Shown here one piece after another: positions 1-64,000 of a DNA stretch of 64,000 nt. The notes beneath the pieces are model-generated. The model was not told the DNA's origin. It did no database searches and saw only the letters and a list, made by a program, of their open reading frames with translations. The translations under genes and the position numbers were made by a program. Positions within the stretch are counted from its first letter, which is position 1, and the number at the start of each line of letters is the position of its first letter. The DNA comes from Anthracocystis setariae (lineage: Eukaryota > Basidiomycota > Ustilaginomycetes > Ustilaginales > Ustilaginaceae), in NCBI GenBank assembly GCA_928724745.1, contig CAKMXJ010000006.1:806001-870000 (forward strand). The letters are read 5' to 3'.

Positions 1-1075
1 GAAACATGCATCCCCTCTACCACAACTCCTGGCGCCTTCGGCTCGTGACAAGGGGTCGCACACAGTTCACGTACCCCGCGGGTTTGGCATTGAGGCTCGA
101 GCACGACGTACTTTCCCTCGCCGTCGCCGTCGTTGTCCTCGCCGCCCCTTTCCCCCCCTCTTCGCCGTCACTTTTCGCTTCGATCTGCGTATTCACCCTT
201 CTCTGCTCTTTGCGCTTCTGCAAATCCACCTTTTCGTCGGCCGTTGCTCATGGTTAGGCTGTTCTTGGCCGTGCATCACATCAACGTGAGACAAGCACCG
301 CATAGCATCTCTCGAGAATCATTCTGAGGTTTACTCCCTACTTTTCCCCATCCTTGCTTCCTCCTTTGCTCGAATGGCACACAATGGTCGCTTGAGCCGT
401 TGGCCTTACTCGTCATTGCCGGTAGAGTCGCTTATCCGCAAACTCCCCGAGATGAAACATTCAAGCCTCTCTGCGAGCCATGCTGCGCCCAATCGCACTA
501 ATTGACTCCAGCGCGTCGGCTCACGACTTTTCGTATGCCTGCCAATCAACGCACAGGCAGGTGTGACTCGTACACAACGCGAACGCTACTTGTCCCTCCT
601 CCTGAACACAGTTGATAGATCCCCACCCGAGCTACTGCAAGCGAAGAGGGCTGAGACAGGCTTCGTACGCTTGCGTCGCCAAGCGTGTTCTGCCTCTTTC
701 CAGAATTCTCCTCTCTACCGAAGTCTTTCATTACTCTTGCTTTGTAGGGGTGCTTGGCAAGATGCTCTCGTCCTCGTCCTCGGCTTGTTCTGGTATGGTC
801 ATGGACACTCTGCAAGGGAGAAATGCGTCTAAACTGATGGGTTCCCCCTCCGAACTCCTCACTCACGTTCGTCTGGCCTTCTCTGAAACAGAGAAAGAAA
901 CTCCGTCGTCGTCTCATGTCCACCCTTCTCTACGAATATAAAGTCACCAACCTCCTCCATCTTTCACCCCCCTTTTCCTCTTCTCTTCTCATCAACCCTC
1001 TCTCCCCTCCTCTCTCCCTCTGTAACTCTTTCGAGCCCCTTTCCTAGGCTCAGGCTTATTCCTTGATCGCCAAAG
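1..1075. other. Intergenic / promoter region of the repeat-protein gene
   Basis: No open frame here has recognisable protein character. The last 120 bases or so before the ATG at 1076 are strongly pyrimidine-rich (runs of CT and CCCC), typical of a fungal 5' leader. Nothing else was recognised. Confidence 0.5.
937..943 (+). promoter_or_regulatory. TATA box of the secreted repeat-protein gene
   Basis: TATAAAG lies about 135 bases upstream of the ATG at 1076 and is followed by a CT-rich stretch where transcription start sites commonly lie in fungi. The assignment rests on motif and spacing only. Confidence 0.45.
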
Positions 1076-3724
<2,649 letters not shown>

Positions 3725-4296
3725 ATCTGACCGCGCCCCTCGAGTAGCGTAGCATCGTCCTCATCGATTCGTTTTGTAGAAAGGGTGCGAGTTTAAAAGA
3801 GGAGAAGACGAGGAAGCTCGATCCGTTCTCGTTTACGGGCAAACCCCTGGAGGGTTGGCACCGGACGAAGAGGTACCGGCTTCCCTCAAATCCCAACCAA
3901 ACGAACACACTCCCTTTTCGTCCTCTCTCTTTTTTTTTTTTTCTTTCTCTCTCTTCTTTCTGTACAACAAACATACACTCGTTTCTTCTGCATTCTCACT
4001 AATATATGGCTCGATTTCTCGTTCAGTTTCTGCCAGGAAAGATTGTGATCGTGAGGTGAATTGGGTGGGAAATCCAACAGGTCGGGTTTGGAAGGAGGAA
4101 AAAAAGTCGAGACGATGCGTGGCGCTACTCACTGTTGATGCCAAGGACCTTGACAAACCGTGCCAGACAGCCGACAAAGACAGAAGCCCAAAGATGGCGA
4201 AACAAGTGATTCGATTTTTTTTTTTTTTTTGTTTTGATTTCTATCGGTGAGAGTAAAAGGTCTGTATCCATGCATGGCATCTGAGCTATGGGTAAA
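3725..4296. other. Convergent 3' intergenic region
   Basis: Spacer between the stop codons of the secreted repeat protein (+) and MET3 (-). It contains poly-T tracts near 3930 and 4215 and no supported gene. Confidence 0.5.
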
Positions 4297-7596
<3,300 letters not shown>

Positions 7597-7812
7597 TTAG
7601 TGATCCTTGCCGGTCTGCTTGCGTGCCTCCTCTTTGAGCTTCTCGATGTTGGAAGGATGTGTGATCGTGTCGAATGCCAAGTACACTGCAAACGCACCCA
7701 GTCCGAGACCGAAACCGGGGAACATGTTGCGAAGGAAGAAACGGTGCGAGAAGACTGGATGTTTACGCCATGCCTCGCGCTTGGCCCAAGGGTCACGGTA
7801 GAGCTGTGTCAT
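7597..7812 (-). CDS. Complex I B12 subunit (NDUFB3-like)
   Basis: 71 residues from the chosen ATG at 7812. An in-frame upstream ATG at 7839 would add nine residues, but MTQLYRDPWAKREAW matches the way family members begin. The DPWA…EAWR…HPVFS…MFPG block followed by a single hydrophobic segment (GFGLGLGAFAVYLAFD) is the NDUFB3/B12 signature: a small single-span accessory subunit of mitochondrial NADH:ubiquinone oxidoreductase in the membrane arm. The tail is charged and ends GKDH. Length fits the family. A 5' intron in the untranslated leader cannot be excluded. Confidence 0.85.
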   Translation of the reverse strand: MTQLYRDPWAKREAWRKHPVFSHRFFLRNMFPGFGLGLGAFAVYLAFDTITHPSNIEKLKEEARKQTGKDH

Positions 7813-9440
7813 TGTGGCGTTCGTCTGGAGGAAGAGCAAGGTGCTGAGCTAGCTTTGCAACGGGTGAGCAGGCGAGAGAGTATGCACGCGCAGTATCGTA
7901 AAGCATCGAGGGTGGTCGATGGAAGAGTAGCAGAAGAGAAAAGATGAGGATAGAGGGACGAAAATCGAGCGTCAGCGTCGATGCTCTAGCTTGGTTCACC
8001 TTGACATCCAAAGTGGACAGATCAATGCAGTCGAAGGCCTCCAGTGGTGTGAGAGGAAAGCAAGATGCTCAAGACAAAATGCAGGGTCGTCCTTAATCTA
8101 CAGATACCGTCTCGAATGCTCTCGATGCTAGAGTTGAATTTGTCGATGCGAGGCGGTGACTTCGATGCTATCCAGAGCCAATGCCAAGTCATGCACCTAC
8201 CTTTGATGTGATTGAGCCAGCTTGCAGTGATCGGGATGTAGCAGAAGGAGAGTGACGCCAATCAGTAGATGAGAAATGTCAATTGAATTGTGGAGCAGCA
8301 CGCCGATGGTTGCAGCTCCAAGCATTCGAGCTCAAGCACCTCCAAGCCCGGAACCGAATTTGTACGGCTCACTCGCGCGATATGTGATAGTCAATGGCAT
8401 CGCTTCAGGTAACATTGTTAGACTTTGCATTCATCTCACGACAAACGCGTTCGACCCGAGCTGCCGCGAGACGCATTCGGCGTCGGAAACCTCCTCCATC
8501 CTGTACAGCAGCACACTACAGTCACAGCACTGAACTTGTCCGGCGCGCTAAGCGATTTTGGCAGCAACTTCCTGCGTGGCTGCCTCATTTCATCTCGAGA
8601 CCAGCGCAAGTCAAGTCAAGTCAAGTCACGGCGGGCATGGACAAGTCACCATTTTTTATTTTATTTTTTTATTTTAATTTTAATTTTTATTTTCCCCTAA
8701 ACGCACAACCTCCACGCGTCGGTCTGTGTTGGCACAAAAAAGCCAAATGAGACACGACTCGACGCACTGTTTGGCGCTTTCGAGTTACTCTGAGCGCTAC
8801 TGTGCTGTACTCAGCTGTTGAAGGAAGAAAAAACAAAAGTGCTGGACCGGTGCATATTGAAATGGTGGCCACACTTCCCGTCAACCATCACTTGACTCGG
8901 CTCGGTCCCGTCTGCTTGCACTGTATGCAGCTCACCCACCCACATCTTCATCACTGACCACCACCACTTCCTTTTTGGCGTGCGTTGTTCCCTCGCTTGG
9001 CCCCTGTTCTTCCTTCTCCTTACTCGATCTCAACAAACGAGCCAGCTTGCGCGCTTCGGAACATCCTGCTTGCTACTAGTCTCCTTCGGGTCTTTCCTTT
9101 CAACTGCGGAGCAGGTCTCGGTAGAAGCGCAAGTCAGGGCTGCTAATATCACCATCCGCTCAAGCCGTCCCAACACATTCTCTTTGCTATCATATTCATC
9201 GTCAGATTTGGCCTCCAGCTAGACTCCAACTTCCAATCGAAGCGTGCGTCGCCTTAGCCTTAGCCATCCGCTGCATCCAACTTGGCCCCCACTCGCGCTT
9301 CATCGCTCGTACCGAAGCTCGCTGCCACTTGCGTTTCCCGCCTCCCAGCGTACCATTGGCTTTTCTCCTAGCTATCCACAGTAGCTCTTCTATTTCTCAT
9401 CAATCTTTTCCGGGACTCAACCTCACACATCTCTCCCATC
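7813..9440. other. Divergent intergenic region (complex I subunit / TOP1)
   Basis: About 1.6 kb shared upstream region of the complex I subunit gene (-) and TOP1 (+). It contains a short (TCAAG)n repeat near 8610-8628 and an AT-only stretch (T-runs broken by A) near 8651-8695. No supported gene was seen. Confidence 0.45.
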
Positions 9441-9842
9441 ATGGCCGCTGTCAACATCAAAGACGAGCCCATGCCATCATCTTTGGAGTCAAGCTCTAAC
9501 GGCAATGCCAAGCGTCCAGTCAAACCAAGCCTCTTTGGTGACAGCGACATCAGCTCCGATGACGACGACGACAAGCCCCTCGCCAAAAAGCCCAAGGTGG
9601 AGGACAGCGACGGCGACGGCGACAGCGACAGCGACGACTCGGATGTGCCCCTCACATCCGCCCTCTCATCTCAGAATGGCGCCAAAAAGGAGAACGGTGG
9701 TAGCAACAACGGCGACTCCGACTCAAGTTCGGACTCGGACGTGCCGCTCACAGCTACCATCAACAAGAGAAGTGACAGCGACTCTGACAATGCTGATGAT
9801 GATGACGACGATGAGGAAGAGGACGACAACGACGATGACGAT

Positions 9843-9875
<33 letters not shown>

Positions 9876-12557
9876 GATGACGACGACGACGATGATGACG
9901 ACGACGACAAGCCATTGAGCAAGTCTGCCAAATCGAATCGTAAACCACCTAAAACCATGTCCATCACCGGCTCTGGCGAGAAGAAGTGGGATGTCCTCGT
10001 TCACAAAGGTCCTCGCTTCCCGGACCCATATCAACCTCTGCCGAAAGATGTCAAGCTCAAGTACGATGGCAAGCCCGTCGACCTTTCGCCAGAGACCGAA
10101 GAGGTTGCCATGTTTTACGCCGTCAAGCTCGAAACACAACACGCTCAAAACGCCATCTTCAACCGTAACTTTTTCGACGATTTCAAAGCCGACCTCAAAA
10201 AGTACCCTCCTCGATGTGGCACGCAGATCAAATCGTTCGACAAGCTAGACTTCCGCGACATGTACAACTACTGGCGGTCTCTGAGGGATGCAGAGAATGA
10301 GCGCAAGAAGGGCTTGGCGCCCTCGGCACGAAAGCGCGAAATCGAAGCACGCAAGGCGGACGAGCTCCAGTGGAAGATCTGCTTGGTCGACGGTGTCGAG
10401 CAGAAGGTTGGCAACGTCAATGTCGAGCCTCCTGGCCTTTTCCTCGGTCGTGGTGCGCATCCAAAGGCAGGCAAAGTCAAGCGTCGCATTTCCCCCGGAG
10501 ATATCACCATCAACCACAGCGCCAAACACCCCGCACCCCAACCACCGGCAGGCATGGGCGACTGGGCTGAAGTGGTCGAAAAGAAGGACGTCACCTGGCT
10601 CGCATACTGGAAGGAGAACATCAACGGCCAGTACAAGTACGTTTTCCTCGACGCCACCTCCAACTTCAAGACCAACTCGGATCGCGAAAAGTTCGAAAAA
10701 GCACGAAAGCTCGATACGGTGGTCAAGCAGATCCGTCGTGATGTTAACAAGAACTTGAAGTCCAAGATTCGCCACGAACGTCAGATTGCCACCATTGTTT
10801 GGCTGATCGACAACTTCTCGCTCCGTGCAGGTAACGAGAAGGGTGAAGATGAGGCCGAGACGTACGGTGTCTGTTCGTTGCGTTGCGAGCATGCACAGAT
10901 CAAGATGCCCGACACGATCCATCTCGAGTTCTTGGGTAAGGACTCGATGAAGTTCGAAGAGGATCTCAAGATCACCAACCCGGACGTTTTCAAGAACATC
11001 GCCATGTTCCTCAAGACCAACGGTATGAAGGACAAGGCTGGCAACTTTGTCCGCAAAAAGCCTTCGGATCCCATCTTCTGTGCGCCCGTCGAATCGGCCG
11101 GAGGCAAGATGCAACCTCTTCAGCCCAACTCGGTCAACCAGTTCCTGTCCAAATACATGAAGGGTCTCTCTGCCAAAGTGTTCCGTACCTACAATGCGTC
11201 AGTCACCTTCCAGGGCCTGCTCGAGCAGACGGAGGAATGGATCAAGTCGCGCCCCACCGCATCTGAGCGCGAAATCAACCAGACCAACCTCCGTCTCGCC
11301 TACAACGAAGCAAATCGACAGGTGGCTATTCTATGTAACCATCAGAAGACGGTCAACCCTATGCTTCTCAACCGCAACCTCGAGCGTACACAGGACAAGA
11401 TCTTCCAGATTCGATACGAGATCATGAAGGAGCAACAGAAGATCCTGACTTTCCACAAGATCGGCGAGCTCAAGAAAGAGTACAAGGCCAAGGAGTTCCC
11501 ATTCATGAAGCAGTTTGACAAGATCATGGAGAAGCAGGAGCTAGATGCGGACAAGGTCCAGCAGTACGAGGAGCAGATGATCTCCGATAAGAAAGCCAAG
11601 CTCGAATCCACGTTCAAGCGTCAACAATCGGAGCTGCAGTATCAGCTCGAGCAGAAGGGCCTCGCTGCTGAGGATGGAAAGAAGAAGTCGAAGAAGGCCA
11701 AGGACGTCGAAGAAGAGGTCAGATCGTCCATCAAGGGTTTCAAGGACAAGAAGCAGGTCGACGAAGAACTCAAAGCGCTGAACGACACGGCCAAGCGTTT
11801 GGAGAAGGAGCGCAAGACCAACAAGTCGCAGGCGCCCAGTTGCAATTTCGCCAGCTCTGCCAAGAAGATCCTCAGCAAGCACGAGATGATCAAGAAGCAG
11901 GAGGCCGAGCTGGTCAACAAGAACAACACTTCCGATGTCGCGCTCAGCACTTCGAAGCTCAACTACATCGATCCGCGCATCACGTCGGCTTGGCTCAAGG
12001 AGTGGGACGAACGTCTGCAGGATATGGGACTGGGCAAGACGGCCGCGGGCAAGAAGAAGGTCAAGAAAGAGGAAGAGGAGGAAGACGTCAAACCCAAAAG
12101 GAAGGGCGCCAAGGCCGGCAAAAGCGGTGGCGCCAAGACAGGCGTCGCCAATTCGACGGGAGATAGCGAGAAGATGGAGCTGGGATTGCAAGTGATGAAC
12201 ATTTCCCAGTTCTTTGCCATGGGCTTGCAGAAGAAGTTCAAATGGGCTGCATCGGGCGACGATGGGCGCGACATTTCGTCGAAGTGGGTGTTTGTCAAGG
12301 ATGCTCAATCCAAGATGCGCAAGCTCGACTCTGCTGAACGCAAAGGCGGCAATGGAGGGTCATTTGCTGCCATGACGGACGCGGAGGTCGAGCCCAAAGC
12401 GAATGGAGTGATCAAGAAGCAAACTGCTGCGGACAAGAAGCTGGGAAAGCCTTTGAAGGTGGAGGATAAGGCGGTGGAGGAACATGGTGACAGCGATAGC
12501 ACGATGACGAGCGAAAGTGACAGCGATGACGACGACAAGCCGCTCGCTGCTGCCTGA
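9441..12557 (+). CDS. TOP1: DNA topoisomerase I (type IB)
   Basis: 1038 residues, one exon. It relaxes supercoils in the nucleus through a transient 3'-phosphotyrosyl bond. The first ~160 residues are a highly acidic low-complexity tail with Asp runs and Lys clusters. The core starts near KWDVLVHKGPRFPDPY (about residue 183). The active-site block LRAGNEKGEDEAETYG places a catalytic Arg at about residue 462, followed by the RTYNAS block. A basic coiled linker (about 660-800) leads to SKLNYIDPR, whose Tyr at about residue 842 is the predicted nucleophile. Unusually, about 196 residues follow the Tyr: a Lys/Glu-rich spacer, a conserved-looking stretch (MELGLQVMNISQFFAMGLQKKFKW…WVFVKD) and an acidic end. 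Animal enzymes end soon after the nucleophile. Confidence 0.96.
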
Positions 12558-12910
12558 AGGGGCCCACCACCCGGACACAGCGCTCGTTCTTTCGATCTTT
12601 TACCCTTTCGTATTCTTCCGATCTTTGCAACTGCTTGCTCTGAGTTAAGCCACACAGGCTCCAACACCATCATCAATTATGTATTCTATGGTAGTGAAAA
12701 TATAATCAAGCGTAGAGCGTCTCGACCCAAGGGGGACCGTTGCCAACATCCTGATCTCATATGACATAGCATAAAATTGTGATTCTTGTGTGAAGCGGTG
12801 TGGTGTGGTGTGGAGTGGAGTGTAGAGTAGAGTAGAGTCTAAAAGCATGCAGCTGAATTTAGAGATGTGGCTCAACCCTTGCGTACCGAGAAAAGCTGGA
12901 AAAAGAGAGG

Positions 12911-12995
<85 letters not shown>

Positions 12996-13268
12996 AACAC
13001 TGCCCCATTGTGCATGATCCTGCATGCGTGTGCGTTGAGAGGCTGAATTTTCTTTTCCGTTTTGTTTCTGGTTGGTTTGTGGAGGGCGGAAGGCTCAGTT
13101 TGGCTCGAGCTTGACCCGTGCATATGACAACCCTGACGCCCCTGAGCTCCACATCGCCGCGCATCCCTCCCGCATCCCTCCTCAACCCTTTTTCAGAGCT
13201 CCACATTCGCATTCTCACCTTTACATCCAACAGCATCGAGTCATTGACATTGATCAACATTCAGCACC
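12558..13268. other. Intergenic region between TOP1 and the RPEL gene
   Basis: TOP1 3' flank plus the RPEL-gene promoter. The main feature is a long GA microsatellite, about 270 bp upstream of the RPEL start codon. No gene seen. Confidence 0.5.
12906..12994. repeat. (GA)n microsatellite
   Basis: About 90 bases of nearly uninterrupted GA dinucleotides. It lies in the promoter region of the RPEL gene and could act as a polypurine/polypyrimidine element. Confidence 0.95.
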
Positions 13269-13847
13269 ATGAACCAAACCATCGACATTGCTACGATGCA
13301 CGCCGAACGTGCCGGCATCAACGATGAAGGTGCGATCAAGAGTCATCTTTCCGACCAGGACCGCGCCCGACTGGAGCGCTCGCTTGGTGACCGACCGGAC
13401 CGTCACGAACTGGAGGAGAAAAACATCCTAAAGCCCGGTAACGTTGCACCTTCGCTGCAAGCCAAACGAGACGAACTGCAAAAGTCGCAACTCGCGGACC
13501 GTCTCGAAGGTCGACTGGAACGTCGCCCCGAAAAGGATGATCTCGTCCACCGTGGAATTCTCAAGGATCAATCCGTGGCGCCCAGCCTTCAGGCCAAGCG
13601 GGATGAGCTGCAGAAGAGTCAGCTGACGGACAAATTGGAGGGTAGGCTGGAGAGGAGGCCGGAGAAGGATGAGCTGGTCAACCGAGGTATTTTGAAGGAT
13701 CAGTCTGTTGCACCAGCATTGCAAGGAAAGAAGGAGGAGCTCGAGAGGGCCAGGATCGGCGATCAGCTACAAAAGGAGCTAGGATCGAGACCCAACGTGG
13801 ATGCGTTGAGGCAGAAGGGAATCCTGCCGCACTCGGAGGACCTATAG
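13269..13847 (+). CDS. RPEL-repeat protein (predicted actin-binding)
   Basis: 192 residues, one exon. Four RPEL motifs (RPxxxEL/DL…IL) have their Arg at about residues 42, 86, 130 and 174, an exact 44-residue period. The linkers are near-identical (VAPSLQAKRDELQKSQL), so the protein is essentially one tandem array. RPEL motifs in MRTF and Phactr families bind G-actin, and by inference this is a cytoplasmic G-actin-binding or actin-sensing protein. There is no signal peptide, membrane segment or DNA-binding domain. The middle two repeats are the most alike, suggesting internal duplication. The function in fungi is not established. Confidence 0.85.
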   Translation: MNQTIDIATMHAERAGINDEGAIKSHLSDQDRARLERSLGDRPDRHELEEKNILKPGNVAPSLQAKRDELQKSQLADRLEGRLERRPEKDDLVHRGILKDQSVAPSLQAKRDELQKSQLTDKLEGRLERRPEKDELVNRGILKDQSVAPALQGKKEELERARIGDQLQKELGSRPNVDALRQKGILPHSEDL

Positions 13848-14487
13848 GCGGCAGGTTAGCCTTGGCCCAGACCTTGATGGTAGTGCTCGTTGATGTCGGT
13901 GAGCCAACCAGGTTGTGGACTTGTTGAATCGTTTCGCGTACGTGTTGGTATCCTTTCTCTTATGCTCCTCCTACTGTCCTGAATCGAGAATTGTCCCTAT
14001 TCAAGATTCCCTTTCAACCACGTTTGAGTGCCGTACTACTTCACAGCATACACCACAGCATTAAATACGGTGACGCAGTGAAAAGGATGTGCGAAACGCT
14101 AATGTAACACCGTGAATCCCTGCGCAAAATGGGTCACGCCATGCAATCGCACGTGAAATAGCCGCTGGCAGTTACGCTTGTCGGACGATTTGCATCGCTC
14201 GCTTCCTGCGCCTTGCCCAGAATAATGCAGTGAATAAAAATTCCACTGATTCGGCTCAAGTCAGGTAAATCGACTTCCGGTTGCACCGGCTTTGCTCTTT
14301 GCCACAAAAGCGGAGTCCAAGAACCTCGTCAAGACATTCGACTCAGCCCCTGCCACCTTTTCCACTTAACCTCATCTATCCATCGTCGTTCCCTTTCCAC
14401 ATCGACCTTTTCTCTATTCCGCCCGCCCTTTCGGCTCCCTCCGCTTCTTGAAGGCGATCTTGGGCGACTGCTCTTCACATCGCCAAC
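13848..14487. other. Intergenic region, PEX5 promoter
   Basis: 640 bp between tandem genes, ending in a pyrimidine-rich leader just before the PEX5 ATG. No gene recognised. Confidence 0.5.
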
Positions 14488-17058
14488 ATGTCGATGTCGG
14501 ACCTCGTCTCGGGAGGGGCTGGATGTGGGCCTTCTAACCCATTGCAGAACATCGGCAAACGCTTTGGGCACGACCGAGGCGCTCAGCAAGATTCGTTCAC
14601 TTCCGGGTCGTATCAGCAACAGGGAGCGCCAAGTTTCAGGTCGAATATCGGCGCAGGCTCGAGCCAGCAACAGCAAGCCGCTTTCTTCAACACTCCGGCT
14701 CAGCAACTTCCGTTTGTGCAGCAGAATCACGATGCCTTTGATGTATCTCAACTGAGAGGCAATTTGCCAAGTGGATCAAGAGCGCCTATGCAAACTCACG
14801 GTCGACCCCGTACACAACAGCCAGCGCCGACTATGGCCGACCTCGAGGCGAGCTTTCGACCTGCCTTCCAGAACAATGCTTCTGCGGCACACAGGGCTGC
14901 GCCAAGTGGATGGGCAACCGACTTTCTCAGCGCTGAAGCAGCGGGAAAAGCCCAGCTGCAACAACCTCAGCAGATGCAGAACGAACAGCAGCAGCAGCAG
15001 CATCATGCCATCCATACCAACGTCATCCCTATGGGGCTGAGGATGGGTGGAATGATGCCTATGCAATTCCAACCCAGTCCGATGCAAGAACACGTGCAGC
15101 ATCAGCCATTGCAAGTTACGCCGGCTCCTCAAGTGGATAATTCCAAGTGGGCTGAAGCTTTCACCGCTTTCGAAGCCTCCTCAAAATTTGCAGAAGCTCA
15201 ACCCCTGGTCCAACAGGCGAAACCGATTGACAAGGTGGATTACAACGATCCGCTAGAGAAAGATGAACTGGCCCGCACAGCAGGTCGACTGGTCTCATCC
15301 GTCGAGCATGACCAATCCGATAAATTCAAGCAGAGCAACTTTTTGGATCTCATGCGCAAGATTCGCGACAAGCAAGCCGGTATTCAGGGCGACAACATTG
15401 TCGAAACTTCCTCCATGCCTACTACGCTCGACAAAGGGAAAGCAAGGGAGACTCCTCAGACGCAGAACGAAGCTTACGTTTGGGCGAACCGGCTGGGTTC
15501 AACTCAGCTTCCGCCTACGGTGCAGAGGAATCTTCAGCAAAATCATGGATTGCAGTCGGCAATGACGCCAGAGCAAAGGGTGCAGCAGCAGGTGGACAAT
15601 CAGCAAGCCCTGAACGATCTCTGGGCGGAAGAAGATGCTCGATCGGCGGCAATCGAGAGGGAAGCAATGGCGAGTGCTTTTGTAGGAGATGGTGGGAATG
15701 TCGAGGAGAGAATGAGAGAGGATGATGCTGACGCCAGGGAATTTGAGAAGTACCAGAGACTGGGTGCGAATGTTCCTCATGCGAGCACCTTCAACAGAAG
15801 ATGGGAGGAAGACATGAACAGGGGGGCAGAAATGGAGGATGACGAGCTTGACTTTGTAGGCAGGAGGTGGGAGGGGACCAAGGGCAAGGGTTTGCCAAGT
15901 GCGCAGACGGCGGAATGGGATAAGTTGCAAAGCGATTGGGACAACTTCGAAGTCACATCGGCCGGAATCCGACCCGTCACCATGCCTCAGCGTGCGGAAA
16001 CTTCGACCATGCAGCCTGCTCCGAAGTACCGCTTCCTCAGTGACAACCCTTACGTGTCAACCACTCGCCATCACGCTGTTCATGCCGGTGGGTTCCCGGC
16101 TGGGCTCGAGTCGGTCTTGGAGAAGGAAGCCGCCGTGCAACAGGATCCCACCAACGCTTCCGCTTGGTACGACCTTGGTGTCAAGCAGCAAGAAAACGAA
16201 CGAGAAGTGCAAGCCATCGCTGCGCTGCGCAAGGCGCTCGATCTTGATGCTGATCTCAAAGATGCTTGGCTCGCGCTCGCTGTCAGCTACACCAACGAGA
16301 ATGACCGAACTGCTGCCTATGATGCCATCGAACAATGGATCGAGCGCAACGACAAGTACCGCGATGTGGTAGCTCGTGCTTCTGCCGAGTTTGCCAACTC
16401 GACGAGCGATCAGAGGAACAGGAGCGATTCCGTTTCGAGCAGCGGCACCAGCGCGACCGTCGTGGAGAAGCATTCTCGTCTCACTCATCTTTTGATTGCC
16501 ATGGTTAGGAGTGGTGGCGAGAAGGGCGAGATCGACGCCGACGTGCAGGTGGCTTTGGGCGTCATCTTTAATTCCAGCGAGGATTACGACAAGGCGGTGG
16601 ATTGCTTCTCGACGGCTCTGTCTGTGCGCCCTCAAGACTGGCTGTTGTACAATCGACTGGGTGCAACTCTGTCGAACTCTGGTCGTAGTGCCGAGGCGAT
16701 TCAGTACTACCACCATGCGCTCAATCTGCAGCCGGAATTTGTGCGTTGCCACTTCAACCTATCGATCTCGTGTCTCAACCTCAAGATGTATCAGGATGCG
16801 GCTGAGCACATCTACACTGCGCTGACGCTGCAGCAAGCTGAAGCGGAGACGTTGGGTATGGTTGGAGGCGATGCGAACTCGAGCGCAACGAGCGGAAGTC
16901 TGTGGGAGACATTCAGGGTGGCTTTGGAGCTGCTGAACCGAAGCGATCTGGCGGCTAAGTGTGCTACCAGGGATGTCAATGCTTTCGACCTCAGCGACTT
17001 TGTTGCGCCTATCCCGGCTAATGTGGGCAGAGTCGCCGAGGTTGGCTACGATTATTAA
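14488..17058 (+). CDS. PEX5: Peroxisomal PTS1 receptor PEX5 with PEX7-binding box
   Basis: 856 residues, one exon. It is a cycling cytosol-peroxisome receptor for C-terminal SKL-type signals. The N-terminus MSMSDLVSGGAGCGPSNPLQ contains the conserved Cys (C13) that is mono-ubiquitinated for export in this family. Gln-rich disordered sequence follows, with WxxxF-type PEX14/PEX13-binding motifs (for example WATDF at about 142 and WAEAF at about 221, plus several further Trp motifs). About residues 262-300 (LARTAGRLVSSV…FLDLMRKIRD) match the PEX7-binding box of Pex20 and long animal Pex5. From about residue 540 to the end there is a TPR array (ASAWYDLGVKQQENE…, DWLLYNRLGATLSNSG…) that would bind PTS1. 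This single protein probably serves both PTS1 and PTS2 import. Confidence 0.95.
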   Translation: MSMSDLVSGGAGCGPSNPLQNIGKRFGHDRGAQQDSFTSGSYQQQGAPSFRSNIGAGSSQQQQAAFFNTPAQQLPFVQQNHDAFDVSQLRGNLPSGSRAPMQTHGRPRTQQPAPTMADLEASFRPAFQNNASAAHRAAPSGWATDFLSAEAAGKAQLQQPQQMQNEQQQQQHHAIHTNVIPMGLRMGGMMPMQFQPSPMQEHVQHQPLQVTPAPQVDNSKWAEAFTAFEASSKFAEAQPLVQQAKPIDKVDYNDPLEKDELARTAGRLVSSVEHDQSDKFKQSNFLDLMRKIRDKQAGIQGDNIVETSSMPTTLDKGKARETPQTQNEAYVWANRLGSTQLPPTVQRNLQQNHGLQSAMTPEQRVQQQVDNQQALNDLWAEEDARSAAIEREAMASAFVGDGGNVEERMREDDADAREFEKYQRLGANVPHASTFNRRWEEDMNRGAEMEDDELDFVGRRWEGTKGKGLPSAQTAEWDKLQSDWDNFEVTSAGIRPVTMPQRAETSTMQPAPKYRFLSDNPYVSTTRHHAVHAGGFPAGLESVLEKEAAVQQDPTNASAWYDLGVKQQENEREVQAIAALRKALDLDADLKDAWLALAVSYTNENDRTAAYDAIEQWIERNDKYRDVVARASAEFANSTSDQRNRSDSVSSSGTSATVVEKHSRLTHLLIAMVRSGGEKGEIDADVQVALGVIFNSSEDYDKAVDCFSTALSVRPQDWLLYNRLGATLSNSGRSAEAIQYYHHALNLQPEFVRCHFNLSISCLNLKMYQDAAEHIYTALTLQQAEAETLGMVGGDANSSATSGSLWETFRVALELLNRSDLAAKCATRDVNAFDLSDFVAPIPANVGRVAEVGYDY

Positions 17059-17559
17059 GTCGATGTATGCGAATCGTCGTAACGTACTCTCAAATTTATG
17101 CTGTCAGTTGTCGATATGTCTGTTGTTGAATGTGGAAAGCCCAAACGTGCGAGGCTGAAGTCTAGGCGATTGGTGCGATGATGAAGGACGCAAGTTCGGG
17201 CAACCGCGCATGCATGGTTATGAACAACTGCAAAACCCCGATCACCTTGACGTGCAAGTCATGCGGCGAAACCGTGTGACACGATGGCGTTTTCCGTGCT
17301 GTTGTGCTCATTCAGATCCACTGTAGTGACTTGGGCAGGCTGGGAAACCCCACCGAACGGCTGGAAAGACTGTGCGATGGGGTGTCCAATTGGCGTCTCG
17401 AACCCACCGGCAAAGAGTGGCGAAAGACCCTGAGAGACTGGGAAATGGTGCCCACTTCATAGCTCAAGTTCATTTGTGTGGCAACCCTCACGCCATGGTA
17501 TGAAGCGATAAAAGCTACTTCTCTGAGATCCACCCCGCAGGTTTTGCTTTCTCACCTCC
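17059..17559. other. Intergenic region
   Basis: 500 bp between PEX5 and the protease gene. Nothing recognised. Confidence 0.5.
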
Positions 17560-18849
17560 ATGATTTTGGCAAGGATGATAATCGGCAACGGTGTTTTCTT
17601 CGGCCTAGTGCCGCTGATCCTGCTTTCGATTGGTAGTTTGCAAGCTAGGTTGGTGCGACGCGTCTCACCAGCAAATGGGGACAAGATCAACAAGAACGAC
17701 GTCAAAGCGGGTTACGAATACATCGCTGCTCGCTATGCCACCTGGGCGGAAGAGAAGAAGCGAAACTTCATCTATGGCGAATTGAAGCTGGCTGGTGATT
17801 TTGCGGACAAATCGCCTCCCGCACCGACCCCAAAACGAGGCATGGTGATCAATCTCAACGCAGTGGGGGGATACCCAACGATGCTAGGCCAGACGTACAA
17901 TGCCCTTGTCAGCTTCGGCACCCCGGCCCAGTTCTTCAACTTGACAGCCGATACAGGCTCCATGCTCACCTGGGCCATCGCAGCCACTTGCACCGAACAG
18001 GACTGTCCAGGCGCAAACACCAAGAAGCTGTACCACGCTACCCAGTCCAGTACCAGCCAGGGTCGGCGTGACGACCATGAAGCGTACGGGGATGGCGAGA
18101 TGGACCTCCAGCTATTCACCGATGTAGTGAGGTTGGGCGAGATGGAAATCAAGAACGCCACGATCGGCGGAGCAAGCAAGACTTTTGCCAGAGACGGCAT
18201 GTTTCAGCACGACGGACTTCTGGGTCTAGGTCGCAAACTGAATGCTGACCCCGAGCCAGTCTTGGATACCATGGCGAAACAGGATCAGAATTTCGACGAA
18301 GTGATCGCGCTTGACTTTGGAGCAAGGGCAAGCATGGAGGTTGGGGGATACGATTTCGAGAAGTACACCAAGATGTCATTCTTCAAGGTGCAAGGCGACG
18401 ATGGGTGGTCGCTGTCGGAAAGTGTTGTCACAGCCGAAGGCGCTGCAAAGGTAGACAGCATGGATCTGTTGCTCGATTCGGGATCGTCGGTGGTGATGTT
18501 ACCAGCGTCACGCGTAGCTGCCATCATGGAACGACCTGGGATCACAGTGAACAAGACCGAGACGGAACCCATCGTGTATTCGATGCCATGCCAAACCGAG
18601 CTAGGCGTCGAGCTGGTACTTGCGGACGGGACCAAGATCCCGATTCGCGACGAGGACGTTTTGATGGAGAGCCATGATGCCACGATGCCCGGCTGTTTGA
18701 GTCTTCTGCTGGGCACGACCAACCCCTTCTTACCCGCTGTTGCCGGCATTCCTATGCTGAAAAGCGTCTACACGGTATTGCACAAAACGCCCGCAGGCGA
18801 TTCGATCGGTCTTGCTCCTCTGCAGCCAGTGAATGGAAAGCACGTGTAG
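17560..18849 (+). CDS. Secreted pepsin-like aspartic protease (family A1)
   Basis: 429 residues, one exon. The N-terminus has a hydrophobic signal segment (IIGNGVFFGLVPLILLSIGSLQA), so the protein is probably secreted or vacuolar; an in-frame Met at residue 6 is an alternative start. A propeptide-like region precedes the first catalytic motif ADTGSMLTW (Asp at about residue 131); the second is LLDSGSSVVM (Asp at about 306). The spacing fits a bilobal pepsin fold. A Cys pair near the first lobe (TCTEQDC) could form the usual small disulfide loop. It shows no C-terminal membrane anchor. The substrate is unknown. Confidence 0.85.
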   Translation: MILARMIIGNGVFFGLVPLILLSIGSLQARLVRRVSPANGDKINKNDVKAGYEYIAARYATWAEEKKRNFIYGELKLAGDFADKSPPAPTPKRGMVINLNAVGGYPTMLGQTYNALVSFGTPAQFFNLTADTGSMLTWAIAATCTEQDCPGANTKKLYHATQSSTSQGRRDDHEAYGDGEMDLQLFTDVVRLGEMEIKNATIGGASKTFARDGMFQHDGLLGLGRKLNADPEPVLDTMAKQDQNFDEVIALDFGARASMEVGGYDFEKYTKMSFFKVQGDDGWSLSESVVTAEGAAKVDSMDLLLDSGSSVVMLPASRVAAIMERPGITVNKTETEPIVYSMPCQTELGVELVLADGTKIPIRDEDVLMESHDATMPGCLSLLLGTTNPFLPAVAGIPMLKSVYTVLHKTPAGDSIGLAPLQPVNGKHV

Positions 18850-19697
18850 GGTCCAGGCGGTATTGGACATGTGCTCCCGAGGCACCGCGGGGGTCTACGG
18901 TGCTGTTGGTCACTCGTCAACGCATCGCCGCGGAACAACGCCATTTTTTTATGGAAAATGCCAATTTGTTCGGATAGGCTTGTTCCGAAATCGCTGCAAG
19001 TCGAGAGTGTGTGTGTCGAAATACAGTACTGTATGCTTGGCTTCAAGGATTTTAGAAGCTTTTTCTGAAAAATGACCGAAAAGTCGACACAATCTCGCGA
19101 GGATGCTCGGAAGGTGCGGTACTGCAGCCGCGATACGCGCGCTTCCACATTTTGATGCATCATTTTACGTACTTCTGCGGATAATTGATTTCATTATTGA
19201 CAAAGAAGTGGGCGCCTAACGAACGAACCGCCTTACACTGTGCTGCAGTTGCTGCTCGTTTGCTGCCAAGAAAAATCCCAGAGTAAAATTGAGCATTTCG
19301 ATTTCCGCCGCCGTTTTGACCCCAGCCAACACGGTCGGGTTCGCCGATATGCTGAGTCGAGCGAAATGTGTCGCTTTCCCACTCCACTTCGTCCCGTCAC
19401 ATCGTAGCCATCGGCCTTCGTTCCGATCAAGTGTGCTTGGCTCGACAGGGTCATCAACTCAGCCTTGAGAAAGGGATCGGCCTCTTCCCTCTACCACCAT
19501 CTTCATCTACTACAACGGTCTCGGTCCCTATCCCACCATAGACAATCTTTCATCGTGCTTCCACTTGCCGCCCAGATTGTTTTTGCTTGCGTCAAAATCC
19601 ACGCTCTTCCTGCTGCAACCATCGGTTCGCAGCTGCTTCTCATAGATCTGGCCTCGATGCTGCTGTTACCGTCATAAAAGCTCATCAGGCAATCAAC
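18850..19697. other. Intergenic region, ABC transporter promoter
   Basis: About 850 bp, with no gene recognised. The frame of the following transporter stays open upstream of its chosen ATG, but that part lacks protein character. Confidence 0.45.
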
Positions 19698-22600
19698 ATG
19701 CAATCCCATCAACAGGCCACCCGCGCCGTTGCGCGTCTCCCTTTCGAGGCTCACCAAACTCGACTACCTACGTTCTTCTACCTTTTCTCGTTTTGTCCAC
19801 CCGTGCCTTCGCTCGTCAAATCGCCTCGGGCCTTCTTCGAGCATCCAGGCGTTCTTTATGCCCTTGGCTTCCTTTCTGCCCTGCTGGCAGGATGTGGTAT
19901 GCCTGCACTCGACCTTCTCTACGGTATCTACACCAACAGAATCACCCCATCCGCCTCTAGCCCGCAAACCATTCGCGACGCTTCCTCGTACGTAGGATGG
20001 ATCATCACCATCGTCGGCTTTGTCGAATTCCTCCTTGCTTGGTGCTTCCTCTCCTGCTTCTCCACCGCCTCTTATCAACTCACTCAGCGATTGCGACACA
20101 CCTATGTCGCATCGGTCTTGGCCCAGGATGCTTCTCATTTCGATCTTCACGGCGCCGGAGAGATTGCCAACCGTGCCAGTAAAGACATCTCGGTCATTCG
20201 CGCCGGCTTTGGTGAGAAGATGGCCTACATCTGTTGGTCCGGTGCTACCCTCCTCGTCTCGGTCATCATTGGTTTCATCAAAGCACCAAGGATCGCAGGC
20301 GTCCTATTTGCCCTACTCCCTCTCACCATGTTCATCTTTGGCATCCTTGGCAAGGCTACCGAGATCGTCGGAGCACCGGCGCTTCGTATCGAAGCACGAT
20401 CCTCCACGTTCCTCGAGCAGGTCCTTGGCTCCGTTCGCGTGGTTCAGTCTTTCGGCATGGAGACTCAGCTACTCAATCGCTTCGATAAAGTCATGCTCAA
20501 GCCGCTGGAGAAGCTAGGCATGCGCAAGTCTGCCATTCGAGGCCTCGAGACAAGTGCAGTCTACTTTATGCTCAACATTACCTATTCCTTGGCCTTCTGG
20601 TGGGGCGCCATCAATGTTGCCGAAGGCAAGGTTCTTGTCGGAAATCTCTTGACCAGCTTCTGGAACTATCTCAACTCGTTGTTCTCGCTCGCCAACATCG
20701 TCCCCCACTTTGCTGGTGTCTTTGATGCCTTCACGGCGCTCAAGCAAGTCCGCCGGGCAATCGAGAGGGAGCCCAAGATCGACATTCGTAACGAGGATGG
20801 TCTTGTTCCTGCCACCGACGACAAGCACTGGTCACCTAGCTTCGAACTCGACCACGTCACCTTCTCCTACCCGCAGCGACCCAACGTTGCAAGTCTCAAG
20901 GGCGTCTCGATTCTGTTCCAGCCTGGCAAGATCACCGCCCTCGTCGGTCCTTCAGGTTCAGGCAAGTCCACCATCACGAGCTTGCTCCTCCGAGAGTATG
21001 ACCCAGAGACGGCCAACATCCCTCATCCGCATGACGAGCTTGATGACAGGGAGGCCAAGAAAGATCAGGAACCTAAAGAAGCCGACAAGGACGCATCAAA
21101 GAAAAAGTCGCTCTTCTCCAAGAAGTCGGTACAAAATTCGCCAAAGAGTGAGGACCTCGAGAAGTCCGATCCGAGCGATGATGCGGGCAAAGCCAGAGTC
21201 CAAGGCTCCGGCAAGGTCATCTTCGCTGGCCACGACGTTCGCCAAATCAACACCCGGTGGCTCCGATCCCAGATCGCCATTGTTCAGCAGCACCCACAGC
21301 TCTTTACCGCTTCCGTCTTCGAAAATGTGGCCACGGGCCTCTCCGGCACCGAATGGGAGTACCTTCCTGACGTTGATGGCAACCCGGACGCCGCTGGCCA
21401 TGATCCAGAAAGGACGCAAACCATTCGCGACAAAGTCATGCGAGCGCTGCAGAAGGCCGAGGCCTGGCATTTCGTGTCCAAACTTCCGCAAGGCATGGAC
21501 ACGCCCATCTCGGGTGGACGTACCGGTCTGCTTTCCGGTGGTCAACGCCAGCGTGTCGCGATCGCACGTGCTCTGGTGCGTGAGCCCCGCCTGCTGTGTT
21601 TGGACGAAGGCACCTCGGCGCTTGACTCTGACACCGAAAGCAAGATCAAGCTTGCTTTGCAAAGGGAGCAGGAAGAGCGCGGCATGACAACCATTTTGAT
21701 CGCCCATCGTCTTAGTACCATCGAGCACGCGGACCGCATCGTGGTGCTCAAGAATGGTCGTGTGATCGAGGAGGGCAATCACGATTCGCTCATGCAGAAG
21801 AAAGTGGCCGGAGACGGTGGGCTATACCGCAGCATGGTGATGCAACAGAGGCATCTCGCTGAGTTCGAGTCGGAGAATGATGGAAACGAGTCCGACCTCA
21901 AACCGGATGTCAGGACGGCAGGCACCGCTTCCAAGTCGATCTCAAAGTCGTCCACTGACTCTTCTGTCGCTGTATCGGATGTCAGCGAACAAGGAGAAAA
22001 AATGCAGGACGAAGACCTGGCCGGCTCGATGTACGCCTTGTCTGACGGCACCCGAACCAAAGTCGATGGCGCTTCGACAGTCTGCTCGACCTCGGTCCTG
22101 CCCCAGGAGCCGCTCAACAGGCAATCGTCCCGTCCAAGCGCACCGAGCCGACACCGCAACAGCCGCGCTTCCGACAACCCCTACCGCTCCTTTGCAGGAC
22201 GTGGCCAGCACGAGCATGCTCAAGAACTGACATCGAGGGATTCAGAAGTCGCCGTGCCCACCAACGCAGCTGCTGTCGTCCCAATGACGGCAGCCTCGGA
22301 GGACGCAAAGAGCATAGACAGCAAGCCGGGAAGTGTAAAGCTCAGCAAGATCGAGCGCAGGCAAGAAAATCGTCGCTTGCTGAAGACGTTGTGGCACTAC
22401 CTAAAAGATCAAAAGCTCTGGTTCTCTGTCGGCATCCTGGGATCCATCGCGGTCGGAGGAAGTTTCCCCATCGCCGGGTGGCTTACCGGTGGTGCGGTCA
22501 ACTCGCTCTCTATCGAGGGCGACAACGCGCGTCTGAAGCGTGAGACGAACCGATTTGCGCTATGGTTCCTCATCCTTGCACTTGTCGATATTGCGATCGT

Positions 22601-24149
22601 CTTGATCAGCAGCTTCGGTCTCGAGACCGCCTCGGAACATGTCATGAGGAAACTCAAAAAGGACGGCCTGTCGTCATTGATTCGACAAGAGATTGGCTTC
22701 TTCGATTCCGAGGAGCATGCCAGTGGAGCCATGAGCGCCGCAGTGTCTAGCCACCCGGCCAATGTCGCTGCTGCTACCGGCTTGGTGCTGGCTTCGGTTT
22801 TGATCTCGACCATCAATCTTTTGGGATCAATCATTCTCGCCCTTGTCCTCTCATGGAAGACCGCGGTGGTGTGTCTTCCTCCGATCTTGATCCTCTTCAT
22901 TTCGGGATGGCTCAACATCGTCATGCTGGAAAAGTACGAAAACGTGGCCCAGAAACCTGCGGATCGCGCTGCTTCGTACGTTTCTGAAAACGTGGATGCG
23001 ATCAAGACCGTCGCTGCGCTCGGAAGAGAGGCCGAGACTATGCGAGTGTTCGACGAGCGTGCCAAGGCCGACCCCAAGCGCACCCGGTACCTCATCTACG
23101 GAGCTGGAGGGTTCGCCGTGTCGCAAGCCATGGTTCTGCTGCTTTCGGCTCTGGTCTTCTACTGGGGCGGCAACCTCCTCAGCAAGCAGGAGGTCGACAT
23201 CACTGCACTCTACGCTTCATTCGAAGCTGTCATCATTGCCGCGTTCTCTGCAGGACGTCTTTTCACGTACGTTCCCGACTACGGGCGCGCTACCAACTCG
23301 TTCAAGACCGTCGCGAGCTGGATCAACCGCAAGCCACTCATCGCCGATACGACGGGATTGCCACCGCTGGACGAGGTATCTCGCGCCAAGGTTGAAGACG
23401 GCAGCTATGCTCTCGGCGACATTGTGCTGCGAGACGTTGAGCTTCGTTATCCTCAGCGACCCAACCATCCCGCCCTGAGGGAGCTCAACCTGACGATCCC
23501 TGCCGGCAAGAGTGTCGCTTTCTGCGGTACATCTGGTTCGGGCAAGAGTTCGATCTTGGCTCTGCTTCAGCGATTCTACGACCCTTGCCAGGGCAGCATC
23601 GAGTTTGGCGGGGTGAATGTGCGTCAGGTGCGCATCGAAGTTTTGCGCAAGCAGATGGCGTACGTGTCGCAAGATCCGATCTTGTACGAAGGTACGATCC
23701 GGTGGAATTTGTCGTTGGGAGCTAATGATCCCGAATTGGTGACGCAACAGGAGCTGGAGAAGGCGTGTGAGGATGCTTACATCCTGGACTTTGTGCGGGG
23801 ATTGCCGGACGGGTTTGACACCGAGATTGGGTTCAAGGGGTCGCAGTTGTCGGGAGGGCAGAAGCAGCGTTTGTGCATTGCGCGTGCGTTGCTGAGGGAT
23901 CCCAAAGTTTTGTTGCTGGATGAAGCGACGTCGGCGTTGGATGCCGAGTCTGAGATTCAGGTGCAGAGGGCGTTGGATCGGGCGGCTTTGAACCGGACTA
24001 CGGTGACGATCGCACATCGATTGAGTAGTTTGAGGAAGTGCGATCTGATCTTTGTCGTCGAGGATGGCAATATTAGGGAGTGCGGTACTCATGCAGATCT
24101 CATCGCGAGCGCGGGAAGGTATAGGGAGTTGATGGAGCTTCAACTTTAA
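19698..24149 (+). CDS. ABCB-type full ABC transporter (MDR/Ste6-like)
   Basis: 1483 residues from the ATG at 19698; an upstream in-frame ATG at 19587 would add 37 residues of unlikely composition. Architecture is TMD1-NBD1-TMD2-NBD2. NBD1 has Walker A GPSGSGKST (about 417-425), signature LLSGGQRQR and Walker B LLCLDEGTSALD. NBD2 has Walker A GTSGSGKSS (about 1277-1285), signature QLSGGQKQR and LLLDEATSALD. Both domains look ATPase-competent, although NBD1 has Gly for Ala after the catalytic Glu. An unusual ~70-residue Lys/Asp/Ser-rich insert sits in NBD1 between Walker A and the Q-loop. The inter-half linker is long and Ser-rich, likely a regulatory region. It is a plasma- or endomembrane exporter; the substrate could be drugs, lipids or a lipopeptide pheromone and cannot be decided from sequence. 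Confidence 0.9.
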   Translation: MQSHQQATRAVARLPFEAHQTRLPTFFYLFSFCPPVPSLVKSPRAFFEHPGVLYALGFLSALLAGCGMPALDLLYGIYTNRITPSASSPQTIRDASSYVGWIITIVGFVEFLLAWCFLSCFSTASYQLTQRLRHTYVASVLAQDASHFDLHGAGEIANRASKDISVIRAGFGEKMAYICWSGATLLVSVIIGFIKAPRIAGVLFALLPLTMFIFGILGKATEIVGAPALRIEARSSTFLEQVLGSVRVVQSFGMETQLLNRFDKVMLKPLEKLGMRKSAIRGLETSAVYFMLNITYSLAFWWGAINVAEGKVLVGNLLTSFWNYLNSLFSLANIVPHFAGVFDAFTALKQVRRAIEREPKIDIRNEDGLVPATDDKHWSPSFELDHVTFSYPQRPNVASLKGVSILFQPGKITALVGPSGSGKSTITSLLLREYDPETANIPHPHDELDDREAKKDQEPKEADKDASKKKSLFSKKSVQNSPKSEDLEKSDPSDDAGKARVQGSGKVIFAGHDVRQINTRWLRSQIAIVQQHPQLFTASVFENVATGLSGTEWEYLPDVDGNPDAAGHDPERTQTIRDKVMRALQKAEAWHFVSKLPQGMDTPISGGRTGLLSGGQRQRVAIARALVREPRLLCLDEGTSALDSDTESKIKLALQREQEERGMTTILIAHRLSTIEHADRIVVLKNGRVIEEGNHDSLMQKKVAGDGGLYRSMVMQQRHLAEFESENDGNESDLKPDVRTAGTASKSISKSSTDSSVAVSDVSEQGEKMQDEDLAGSMYALSDGTRTKVDGASTVCSTSVLPQEPLNRQSSRPSAPSRHRNSRASDNPYRSFAGRGQHEHAQELTSRDSEVAVPTNAAAVVPMTAASEDAKSIDSKPGSVKLSKIERRQENRRLLKTLWHYLKDQKLWFSVGILGSIAVGGSFPIAGWLTGGAVNSLSIEGDNARLKRETNRFALWFLILALVDIAIVLISSFGLETASEHVMRKLKKDGLSSLIRQEIGFFDSEEHASGAMSAAVSSHPANVAAATGLVLASVLISTINLLGSIILALVLSWKTAVVCLPPILILFISGWLNIVMLEKYENVAQKPADRAASYVSENVDAIKTVAALGREAETMRVFDERAKADPKRTRYLIYGAGGFAVSQAMVLLLSALVFYWGGNLLSKQEVDITALYASFEAVIIAAFSAGRLFTYVPDYGRATNSFKTVASWINRKPLIADTTGLPPLDEVSRAKVEDGSYALGDIVLRDVELRYPQRPNHPALRELNLTIPAGKSVAFCGTSGSGKSSILALLQRFYDPCQGSIEFGGVNVRQVRIEVLRKQMAYVSQDPILYEGTIRWNLSLGANDPELVTQQELEKACEDAYILDFVRGLPDGFDTEIGFKGSQLSGGQKQRLCIARALLRDPKVLLLDEATSALDAESEIQVQRALDRAALNRTTVTIAHRLSSLRKCDLIFVVEDGNIRECGTHADLIASAGRYRELMELQL

Positions 24150-24572
24150 CATTAAGGGGGTGGGGAGGCATTTGCGTATGTTACACTGTAGAGACTTTCA
24201 CTGTTTGAATGGAGGGTGTGAGTTTGATGAGATCGTCGTGTGGGGTGGTGTGAGAGTGTTGTTTGGGACGGGGGGGGGGGTGGATGAGTGTTTGGTTGGA
24301 ATGTGATGCTTCAGGACATTACGAAGGGCACAAAGGTGTGGACTTGGTCACAGGAGACGAGAGGGTCAATGATTGCAACACGAGGAGACTGGGATGGATT
24401 TGTGATGCGGCTTTGAAACGAACGAACAAATACAGATAGATGGGGATTGATTGATGGACTGTGGATGGGGAGGAAAGCAAGAAGAGAGAGATTGCTGAGC
24501 AAAGGATTGCCGCGCCATGGCATTTTTGTTCTTTTGTTCTTTTTTTTTGTTTTGAAGGAAAGAAATCTTGGT
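24150..24572. other. Convergent 3' intergenic region
   Basis: Spacer between the ABC transporter and eIF2-beta stop codons. It has a G9 run near 24271 and a T-run near 24540. No gene. Confidence 0.55.
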
Positions 24573-25625
24573 TTAGGCACCTGCGGCGGCTCTGGTCTTT
24601 GAACGTTTGCCAGTCTGAGCCTGGAAACCGCTCTTGATGGCGCTGACGGAACGCTGCGAGCCACACTTTTCGCAGGTGACAAAGAAGATACGGTTTTCCT
24701 TGGTAAGCTTGGTTTCGGGTCGTTTGCACGTCTTGCAGATGACGTATTCGGTGATGTATCGACGGAGCACGTTTTCGATCTGCTTTGGTTGGAAACGACC
24801 ACGGATGACAAGACGCTGCGACCCATCGACGGAACCGATAGTACCCAACTCGGCGAACAGGAACTGGATGACGTGCTCGGGTTGACGATGCATACGCTTG
24901 CAAATATCGACGACGTTGGCGAACACGGTCTTCTTGGATCCATCCCTTGCGACCTGAGGCGGAACCATGGTGAACTTCTTCTTGTCGCCAGAGAGCGCGG
25001 GGTTTTGAGCACGCAGCGTCTTGAAGACACGACCAAGGAGTTCCTGATATGAGTAGTCACGGTCTGTGCCCTGCCATGCCTCGACGCCGTCGTCCTTTGC
25101 GGGAGCGTCTGCGTCGTCTGCTGCATCCTGTGCAAAGGGGTTTTCACCGAGTTCTTCGTCGTCCGCCTCGACGTATGCGTCGTTGGTGGTGGCCTCTGCG
25201 TCGTCATCCTTGTCGTCCGCCTCGCCAATCTCCTTTTCAAATGCATCGAGGTCAAGAGCCACCTTCTTCTTGGATTTTTTCTTCTTCTTCAACTCGCCAA
25301 ACTGTAGAGATCGAGGCATGTAAAAGAGTGGAATGGCAATGTCAGTTGAGAACCAAGAATTAGAGAACCGAAGCGTCGATGGCTGGGGCATGGTGGAAAA
25401 GGATTTTGGAATACTGACGTTGAGCTCGTCATCCTCTGCGGCGGGTGCCGATTCGTCCGCAGCGCCATCTGCAACGTCTTTGGACTCGGATTCATCGAGA
25501 TCGAGGTCAAGGTCAAGCTTCTTCTTGTCCTTCTTCTTCTTCTTCATACCGCCGAAGAGGTCTGCGGAATCCTGCTGCTGCTCGCCCGAATCGGCAGCGG
25601 CGTTTTTGAGCTCAGCGTCGGACAT
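24573..25625 (-). CDS. SUI3: Translation initiation factor eIF2 subunit beta
   Basis: 311 residues from two exons (25625-25419 and 25301-24573) joined across a 117-bp intron (25302-25418; donor GTCAGT, acceptor CTACAG). It is part of eIF2, which delivers initiator Met-tRNA to the 40S subunit in the cytoplasm. The N-terminal half carries the Lys blocks ([12 protein letters not shown] and [11 protein letters not shown]) that bind eIF5 and eIF2B-epsilon, with acidic stretches between. The C-terminal half has the conserved core ([19 protein letters not shown]) and a zinc ribbon CKTC…CEKC followed by the usual basic tail. The intron length is a multiple of three and free of stops, so a retained-intron form would still be open. 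Confidence 0.95.
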
Positions 25626-26631
25626 GTTGGCTGAGTAGTATGAGTGGATGCGAATGCGGTTGTGGTTGTCGACTCGTTGTTGGGGGGTTGTTCTGAAAGG
25701 CAGATGTTGGCCAGAAGGATGGTGAATAGTGTACGTGGCCGATGCGAAATGCAGATGTTGGCTGCTTTGTTGTGTTGTACAAAAGTGGATACGAACAACT
25801 TTTCTAGGGTCAAGAGCAGGATATCGACGATGGTAGCGTGTGGAGCCGATGCGAACGAAGAGTGATATCAAACCAAAAGGTGTCGTTTTCTGCAAAGTTG
25901 GATTGACTCACACACGCGCACACGAGCAACCGACTTACTCTTTCTTCTTCTTCTCTTGGTTTGCTGCTGCACGAATTTTCGATTGGACGCAGAGAGGCAG
26001 AATTGAGAACTGAGCCACGCCTTGGGCAAAGCTTTTTGGTGGTGCATCACTCTGACCTTTTCTTCTAGTAATTGGGCTTTTGGGTTGTTTCGCGCGATAA
26101 AGAAAGAAAGGCTTAAACAGGACTAGTCATTTGAATTGTGATCGATTAAGTATAGCGAGTTGTATTGGCACAATTAAATTTGAGAATACGTTTTAAATTC
26201 AAGACCACTTGCCCTCCTTAAGCCAACCTGGATCTCGAGTTGAAGACAAGAAATCGGGCAAGCTTCCCAATTGAAATGTTGATTTCAAGAGAAATATCAG
26301 GAAGAAGCCGGAACCGAATTGGCACTTTGAACGCAGAGGCCAGCCAGAAGCAAAGCAAAGCAAACCAAACCAGCGAATTCTCAGTTCAGACTTTGGCAAC
26401 GGAAGAAATCGAGGTGTGAGAGAGAGAGAGAGAGCAGCAGAGCAGCAGAGCAGCAGAGTGAGCAGCGGTGCGGTCGCACTTGACACTCTGCAGTCAGTCG
26501 CTCGCAGTGGGACATCAACAGTCCAACGCCATCTCGAAATCGCGCTCATCGTCATCCTTTCCTGCCTCGTTTCACCTATCCATCTCGACCTCCTCTTTCC
26601 TCCTCACCTATTTGTATTGCTTTGTTCCAAA
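25626..26631. other. Divergent promoter between SUI3 and ATP3
   Basis: About 1 kb between two head-to-head housekeeping genes. It has a short (GA)n run near 26420 and an imperfect (AGCAG)n tract near 26433-26465. No gene recognised. Confidence 0.55.
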
Positions 26632-27971
26632 ATGGCGATGCTTCCTCGTGCTGCCCGTCCCGCCATGGCGGCTCTCAACTCGGCCGCCCCCATCGCAATG
26701 GCTGCTCGTGCCGGCTTCCACTCTTCCTCCGCTCACGCCGCTCCTCTTCGTGAGACCGAGCAGCGTATCAAGTCGGTCAAGAACATCGAAAAGATCACCA
26801 AGGTAGGTTTCCCTTTTTTCACCATACCATCCAACAACAGTCAGTACAACACTTGGCAATTCGCAATCACTACCGCAACCGCACTTGCATCCATAACCAC
26901 AACCACAACCACAACCTCGAAATGCGCTGCAACGCCAGTTTCACACAAGATAGGCCAACAGACAAGTCTCAACAACTATCTTCCAACGTCGCCTATCAGC
27001 GCTACCCCGACTGCTGCATCTGCATCCATTCTTATTCCGTCCGATCTTCGAACAACATGTTGACTTTTGCAACCATGCGCACACTGCCTTGATCTCAACC
27101 TCCCACAGTCCATGAAGATGATTGCATCCACCAAGCTCAACAAGGCTCAGCGTGCCATGGCTGCTGCCAAGGCTTACGGCGAAGCCAACAACGGTAAGTT
27201 TGGAGCTCCTTTCCAATGCCATCTCGCCAATCCATGTCACTGCTTCTCTAAACATTTCTCGCCTCTCGCTCTTCCCAAACATCAACAGAGATCTTCATCA
27301 ACTCCGAGGCTGTCGCTCCCGAAGGTGGCCGTCAGCTCTTCATCGTCGTCTCCTCCGACAAGGGTCTTTGCGGTGGTATCCACTCTTCCGTCACCAAGCG
27401 CACCAAGGCCGAGTTCAAGAAGCTCGGTGAAGCTGCCGGCGCTGCCGACGCCTCCGAGGGCCCCGCCGTCGTTGTTCTCGGCGAAAAGTCCAAGGCTCAG
27501 CTCGGCCGTTCCCTCCCCAAGAACCTCGCGCTCTCCTTCAACCAGATCGGCAAGGATGTCCCCACCTTTGCCGACGCCTCCGCCATCGCCGACCAGATCA
27601 TCAAGTCTGACCTCAAGTTCGACAAGGTCAACCTCGTCTACAACAAGTACGTCTCGGCTCTTTCCTTCGAGTCGGACGTCATCGAGGTCTTCTCCGAGGA
27701 CGCTCTGCGCAACGCCGCCCAGTTCAAGCTCTACGAGCAGGAGGACGATGTCACCAAGGACCTCGCCGAGTTCTCGTTTGCCAACGCCATCTACGCCGCG
27801 CTCGTCGAGGGTCACGCTTCCGAGATCAACTCCAAGCGTAACGCCATGGACAACGCTTCCAAGAACGCCGGTGACATGATCTCGTCGCTCAACATGATTT
27901 ACAACCGTGGTCGACAGGCTGCCATTACCAACGATCTCGTCGACATTATCACCGGTGCTTCCGCTCTTTAA
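26632..27971 (+). CDS. ATP3: Mitochondrial F1-ATP synthase subunit gamma
   Basis: 312 residues from three exons: 26632-26802, 27109-27193 and 27289-27971, with introns beginning GTAGGT and GTAAGT and ending CACAG and AACAG. The frame stays in phase across both. It is the rotating central stalk of the F1Fo ATP synthase in the mitochondrial matrix. The N-terminal ~40 residues are Ala/Arg-rich with no acidic residue until RETEQ, as in a matrix-targeting peptide. The mature part starts with the family's N-terminal helix (RIKSVKNIEKITKSMKMIASTKL) and ends with the C-terminal helix (GDMISSLNMIYNRGRQAAITNDLVDIITGASAL), which form the coiled-coil shaft. Length fits the family. The first intron (306 bp) is long compared with other introns in this window. 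Confidence 0.96.
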
Positions 27972-28511
27972 ACGTTGTACCAAGCTCAAAACGTTTGTTC
28001 GGCGGTGATCGAAGGCCGCATAGATAGGTTGCATTTAATATCGTAAGCAACAACAACAACACTGATGCCCCATTGAACCCAACAGCCTGTTTGTCTGCCA
28101 GTGTTCTCCATAGCCGACTGGATGTTTTCGTCCTCGTCATCGGCGTTTTTATCCACTTGCATCCGTGGCCCAAGGCAGACTCGCAATGGTCGTGTGAGGG
28201 GCGCCATGCTGAATTGTCATGTTGCGCCATTGTTCGAGACTGTGCGAGAGCAACGAGCTGTGATCCAACCGCCAGACGTCGTCATCGAACAGATCAATCA
28301 TTGCATCGTTGCGAGATATTCTGTGTCACGAAATGAGCAGGAGCGCTCTTTCTACAGTCTCTCGCATCTTGTCGACCTTTGATCAACAGCGCCTGTATTG
28401 ATTGTCGCTGCTGTGTCCTCCCATATTGAAGCTCTCGGGTGGGCTCAAAGCTTGAGCAGGAATGGTGGCAGCCGATATATGTGCTACCGGCGGACGCATT
28501 ACTAACATATA
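27972..28511. other. Intergenic region
   Basis: 540 bp between ATP3 and the tRNA gene. Nothing recognised. Confidence 0.5.
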
Positions 28512-28622
28512 GCTTCGTTAGCGTAGTTGGATTATCGCATCCGTCTAATACACGGTGCCTCAGGTTATTCTGAGTTCTTAGCTTACAACGGAAGGTCACT
28601 GGTTCGAGCCCAGTACGGAGCA
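28512..28622 (+). tRNA. tRNA-Ile (anticodon AAT) with a 36-nt intron
   Basis: The acceptor arms GCTTCGT/ACGGAGC pair fully (one G-T), the anticodon stem is TCCGT/ACGGA, and the T arm is ACTGG-TTCGAGC-CCAGT. The 5' half is 28512-28550, the intron 28551-28586 and the 3' half 28587-28622. The loop reads C-T-A-A-T-A, giving anticodon AAT; the intron contains ATT, complementary to it. The D stem has one T-T mismatch. A T-run directly downstream suits Pol III termination. The cloverleaf is certain; the isotype is inferred from the anticodon alone, and the GCTTC…GGAGC acceptor also resembles elongator tRNA-Met. Confidence 0.8.
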
Positions 28623-29206
28623 ATCTTTTTGCACTTTCTTCTACTACTAGATTTTAGTGCCTCCTTTTTCGAACATGCATTTACCTGTTGGAAAGCCTTA
28701 CAGTCTCCGGAAGGATGAGATGAGGTCGAACACACTACTCTAGCGTTGTCCTTAGACCCTCGACTAAGTTCTTGCGCCGTGAACAGACCTGAAGAGAGAA
28801 AGAATTCATCATGAGGTGGTGATGACTGTTGCCTCCACCTCGCTTCCAAATGCGAGAACAGGGTCCATTGCAGCGCGAGATATGCGTTTGCTCACGCGAC
28901 ACTTGCAACTCGTTTTTTTTGACAGTTCCCTCGTCTTGTGGCTTGCATAGTGTGACGTGAGCGACCAAGGCCGCACTCAAGTTTCCTGACTCATTCGCTC
29001 GTCTTTCCCTGCTGAAGTGTGGTGCGTTCGATGTGCTAAGCAGTTGTGTGACTGTCACTTGCAAAAGTTCATGCTTCGGCTACAAGCGGAGTATGTTTGG
29101 AGGGGGTTTCGTTGGCGGCGGGCTGATATAAGGGCCAGCCTACTTGGGATTCCCTTGGAGCCTGGAAAGCGGTGGTCCCGCTCAACTTTTGTAGAGGAGA
29201 TCGAGC
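28623..29206. other. Intergenic region
   Basis: About 580 bp between the tRNA gene and the GFA-fold gene. No gene seen. Confidence 0.5.
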
Positions 29207-30517
29207 ATGCTTCGTTGCTTGTCCACCACTTCCACCCCTGCCGTTCGGGTTCTTCTCACGACTCAAATAACAGCTCTCAGCAAAACGACGACAATAGCGA
29301 CGGTCAGTCGATCAAACAGCCTTGCCTCCAACTTCGATATCAGGTCGGGTTCGACTCTGGGAAGACGATACTCTTCAACGATGCCGAGCCAAAAAAGCCA
29401 AACCAATAACACGGACAGTGTCGACTGTAACGGTGGCGAGGCTAAGCAGTCCAGTCAAGGACATGAACTGAAGGAACCCCCTAACAGTATGTTTTCAAAG
29501 ATCTTGCACAGTGTTCTCCATCTTGGCCGCGTTCAAATTATCTAATTGTCCTTTTCATCGTGTGGGTGTCGACGCTGTAGCGGGATGGAAAGGTCCGATC
29601 CCAGCGCAAAACGGTGGCACAGAAGAAGGCTATCTTCAAAAGGTAAGCGCCTCGCCACCTTGCACAATAGAACTAATCGTGACATTCACCCGTCGACGAA
29701 ATTCTCATCCCTTTGTTTACTAGCCACCTTACTGCTGGCAGAGTGAAGAGTTTGAGGTCAAGTATCGTGCCAAATGCTGGTGCGGCAAGCGTAAGTCCTT
29801 TGTCTGTTCGCCTCTCGTCTATCACGCCCATACACTTACTAATGCTTACTCCCCGTTGGATCTAGTCGAGTTTGAATACCATGGAGACCCGATCGATGCG
29901 AAACACTGCCACTGCACCCAATGCCAGCGCCTACATGGCGCGCCCTTCCAATGGGCCGCGCTCTTCCACAAGACCTCGGTTAGATTGGCCAGCCACTGCG
30001 ATCCCATGAACCTCGACTTCTTCTCCACCCAGGAACGTCACAGCGAGCACAGCGTACCGTGCAAAGTCAGCTGTCGAAACTGTCGCAGTCCGTTAATGTA
30101 AGCCCCGCCCATGACCCCATCGCCTCTGAGCCTCTTGAGCGGATTTGATAAGCCGAGCTGACGCGCAATGTCGCTTGCTCGACCCACAGGGATGAGGGAC
30201 GCAATATGGTGATGGCCTACCCGTCATCGTTTGTTTTCAAAGACCATCATGTGCCACGAGTCTTCGCGCCAACTGCGCACATTTTTTATGGAGAGAGGGT
30301 TATGGATTTGGATGATGATATTCCCAAGGTAAGTCGGCTCGTGTCTGAAAACAAGCAGCGAGAACGGAGAAAAGCAGTTTGTGCTGACACAGTTTGATTG
30401 GCGTGGAAACAGTGGGCGGGTCACAAGAATGCTTCGGAGCAGCTGCCTCATGCGCCCAAAGAGAGCAAGGACAGGACCATGGGGAAGGGCAAACGGCACA
30501 AGGCTGGATGCGATTGA
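29207..30517 (+). CDS. GFA/CENP-V-fold zinc protein, mitochondrial-like N-terminus
   Basis: 294 residues from six exons (29207-29486, 29581-29642, 29724-29790, 29866-30097, 30190-30328, 30413-30517). All five introns are GT-AG and the frame joins in phase throughout. It is the most intron-rich gene in the window. The domain has the zinc-ligand pattern of the glutathione-dependent formaldehyde-activating (GFA) fold: KCWCG, CHCTQC and CRNC, with the typical FEYHGDPIDAKHCHCTQCQRLHGAPF core. The N-terminal ~55 residues are rich in Ser/Thr/Arg and poor in acids, ending LGRRYSS, which suggests mitochondrial import. The C-terminal tail is basic. Family members include GFA enzymes, but most fungal ones are uncharacterised, so the substrate is unknown. 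Confidence 0.8.
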
Positions 30518-30838
30518 GGTTTGCGTCGGAATCTAAAGCGGGGACTTGTCGAGCAGAGGCACCAACTTTGTAGATTCGTTCATCTTTGGCGCTTTCGTTC
30601 GGGTATGTCCGGGTGAATTCTTCCAGACGCCTTGTGTGTGGTAGCGGATACTGTGCCGGCGAATTCACCATCACCACCGCAGCTTCTTCGAGAAATCGGC
30701 TTGGTATCAATGTAAAATCAGGACGGATGCAGTCTTTCCGTACGCGTCCGTCCTCCTGTAGTTGTGTTTCCCCACGTTCTATCGCATTGCGGCCCACAAA
30801 AAATTTCCTCCTATTTGACAACGCTGACGTTGAATCTG
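30518..30838. other. Convergent 3' intergenic region
   Basis: About 320 bp between the stop codons of two convergent genes. Nothing recognised. Confidence 0.55.
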
Positions 30839-31663
30839 CTATGGCCTATGCACATACTCGATGCCAGCCAAGCAACCCCCATAAAAACTAGCCCACGTAC
30901 CCGGTGGTTTCCAACTCCAATCTATCACTTTGAACCCTTGCCTCTGGAAAAAGCTGACCAACGGCGACACCTTGGGAACCACATACCCTTGGTTGACACC
31001 CCACTCTGCTACTGTATATGCTCGCATTGCATATCCGTGCGTTGACGTGGGTAGGGCTGCGAGGAAGGACTTGATGTGTTGGAGCAGGATGGGTCCAGTG
31101 CCGGGGGAGATTGTGCCTAGTGCGCCCAGCCAGAACGTCGGCAGGTTTGCTGAGGCCGAAGAGGCCGGGGTGTACGAGGCGTTGTAGGTTGTGTGAAGCG
31201 AAGGTCCTCCGTCCATGCCTTCACCGGATAGGGTGATCTTGGCGCCAGCAACGGCTCGACTCCCCTCGGGGGTGGGCGCGAACAGCATGAACAGCCAGGC
31301 TCCACCATCACCATGACTCAAGTCGGAACGGAGAGTGTCGATCGAGCCGTATCGTGGTTTGCTCCCAAAGTTTTCATCATGGTAAGGACCGGTGAACGAG
31401 GCATTGACCAGGTCCACAAACGTCTTGAGTGTAGACTCAGGCGCCGGGTGGGACGGGGTATGATGGACCACTTGGATTTCGACGTTGGCCTTTTGCTCGG
31501 GCGATAGTACGAGGTATTGCTTGCTCGATGCGGTGCTTTTTGGAGTGGTCTTGACCGATGCAAGTATCGAAGGTGACGCGCCAGGGTTCGCCTCGAGTAT
31601 CGTCATCTTGAGCGACGTCGAAGCCGGTACACAGAAGATGGAATACGAAAGAGAAGCAAGCAA
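30839..31663 (-). CDS. Hypothetical protein, GNAT acetyltransferase-like
   Basis: 274 residues, one exon. A second in-frame Met at residue 20 (ATG at 31606, MTILEANPG) is an equally good start; if the first is used, the N-terminal hydrophobic stretch may be a targeting signal. The middle (LVNASFTGPYHDENF…, AVAGAKITLSGEG) and the block WLGALGTISPGTGPILLQHIKSFLAAL resemble the strand-helix of GNAT N-acetyltransferases that binds the acetyl-CoA pyrophosphate. The late YTVAEWGVNQGYVVP and FFQRQGFKVIDW also fit the end of that fold. The resemblance is by eye and no exact R/Q-x-x-G-x-G/A motif is present. Confidence 0.5.
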   Translation of the reverse strand: MLASLSYSIFCVPASTSLKMTILEANPGASPSILASVKTTPKSTASSKQYLVLSPEQKANVEIQVVHHTPSHPAPESTLKTFVDLVNASFTGPYHDENFGSKPRYGSIDTLRSDLSHGDGGAWLFMLFAPTPEGSRAVAGAKITLSGEGMDGGPSLHTTYNASYTPASSASANLPTFWLGALGTISPGTGPILLQHIKSFLAALPTSTHGYAMRAYTVAEWGVNQGYVVPKVSPLVSFFQRQGFKVIDWSWKPPGTWASFYGGCLAGIEYVHRP

Positions 31664-32057
31664 ATAAAGATGCGCGAGTCATTTTTGCGTCGGCAAAATC
31701 ATTTCGGTTAACGGGCTGCTTCCTTTGGAAACGTTTCTTCCGATTCGATTTGACTACTTTCTTCTTTTTCGGTGGGTGCTGGCTTCCCTCCACTTTTTCG
31801 CCCCTCTGAGCCAAAGTACTCCATGGAAGAGCTTCGTCCCTCCTTAATCACAGCTCAGGGAAGCGTCTGCACAGATTCAGCCGCTCTACTCGAGCCACGC
31901 ACTGTCCCGGAATGAGAATCGGCGGAACCCGGTACAAGTTCTTGAAGACGTTGATCACAGAAACGCTCACATGTCGAGCTCGGCGAAACAAACAAAGATG
32001 CAATTGACATTGGCCAAACAAATGCAAAACACTGATAAAGATGGGAGCGGAGGAAGA
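31664..32057. other. Intergenic region
   Basis: About 390 bp between two minus-strand genes: the 3' flank of the LysM gene and the promoter of the GNAT-like gene. Nothing recognised. Confidence 0.5.
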
Positions 32058-34358
32058 TCAATCGTCCTTGCCCTTAGTCCAATCAACTCGACTTTTGGGC
32101 CGCTGTTCCAAACCGCTCGAAGATGGGACACCAACGACGCTGTTGGACGAAAGTGGGTCGATATTGGTCACCGGCGCTGTCGCGCAAGGAGGAGGCAGCG
32201 CGTCCATCCTTGGTTGCTGTCTCGGCGGCTGCTGGTCTACAATCCGAGGGACGTTCGGTCTTCGAGGGGGGTTACTTTGGGGCAAAGGTGACGTCTTCAC
32301 TCGTACACCTTCCAGTGCACCCTCAAGCGCAGCTTCGACGCTGATTCGTCCGCGAATCGTGTCATCTAATAATTTGCCGAACCCACCTTTGGTGGCGGCC
32401 TTCTTGCTCAAAACGCCAGGAACAGCTCCAGTGCTGCTGCCATTGGAGCTTGGAGGTCCTACGGGAAGCGAATCCCCAAACTGAATTGGTCGCGCCCATT
32501 TGCTCGCCGCACCAGGGTTGGCCGGAAGACCGGCTGCGAGGTCATACAGCAATCGATGAGATTTCTGAGCTTGTCGGCGTTGGTGAGCTTTGCCGCCATC
32601 ATATGCTTTGGCGACAATGGCGTTTGGAGGTGGGGCATCGTTCCATCCCGAATAGTTTGTGCCCTCGGCACCGTCGCCATCAAATAGTGTGCCGCTGTGG
32701 TTGGAAGCGAACCCATCAGACGGTGCGCCTCGGGTTTTCACGTGAGTATTGCTGGAAGAGGCTCCGAAATGCCAAGTATTGGGCTTCCATTCGTCGTCCT
32801 CGTCTTGAAGATCTGACGCATTGCTGTTGGATCTATTACGAGTCAGGTCAGGTCGAGAAGATCTGAATGTAAGAGAGGCAGGTGTAGTGTCGCTTGATGG
32901 AGGGTTGGCTGCCATGGCCAATAAATCGTCAATCCCGCTCTCGCCGGGCCGGTATTCAGCGTCGCCGGGGCCACTCTTCTTTGACGGAGATGCGGACGTG
33001 CTCGAGTTCGATTCGTTGGCAAAGTAGCGCAGATGATCGGCAGGCACTTTGGCTACGTGCAAAGGCTGACGTGGCGGCACGAAACCGGAGCTGGCAGCGG
33101 AAACTGAAGCGGCGATACTAGGAGTGTTGGATCCACCGCCTCTGCTGCTGGTCGCGCGCCTCGATGCTTGACTCGAAGACTGAGACTGGTTCTGGTTGAG
33201 ACTGCGAAGCGCAGGCGTCAAGCTGGGCGGATACGGCTGCTTGGCACCGTTCACAGAACCAGCGCGGGTGAGGGACGTGCCAAATGCAGGTGCCGAATCG
33301 GTGTACGCCTTGTTCGTGTCTGGCATGAAGTGACTAACAGGATCCGAAGCACGCGTCGGGGCTAAGCTGTCGGCCATCATATTCGGCTGAGGTATCTCAG
33401 TATTTGGCGTGCCCGTCAGTAGATCCTCGTCTTCTGCCTTGGGTACGAATGCAAGCGTGGGAGTGCTATCAGCTGTCACAAAGCCTGCAGTACTTGGCAA
33501 GATCTTGATCTCGGCGTTCGGTGGTCGATGTTTGCAGCTGTCGACGGGAATGTAGATGACTTTACGGATCTGCACAGGGTCACCGGGCCAGAGCTTGTTG
33601 GATTTGCGCAGGATATGCATGTCGGCACCGTAGTGCAGCGCCAAGGAGGAGAGCGTATCTGTGGGTGCAACTGGATGAATGAGGACACGCACTTGTTCAG
33701 ATTTGGCCTGAGTGGCAGCAGAGGATGAGGTACGAGAGCGATTCGGTGTGGTGCTGATCGTGGAGGATTGGATTGCGTGTTGCTGTTGTCCTCGAAGGCC
33801 AAACCAATCCTCAAGTCGATCCAAGGTGCTCTCCACATTGTGCAAGGGACGACGCTTTCGGGCTTCATCATGATGCTCGTAAGGGTCACTGTGATTAGGG
33901 GGGGTGGCGGTTGCCGAGTGTGAGGCTGACTGTCGGGATGCTCTTGTCATGGGATTCGAGGATGCAGGGTCAGCTGGCCATTTGTAGTTGGATGAGCTAG
34001 ACGAGGAGGATGCTGCCCCAAAGAGACCGGCGAGACCGGCGCTGATGGCTTTCCATTCGGTTGCAACCGCCGAGGGTCTCCTTTGTGGCTCTGGGCGGGT
34101 CGACGTGGAAGGAACACCAAGGCTCGAGGCTGGAGAAGGCGAACGAAGAGGATGTCGATCGACAGGTTGCGGATTGTTTGTAGCTAGTTGCAAAGCGGGC
34201 GAAGATTTACGACTGCGTAGTTGCTGCTGCGACGAGGAAGACCATGCGGTGGGATCCAGACGCTCCGAGTCCGTGGTCGTCCAAGGATTGGCAAGGTGAC
34301 TCGAGCTCGCATTGGGGCTATGACTGGCTGTGGAGGATAGCCAGGGCGATGCCGACAT
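32058..34358 (-). CDS. LysM-domain protein without signal peptide
   Basis: 766 residues, one exon. A single LysM domain lies at about residues 227-273 (IHPVAPTDTLSSLALHYGADMHILRKSNKLWPGDPVQIRKVIYIP), with the usual start (D-T-L-x-x-L-A) and the N-x-L-W-x-G-D turn. The rest is Ser/Pro/Asn-rich and mostly disordered. There is no signal peptide or transmembrane helix, which separates it from secreted chitin-binding LysM effectors; single-LysM intracellular proteins are widespread in fungi with unknown function. Conserved-looking islands occur after the LysM (FVPPRQPLHVAKVPADHLRYF) and near the C-terminus (LLYDLAAGLPANPGAASKWARPIQFGDSLP…GFGKLLDDTIRGRISVEAALEGALEGVRV). The last could be a helix-rich domain of its own. 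Confidence 0.75.
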   Translation of the reverse strand: MSASPWLSSTASHSPNASSSHLANPWTTTDSERLDPTAWSSSSQQQLRSRKSSPALQLATNNPQPVDRHPLRSPSPASSLGVPSTSTRPEPQRRPSAVATEWKAISAGLAGLFGAASSSSSSSNYKWPADPASSNPMTRASRQSASHSATATPPNHSDPYEHHDEARKRRPLHNVESTLDRLEDWFGLRGQQQHAIQSSTISTTPNRSRTSSSAATQAKSEQVRVLIHPVAPTDTLSSLALHYGADMHILRKSNKLWPGDPVQIRKVIYIPVDSCKHRPPNAEIKILPSTAGFVTADSTPTLAFVPKAEDEDLLTGTPNTEIPQPNMMADSLAPTRASDPVSHFMPDTNKAYTDSAPAFGTSLTRAGSVNGAKQPYPPSLTPALRSLNQNQSQSSSQASRRATSSRGGGSNTPSIAASVSAASSGFVPPRQPLHVAKVPADHLRYFANESNSSTSASPSKKSGPGDAEYRPGESGIDDLLAMAANPPSSDTTPASLTFRSSRPDLTRNRSNSNASDLQDEDDEWKPNTWHFGASSSNTHVKTRGAPSDGFASNHSGTLFDGDGAEGTNYSGWNDAPPPNAIVAKAYDGGKAHQRRQAQKSHRLLYDLAAGLPANPGAASKWARPIQFGDSLPVGPPSSNGSSTGAVPGVLSKKAATKGGFGKLLDDTIRGRISVEAALEGALEGVRVKTSPLPQSNPPRRPNVPRIVDQQPPRQQPRMDALPPPCATAPVTNIDPLSSNSVVGVPSSSGLEQRPKSRVDWTKGKDD

Positions 34359-35122
34359 CTTGGTGCTTAGACCAGAGCGGTTTGCATCGATCTTTGCTGA
34401 TCAGCGCCAGAAATGCAATTGAGCCATCGAGATGTGTTTGGTGTCGAGGAAAAGATGAGTCTTTGCGAGGTTTGTTGATGCTTCTGAGGTACTTGCGATT
34501 GATTGACTCAGCGGAGAGATCGTGACGGCCTTTAGCACGATTGTATGCCGAGTCAGAAAGCGGCAAGGGCGAAGTGATGGTCAACAGGCTGGAGGGATGT
34601 ATGTCGAGATCAGCGTAGGTGGTGAGTGTTGCGAGGATTTAGTCGACTACGGAACAGAGTGGCAGAGTAGTACAGTAATACAGTATATCGAGTTGAGTTG
34701 CTGTAAATTGGATTGCATCGTGGCACTGACCAGCAGCCCTGTCGACACACTCCACACACACTTCCCGATTTCCAACACTCAAACTAACACTCTACTGACT
34801 ACCCCCACTTTCGCGCTTCACAGTTTCACTTTGTCATTTAACAGTTGATTGGAGATCAAAAATACATGCGTGCTTCTGTTAAAGTGATTGAAAAAAAATT
34901 AAAAAGACAATTGCAGACATTATTGAGAATCGAATTAGAGATCTTATCGGTGACAGCGTTCCGGCAACAGACACTCATCACGCAGCCTTCATGTGTCTTG
35001 TCGGGCTCGATCTTTTGTCTTCTCACATCGTAGACCTGGCCAGCGGCTGACGCTTTCACAACACGTTCGCTAGTATAGTCAATTCAACGAATGCATTTCG
35101 ATTCACATGCTCATTTGTGAGC
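34359..35122. other. Intergenic region, LysM-gene promoter
   Basis: About 760 bp between the LysM start and the CHD1 stop, both on the minus strand. Nothing recognised. Confidence 0.5.
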
Positions 35123-38100
35123 TTAGCGACGGTAGTCGTATCCGTGTCCGGGAGGTGGGGGTGGGGGGTAGCCTTGATAACCTCCGTATCCTGCTCCGCC
35201 CGGAGGAGGAGGAGGTGGCGGGTACGCGTACCTTCCATCCACATAATCGCGGTCTCGTCCTTCTCGGTACGGCGAGCCGCGACGGTCAGGATATGCTGGC
35301 GGGTATGATTCTCGTCCACCGCCATAGTGATGCGCAGGCGGAGGAGGAGGTGCATGTCCTCCATATCCCCCTCCTGAATGCGGCGGATAGAAGCTCGAAG
35401 AGGGGTATGGTAGATTTGCTCCACCAGACGAACCGTAGCCGTTGCCGTATCCGCGGCCCCCAGCCGAAGGCTCCATCGATGTGCGTGGCTTCTTGGGGAT
35501 CGGAGCATCCTGCAGTGGATTGGCCTTTCGTTTGGTTTCCGTCACTGGCGTAGCTGAATGGCTTTGGCCATTGCCGTTCTCGGCGGCTGCGTCTGCTGCT
35601 GGCTCCGACTTGACACGCGAAGCTCCGTTGGGCGAGCCCGCTTCCCCATTACCTCCAGCTGGGTTAGCCGCGGCTGCCGCAGTCGAAGTGGCAGGGCCAT
35701 TCATCACCAACTTGTTGAAGATCGCTCGCAACTTGGATGGCTTGACCTTTTTCGGCCAGAAGAATGCCGAAAACGCCCACAAATGATGAAACCAACGATC
35801 CTTCTCCTTGGCCGAAAGGCTTGCAAACTTGGTTTCAAGCAAGTGGTCGATGTGGCCGCCAATCGCGGACAGGCAGTCTTTGAGAACAGACACTTTCTGA
35901 TCGCGCTCCAGATGATCCGTTCCATCTCTCAGTCGCTTGAGCTGCTTCTTGCACGGCCGCATCAACTCCTTGCACTCGGCCTCATCCATGGACGAATACT
36001 CGCTCTCATCCGAAGAGTCCGAGTATTCCGGAGCAGGGCGGCGCTTGTCGGCTGCTGCGCCGCGTCCCTTGCCGGTAGGAGCCGGAGAGTTGGTTGGCGA
36101 AGGGCTCTTTCGCGCCTTTTTGCCGCCTTTCGATCCACCCTCAGCTAGGCTCTTCTGGTAAGCCTTGGCGTTGTCATCGTACTCGCGCAACACCTTGAGC
36201 AGATAATCTCCACGACGCACAAGATGGATGGCGTTGGGGATGGGTCGAGGCTTGCCCTGCGGAGGGCCCGACGTACCACTTCGAGGTGCGTCCTTCTCGG
36301 CGGCGTGGGGCTCCTGGTTGGCCTTCTTTCCTTCCTCAAGGAAGAATTTGCCTTCCATACCAAGCTCCGGATCAGCTTCAATCTGCTCCCAGGCACCGAA
36401 GCCGTACTTCCAAATACCAACAAGAAGCATAGCGTCATCCGTGGCATCCCACCCACCGGCCCAGTTAAGTGTAGCCTTGAGGTGCTCTGAAGGAACTCGC
36501 CACTGCAACGGGTCCTCAACATTGTCCAACGTTTCGGCTAGCAGACGCAGATCATAATGCCGAATCAGCACGGTCTCAGCGTTGATGCCGGTGATGCCGC
36601 GGCAGGATACCAGCACTGCCTTCTGACGCAAGGCCGACGAAATCTCTTCACCGCGTTCCTGCTTGCCCTTCATGAACGCATTGTGCTCGGCAACTGCGTC
36701 TTCGCAGGTCTTGACGAGCTCGTCCGAGATCTGGTACAGCACTTGTCGGTTCTTGTCCTGCAATTTGCCCTCTTTGATGATCGGGTCGGTCTTGTAGCGG
36801 ATGTCACCCCATCGTTGGATGCCACGGATGAGCACACGGAGGTCGCGTTCCTTCATTTCGACCGACCGCTGGGCAGCAGTCTTGCGAGCACGCTTGCTAG
36901 CTGCATCTTTGCCAGTACCGGGTGAAGTGGCACGCTCCTCATTATCGCCGTTGTCGTAGGCGCCAGGGGCTACCTGAGCAGCGGCACGCCTTCGTGAAGA
37001 GCTGGCTGCAGCAGCGGCGGCTGCTTCCTCGACTGCCTTCTTGCGTTCCTCCTCCTCCACTTTTTGGCGCTCTTCAAGCGGAATGATATCGTCCCAGCTG
37101 ACGTCTGCCTTGAAGTCCTGCACCTGCGCAAACGATTTGAGGAACTCTTGACCACCGGCGGAGCTTCCGGTGGGATCGGTCTCGGTCTCGTGCGCCTCGG
37201 CGTGTGTGAGAATGTCGTCGAGGTCCATCTCGTCGAGCTTCTTCTGCTGACCATCCTCGTTGTCGCTCTTGAACAGGCTCTGCGCACCAAACTTGAGAAT
37301 GGCTCCGAGCTCCTCTTTGCTAAACTGCTGCTGGTTCTTGGTAGCCGCCTTGGGGGCGAAGTTGGTGCCGGAAGTGTCCATCTGGTGGATAATGGCATAC
37401 TCGAGCACCATCTTGCGCTTGGCTCGCTCCAACACGTCCTCTTCCACCGTATCCTTGGTGAGGAAGCGGAAGACGCTGACGTGGAACTTGGAATTGAGTC
37501 GGTGAGCTCGGGCCATGGCCTGCAAGTCATTCTGAGGATTCCAGTCGCTGTCGAAGATGATGACGGTGTCGGCGGTTTCGAGGTTGATACCCAGACCACC
37601 GGCTCGAGTCGAGAGCAAGAAGGCGAAATCAGGCGAACCCTCAGCGTTGAAGTGTTCGATCGCCTTCTTTCGGACTTCGGACGATACGGTACCGTCGAGC
37701 CTCTGGTGGATGTAGCCGCGGAGAGACATATAGTCCGAAAGAATGTCGAGCATGCGAACCATCTGACTGAAGATGAGCACACGGTGGCCATCCGCCTTTA
37801 GTCGAGCCAAGAGCTTGTCTAGAAGCACCATCTTACCGCTGTGCATTACGAGACCCTTGAGCGTCTCCTCGCGGCTGTCCGAGATCACCTCGGTACCGTC
37901 GAAGAGGTAAGGATGGTTCGAGGCTTTCTTGAGCTCGATAGCAATGTTGAGCAACGAGAACTGCGCCGTAGAAGCACCGCTGAGGAGCGAGTAGTTACGT
38001 GTGAGGATGGCCTTGTACATGCGTTGCTGCATGGCCGACATCTCGACACGAAGAATCTTCTCCGACTTGGTAGGAAGTTCCTTGATCACGTCTTTCTTGA

Positions 38101-40316
38101 GACGTCGTAACATGACGTTATCAAGCTTTTCGTGGAGTTCCTTGATGACGGTCTGATCGACGTTGTTGATGTCGAAATCGACATCTAGGTCAAACTGGTC
38201 CGGTCGAAGGAAGTGCAGCAAGGCAATGAGCTCCTTGACGTTGTTCTGGAGAGGTGTACCGGTGATGAGAAGCTTGCCGGCGGCGTGGAAGCTGTTGAGC
38301 GCCTCGTACAACTGCGCTTCGGAGTTCTTGAGCCGATGAGCTTCGTCGACTGCAAGATACTGCCATTTGATCTGTCCAAGCTCGGCACGGTCCTTGAGAA
38401 TGAACTCGTACGTGGTGACGAGCACGTTGAACTTCATCTTCTTGGGAGGGCCAAACTCATACTCGCGGATCATGTCTCGACTGGCACTGTTGCCGATATA
38501 GGCGATAGCGTTTAGATCGGGTGCCCAGTGCTCGAATTGATTCATCCATGCTGGCAACGTCGAAAGGGGGACGACGACGAGGAACGGTCCGTACTGGTAG
38601 CACGAGTGGAAGAGGTAGGACAGGAACGAGACCGTCTGAACCGTCTTACCGAGACCCATCTCGTCGGCTAGAATGCCGTTTTCATTCTTGGACCAGAGGT
38701 AGGCGAGCCAGTTGAGACCCGTCATCTGGAAGTCCTTGAGAGTGCCTGCAGCGATATAGGCGGGTTGTTCGGTCATGCGCGTGTACTTGGGTCGGCCCTG
38801 CGAGAAGTTCTGAGAGCGCCAGGGCACAGTGGCAGAGGTGGAGCGCTCGAGGTAGGCAGCGATGGCGTCTTGTGCGATGTCCTTGATCTCTTCCTCTGCT
38901 TCCCAGGTGCAGTCGGCGTAAGGCAGACCCTTCCACTTGACGAGGTACGCGAGATGGGGGTATGGGTACTCTTTGTTGGCGTCGTTGTTTCGTTGAGCAA
39001 TGATTCGCTCGACAGTCTTGAAGCTTTCAATCAGCTCCTTTTGACGCTCTTTCTCGATCTGAAGTGCCTCGATGTCTTCGCGAGAGGCGTTCGGGTCTGC
39101 GAGCAAAGCCCTTTCGCGTAGGAAGACCGACTTGATGTAGTTGTCAACACGCTTGAATCCGCGATAACGTTTGAGGAAGTCGTAGGTCTCGTGGGTGTCG
39201 TGAAGATGCGAGTAGCCCTTCCATTTGACAATGAAACGAAGATTCTGTGTTGGAATGTCTTCCTTGTCATCCTTGTGCTCCTCGTCGCGTTCGTGACCGA
39301 CGATGCTTTCAATGACATCTTCCTCCTCCACGTCACCAGCGAGCTCGGCTTGCCTTTGAGCTTGGACGTCCGCTTCGTCCTCGAACGGGTCATCGTCGCC
39401 GAGATCGGCATAGTCGTCAGTGTAGTTGGGGATGCGTTTTCCATTTCTGCTCGAGACGCGGGAGGCTTCGAGATCTGCGGAGGAAAGACGGGCAGCTGCT
39501 GAGCGCTTTGCTTTGCGCTTCTTCTTGGACTTGGCAGGACCGAACTCATCGTCCTCCGGGTCGTCACTGTCGCCATCGTCGCCATCGTCGTCATCTTGGC
39601 CGTCATCGTCATCGCTGGCTTGGACGGAGGAGCGGACGGAAGCACGACCGCCCTTGACAAGGTGACGACGTCGAGAAGAAACGGAAGCGTCGTTATCGTC
39701 CGAGTCACCATCCGCATCATGTAGATCGGTGTAGGACTTTCTGCTGGCGCGTCCGGATCGTCTGAGTCCGTAGAGATCAGGATCGTTCTCGGCCTCAAGG
39801 AGATGCCTGCGGTCGGGCTTGACGGAAGAGCGAGAAGGCGTGCTGTTGCGAGAAGAAGCTGGCGAGCCGGCTTTGACACGGTCAAGCTGCTGATGGGAAG
39901 GCTTGCGGTCCTCGTCCTCGTCCTCGTCCTCCTCATCATCCCTGCGGACTTGCTCGTCATCGTCATCATCATCATCGTGCCCGTCCTTGTGCTGAGCATC
40001 ACCCTTCTGGGAAAGATCAGAGAGTGGTGAAGAGTCGCGACGGGAACGGCTGAGCTTAGGTTGTTCCGAGTCGTCCGACTTGACTATAGAAGGGCCATCA
40101 CGAGCTGGAGACGAGGATACAGCAGCTTCGCGCTTGACACTCTCTTGCGGAGCTATGGATATGTAAGAGTTCAGTTTAGAGGGTTAGTCGTACGATCTTG
40201 GCTGGAACAGGACTGGCAGAGGGACGATGAATTTCACGCCGTGTCTGCTGATGGTGTGGCTAGAAGGCGCCATAGTCGCAGGACGGGTGTTTCAGCCAAC
40301 AATACTTACCCGACAT
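35123..40316 (-). CDS. CHD1: CHD1 chromatin remodeller
   Basis: 1678 residues from two exons: a 7-nt first exon (40316-40310, ATGTCGG) and 40152-35123, across a 157-bp intron (donor GTAAGT, acceptor CATAG). The frame stays open without a stop from the acceptor to the chromodomains, giving M-S-A-P-Q-E. CHD1 is a nuclear ATP-dependent remodeller that spaces nucleosomes behind RNA polymerase II. Domains in order: an acidic and Ser-rich N-terminus (about 1-280), tandem chromodomains ([17 protein letters not shown] at about 308 and [18 protein letters not shown] at about 404), a SNF2 ATPase with DEMGLGKT at about 499-506 and VDEAHRLKN, a helicase C lobe, a SANT/SLIDE-like region, the CHD1 C-terminal helical domain ([18 protein letters not shown]…[12 protein letters not shown]), and a Gly/Tyr/Pro-rich tail. 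Full length for fungal CHD1. Confidence 0.94.
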
Positions 40317-41285
40317 GATGGTGTACAGGATGCTGAAGAATGATGTATGTTTGCTCGTGCTGTAATCACAACGATGCTAGGTGGAGAATGGTGCTGAAGT
40401 TGCAATGAGATGCTAGGAGGATAGGCGTGTGGAACAGGGCACCGGAAGAGGGGTGATGCAAATGGTTGCGTCCGAAGGCCGCCACGGACGATAGAGGGGC
40501 GAGTCGATGAAAGGATGTGAAAGGGTCGTGCTGGAGAGTGTGCCTGGTTGTTCTGATGCGGGTGTAATGCGATGCGGGTAACGTCAGGCTACAAGAGCAT
40601 GATGGTGAGAAGGGTGATGGAAAGGGTGGTGATGCCGAGACGTGATGATGGCTGACTGTGTGCAAACGACGGCGACCTAGCGTAGGGTAGCGAATGGTCG
40701 GCTGAACCGACGATGGTGACGGGTGATTCGCTATTGAGGAAAGCGGCAACGAGAGCTGTTGAGCCAAAGAGGAGATTCTCGGAAGCAAGCCGACAGTCGG
40801 GATTTCGAACCACTAACCACTGACCACTAACTATAAGTGAGTGAACCGTGCGTGCCGAAAGGGAGCTGTTAGATAGGCAACGATCCGAGGTTGGGAAGGG
40901 AAGGGCAGCGAATTCAAGGGAAAGGAAAGGAACGGGATGGTGGGAATGGATCCGTAAGAGTAACCGTGTGTGGGACGGAGGGGTGACAACGGTGCATGTG
41001 ATCACGCCGTCAGTCTGGTTCTTTGGGTGGTGGCTCGCTCACACCCGTCTAGCCAACAACGGGAGCGGCCAGGCGCGTTGAAATTGGAAAAGGCGGCTTC
41101 GGGGGGGAAGGGCTTGCCTTGGGCTCCGGTCGCGATCAGACATCTCGACCTGGGCCGTGCCGGACGACGACGAATTCCCAATAACCCTAAGGTTTTTCTT
41201 TGGTCTAACGCTGGTGCCCGTCGCGATTTCTGACGCACGAGTGGGAGCAGCTCAGTAAATCAGTCGCAAAGCAAAAAGAGACCAG

Positions 41286-41317
<32 letters not shown>

Positions 41318-42184
41318 GCAAGGGGGAAAAAGAAAATGCAAAAATTTAAAGACAGAAAAAGGTCTCAACGGCAGCAAACGGTTCGCGGAATGCCAACGGT
41401 CTGCTCGACATGGCCGCTCAGCTACATTACAAGTGTGTTTGTGCAGTACAGTACAGTACAGTTCAGTACTAGCGGTGTGTTGGATGAATCAAAGGTAAAG
41501 AGTTGTCTAGTGACAGCAAGGTCTTGATCAAAAGTCACGAGTTGCAAAGCCATCAGAAGGGAACTGCGCAGTACAGTACCTTGTTACTTTGCTGTCCATT
41601 GCGAGTTTGTCGCCGAAGGTGATACACGATAGAGCCAGCCATCGTAGCTACAGTCACACCTAAAATTTGCTATTATTATGTATGCTGATGAATCCTCGCT
41701 GCTGCGCTGAACGGCTAACAGCTTTGGACAGCCCCGTGCCGACTCTTTCGCCGAGATTGGTGTGGAATGGTAGGAGGTTGACAACGCTGCATTGATTCGG
41801 CGAGCCTTCGAATCAGTCGTCGGGTTCAACGCTCGCTATGATGTTATCCACTGGCTCGCTTTCACTCGTACGCTCCTGTCTCTCAGAGGCAATCCGCCAG
41901 AACGGCAGGTGGCAAGGTGCACTCAAACGTGTGAGCTAGGCCCCCTTGGCAAACGACACTCTGCCTGATTCAAACGTCACTCTTTTGGCGCTAGGGATCC
42001 AGGTGCCGGGCACAACCAAATGGCCCTACGACGCTGTTTCAACCGCTTCGTGGACTGACTGCCTCTGGCAACACGGGCTTGCTGCCGATCCAATCCCAGC
42101 TCACAACTTGCTTTTGCGTTGTCCGCGTTCCCGAGGAGGGGTAGTAGGATCCTCCCCAAAATGGAACAAAAACAAAAAGAGAAA
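40317..42184. other. Intergenic region upstream of CHD1
   Basis: About 1.9 kb with no supported gene. It contains a (CA)n microsatellite near 41293-41316 and a (CAGTA)n run near 41444-41470. Short open frames show no family resemblance. Confidence 0.45.
41293..41316. repeat. (CA)n microsatellite
   Basis: About twelve CA dinucleotides in the CHD1 upstream region. Confidence 0.8.
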
Positions 42185-42288
42185 TGATTTCTGCCGGGTT
42201 CGAACCGGCGACCTCCTCCGTAAGCCCTAACGATCTGACCAGATCAGAATTGTTAAGGAGACGCGCTAACCAACTGCGCCAAGAAACC
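42185..42288 (-). tRNA. tRNA-Val (anticodon AAC) with a 30-nt intron
   Basis: Read on the minus strand: acceptor GGTTTCT/AGAAATC with discriminator A, D arm GCGC-AGTTGGTTA-GCGC, anticodon stem TCTCC/GGAGG, T arm GCCGG-TTCGAAC-CCGGC. The 5' half is 42288-42251, the intron 42250-42221 and the 3' half 42220-42185. The loop T-T-A-A-C-A gives anticodon AAC; the GGTTTC…AAATCA ends match known fungal tRNA-Val(AAC). T-rich sequence follows the 3' end. Confidence 0.92.
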
Positions 42289-42773
42289 AGGTTAGATGGT
42301 CAACTAGACCTAACACGTTCAAGTCCTGTAGCAGAGATGGCGGGTAGGAAGAATGGACGCGTTGAGACTCAACCGCGTAGATGACGCCCGCTTGAACCTC
42401 TGTTGGTGGCATTTCTCGAAAGCTGAGCAATGACAAATCGCCGATTAATCAGGCGTCCGTCCGTCCGTCCGTCCGTCCGTCCGTCCGTCCTTGCTGCCAA
42501 AGGTGGCCAACTTGTACGCCCAGCCCTGCCATCATCGCATCAAAGATCGGCTCAAGGACGTCCACGTTGCATCGATCCTTCCTGTCACCATCCTCACATT
42601 TGTAAAGTTATCTACTGTCGAGCTTAGGGCGCCCTTCAGCTCTTTGTACGCCGTCAAAGCGGTGTTCCCACGATCGGGGAGATCCCACTTGAAGTATCTC
42701 ATATGCACTCCTTAACCGGACAGTCTTTCTTCGACCGACTTTGCTTGGAGCGGCCCTCGACAAGAGACGCATC
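42289..42773. other. Intergenic region, RAD18 promoter
   Basis: About 480 bp between the tRNA gene and RAD18, containing a (CCGT)n microsatellite. No other feature seen. Confidence 0.5.
42454..42489. repeat. (CCGT)n tetranucleotide microsatellite
   Basis: About nine tandem CCGT copies, roughly 300 bp upstream of the RAD18 start. Confidence 0.9.
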
Positions 42774-43318
42774 ATGCAGGCGTCCGTCGCAAGTCTCATG
42801 GACGATGTAACGGATCCATCCGATTGGACACACGATTTCGCCATCCTCAGGAATCTCGACGCTTCGCTTCGATGCGATCTCTGCTTTGACATCTACACCT
42901 CACCTGTATCTATAAAGAGCTGCCATCACACTTTTTGCTCCACCTGCATCCGCACGCACATCAACCAGTCCGGAAACAGTAGTAGCTTCTGCCCCAAATG
43001 TAGACAGACCAAGGCGTACGATTCCGAGTTGATACCGCAGCCAGTTCTCGAAGTCACAGCCTTGGAGTGGATCAAGGCTCGCGCCTTTCTTGCTCGCCTG
43101 CAGCTTCAACACGTTGAGCGTGGACAGCAACAGAACACATCGCAGGCAGCAGAGTCAAGTCGCAGTGCTACTGCAAGCTCGACAAAACGAGCGCAATCCA
43201 ATGACAATCTGGAAAACGATTCAGAAACCCTTCCCGCAAATCCAAGTCCACGCCGATCCAAACGAGTCAGAACCCAAGTGTTGAAACCAGCCGGATCACG
43301 TTCTTCCCCATTCACTAT

Positions 43319-43349
<31 letters not shown>

Positions 43350-44276
43350 AATGACGATGTTGATGTCGATTCCATTGACGGTGCCAACGATGATCTCGAC
43401 GCGCAAGGCAGTGCGAATGGCTCAAGTCGCAAGAGAGGGGCGAGACACAAGGATGATGATGACGGAGACTATGTTCAAGCCGCACCCGCCTTGCTCGGAT
43501 CACCATCCAAGCAACGTATACAGGACCTGGAGGATGCATCGGAACGGCGATCCGACCGCGATCTCAAAGCTGACGATCTTGTCGAATGCCCCATCTGCAG
43601 TCATAAATTCACTGTTACGGCCTTGAATCGCCATCTCGATAGCGCGAACTGCTACCCAGGCTTTCCCGAACCTTCTCCCGAGGAGAGAGGTGTGGTGGCC
43701 AAACCGGCAAAGGCAACCTCGTCCTGGTTCACCAAGGGCTCATCCTCAACTTCCGCTGCCGCAGACGCCGCTTCAAGTATGGCCAACGAGAAGAGACTCG
43801 TTCGTCCGCAGTACAACCTTCGCTCCGACCGCGAGCTCCGCAAATTGCTCGACGATGCCGGTCTACCTACCACTGGAGATCGAGAACGGCTCACGGAAAG
43901 GCACCGTCAATGGATCAACGTCTGGAATGCCAACTTAGACTCAACCAAAGCGCGGCGCAGTGCAGCACAGCTCAGAAAAGATCTTGCCGCGTGGGAACGC
44001 ACTCGCTACTCTGCAAAAGATCACTCGGCCCAGGTCGACAAACACAAGGCAACTTGGGTCAAATCCAACAAGTCTCAATTTGACGAGTTGATCGCCAAGG
44101 CAAAAGCGGGAGCAGCCAAAGACAAGAAGCTACGAGATGCCCCAAACCAGCCTTTGGCGGATCAAGCAGCGTCACCATCGCCCGCGACAAACGGATTACA
44201 GGGCAGTAACGAAGCGGATGCACACGTCATCACTTTCGGCCCATGCGACTGGCAAACCGCTCGTTCAGACCTGTAG
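42774..44276 (+). CDS. RAD18: Postreplication-repair E3 ubiquitin ligase RAD18
   Basis: 500 residues from the ATG at 42774; an in-frame ATG at 42741 would add 11 residues. With RAD6 it mono-ubiquitinates PCNA at stalled forks in the nucleus. Near the N-terminus lies a C3HC4 RING (LRCDLCFDIYTSPVSIKSC…FCSTC…FCPKC) preceded by the L-R-N-L-D-A-S-L-R-C lead-in typical of RAD18. After a Ser-rich and poly-Asp linker comes the UBZ zinc finger (VECPICSHKFTVTALNRHLDSANC), then a SAP domain (PQYNLRSDRELRKLLDDAGLPTTGDRERLTERHRQWINVWNANLD) and the RAD6-binding helix region. The RING-UBZ-SAP order is diagnostic. Confidence 0.94.
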
Positions 44277-44487
44277 TTATATTGATCTTTTAGCCCAAAC
44301 GTTGCTCAATTACCAGCGTGATTCAGAACGGTGCCCCGTAGATATCTCGGATCCATTTTGGGCGACTCATGCACATCAATCCATCGCAACATCTCTGCCT
44401 CTAGGATAAGCTGGGTATGGTTCAATTTGCAATTCGTGTCACTAAGAATGAGCTTGGATTTGCAAGAGATGCTGGATTCGGAACCGC

Positions 44488-46134
44488 CTAAGCACTGGGA
44501 TCGAACGCACTCTGGGAGGGAGGGGCCCAATGCTCCGCCTGGGGCAGATCGACCAATCCCTTTGTGTCAAAGTTTGGTGTCACCTCACCTGGGATCCACT
44601 GGCCGTGAATACCGGATCGGATCGCGAAAGGCAGTTGCACTGCCGCCACCGCCTTTGTGAAGTCTTTCGTGTCAATGATCACGACTTCACTTCGGTTGAG
44701 GTCCAGACGATCGACAATGGCCAGGACAAAGCCGTCACCTTCAGGAGCATCTTTGAAACGTGGGCAGAAGACCGGTTCCTGGATCAAACAATTGTCTCCT
44801 GCGTAATACCAGTCCGTAGTGCCTTCTTTGCGACGGTAGTGGGCGAGACCGTTGAGCCCTTGGAATACGTTCTTGTTGCCATCGCTGCGGTCAGGGACGA
44901 AGACGTTGATGAAAGCTGAGGAGTACTCGACACCCATGAAGCGATTGTCAATCTGGGGGAACTCGGAGGGGGTATCGAGGATGACTTCCGGATCAGGAAG
45001 GCGTTCGTTGTGATCTTTGCGAGGGTCGATGGTCCAGCGAACGAACTGGGCTTTAGGAGTACCATCCGCCTCCTGCTTCTGTCTCTGTGACTCACTGTCG
45101 GGCGGGAAAAAGGGGAAGGCGTTACCATGAACAAGGGAAGAGTCGATGATGATGCGACCTTCAGCATCTTCGAATCCGGAAGCGGTATGGATCGGCATGC
45201 CGTTCTTCCAGTGCCAGTACTTGACTTCGTCCTTGCTCTTGGCTCCACGAGGAATCGTGATCCAGGTAATGGGCTTTTCGTAATCGTATGCCCAGTGATG
45301 CCCGCCGGCCTTCATTCGCTCGAGTTTAGCTTCAAATGGCCACAGCATGAGAACAAGATAGTTGGGGGTGAGTGCACAGTCGTGGATAAAGGCACACCAG
45401 GGGGCTTCCAGCCACAGGTCGTGAACAACCTTGCCTTGCGGGTCCACTTCAAAGTAGTAGACGTCCTTCGTGGCGAGACCTTTGGCTTCGTATCCGAAGC
45501 CGACGAGGTTGCCGGTGACACTGCACTGCTTGGGATGAGCAGTCATGGTTTTCGAGGGGAGGTTGAAAGGATTGTAGCCGAGCGTCTTGAGCGTGTGGGG
45601 ATCGAGCTCGTAAGCATTGCCGTTCTCCTTCATCGCCAGGAAGCGTCCGGCGTGCATAACAATGTTGGTGTTGGCAGTCGAATCGACTGTCTGCCTAACA
45701 CAAGGGTGATGAGTGTACGGGTTACGGTAGAGACCGTACATGCTCTTCCTTGCCCTTCGTTCTACCTTGAATCGGTCCGTTTCGACAAAACGCTGGCGGT
45801 AATCCACCTGTCCGTCCTTGAAGCGGAATGCCGCAACAGTTCCGTCGCCGTCGATGGGAGCGTTGAGCTCACCACCCTTGTAGTACGTGGGGGCTTGTGC
45901 GTAGTCGGGCATAATGCGGTAAAATGTGCCGTATAGTTCCTTGGGAATGGAGCCACGTACCATCACATCAAAGATGCTGCCCTCGAATCGGCGTGGCTGA
46001 GCACCGCCCGAAAGGTCAGTGGCGGTGGGCCATCCAGAAGGAAGAATGTCGGTGGGGTGAACGTAGCCGTGCTTGGCCGCCTTGGAGGCGAGCACCGGGA
46101 CAGGCACGGGGTCCTGTGTTGCAGTAGGTGCCAT
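44488..46134 (-). CDS. Carotenoid/stilbene cleavage oxygenase (CAO-1/Rco1-like)
   Basis: 548 residues from the ATG at 46134 (MAPTATQDP). The frame is open for 110 more codons upstream, but these have no protein character and are probably leader. It is an RPE65-type non-haem iron dioxygenase; the four iron-binding His are seen in TAHPK (H200), FIHDC (H251), [10 protein letters not shown] (H316) and GIHGQW (H510). The block [28 protein letters not shown] and STANTNIV…FGYEAKG closely resemble the fungal CAO-1 / U. maydis Rco1 group, which cleaves resveratrol and related stilbenes, rather than the beta-carotene-cleaving group. No signal peptide. The substrate assignment is inference from sequence resemblance recalled by eye. 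Confidence 0.88.
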
Positions 46135-47278
46135 CTTGTTCTGAGGTACTAGTAGAGTGGGATTAGTGGAAGAAAATGAAGGCTTTTTGCGCAGCTTGGT
46201 CGTGAAATCGGCGAAGGAATGGTTCCGGGGTTGCTTTATATCCCTTCCATACGACGCTGAGAGATCCTTGTATCTTGAGAGGCACAACAATGCACTCAAT
46301 CTGATTGGCCATTCTCCACCTTTGTTGACAGCCCAGTCGCAAGGACGATGCCGCGTCAGTCCTCCTCTGCTACCAGAGCGGGTAAGTCCAGCAGTGGAGC
46401 CATCTTCGCGTTTGGTTCCACGAGATGTGTGTCGCTGATGTCGGCAAAAGCAATGTCCATTCAATGCATTCGCAATTCGCTCTGCGCAAGGAATTCAGCA
46501 TCGATCGCAGGTAAGCTCGGAGGAATTCCAGTGTGTGAGTAGTGCGGGGGCAATGTTTGACAGCAGGGCACGTTCTTTTTCGTGTGCTGTTGTTCAACCG
46601 AAAAATGCGGGGCAACTACTGTCGTAGCATCCTCCTCCACCTTGCCTTCCTCAGCACATCGTCCCTTGTGGATCGCCAATGTCGCTGGAAGGCCTCTGCA
46701 AGGCAACCTGCATGTTACTCTCCGTGCCGACTTTGGCCTCGCTTCTACGGTGTGGTACACTCATCTCCCATCCCGTATTTGGTGGTCTGTAGTCCATAGT
46801 TCCGCACTCGGCGGCATTTTACAGCCCTCCTCTTTCAGACCCTTGTTGGACCCGTGATCTTGGCAGCGGGTAATTTCTGCTCACGTCCGCCACACCATCA
46901 TCCTCGCTTCCAAACATGCTTCCGCCGTGACTTCCTGGTCGACAGATCTTCTTCCGCACGAGACGTCCGCGATCGAAGATAGTGATGCGTTACTGGTACC
47001 GTCTCGCTTTCTTCCATTGGTGTAGTCGACGCACTAGCGGGATGCCGAGGGAGCGCCTAAGGCCTACAGTGCTTCCGCGTCAAAGCCGTTGGTTTTCGCA
47101 TGTCTCAATGCCATCGAGTGCCCTCTGGTTATGGAGATCTCGGCAGGGCGTCCGGGGCAGACATCGTTGTGGTGGACAATGCCGTTGGAACAAACCAGAC
47201 ATTTTCTGCGGACTTCCAAAAGCACGTGCTTTTGGTGCTGCAGACTATTTTTTGGATATTTGAGCGCCCCACAACTGC
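46135..47278. other. Oxygenase-gene upstream region and unrecognised sequence beside the LTR
   Basis: About 1.1 kb. Open frames of 80-100 codons occur up to the LTR boundary but none resembles a known protein, and two or more compete in different frames over 46980-47278. It may contain a gene fragment cut off by the retroelement insertion, or plain non-coding DNA. Confidence 0.4.
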
Positions 47279-48002
47279 TTATTGGAAGTCGACTGCGCCA
47301 AGGGGCGACCTTGATGGTAGGCAGCCAGGTACAATGAGTCTATCGTCTGCCAAAGATACTATAGCAAGTAGCTAAGTTGCTACAGACCTCACACTGGTGG
47401 ATGGGCGTATAGAGCTGGTTCTGTTGTTATGTCAGACCAGTTAGATCCATGACCAAGAGTGGGTGGTGACGTTAGGCAGCAGGCACAAAGGGAAGAGACC
47501 TATGTCAATACAACAGTGGCAACGTTGGTAAGGATCTGTAAGTAGCAAACGTTATGATACAGAGAAGTTGGTAATGAATCAATTAAGGGATCATCAACTG
47601 TGCGCTCGAAGTGCGCCCTATAAATACACCTTGGTCCCCTACACCGTTGTTGCCCGTAGCAGTGTAGGGAACTCTATAGCAACAACATTAGTGACAAAAC
47701 TCTACGCTAAGTGTAAACAACAGTTGATCATCAACATAAACAACAATGTTGACAATAACATGACCCAACAAGTAAACATCCCGGTCAGGAATGTGATGAG
47801 GCATGAAGCCCACATCACGTGGGAGTGCACAATGTCAACATTGGCATTGGCATGCGCATGGCTTCTGCGGCTGTGCGGCCGCGTCCTGAGGAATTGTGGC
47901 GTCGGCAACTATGTTGGAATATTACCGCACTAGTTATGGGCCTACCAACATCTGTAATGTCATGTCGATAGCTGACGCAGTAGGTGACCGTATATTTCAA
48001 CA
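47279..48002 (+). mobile_element. Copia-like LTR, copy 1 (decayed)
   Basis: This segment is shared, with many transitions, with 63142-63857; sequence to the left differs in the two places, so 47279 marks the element edge within a few bases. It ends TATATTTCAACA. A promoter-like TATAAATA lies at 47619-47626, as expected in U3. A shorter inverted pair (TGTTGGAATAT at 47911 and ATATTTCAACA at the end) leaves open that the true LTR is only about 92 bp and the upstream part is other element sequence. Homology continues past the LTR into a gag-like region. Confidence 0.65.
47619..47626 (+). promoter_or_regulatory. TATA box inside LTR copy 1
   Basis: TATAAATA is conserved in both copies of the LTR despite heavy divergence around it, consistent with the retroelement promoter. 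Confidence 0.5.
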
Positions 48003-48625
48003 GTCCCCTTCATCTGCTAAGTCATCAAAGCCGTCAACCATGGCATGAGACATATACAAACCTCACACACGTAGTGGTGCTTAAGTGACTGCACTTGAAT
48101 TGCTAGAGAGCAAAGCAATCAGGGAACTTGAAGGAAAACTATAGACACTAGCGCCAGCACTAAGTTACTACAGCAAATGGGAAGACCGGAACGAGACACC
48201 GAGAACTACCTGAATGAAGTTGAGACCTATTGCGCCAAAAAGAAAAGGGCCGTTAATAGAACGGCGATGACATGAAAGTCATCAGCGACAATGAGGAAAC
48301 AGCTACATACAAGAGAATCATTGGCCTAGCCCTAGGCCGTGGTGCGCTGGCTGCACGCGACGGTCAAATCCGTCGCCCATTTCCCTGCCAAATGGCGGGG
48401 CCCTCCATTTGTACGTCACCCCAATGGACAGCCAAATTTACACTGCTCCAGTGCAGCAACGTCAAACGCCAGATTTTAGCAGGAGCACCGGGCAACGGGC
48501 AACGGACGCGTCAAAATTGCCAGGAAATTGGCTGGGCAATGGTCAAAGTGGAGGACTGGTCCAGTGCCTGATGCACAGATCCAACTTTGACACTGGCGCC
48601 GTGCCCAAAGTACAGATCCAGTGAG
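48003..48625 (+). pseudogene. Copia-like gag remnant
   Basis: Directly downstream of the LTR. Three short stretches in different frames read like one Copia gag N-terminus: ELLESKAIRELEGKL, then MGRPERDTENYLNEVETYCAKKKRA, then MKVISDNEETATYKRIIGLALG. Stops and frame changes between them mark it as dead. No integrase or reverse transcriptase of this element follows, so it is truncated. Confidence 0.5.
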
Positions 48626-49228
48626 CATATCCGTGGGTGCATCAACTCCAGGTCAGCACCTTTTTCCCGTCTGTCAGACCGCCAGCATGTCAATTGACCA
48701 GCACATTCATTTTCTTTGACTGTCAGACCGCCATCAAGTCTATTGATCAAGTCTATTGATCAGTGCGTCAGCTTTCCAGCGCGTCAGCTTTTCAGCGGGT
48801 CAGTTAAGCTGTCCGGACTGGATCCCTTTGTTCACCACCACACAATGCCATTGCCAACACCATCTCCCTTTGTCCTTGTCCATGGCGTGACATGCCTATC
48901 CAACCTATCAGCATGCGTCCAGTCAAGGATCCCTTTTGTTCCCACGGTCAGCCATTGTTTGTGCTGGGGCAAGTACAGCCATTGTGTGCAAAAATTTACT
49001 TGCGCTTGCCTGGCAGACTGTCCTGCCATGTGCATGCTCTGTCCGTACTACATTGTCTGTGAGTCACGCACACTGAATGGTGTTGCTGAGCTGGCTGCTG
49101 GACGGGCCTCAGTGGTATATAGATGGGCGCCTGTGCTGCAGAGGACATCACATCCTCATCCTCTCTGTACCAATCTCACTCAAATCTCTACGCCCATCAT
49201 CAACGCAGACTGCTCAACGTCTCCAATC
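48626..49228. other. Upstream region of the recombinase-helicase gene
   Basis: Contains small direct repeats: two adjacent copies of AAGTCTATTGATC near 48736-48761, and two of GCGTCAGCTTT(T/C)CAGC near 48764-48798. A TATA box lies at 49116. The start of the mobile element carrying the next gene probably lies within this stretch. Confidence 0.45.
49116..49122 (+). promoter_or_regulatory. TATA box of the recombinase-helicase gene
   Basis: TATATAG about 110 bp upstream of the ATG at 49229. It supports that ATG, and hence the spliced gene model, as the real start. Confidence 0.5.
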
Positions 49229-52200
49229 ATGACTCCACAGTCACCGCCTCCTGCCAACAACAGCCAGGCTGATGGCAACATCATTGCAGCACTTGACAAC
49301 AAGTCAGTGGAAACTCCCTTGCTTGAAACGTAAGCTATTTGTGTCCTGTCCCCACGCATCACCAGCAATTAGCGTGTTTCTGATACATGTGTCTTTCTCC
49401 AACACAGTCCTGTCTTACCTGCTGCAAACCAGCTGGCCGCCAATGCTGCTGCTGTTCCTGACATTGCAGCTGCTGACAGCCGTGCAGCTGCTGCTGCCCA
49501 AGGCGCTGACTTTGGCCGCTTCTATCTCCGCTTGGTCAATCACCCGCAGTTGCTTGTCTGCACGCGCATTGGCTGTACTCTTGGAGTCCCGCTAACACCC
49601 TTGTTCAAAGATGTTACTGCTCACGTGCAGCGTTTCCATCACCAGCCTCTTGGTGACGCTTCACGCCGCGCTATCCAGGCCATGCTTGATCAGCTTGACC
49701 TGCCGCTTCCCAAGGATGTCACTGTGGACCAAGATCAGCTGCCTGTGCCCAAGATCAAGGAGCTGCCGGTGGTCACAGACGGTTACCAGTGCAACCACTG
49801 CTCCTACGCCATCTTTGCCAGGAATGCCATGTACGCTCACCTCAAGGACAAACACGCAGACCTGAAGGTCAAAGCCAAGTCTACGCACCCTGTCCTGCTG
49901 CAGGTCATCCAGGAACATGGCAAGAACAAGCGCTACATCTATGTGCAGGACAAGGAGCTGGACCCCACGCCTCCACAAGCCATCCTCAACCCCAACTTGG
50001 ATGCACGCCAGCTGGACAATGCCATCAAAGCCAAGGCTGCTGCATTCATCCAGCAGGATCAAGATGCTCTCCGTGATGCAGGTCTGCTCAACCCTGTTGT
50101 GGACACGTCCATGCGCACCGGCAACATTGGTCCCTGGGCCAAGCAGCTCAAGTGGCGCTCCTACTGGGCAGGAAAGCCGCTGACTGCCATTGGCGCCTTG
50201 GGCACAGACATGTCAAGCTGGCCCGGCGCTCACAGTGACTTTGTTCACTGGCTGGCTAGAATGACCAAAGCCTTTGCTCTGCATTGGATGCAGGCCTTTA
50301 TGGACTCTGGCCGCTACATGCAGCAGACATTCCGCGCCTACAGTGATGAGCCGTCCGAGCCCTACAACCTCCAGCCTCCCACCATCAAGAAGCGGGCTGA
50401 CATGTGGGGCAATGTCCTTGCTCTACTTGCACACCTTGCCTTGGATGGTGAGGCCCTCCACTATCACGGCAGCAGGACAGAGGAGCAGCATCTGGTGGTC
50501 ACAGAAGAGGCCACAGAGGCCATTCTACACCTGCGTGACTTGTCAACGCTCTTTGACAATGACAATGATGCCAGCGCCAACACCAGTGCACTTGCAGCTG
50601 CAGAGCACCAGCAACACATTCATGAGGTCACCCTTGCAGTGGAAGAAGCGCTGCTCAGCCTGTCCCACCAGCTCATCACGCAGCGGCCAGCAAAGCACGG
50701 TCAGACAGATGAGCTGATGCTGGTGCGTCTCTTCATGCACATGTGTGTGGACAGGGAAGGCATGCCCAAAGCCGTCAGCGCTGCCACCTCCATCATCGCC
50801 AGCCTGGAGTTCTGCATGCGTGCTGTGTTGCACCACTACCTCTTCAATGACACCAATGGTCAGCTCTTGAAGATGTCTCCATCTCAGACGGACAAGGCCA
50901 TGCGCAAGCACCTCAAGGAGAACGTCTACCACAACAGCAACTCTGCCAGCGCCCACCTCCAGTCTCTCCACCGCTACGGCAAGGTGCTTGCTCAGGATGA
51001 AGTCACGCCATTCATCTGTTCTTGGGCGCACGACCTCAGCCACATCAAGTACAGAACAGAGGAGATCCAGATCACACGCCTCCAAGCTCTGATGCAGGGT
51101 GCACAGGAACAGGCAGAGCGTCACCTGCGTCAGCTGTGTCTGCTCCCAGAGGACGCCACGCTGGCCATCAACCTCAAACACATCCAAGATGATCACCGCA
51201 ACACGCAACCAGGCTTCAACTTTGTCACCGCCTCCCCAGAGCTCAGCAACCTCAGCACTGTCCTCTGCCGTGCCGTTGCTGGCAATGCCCCACCAGCGCA
51301 ACCGCTGCTGGATGCCTACAGTGAAGAGCTGGAGTTTGATGCAGAAGCAGCACAGTCCTACTTCAGCACGCACAACAAGTTCATCAAGCTGCTTGCCGTT
51401 CTCATTGAACTGGGCAGCGGTCTGCCAGCAAGAGGCACAGAACTGATGCAGCTTCAGCACACCAACACGCTCATGGGTCCACGCAACATCTTTGTCCATG
51501 ATGGCAGCGTCTTCACAGCACTGCCCACCAACAAGGGCTCAGGGCGGCAAAGGATCATCCCACGCTTCCTGCCTCATGCAGTTGGCTGCATGGTGGTCTA
51601 CTACGTCTCTCAGGTGGCGCCCTTTGTCCATCTGCTTCACAATGCCATCATTAAGCCCCGCCCAGCCTGCCACATGCTTCTTTCTATGCACAGTGGGCAG
51701 CCGCTGGACACCAACACCGTCAGCAAGATGCTGCAGGCGCTCCATCAGCAGCACATCAGCTCTGTCTCCAGCGGCATGACCATGCGCATGTGGCGCCAGG
51801 TTGCGGTAGCCATTGACCGCAAGCTCATCCGTCCAGGCTCTGCAAGCATGTCCAGCAAGGAAACAGATCAAGACAATGAGCATGATCTCCAAGCAGGTCA
51901 CTTGACCAGCACTGCAGAGCAGCACTACGGCCTGGATGCAAGCATGCTCTACCAGCTCACGCAGGAAAGCATGGACCGCATGCTGGCGGTGTCAGAGCGC
52001 TGGCACACATTCTGGAGGATGCGCACGCGCTTTCAAGAGGACACACAGCCGTTCAACCAACTTGTTGAGCTTGGAAGCGGTGCTGACCACGCACAGGAGC
52101 TCAGAGGCATCAAGCGCAAGTTGGAGCTGGTAGAAGAGAGCGTGCTCACCATCAGATGCAAGCTGGAACACCACACTCCACCATCAGCGCACAGCACTGG

Positions 52201-54232
52201 CGGCAGCCTGCAGCTCAGCGGTGCTTCACGCTCTGCTGTGCTCCCACCAGCAGTCAGCAGGGCCCTCTTCCAGATTACCGGCAGCCACCGCACCAAGACA
52301 CTGGAGCAGGCCTATGCACTCAATGCCATTCACGCCAAGGAGTCTCCACTGATCATCATCATGGCCACTGGATCCGGCAAGTCTGCACTCTTCATGGCTC
52401 CACTGCACTGGCTGCCAGAGCGGTCTGTCATCATTGTGGTGGTGCCCTTCATTGCACTGACAGATGACCTCCTGCAAGACTGTCGCCGTGTTGGTGTCAC
52501 TGCCAAGCAGTGGGCCAGCCACCAACCGTCAAGAACAGTAGCAGGTGTGGGAGCCCAGCTGGTCTTTGTTGCGGTGGAGAACTGCCACAGTGTGGAGTTT
52601 GCTAATTGGGCACGCGTCTTGCAAGAAGAAAAGCAGCTGGCGGCCATCTTCTTTGATGAGTGTCACGTCTGCCTCACTCAGAGCAACTTCCGACCAGCCA
52701 TGGACAAGATCAAGGCGTTGCTGTCTTCTGTGCATGTGCAGCAGTACTTCCTCACTGCCACGCTACCACCTGCGCTGGTGTCCACCCTCAAGACAGCGCT
52801 CCAGCTCCCGCATGACGGCACAGGCATGATACGTGCCAGCACCAACCGCAAGAACATCTCCTATGCGGTGCAACGGCTGAAGTCAGAGGACAGCATGTTG
52901 CTCTGCTTGGAAGAGCTCCTTGCAGCGCATCCAACAGGAGCAGTGATGGTCTTTTGCATCTCCAAGTCGGCCACAGCATTCACCGCAACAGCGCTTGGCT
53001 GCCCCTTCATCACATCAGACATGGATGAGGCATACAAGCAGACCACCATCTCAGCCTGGTTGCGGTGCTCCACCACAGAGACGGACAACAGCAAGCGCAT
53101 CCTGGCAGGCACCACCGCCATTGGAACCGGCATCAACCCGCAGCACGTCAAGCTGGTAGTGCACTGCAGCAACACGTTTGACATGATCAGCTATGTCCAA
53201 GAGTCTGGCCATGCAGGCCGCAGCGGAGCACCAGCAACAGCAGTGCTGCTTGCAGTGAACAACACATTGGTCCAGCAGTACGTGGAGGAGCAGACATGCC
53301 GGCGCTTGATCATCTCCACCTACATTGATGGCATGCCGGTCACCTGCCTCAGCCAGCCAGACTTTGCGCTCTGTGACCTTTGCCATCAAGCAGTTGGGGA
53401 AGAACCTGGCACGCCACCCAGAACAACCATTGCAGTGGAGTCTCCTCCTGTCCACCAGCCCCGTCATGCCAGCAGCAGCTCACGTCAGACACTGCAGCGC
53501 ACACCCACCACCCCACAGCATCACAACGCAAGCGCTAGCAGCAGCAGGCTGCAGCAGATTACCAGCACCAGCGCCTTGCGCTCACCAGCAGCACCGTACA
53601 CGCCCACTCCACGCACGCTACACAGGGTCAATCAGCAGCCCAGTCCATCGGCCATGTTCTCTCACCGCTTGATGCCAGCACCACCTGACTTTGGCTCACC
53701 AGTGCGCGCAGCTGATCCCAATGTCTCCCACATACGCTCATTGCTGGAGCCGCTGGTGGACCGCTGCTCCCTCTGCTATCTCTTCAGCCGCAGTCACACA
53801 TGCAGTGGAGAGCATGGTCTCAGCCACCGCTTCAAAGACTGTGCATGCTGGAACCAGATAGAGGCGCTGCTGCCGGAGACAGAGGATCCAGAACGCATCA
53901 ATGGCACGCACATTGGCAAGATCAAGAACTGCATGCGGAAGGACAAGGGAAGTACGTGCTGGACATGCCTGGTGCCAACAAAGGTGTGCTTGACCAGCAA
54001 CGTCTCGGTGGCCACACCTTGCTCAAGGCGGTATGCAGATATAGTGTTGCCAGTGGTAGCTGCCATGCTCAGAGATGAGCCGTCTTGTATTGATGTGTTT
54101 CAGCAGCTTGGCCGTCCCTTTGTGGACTTGGAGATGGTGGAGGCAGAGCTAGGAACCACAGTGCTGTATCATGGTGAGCGTGTCTTCCTAGCGTTTGCCA
54201 TCTTTGCCACCGCTGTTCAGCTGGCAGGTTAG
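49229..54232 (+). CDS. OrsD-type zinc finger / tyrosine recombinase / RecQ helicase fusion
   Basis: 1641 residues from two exons (49229-49329, 49408-54232) across a 78-bp intron (GTAAGC…CACAG). The N-terminus is Ala-rich. Residues ~80-185 have the paired C2H2-like layout of the fungal OrsD/DUF3505 region (CTRIGC…H, then CNHC…H…H at 162-183). The middle carries tyrosine-recombinase features: GLPARGTEL (R709), NKGSGRQRIIP (K743), TMRMWRQ (R830), AGHLTSTAEQHYGL (H865, Y874). H-to-Y spacing of nine matches XerD-type enzymes; the usual box-II His three residues before R830 is Arg. From ~1010 a RecQ-type helicase follows: ATGSGKS (1020-1026), FFDECH, FLTATLP, GTTAIGTGI and QESGHAGRSG. A Cys/His cluster (CSLCYLFSRSHTCSGEHGLSHRFKDC) lies near the end. 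It is open throughout and probably nuclear. By inference it is the transposition protein of a mobile element. Confidence 0.85.
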
Positions 54233-54465
54233 TTGTCGACAGCAGCTCAGCAATGTGATGTGAGGAATACAGGTTTGCATAGCAGAGATTGGAACAGCAT
54301 GATCAGCAAGTGAAAGTGCTGCTTGCAAAGCATGACTGTCAGCGTACATGCAATGGTTGATATACGCCGTGAATGGTAATCTACGTCAAGGCTGCCCTAT
54401 ACAGAAGACAATGGGGCATCACATGTGTTATTGGGGAAAACACCTCAGGAACGTAACAAGTACAC

Positions 54466-54575
54466 TTAGCCTAGGTGATTGATGTCTGCATTTTATGTGG
54501 ATTATTGAGAACCCGCAAGGGAAAAGGGGCCTTTCAGGAATCGAAGGGGCGTGGGTTCAATCCACGTTGTCGCAC
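54466..54575 (+). other. tRNA-like remnant (A/B-box sequences)
   Basis: An A-box-like TTAGCCTAGGTG near 54466 is followed about 85 bp later by a B-box-like GGGTTCAATCC and GTTGTCGCA, which resembles a tRNA-Ser/Leu 3' end. The T stem is out of register by one base and no matching 5' acceptor strand is present, so this is not a functional tRNA. It may be a SINE-like or pseudo-tRNA fragment. Confidence 0.3.
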
Positions 54576-54594
54576 TGTTACCGTGTTAATCCTC

Positions 54595-54667
54595 CGTCAC
54601 AAGCGCTAGAAGTCTACGGTCAAATCTGTTTTCTATGGATAGCCGTGAACTGACAGCGCTTGTGACG
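54595..54667. repeat. 13-bp perfect inverted repeat
   Basis: CGTCACAAGCGCT at 54595-54607 and its exact reverse complement at 54655-54667, separated by 47 bases. It could form a hairpin or mark an element end. Confidence 0.75.
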
Positions 54668-54821
54668 TGACTTTGTTTTTTGCTGTTGTACTGACATTGT
54701 TCTGTGTCTAGCAGACGGGAAAGCATGGGAACCACAGGACAAGTACAAAGCAGTCTGTGTTGAAGATGGAGAGTCAAATCACGGAGAGCCTTCTTTCCTT
54801 TGCGGTAATTGAATTTTCCAA

Positions 54822-55220
54822 GGCAGCACAGCACAGAGGGGGACGTGTCTCTGAGAATCAGATTTTTGCTCGGAGAGGAAAGTCCCCCTTTGCCAGAAGT
54901 TCGAAGGCAAATTACTTGGATTTTTCAAGGCAGCCCAGCACAGTGGGGGGACGTGTCTCTGAGAATCAGATTTTTGCTTGGAGAGACAAGTCCCCCTTTG
55001 CCAGAAGTTCGAAGCCAAATTGCTTGAAATTATTTTTCAGGCAGCACAGCACAGTAGGGGGACGTGTCTCTGAGATTCAGATTTTTGCTCAGAGAGACAA
55101 GTCCCCCTTTCCTAGAAGTTCGAAGCCAAATTGCTTGGAAATATTTTTCAGGCAGCACAGCACAGTGGGGGACTTGTCTCTTCGATCTACTTTTTGAATC
55201 TGAGAGACAAGTCCCCCTCC
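54822..55220 (+). repeat. Tandem array of ~110-bp hairpin units (x4)
   Basis: Four units begin with GGCAGCACAGCACAG at about 54822, 54929, 55040 and 55151. Each contains an inverted repeat of the form GGGGGAC(T/G)TGTCTCT … AGAGACAAGTCCCCC with a loop of about 20 bases (AATCAGATTTTTGC in units A-C, different in D). The hairpin arms are kept better than chance in the last unit even though its loop has changed. The array ends about 50 bp before the start codon of the dioxygenase gene. Confidence 0.9.
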
Positions 55221-55268
55221 TTCTCGATGCTGAACTGTTGCAATCACCCCAGACCTCTTAATACATCC

Positions 55269-56291
55269 ATGCCAGCCAAGTCTCAAGCAGCTTTGGATCG
55301 AAAGAAGGAGGCCACAGCAGTCAGGGATGCAGAGAGAAGGAGAAGCTATCGAGACTTACAAAAGGAGACCTACAAGATCCATCTTTCTCGAAGGCATCAT
55401 ATCAACAAGGCCTCAGCCCTATCCAGCTTCGATGATCTTGAGCTCAAACCACTTGGAGAGGTCAATGACAAGTATCCAACTCGAAGAAACCTCACTCTAG
55501 TGGACAGACAGAGCAAACAGATCGTGCTTCAGAGGATTTCACCTACCAGTTACACCAAAATGCTCGAAGCTAGAGCATCCTCCATCAAAGGTCGAGACTA
55601 CCTGAATGCATACCTATCCAAGAAGGCCTCAGCATGGCATATCAAGAGGTCAGACATCGAGTCTAGCAAGCAGCAGCTCAAGTTCAAGCTCACAAGAAGG
55701 AAAGTTGTCGAACATCATCTTGGCATCTGGCATTCTCGAGGCAAAACCAGCCTAGACTTCACCAAAGAGACCTCCAATCATCGATACAAGGATCAAGCAC
55801 TCGATCTTCTCCTCTGGGCAAAGCAGCACATGGCCAGCACAATGCAATCTTCGAAGAAATTGATTGATTCCAGCTTCAGACACAACCTCAAGACTCGAAG
55901 CAAAAGTACCAAGTGGCTAGCCTCAATCTTTGAACCATCCAATGTCGACCTTCTCCACCCCTACTGGACCACTATAGCCTTCTTCTCCAACTTTGCAGGG
56001 GGTCTACATCGAGATGAGCAGGATTGTATCCCTTCTTTCCTATTCAACTTCGAAGAAGCTGCTTGGCTGGAGCTGCCAGAGTTCTCGGTCAAGATCCTTA
56101 TCAATCCTCTCGACATGGTCATACTCAACTCTCACACCTACTGGCATCGAACCAAACCTGTGGATTCTGAGTCTACAGCTGGAAAGAGATGGGCATTCAG
56201 TGGTTTCTATCGAGAGTCCATCTACAATCAAGAACCTATCACTAGCATTGCACATAAGAGACTCGAGGCTATCAATGAAAAGCACAAGTAA
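55269..56291 (+). CDS. Putative 2OG-Fe(II) dioxygenase, TET/JBP-like
   Basis: 340 residues from the ATG at 55269; the frame is open to 55131 but that part reads through the repeat array. The N-terminal ~60 residues are highly charged (DRKKEATAVRDAERRRSYRD). The C-terminal half has the dioxygenase signature: LHRDEQD (HxD at H247 and D249), then LELPEF and the strand ILINPLDMVILNSHTYWHRT with a distal His at H293 (H289 is an alternative), then GKRWAFSGFYRESIY with the 2OG-binding Arg at R307. The HxD…L-x-L-P-E…H…R-W-x-F layout fits the TET/JBP nucleic-acid-modifying group known to expand alongside transposons in basidiomycetes. By inference it would oxidise a modified base. AlkB-like or other dioxygenases remain possible. 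Intact, inside a repeat-rich island, with no transposase beside it. Confidence 0.65.
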   Translation: MPAKSQAALDRKKEATAVRDAERRRSYRDLQKETYKIHLSRRHHINKASALSSFDDLELKPLGEVNDKYPTRRNLTLVDRQSKQIVLQRISPTSYTKMLEARASSIKGRDYLNAYLSKKASAWHIKRSDIESSKQQLKFKLTRRKVVEHHLGIWHSRGKTSLDFTKETSNHRYKDQALDLLLWAKQHMASTMQSSKKLIDSSFRHNLKTRSKSTKWLASIFEPSNVDLLHPYWTTIAFFSNFAGGLHRDEQDCIPSFLFNFEEAAWLELPEFSVKILINPLDMVILNSHTYWHRTKPVDSESTAGKRWAFSGFYRESIYNQEPITSIAHKRLEAINEKHK

Positions 56292-56479
56292 TTCCATTCC
56301 AGACTCGAAGAGAAAAAGGGGGGATTCTGAATGACCAGCTCCAAAAAGGCTCGAGACCCCCAAAATCTGACCTGGCTGAAAATTTTTGCCGAGTTTCCCC
56401 TATTTTGATCCTGCCACCCAAGTCTGATTTCCGAGTTCCATAATTTCCCTGACGTGTTTTTTTGCATTCTGAGTGTTAG

Positions 56480-57480
56480 TTCATACCGAGTGTTGGTCCA
56501 ATTGATGATTTTGGTCAGGTATTCCTCATTGGCACGTGTTCTTGACCTTCTGCGTGGTCTGGTATATACCCTTGCTGATACAGAGCCTCAACAAGAACAT
56601 GGTTCACTGGATCTCTGCCATATGTAGGAAGTAACACCAGTCCAAGACGTACACAGTGCACAAAAAGACAGGTCAAAAAGCTTGCGTTTTCAGGTACTTA
56701 CCTTTGACATGCCTTTATCTGTCCAAAATCAGCCAATAAAGGCATGTCAAAGTGAAGTCACACATAGGTGAAGCTATCAAGGTGTGACTTTGTGTTCCAT
56801 ACTCAGGATGAGCCTGCGCAATGTCCTATGGGGTAGAGAAGTCAATATATGAGCCTTTGTGTTGATGCGTGTTTCCTTGTGGGCCAGTAGCAGCACCCAG
56901 TTTCCGCATGGATAGCCAGAACACCTCTGAGAGACAAATGGCTGTCATAGGCAGCTGCAGCAGGTTGAGAGGAGTCCAGAACACTATTTTGCGTGGAAGA
57001 TTTCTTGCATTTTCAGGTACTTACCTTTGACATGCCTTTATCCGTCCAAAATCAGCCAATAAAGGCATGTCAAGGTAAAGTCCCCGGTCTTGGGTCCATT
57101 TTGGATCTGCCTTTTGTGTACACACTCAGAAGAGGTTGCTCCAGTGTCCTATAGGCTAGAAAGTGGGACAGCTACACTTTAGCTTTCACGCTGTTGCCTA
57201 CCCCAGCACCTCCTCCAGCAGTGAATTATGCAAAGTGCTCAGGGAGCAAATCCTATGCTGTAAGACACTGCATGATGCTGAAGGGACCTCAGAACACTCA
57301 TTTGCATGGAGAATATCTTGCGATTTATTGTACCTGCCTTTGACATGCCTTTAATCATCTGAAATCAGCAACTAAAGGCATGTCAAGGTAAGATTGGTGG
57401 GAACAAGTCCACTTTGAGTCTGTCTTTTGTGGACAAGCTCAGAAGAGGCTGGTACAGTGATCTATAGTATAGGAAAATTG
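56480..57480. repeat. Three diverged ~320-bp tandem units, each with a hairpin
   Basis: Each unit contains the arms CTTTGACATGCCTTTA and TAAAGGCATGTCAA(A/G)G. Unit 1 arms are at 56702-56718 and 56736-56752 (17 bp, perfect); unit 2 at 57025-57041 and 57059-57075; unit 3 at 57338-57353 and 57373-57388. Spacings are 323 and 313 bp. Outside the hairpin the units share weaker blocks (GTGT/CCTAT…TAGA; CTCAGAAGAGG). The hairpin is the best-conserved part. No coding sequence is evident. Outer limits are approximate. Confidence 0.85.
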
Positions 57481-57699
57481 ATATCTAGGCCCCTAACCCC
57501 CGCCGCATCTCCAAGTCATTGCCCAATTCAGTTGAGTGTCACATAGTCAAGTTGTGTCAAAGTAAGGTGAGCAGCTACCTTGCATTAAAGCCTTCTTCAA
57601 GCCAGCCAACTCTAGCCCAACCATGATCATGTGCTAGGTCAGCAAGCTGTGCGTGTCAACACAAAAACAGTGGTTGTACGTGTGACACCAAAAACACGC
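57481..57699. other. Spacer before the gypsy LTR
   Basis: About 220 bp with no recognised feature. The five bases before the LTR (CACGC, 57695-57699) would be one copy of the target-site duplication. Confidence 0.4.
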
Positions 57700-58454
57700 T
57701 GTTACAGGCAGCGAAGCCGAGGCGGCGGAAAACTGGTTTCACGGCCGCCTTCGGCCCCAGCGCGGTTAAGAGGGCTACGGTCGACCGCCCTCACATTCGG
57801 GTGAGGGGAGGTACGTGACCCGCAGTGCGCCGAATTTAGCAGTGGCGTTACTCACGGGGGGTAAAGTTGGAGCGGTGGAAAATACGCTTTTCGGCCGCCG
57901 TCGAAGTGAGTGCGGCTCAAAGAGTCTCTTTCAGCCGATTTTGCCCATAGCGATCGGATGGCGGCCGTTCGACAGCGCAGAGACGCCGGATCGCGACAAA
58001 CGCCATCTCGAGGAGATCAGCAGGTGAGGGACACCATCTCAGATGCTCTCAGAGGCTTGGAGGTGATCAGCTGCTTGTGCCGCGGTCAGTACATGCGCAC
58101 ACGCAGGCCGTGCAGCTAGACAATAGGCCAGCGCCGGATCGACCTTGCCATAGGGGCTTGGAGCGGACATACTTAATGTCTCCTCACCTGGCTCGTAGTG
58201 GATGAGCTCCTCATCCACTCTACTTCTTACAACACCAGTCTTTAGCTCAGTATAGCTCCTTAACGTCGTCGTCACGATCATTCAGTATCTAGTAAAGTAA
58301 GTTGCAATTACAGTAGCATTGCAGCTTCCTTGCGTGCCTCCGTTCAAGTCGGAGAACAGCTAGACGTCGTCAGTACCTGTGACGACACTACAACACATAA
58401 CCGCTGCCTACAAGCTAATACCTAGACGTCAGACTCTTGGACGTCGCCGTAACA
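57700..58454 (+). mobile_element. 5' LTR of the Ty3/Gypsy element
   Basis: Boundaries were inferred from the terminal inverted repeat TGTTAC (57700-57705) … GTAACA (58449-58454), giving a 755-bp LTR ending about 400 bp before gag. The primer-binding site would start directly at 58455 (GCTTAGTGATCACG), but the priming tRNA was not identified. The 3' LTR is outside the window, so the LTR cannot be confirmed by comparison. It is CpG-rich and shows no sign of decay. Confidence 0.55.
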
Positions 58455-58850
58455 GCTTAGTGATCACGTCTAGTGTTCACCTAACCATCTCCTAAGCCTT
58501 CTGTCTTGTCAAGAGCGCTCGCGGGACACCAGGCTATCACGCTGTAATACCGAGTACGCCGTGCTGCCGCTGAACGGAGCGCCAACAGCGTCAGTCGGTA
58601 ATAGGTCGAATGCGGTCGAGAAGCCCACTCTCCACCGCCGCCGAGTCGAGTGCGGCCCAGTCGCTCTCATCGGACCGCCGACGTATCTGCGCAACCCACC
58701 TCGTACTTCCTAGTTGCACAGGCGCGTATCCCAAACTCGGCGGCCCAGCCCAACAGGACCGCACCGCGCTCGAACCGAGATCGGCCTATTCACCAGGCGC
58801 CCGACCGCTGACATTAGAGTGGATCGTTCAAGCAGCGCCCCGTACTCGAC

Positions 58851-60524
58851 ATGACCGACGCAGCCGCGCCGCGAGGCAGTACACCTCGCAGTCGGACGTC
58901 GTCGCCTCCTGCAGCGAACCCAGAACCATTGCTGCAAGGCCTAATCGAGGACATACGACTTCAGATGAAGGAGGTCCATAACCAACGCATGGCTTACGAA
59001 ACTAGTCGTCAGGAGGCCATGCTGAAAGAGAGCCAAGACCGACTCCGCTTTCAGGAGAAGCTCTACTTACTCATGGACCAGGCGACCGGCTCCAAGCTGT
59101 CGCCCACGCCGTCGACAGCTATCCCAGCGTCGTCGCGACCTCTAACGGCGCAGCAGGAGGAGATCCTCGCGCTCAAGGCCGAGATCGCAGACCTCAGGGA
59201 GCTGATCAAGCCAGCTCTACGCCGAGGGGGTGAGCCAGAGGTCGCCGCCGTCGCCCCTGGACACGAAGCGCACGAGGAGAGGTCGTACAGCATGCATGAT
59301 GACCCTCGGCGCTCTGCTCCGTTGGGTAGCTCTACCCCTGCCCGTCGACCAGTGGCGTCAGCCCTACGCTGGAACGAAGAGTACAGTCAGGAGGACTTGT
59401 ATTCGACCTCCACCGGCCGACGCCCCGCCTGGGACCATCCCACCATGACGGCACGGGAAGCAACCTTCGAGCGCAATACTGCCAAGAGCGACCCGAAGCT
59501 TGACTTCCCCGACTGGCAAGAGAATGACTTGGAGATGTCGCTCATCCAGGTCGAGGCCTGGTTCCGGTATCAGGAGATGTCCGACGGCCGCAAGAGGATC
59601 CAATTCCTGGGACCGCATCTCAAGGGTCGGGCTCTCACTTGGTACCGGTCCAAACTACGTGCCGATCCATCCCAGTCGGGCGCATTGTTCGGTGACTGGA
59701 CCCTTTTCGTCAACCGGCTCAAGCAGCTCTACGGCGTTCACGACGAGAAGCTGGATGCCTTCAATAAGCTCTACGCCCTGCGCCTCGCCACCGACAAGCC
59801 AGGCGCTGCAAGCGAGTACGTCGAAGCGTTCAGGACCCTTGAGGAGCGAGCTGGTATGAGTGACGAGCACCTCAAACTCCACCTTTTCCGGCGGGGCTTG
59901 ACTCCAGTTCTCCAGCGTCAATTCGAGCGTACGTCGCCGAAGACGTTGTGGGAGTTCTACCGCGAGGTGGAGGATTTGGATCGCAACCGGGTCTTAGCGC
60001 AACAGACGTACCAAGGCGGTGCAGCGACCCTCGCTCAGCCGATCTCAAACTCATTGCGGTACGATTTCCCCTCGGCGGCTGGAAGAACTCACGCCCCGAC
60101 CGCCGACGGTGCAAAAGCGGCCGGGCGGGTATTGGCACCGTCCGCCGTGGAGGCACGGCCGGCTGCAGCCACGCCCTCCCCAGCGCGCCCTCGGCCGTTA
60201 CCGCCCCATCTGGCCCAACGCCTGCCCGTCGTCTACGATCGTTCGCCGACGACTTTCGGCTCCACCACGTGCAAGCGATGCGGTAAGGAGGGTCATTGGG
60301 TGCGTGACTGCCCTCAGCCGGCCCGGGAGACGGCCACCGGAGCGCCACGACGACCTGGACCTCGAGCCTACGTGGCGCAAGAGGATGCCGTAGCACAAGA
60401 GGACGTCGAAGACCAAGATGAGGAGGAGGCACTTGGTTATGAAGATCTCCCACCCCTCGCTGACGACGACGGGGTCGATGATGATCACGACGTTGAGGGA
60501 AACGGGTGTGGGACAACCGAATGA
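58851..60524 (+). CDS. Ty3/Gypsy Gag (capsid and CCHC nucleocapsid)
   Basis: 557 residues, intact. The N-terminus is disordered with a coiled coil (about 30-125). The capsid-type retrotransposon gag domain follows (WQENDLEMSLIQVEAWFRYQ…LKGRALTWYRSKL…FVNRLKQLYG…LRLATDKPGAASEYVEAFRTLEERAGMSDEHLKLHLFRRGL). The zinc knuckle is CKRCGKEGHWVRDC (CX2CX4HX4C). The end is acidic. The stop codon overlaps the first ATG of pol (ATGA at 60521-60524). Confidence 0.93.
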   Translation: MTDAAAPRGSTPRSRTSSPPAANPEPLLQGLIEDIRLQMKEVHNQRMAYETSRQEAMLKESQDRLRFQEKLYLLMDQATGSKLSPTPSTAIPASSRPLTAQQEEILALKAEIADLRELIKPALRRGGEPEVAAVAPGHEAHEERSYSMHDDPRRSAPLGSSTPARRPVASALRWNEEYSQEDLYSTSTGRRPAWDHPTMTAREATFERNTAKSDPKLDFPDWQENDLEMSLIQVEAWFRYQEMSDGRKRIQFLGPHLKGRALTWYRSKLRADPSQSGALFGDWTLFVNRLKQLYGVHDEKLDAFNKLYALRLATDKPGAASEYVEAFRTLEERAGMSDEHLKLHLFRRGLTPVLQRQFERTSPKTLWEFYREVEDLDRNRVLAQQTYQGGAATLAQPISNSLRYDFPSAAGRTHAPTADGAKAAGRVLAPSAVEARPAAATPSPARPRPLPPHLAQRLPVVYDRSPTTFGSTTCKRCGKEGHWVRDCPQPARETATGAPRRPGPRAYVAQEDAVAQEDVEDQDEEEALGYEDLPPLADDDGVDDDHDVEGNGCGTTE

Positions 60525-63144
60525 TGGCTTGTCTTGCCCTGCAACCGCCCTCGCCATCACCCTGTATATATCGGAACTGTTCATTGTGTTTCTCGGCCAA
60601 CTCCAATACATCGGTCCTCGAAGTTACCGGCACCATCAACGGGTGCCCGGCTCGCATCCTGGCCGACACCGGAGCTTCACTGTCTCTTCTCTCAAGCGCT
60701 TACGCCCGCACATATTGTATTAACATCAAGACCACTCCCCAGCCCACTGCAGTCCACGGCGTCAGCGGCCATCGTCTAGCCATCACTCACGATGCGACGC
60801 TGACGGTCAACATCGGCGAGCAAACTTTACCGCCGCTGCAGGCCTATGTCGCGGACATCAGCGATTTCGATCTCATTATCGGCTACCAGGAACTTCGCAC
60901 ACTTCAGCCGAGGATCGACTGGACTTTGGGCCGAATTAAATTCACCGCGGCGCAGCGGGATCCACTAGGCCGCGTTAAACACGACCTCGGTCCGTCACTT
61001 AGTGTCATCAGCCGCGCCTTACCCTCTAACGAGCCGGGTATCACGGTCCACGGAAACGAGTTCGTCTCATTCCAACAGCTCGTCCAAGCGTCCTATCAGG
61101 ACGGACCGATTGGCATTATGCTGATCGATGCTCCACCCTCCTCGCTGCCAAGCTTCGGCTTCGTCCCTACCGGCGAAGACAAGGGCATCGAGATTGAGGT
61201 GGAGCCTGAACCACCGACTCCAGTGTCGATCCCAGAGCAATACCGGGATCTCGAGGCGGTCTTCAGTGAAGTCGAGGCCGACAAGCTGCCTCCTCGCACC
61301 AGCACGGACTTGCCCATCGAGCTCGTGCCGGGAGCCAAACCTCCGCAGGGCCCACTCTATCTCAAGGGGCCTAAGGAAATGGAGGAACTACGCAAGTACC
61401 TCGACGAGAATCTTGCGAAGGGATTCATTCGACCGTCAAAGAGCCCAGCTCGCTCGCCAGTGCTGTTCGTGCCGAAGAAGGACGGCGGCCTCCGCCTCTG
61501 TGTCGACTACCGAGGGCTCAATGAGGTCACTGTCAAGAATCGAGCGCCGTTGCCGCTCATCGAGGAGCAGCTGTTCCTCCTAAGGAATGCTAAGGTGTTC
61601 AGTAAGCTCGATCTCAAGGCGGCATACAACTTGGTACGAATAGCCGACGGTGATGAATGGAAGACGGCGTTCGGCACCCAACTCGGCCTGTATGAGTACC
61701 TTGTCATGCCTTTCGGGCTGGCCAATGCGCCTTCACATTTCCAGTCGCTCGTCAACAGCATCTTTCGCGACATCATCGGAGTCTACGTGGTAGTGTACCT
61801 TGACGACTTCCTCATCTTCAGCAACAAGGAGGACGAGCATGTTGATCACGTCCGCGAGGTACTGCGGCGTCTACAAGCGAACCGACTCTTCGCCAAACTG
61901 TCAAAGTGCATTTTCCACACCGACACCGTCGAGTTCCTCGGCTACGTCATCACGCCAGGAGGCATCGAAATGGATCAAGAGAAGGTACGAATCATCAAAG
62001 AGTGGCCGTTACCTCAGACGATTCACGATATCCAGCGCTTCCTGGGGTTTGCGAACTTCTACCGCCGGTTTATCTCACATTTCGCTCGGATATCAAAGCC
62101 CCTCACAACGCTCATCAAGCCTACGGAGCGGTTCAAGAAGTTCCAACTGTCGGAGGAGGCGGTAGAGGCTTTCCACAAGCTCATCGAGGCTTTCACGACA
62201 GCGGGAGTACTGCGACATTTCGATTACCACAAGCCAACCCGCCTCGAGACTGACGCCAGCGACTTCGCCATCGCCGGCGTTCTCAAACAGGAGACGGAGA
62301 ACAGATGGCATCCCGTGGCTTTCTACTCGCGCAAGATGACGTCAGCTGAGAAAAACTACGAGATCCATGACAAAGAGCTCCTCGCCATCGTTGCCTGCCT
62401 CCATCAGTGGCGACATATGCTGGCTGGCCTCCCGTCTCAGTTTGCTGTTCTCTCAGATCACGAGGCGCTCAAGTACTTCACCGTACAACGTCGAATTAGC
62501 GGCCGACAGGCTCGTTGGGCTGTGTTACTGGCCGACTTCGACTTTGTTGTTCAGTACCGACCGGGAGACAAGGCTGGCGAGCCCGACTCTTTGACACGAC
62601 GCAGTGACATGGAGCCGTCGGCTGAAGAGCGCGAGCATAACGTACGGCAGCTCCTCCACCCCCGCATTTTTGAAATTGGATTACCGGAAAATCAGTCACC
62701 GGGCCGAAATGAATCCGACGGCGGCTTGACGGGGGTCATTCAGCCGCAGTCGTCGATGGCGGCAATAGTAAGGGGCGGCCTGCCGGAGTTAGTTCGCGTT
62801 TTCCAACCGCTCGACACCGAGCTCCAAGCGCTCCACAAGCACACGCCTTTCGAAGTCAAAGACGGTCTTTGGTATCGCGAAGGCCGACTTGTCATTCCCA
62901 AGGTCACGCTGGCCGGAAAGCAGGGTCGCAGCGACACACGCTCGGCCAAGATTGCCAGCGAACAGTCGCTCTCGGTAGAGCACCTGCGCTTCATGGTGAT
63001 GACACAGTGCCACGACGGCATCACCGCCGGACACCCGGGTCGTGACACAACGCTAGCCCTCACCCAGCGTCATTACTGGTGGCCGGGAATGCGTGCTTGG
63101 ATCGCCGACTATGTAGCGAGCTGTCCGGTCTGCGCCCGTTATTA
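60521..63144 (+). pseudogene. Ty3/Gypsy Pol, truncated in the integrase
   Basis: It lies in the -1 frame relative to gag. The first ATG overlaps the gag stop, so either -1 frameshifting or reinitiation could express it; the open frame itself starts at 60506. Order: retropepsin (ARILADTGASLSLLSS), reverse transcriptase (CVDYRGLNEVTVKNRAPLP, FSKLDLKAAYN, MPFGLANAPSHFQ, catalytic YLDDFLIF), RNase H (LETDASDFAIAGVL, EKNYEIHDKELLAIV, SDHEALKYF), then the integrase HHCC finger (HDGITAGHPGRDTT…RHYWWPGM…SCPVCAR). Protease, RT and RNase H look intact. Homology stops right after CPVCAR, where the Copia-like LTR begins; the integrase core and any chromodomain are missing from this window. The insertion makes the element non-autonomous. 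Confidence 0.92.
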
Positions 63145-63857
63145 TTGGAAGTCGACTGCGTCAAGGGGCGACCTTGACGGTAGGCAGCCAGGTACGATGA
63201 GTCTATCGTCTGCCAAAGGTACTATAACAAGTAGCTAAGTCGCTATAGACCTCACACTGGTGGATGGGCGTATAGAGCTGGCTCTGTTGTTATGTCAGGC
63301 CAGTTAGATCCGTAACCAAGAGTGGGCGGTGACGTTAGGCAGCAGGCACGAAGGGGAGAGACCTATGTCGATACAACAGTAGCGACGTCGGTAAGGATCT
63401 GTAAGTAGCAGGCGTTATGATACGGAGAAGTTGGTAATGAATCGATTGAGGGGTCATCAACTGTGCGCTCGAAGTACGCCCTATAAATACACTTAGTCCC
63501 CTACATCGTCATTGCCAGTAGCGGTGTAGGGAACCCTATAGCGACGACGTTAATGACAAGACTCTTCGCTAAGTGTAAACAACAGTTGACCATCAACATA
63601 AACAAAGATGTTGACAATAACATGACCCGACGAGTAACATCCCGGTCAGGAATGTGATGAGGCACCATGTCAACATCACGTGGGGACGTACAGTGCCGGC
63701 ATTGGCTTTGGCACGCGCATAGTTTCCCCGCTGCCGAGTCCCGAGGAATTGTATTGTCGGCAACTATGCCGGAATATCACCGCACTAGTTATGGACATAC
63801 CGACGTCTGTAGTGTCACGTCGATGGCTGACGCAGTAGGTGACCGTATATTTCAACA
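63142..63857 (+). mobile_element. Copia-like LTR, copy 2, inserted in gypsy pol
   Basis: It starts with TTATTGGAAGTCGACTGCG, shared with copy 1 at 47279, and ends TATATTTCAACA. It carries the TATAAATA box near 63483. It breaks the gypsy integrase after CPVCAR. It is richer in CpG than copy 1 at aligned positions. Confidence 0.7.
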
Positions 63858-64000
63858 GTCCCCTTCATCTGCTAAGTCGTTAAAGCCGTCGAGCATGACA
63901 TGAGACATATACAAACCTCACACACAGTGGTGTTTAAGTGACCGCACTTGAATTGCTAGAGAGCAAAGCGATCAGGGAACTTGAAGGAGAACTATAGACA
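63858..64000 (+). mobile_element. Start of the Copia-like internal region, copy 2 (cut by window end)
   Basis: It aligns with 48003-48147 after copy 1, including the gag start ELLESKA.. (gaattgctagagagcaaagc). It continues beyond the window, so whether this copy is complete cannot be seen. Confidence 0.6.

Follow-up and report, generated by a model that had tools for sequence, protein, structure and literature searches.

We analyzed a window of 64,000 nt of Anthracocystis setariae DNA (contig CAKMXJ010000006.1, 806,001–870,000, forward strand; all features below are given in window positions on the + strand). It carries a gene for a protein that combines an OrsD-type region, the fold and catalytic residue set of a tyrosine recombinase (YR) and a RecQ-type helicase core, behind a sharp left terminus whose copies mostly lie at CCT targets and nearly always face contig ends. 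We conclude that the gene belongs to a mobile element, probably a YR-helicase element whose left end recombines with a CCT in subtelomeric DNA, with replacement of the chromosome end.

The gene comprises exon 1 (49229..49329), a 78-bp GT..AG intron (49330..49407) and exon 2 (49408..54232), and the spliced protein is 1641 aa long. A preliminary description of this DNA had reported one intact 1641-residue frame; the limits 49229–54232 and the length hold, but the frame is split by the intron. The start and splice sites recur in three other copies (L002, L003 and L006), while L004 and L005 gave no match to the pattern used. Six full-length gene copies, including that of the window, are 98–100% identical and free of inner stops. 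All parts of the protein are under purifying selection, with pN/pS of 0.12–0.21 across the five parts (YR region, 0.18).

The OrsD-type zinc-finger region proposed to precede the recombinase was recovered by Pfam (49547..49855; PF12013, E 5.9e-8). The helicase core (52304..53254) matches the Pfam DEAD and Helicase_C families (E 3e-14 and 1.2e-9, respectively), and its description as RecQ-type agrees with a match to TIGR00614 (E 3.8e-30), although at 105.1 bits this match lies far under the curated cut-off of 219.8. Neither RQC nor HRDC appeared in the Pfam listing at E up to 1, which sets the protein apart from canonical RecQ (BLM/WRN/RecQ). There was no reverse-transcriptase domain among the Pfam matches of the gene. 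No match to GCR1_C was found in the OrsD + YR + RecQ protein, and its make-up is neither the YR-only nor the YR + GCR1_C one of Cryptons.

Between the OrsD-type region and the helicase lies the predicted recombinase catalytic domain (residues 672–905; 51320..52021). Its predicted structure shows the YR fold, as had been proposed, and R709, K743, R830, H865 and Y874 (codon first bases 51431, 51533, 51794, 51899 and 51926) stand at the positions claimed for them, in the R-K-R-H-Y order that is also the motif order of Xer and Cre recombinases. The best structural matches scored 12.3 for Xer and 10.7 for Cre, with other Cre rows down to 8.0. Compared with XerA/XerH and Cre, to which it is ~10–15% identical in the structural alignments, the window protein has a replaced box-II His and large additional N- and C-terminal domains. 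Judged by the predicted fold and by these residues, the domain appears to belong to the tyrosine recombinase/TopoIB superfamily and would be expected to be catalytic. Profile searches did not bear this assignment out: no YR family in Pfam, NCBIfam or PHROGs was matched by the recombinase segment or by the whole protein, none of 15 family members matched any YR family in Pfam, and the YR domain was not detected in a PDB profile search by sequence. A DUF3435-type captain likewise had no Pfam match, though Pfam detects no YR family whatever in this domain. A scan of viral contigs found no relatives.

In a 138-row alignment (the query plus P0001–P0137), whose rows are redundant and were collected by similarity to the recombinase region, so that the counts show constraint and not independent events, R709 was kept in 133/134 rows with a letter, K743 in 134/135, R830 in 127/131, and H865 and Y874 in 135/135 each. 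The three residues to which the preliminary description had tied its reading, R709, R830 and Y874, are therefore conserved among homologues. Eight query columns, among them R709, K743, H865 and Y874, were invariant in a 57-row alignment, with R830 at 90% or more, and 45 of the 56 other rows were only 18–23% identical to the window fragment; all five residues fell within the 11 invariant columns of a 15-row fragment alignment (22–73% identity). The box-II His is replaced, as first reported, by Arg (R827, three residues before R830), and its column holds Ser in 99, Arg in 14 and His in 5 of 131 rows with a letter. TopoIB is not known to have this His either, so that it would not be universal in the superfamily. 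The suspicion that smut RecQ genes hide a recombinase was supported by a survey of related RecQ genes, but the trait is not limited to smuts, since RecQ-annotated ascomycete proteins have it too.

The left terminus of the element, CCTAGCCCTAGGC (48325..48337), holds the inverted repeat CCTAG-CC-CTAGG and is present in 40 exact copies in the genome, versus 2 for a reversed-pattern control. It is common to two element families, A and B, whose proteins are about half identical. Sub-terminal blocks, including GCGTCAAAATTG and TTACACTGCTC, are kept between the families within the 5' non-coding part that follows (48338..49228); the left end lies 904 bp from the ATG in the window copy and 886–911 bp across four copies. 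The single-stranded hairpin at the left end is unremarkable (z -1.89). Sequence to the left of the terminus is mostly unrelated between copies. Because most of these flanks are unrelated and begin at a single nucleotide, we rejected the view that subtelomeres had simply been duplicated as segments. Some left flanks do share repeats, and these were clustered.

Comparison with empty sites placed the junction at CCT, the first three bases of CCTAGCCCTAGGC, which terminus and target have in common. Clustering reduced 36 flanks to 33 clusters, and for 17 of these the loci retrieved offered no usable empty site. To be counted, a match had to span at least 35 bp at 80% identity or more, end within 3 bp of the junction, keep clear of the locus ends and not be a filled site itself. 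CCT stood at the junction in 13 of the 16 usable empty sites, versus 13 of 912 other offsets; each empty site is the best-scoring match and not always the orthologous locus, the L006 site has a match of 39 bp behind it, and a single repeat holds both L045 and L049, 6 bp apart. Among the excluded matches, L053 (78%) and L034 (79.9%; its counted match reads CTT) favor CCT, while L037 (21 bp) and L060 (31 bp), both TGC, do not; for L059, CCT is found in a lower-scoring relative and CTT in two higher-scoring ones. The target CCT is usually preceded by C, mostly as ACCCT or TCCCT, sequences that resemble the CCCTAA strand of telomeres. The window copy interrupts an LTR-like repeat, recognized by its repeat pattern (47279..48324); an uninterrupted relative reads ATTGG directly followed by CCTGAGG.

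Of the 40 termini, 38 are directed towards the nearest contig end, as are all 30 of those on contigs longer than 200 kb. The proposed comparison of empty and filled sites yielded a left end and its CCT target, but no junction on the right: when six sequences spanning empty sites were used to look for a right-hand half-site or a reciprocal product, we saw no match starting at the junction, with 23/23, 18/18, 40/46, 40/85, 40/48 and 40/61 candidates scored, so that in the last four queries absence is not proof. At two of nine junctions (L041 and L008), the left half-site was also missing among the matches listed. A sequence behind the gene, GTGATTAGGTT, shared by two C10 copies, C15 and C26, was considered as a right terminus and rejected, because similarity continues beyond it, for 3.5 kb between C15 and C26 and for at least 1.3 kb in the inner C10 copy.

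In our preferred reading, the full-length gene copy in the window is part of a mobile element and encodes one large protein with an OrsD-type zinc-finger head, a YR domain and a RecQ-type helicase. Its recombinase part would recognize CCTAGCCCTAGGC and recombine its leading CCT with a CCT of subtelomeric DNA; Y874-dependent cleavage of, or covalent binding to, CCTAGCCCTAGG DNA would be expected of such a recombinase. We infer that the left end alone takes part: the element would become attached to the arm proximal to the target, and all sequence on the distal side would be swapped for the element and the stretch up to the donor telomere. Joining in the opposite orientation would yield dicentric or acentric chromosomes, so that surviving copies would point to the telomere. 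The preliminary description gave the cutting and joining to the recombinase and the unwinding to the helicase; the latter probably separates the strands ahead of their transfer and/or powers a copying of the donor end akin to break-induced replication, by which copies would multiply. The single-protein mobile element first envisaged is supported by the sharp left end and its CCT target; simple two-ended insertion is not what the data show.

An ordinary two-ended YR transposon that moves via a circle, leaves a CCT direct repeat and later loses its right ends by chromosome-end erosion or recombination seems unlikely to us. In Starships, the YR gene lies close to the 5' end, followed by cargo that varies, and direct repeats measure 2–12 bp (PMC12153272, passages cited); here too the YR gene comes first inside the left end, target and terminus share a few bp, and downstream sequence differs among copies. 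Starships, however, are two-ended and usually have terminal inverted repeats, whereas the window YR is fused to RecQ and its copies face contig ends. Cryptons, which carry a direct repeat of 4 or 6 bp at each end and for which movement as circles was proposed (PMC3212892, in part), share a tyrosine recombinase and short terminus/target identity; the window element differs in its fused helicase ("helicase" occurs 0 times in that paper), its 3-bp identity and the one end seen. Later loss of right ends would suit subtelomeres that are clearly mosaic in this genome. Yet two-ended insertion predicts both orientations, against 30/30 facing the end on large contigs; no right half-site was seen among the candidates scored in six target queries; and what remains of the LTR at the window copy has one match in the distal arm, inside a second LTR with its own left part.

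Host repair is known to exchange subtelomeres, and junction identity of only ~3 bp and the replaced box-II His would suit microhomology-mediated break-induced replication or telomere capture, with the YR-like domain a relic or DNA binder. Such repair is not expected to begin at an identical nucleotide in 40 copies that belong to two diverged families, nor a relic to keep R, K, R, H and Y near-invariant with pN/pS of 0.18 in the YR region, and we regard this account as highly improbable. Least probable of all is a type IB topoisomerase acting as a swivel-helicase for chromosome ends (cf. RecQ-Top3 and reverse gyrase) in an element that spreads otherwise: Xer and Cre score higher at their best, though other Cre rows fall to 8.0, and a terminus and target defined so exactly at CCT speak for strand transfer of a site-specific kind.

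Telomeric retrotransposons such as HeT-A/TART and MoTeR colonize chromosome ends, with many truncated copies; they and FoTeR use reverse transcription, whereas no reverse-transcriptase domain was found in the window gene. Like the window element, those with the Helitron Rep-helicase, AcademH and KolobokH combine a transposition enzyme with a helicase, but with HUH or DDE chemistry instead of YR and with other helicase families and termini. Helicases of AcademH, KolobokH and Helitron elements are described in part of PMC10799480, and FoTeR, with its many truncated copies at chromosome ends, in part of PMC12857005.

Genes for fungal telomere-linked helicases (TLH; UTASa/UTASb of Ustilago maydis, TLH of Fusarium and others) encode a RecQ-like helicase with OrsD/DUF3505 in many subtelomeric copies (PMC10532341, PMC7593156); those of Colletotrichum share one orientation relative to the telomere (PMC5576322), and many Fusarium copies are truncated (PMC12857005). 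The window family is likewise multicopy near chromosome ends with a RecQ-like core and OrsD region, but the cited passages of these papers report no YR domain for TLH, whereas one is predicted here. Subtelomeric RecQ helicases are on record from many fungi, and a role in telomere maintenance has been suggested for them without a mechanism (PMC7593156, PMC12857005, in part). In U. maydis without telomerase, several TLH genes show raised expression (part of PMC10532341), which makes it a direct question whether the recombinase rebuilds ends. We tentatively propose, at slightly below even chance, that fungal TLHs form a new class among DNA mobile elements, "YR-RecQ end-capping elements," in which site-specific recombination at CCT would serve to swap or copy entire chromosome ends. 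Such elements would offer a telomerase-independent, non-retro way of end rebuilding, old enough for Ascomycota and Basidiomycota to have it in common, and hosts may have taken it over as a telomere backup. If so, TLH spread, uniform orientation and rapid turnover of fungal chromosome ends would gain a testable enzymatic cause, a recombinase-helicase fusion would join the eukaryotic mobile elements, and annotations such as RecQ family, Bloom syndrome protein-like and hus2/rqh1 would be corrected.

Behind the gene, the window copy has a downstream part in common with the C7 and right-hand C10 copies (54233..57583, shared to about 57.55–57.58 kb); other copies diverge from about 54250–54325, with different downstream sequence. 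The shared part contains 3.7 copies of a 111-bp tandem repeat (54813..55218) and a 386-aa ORF (55131..56291, open from 55131). This ORF has no Pfam match; weak PDB matches to a Tet-like dioxygenase (E 0.66–0.95) hint that it may encode a TET/JBP-like dioxygenase.

The gene that the preliminary description had placed at window 49229-54232 is real: it is split by a 78-bp GT..AG intron (49330-49407), and its spliced product has 1641 aa. R709, K743, R830, H865 and Y874, the residues put forward there as those of a tyrosine recombinase (YR), all occupy the positions originally assigned to them, and residue 827, at the box-II position where His is usual, is Arg. Pfam searches of the protein returned OrsD (E = 5.9e-8) and DEAD/Helicase_C; PDB and NCBIfam searches identified the helicase part as RecQ-like, with a score well under the curated RecQ cut-off. 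No YR family was matched at residues ~650-905 in Pfam, NCBIfam or PHROGs.

Two protein searches together yielded 137 homologues. The search with the window protein gave 18, mostly from smuts (Kalmanozyma brasiliensis, 93%; Ustilago; Sporisorium), and that with a distant relative gave 121 matches (the best 120 of 121 examined), many from ascomycetes (Fusarium, Colletotrichum, Botrytis, Stachybotrys, Trichoderma and Pseudogymnoascus). In the source records they go by names such as RecQ family helicase, Bloom syndrome protein-like and hus2/rqh1. In a 138-row alignment the five residues were nearly invariant (R709, 133/134; K743, 134/135; R830, 127/131; H865, 135/135; Y874, 135/135), and the box-II position held Ser in 99, Arg in 14 and His in 5 of 131 rows. 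Eight query columns, including R709, K743, H865 and Y874, were invariant in a 57-row alignment, 45 rows of which are 18-23% identical to the window fragment; an alignment of 15 fragments had 11 invariant columns, all five residues among them. Because these sets are redundant and their rows were picked by similarity to the YR region, the counts reflect constraint rather than independent events. One very distant homologue, the 1970-aa metagenome protein P0136, looks unlike the fungal ones, and the YR-RecQ fusion may extend outside the fungi. According to excerpts of published papers, telomere-linked helicase (TLH) genes or RecQ genes in subtelomeres occur in U. maydis, Fusarium, Colletotrichum and Agaricus (PMC10532341, PMC7593156, PMC12857005, PMC5576322, PMC7473861), and also in Zymoseptoria (PMC4522978). 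Among the matches listed, no report of a YR-RecQ fusion was found in titles and abstract openings of open-licence PMC papers, and as far as these go the fusion would be new.

The A. setariae genome (21.5 Mb, 36 contigs), in which the window occupies C6:806001-870000, contains six full-length copies of the gene without inner stops, the window copy included, which are 98-100% identical, as well as truncated copies and diverged ones on contigs C18, C16, C23 and C36 (pieces 43-54% identical). Over the 15 pairs of full-length copies, which share branches and are not independent, pN/pS was 0.12-0.21 in all five gene parts tested (YR region, residues 561-905, 0.18; helicase part, 0.12). Both enzymes therefore appear to have been kept as the copies spread.

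When aligned, the copies share an abrupt left edge at window 48325. The 13-bp left terminus of the element, CCTAGCCCTAGGC, occurs exactly 40 times in the genome, compared with 2 occurrences of the reversed pattern, and is followed by family A sequence in 30 cases and by family B sequence in 10. Although its remaining upstream DNA aligns poorly with that of family A, family B starts at the same nucleotide, and for this reason the terminus, like the sub-terminal blocks of which GCGTCAAAATTG is one, looks functional. The left flanks of the termini formed 33 clusters, for 16 of which the excerpted loci provided a usable empty site (a relative of the target without the element). After the flank, 13 of these 16 start with CCT (10/12 in family A, 3/4 in family B), the others with CTT, CCC and CTT; at other offsets in the same sequences CCT was found 13 times in 912. 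In the case of the window copy, ATTGG is followed by CCTGAGGCCC in the empty relative and by CCTAGCCC in the filled site. Some relatives with lower scores, within tandem repeats or at other places, carry other letters. Immediately before the junction, 24 of 33 clusters have a C (background, 23%), with AC as the dinucleotide in 12 and TC in 7. Both target and terminus are therefore similar to the telomeric CCCTAA strand. Of the contig ends C6 right, C10 left, C7 right and C15 left, the first two show the telomere repeat; it was not seen at the other two.

The termini, a set that includes duplicates (for example three C5 copies sharing one flank, and near-identical flanks in C28/C30, C33/C34, C16/C36 and C31/C32), face the nearest contig end in 38 of 40 cases and in 30 of 30 on contigs >200 kb; 39 of the 40 lie <50 kb from a contig end. 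One exception, on the 28-kb contig C30 (24388), has a flank repeating that of C28; the other, C26:17374, belongs to a head-to-head pair of copies facing each other (C26:17374-32294, on a 92-kb contig), possibly an end fusion or an assembly artefact. At C5:911577-917871, four left ends lie within 6.3 kb, three with identical left flanks; this cluster is a tandem duplication at the contig end. To look for right half-sites, we took six empty target loci, covering nine junctions, and used 601-802 bases around each as a genome query. Interrupted left halves, i.e., matches ending at the junction, were listed for 7 of 9 junctions, and no match starting at a junction was present among the matches listed (six queries; best 40 candidates in four). 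For one query the listed matches were filled by LTR copies. On C6, the right half that the interrupted LTR lacks has a single distal match, inside a second LTR with its own left part.

The simplest account of these data is that the left end of the element would be joined site-specifically to a subtelomeric CCT and the chromosome end replaced, through exchange or copying, since the end is exact, the target is CCT, the copies face the ends and the distal target is lost. The failure to find a reciprocal product among the matches listed for the six target queries mildly favours copying over exchange. We infer a catalytic role for the YR and a part for the helicase. The main rival is two-ended insertion, as in the YR elements Crypton (features taken from excerpts of PMC3212892) or Starship (from excerpts of PMC12153272), with right ends lost later.

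Downstream of the gene, the sequence varies among copies. The C6, C7 and right C10 copies have in common 111-bp repeats and a stretch that contains an ORF of 386 aa (window 55131-56291, + strand); the C15 and C26 copies share another 3.5 kb, at least 1.3 kb of which is seen in the inner C10 copy, and the left C10 copy is different again. The ORF gave weak PDB matches to Tet-like dioxygenase (E 0.66-0.95) and a PHROGs match to phrog_24024 (3e-5), and is possibly a TET/JBP-like cargo gene. By eye, a relative of this gene lies left of the left-hand C10 copy. A Ty3/gypsy-like retroelement, suggested by an RNase H-like VVQYRPGDKAGE (by eye) and its repeat pattern, seems to start at 57699 (window 57699-63238 and beyond, + strand); the right-hand C10 copy is embedded in one of its relatives, at the position corresponding to window 62583. 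At window 1076-3724 (+), an 882-aa ORF overlaps tandem repeats rich in glycine/serine and in asparagine (units of 6 to 234 bp), and possibly encodes a repetitive secreted or surface protein.

Two excerpted loci (L012:6473-6645 and L015:9963-9980) show interstitial TTAGGG arrays with TTACAAGG/TTACACTG-type sequence behind them, perhaps another telomere-linked element; in some copies such arrays and sequence lie ~15-20 bp before the left end of the element (C7:787160, C8:912329, C8:919346, C9:61694). L012, L015 and L013 also contain a tandem satellite (unit ~1156 bp) near the C7 and C10 ends, which at the right of C10 runs into TTAGGG.
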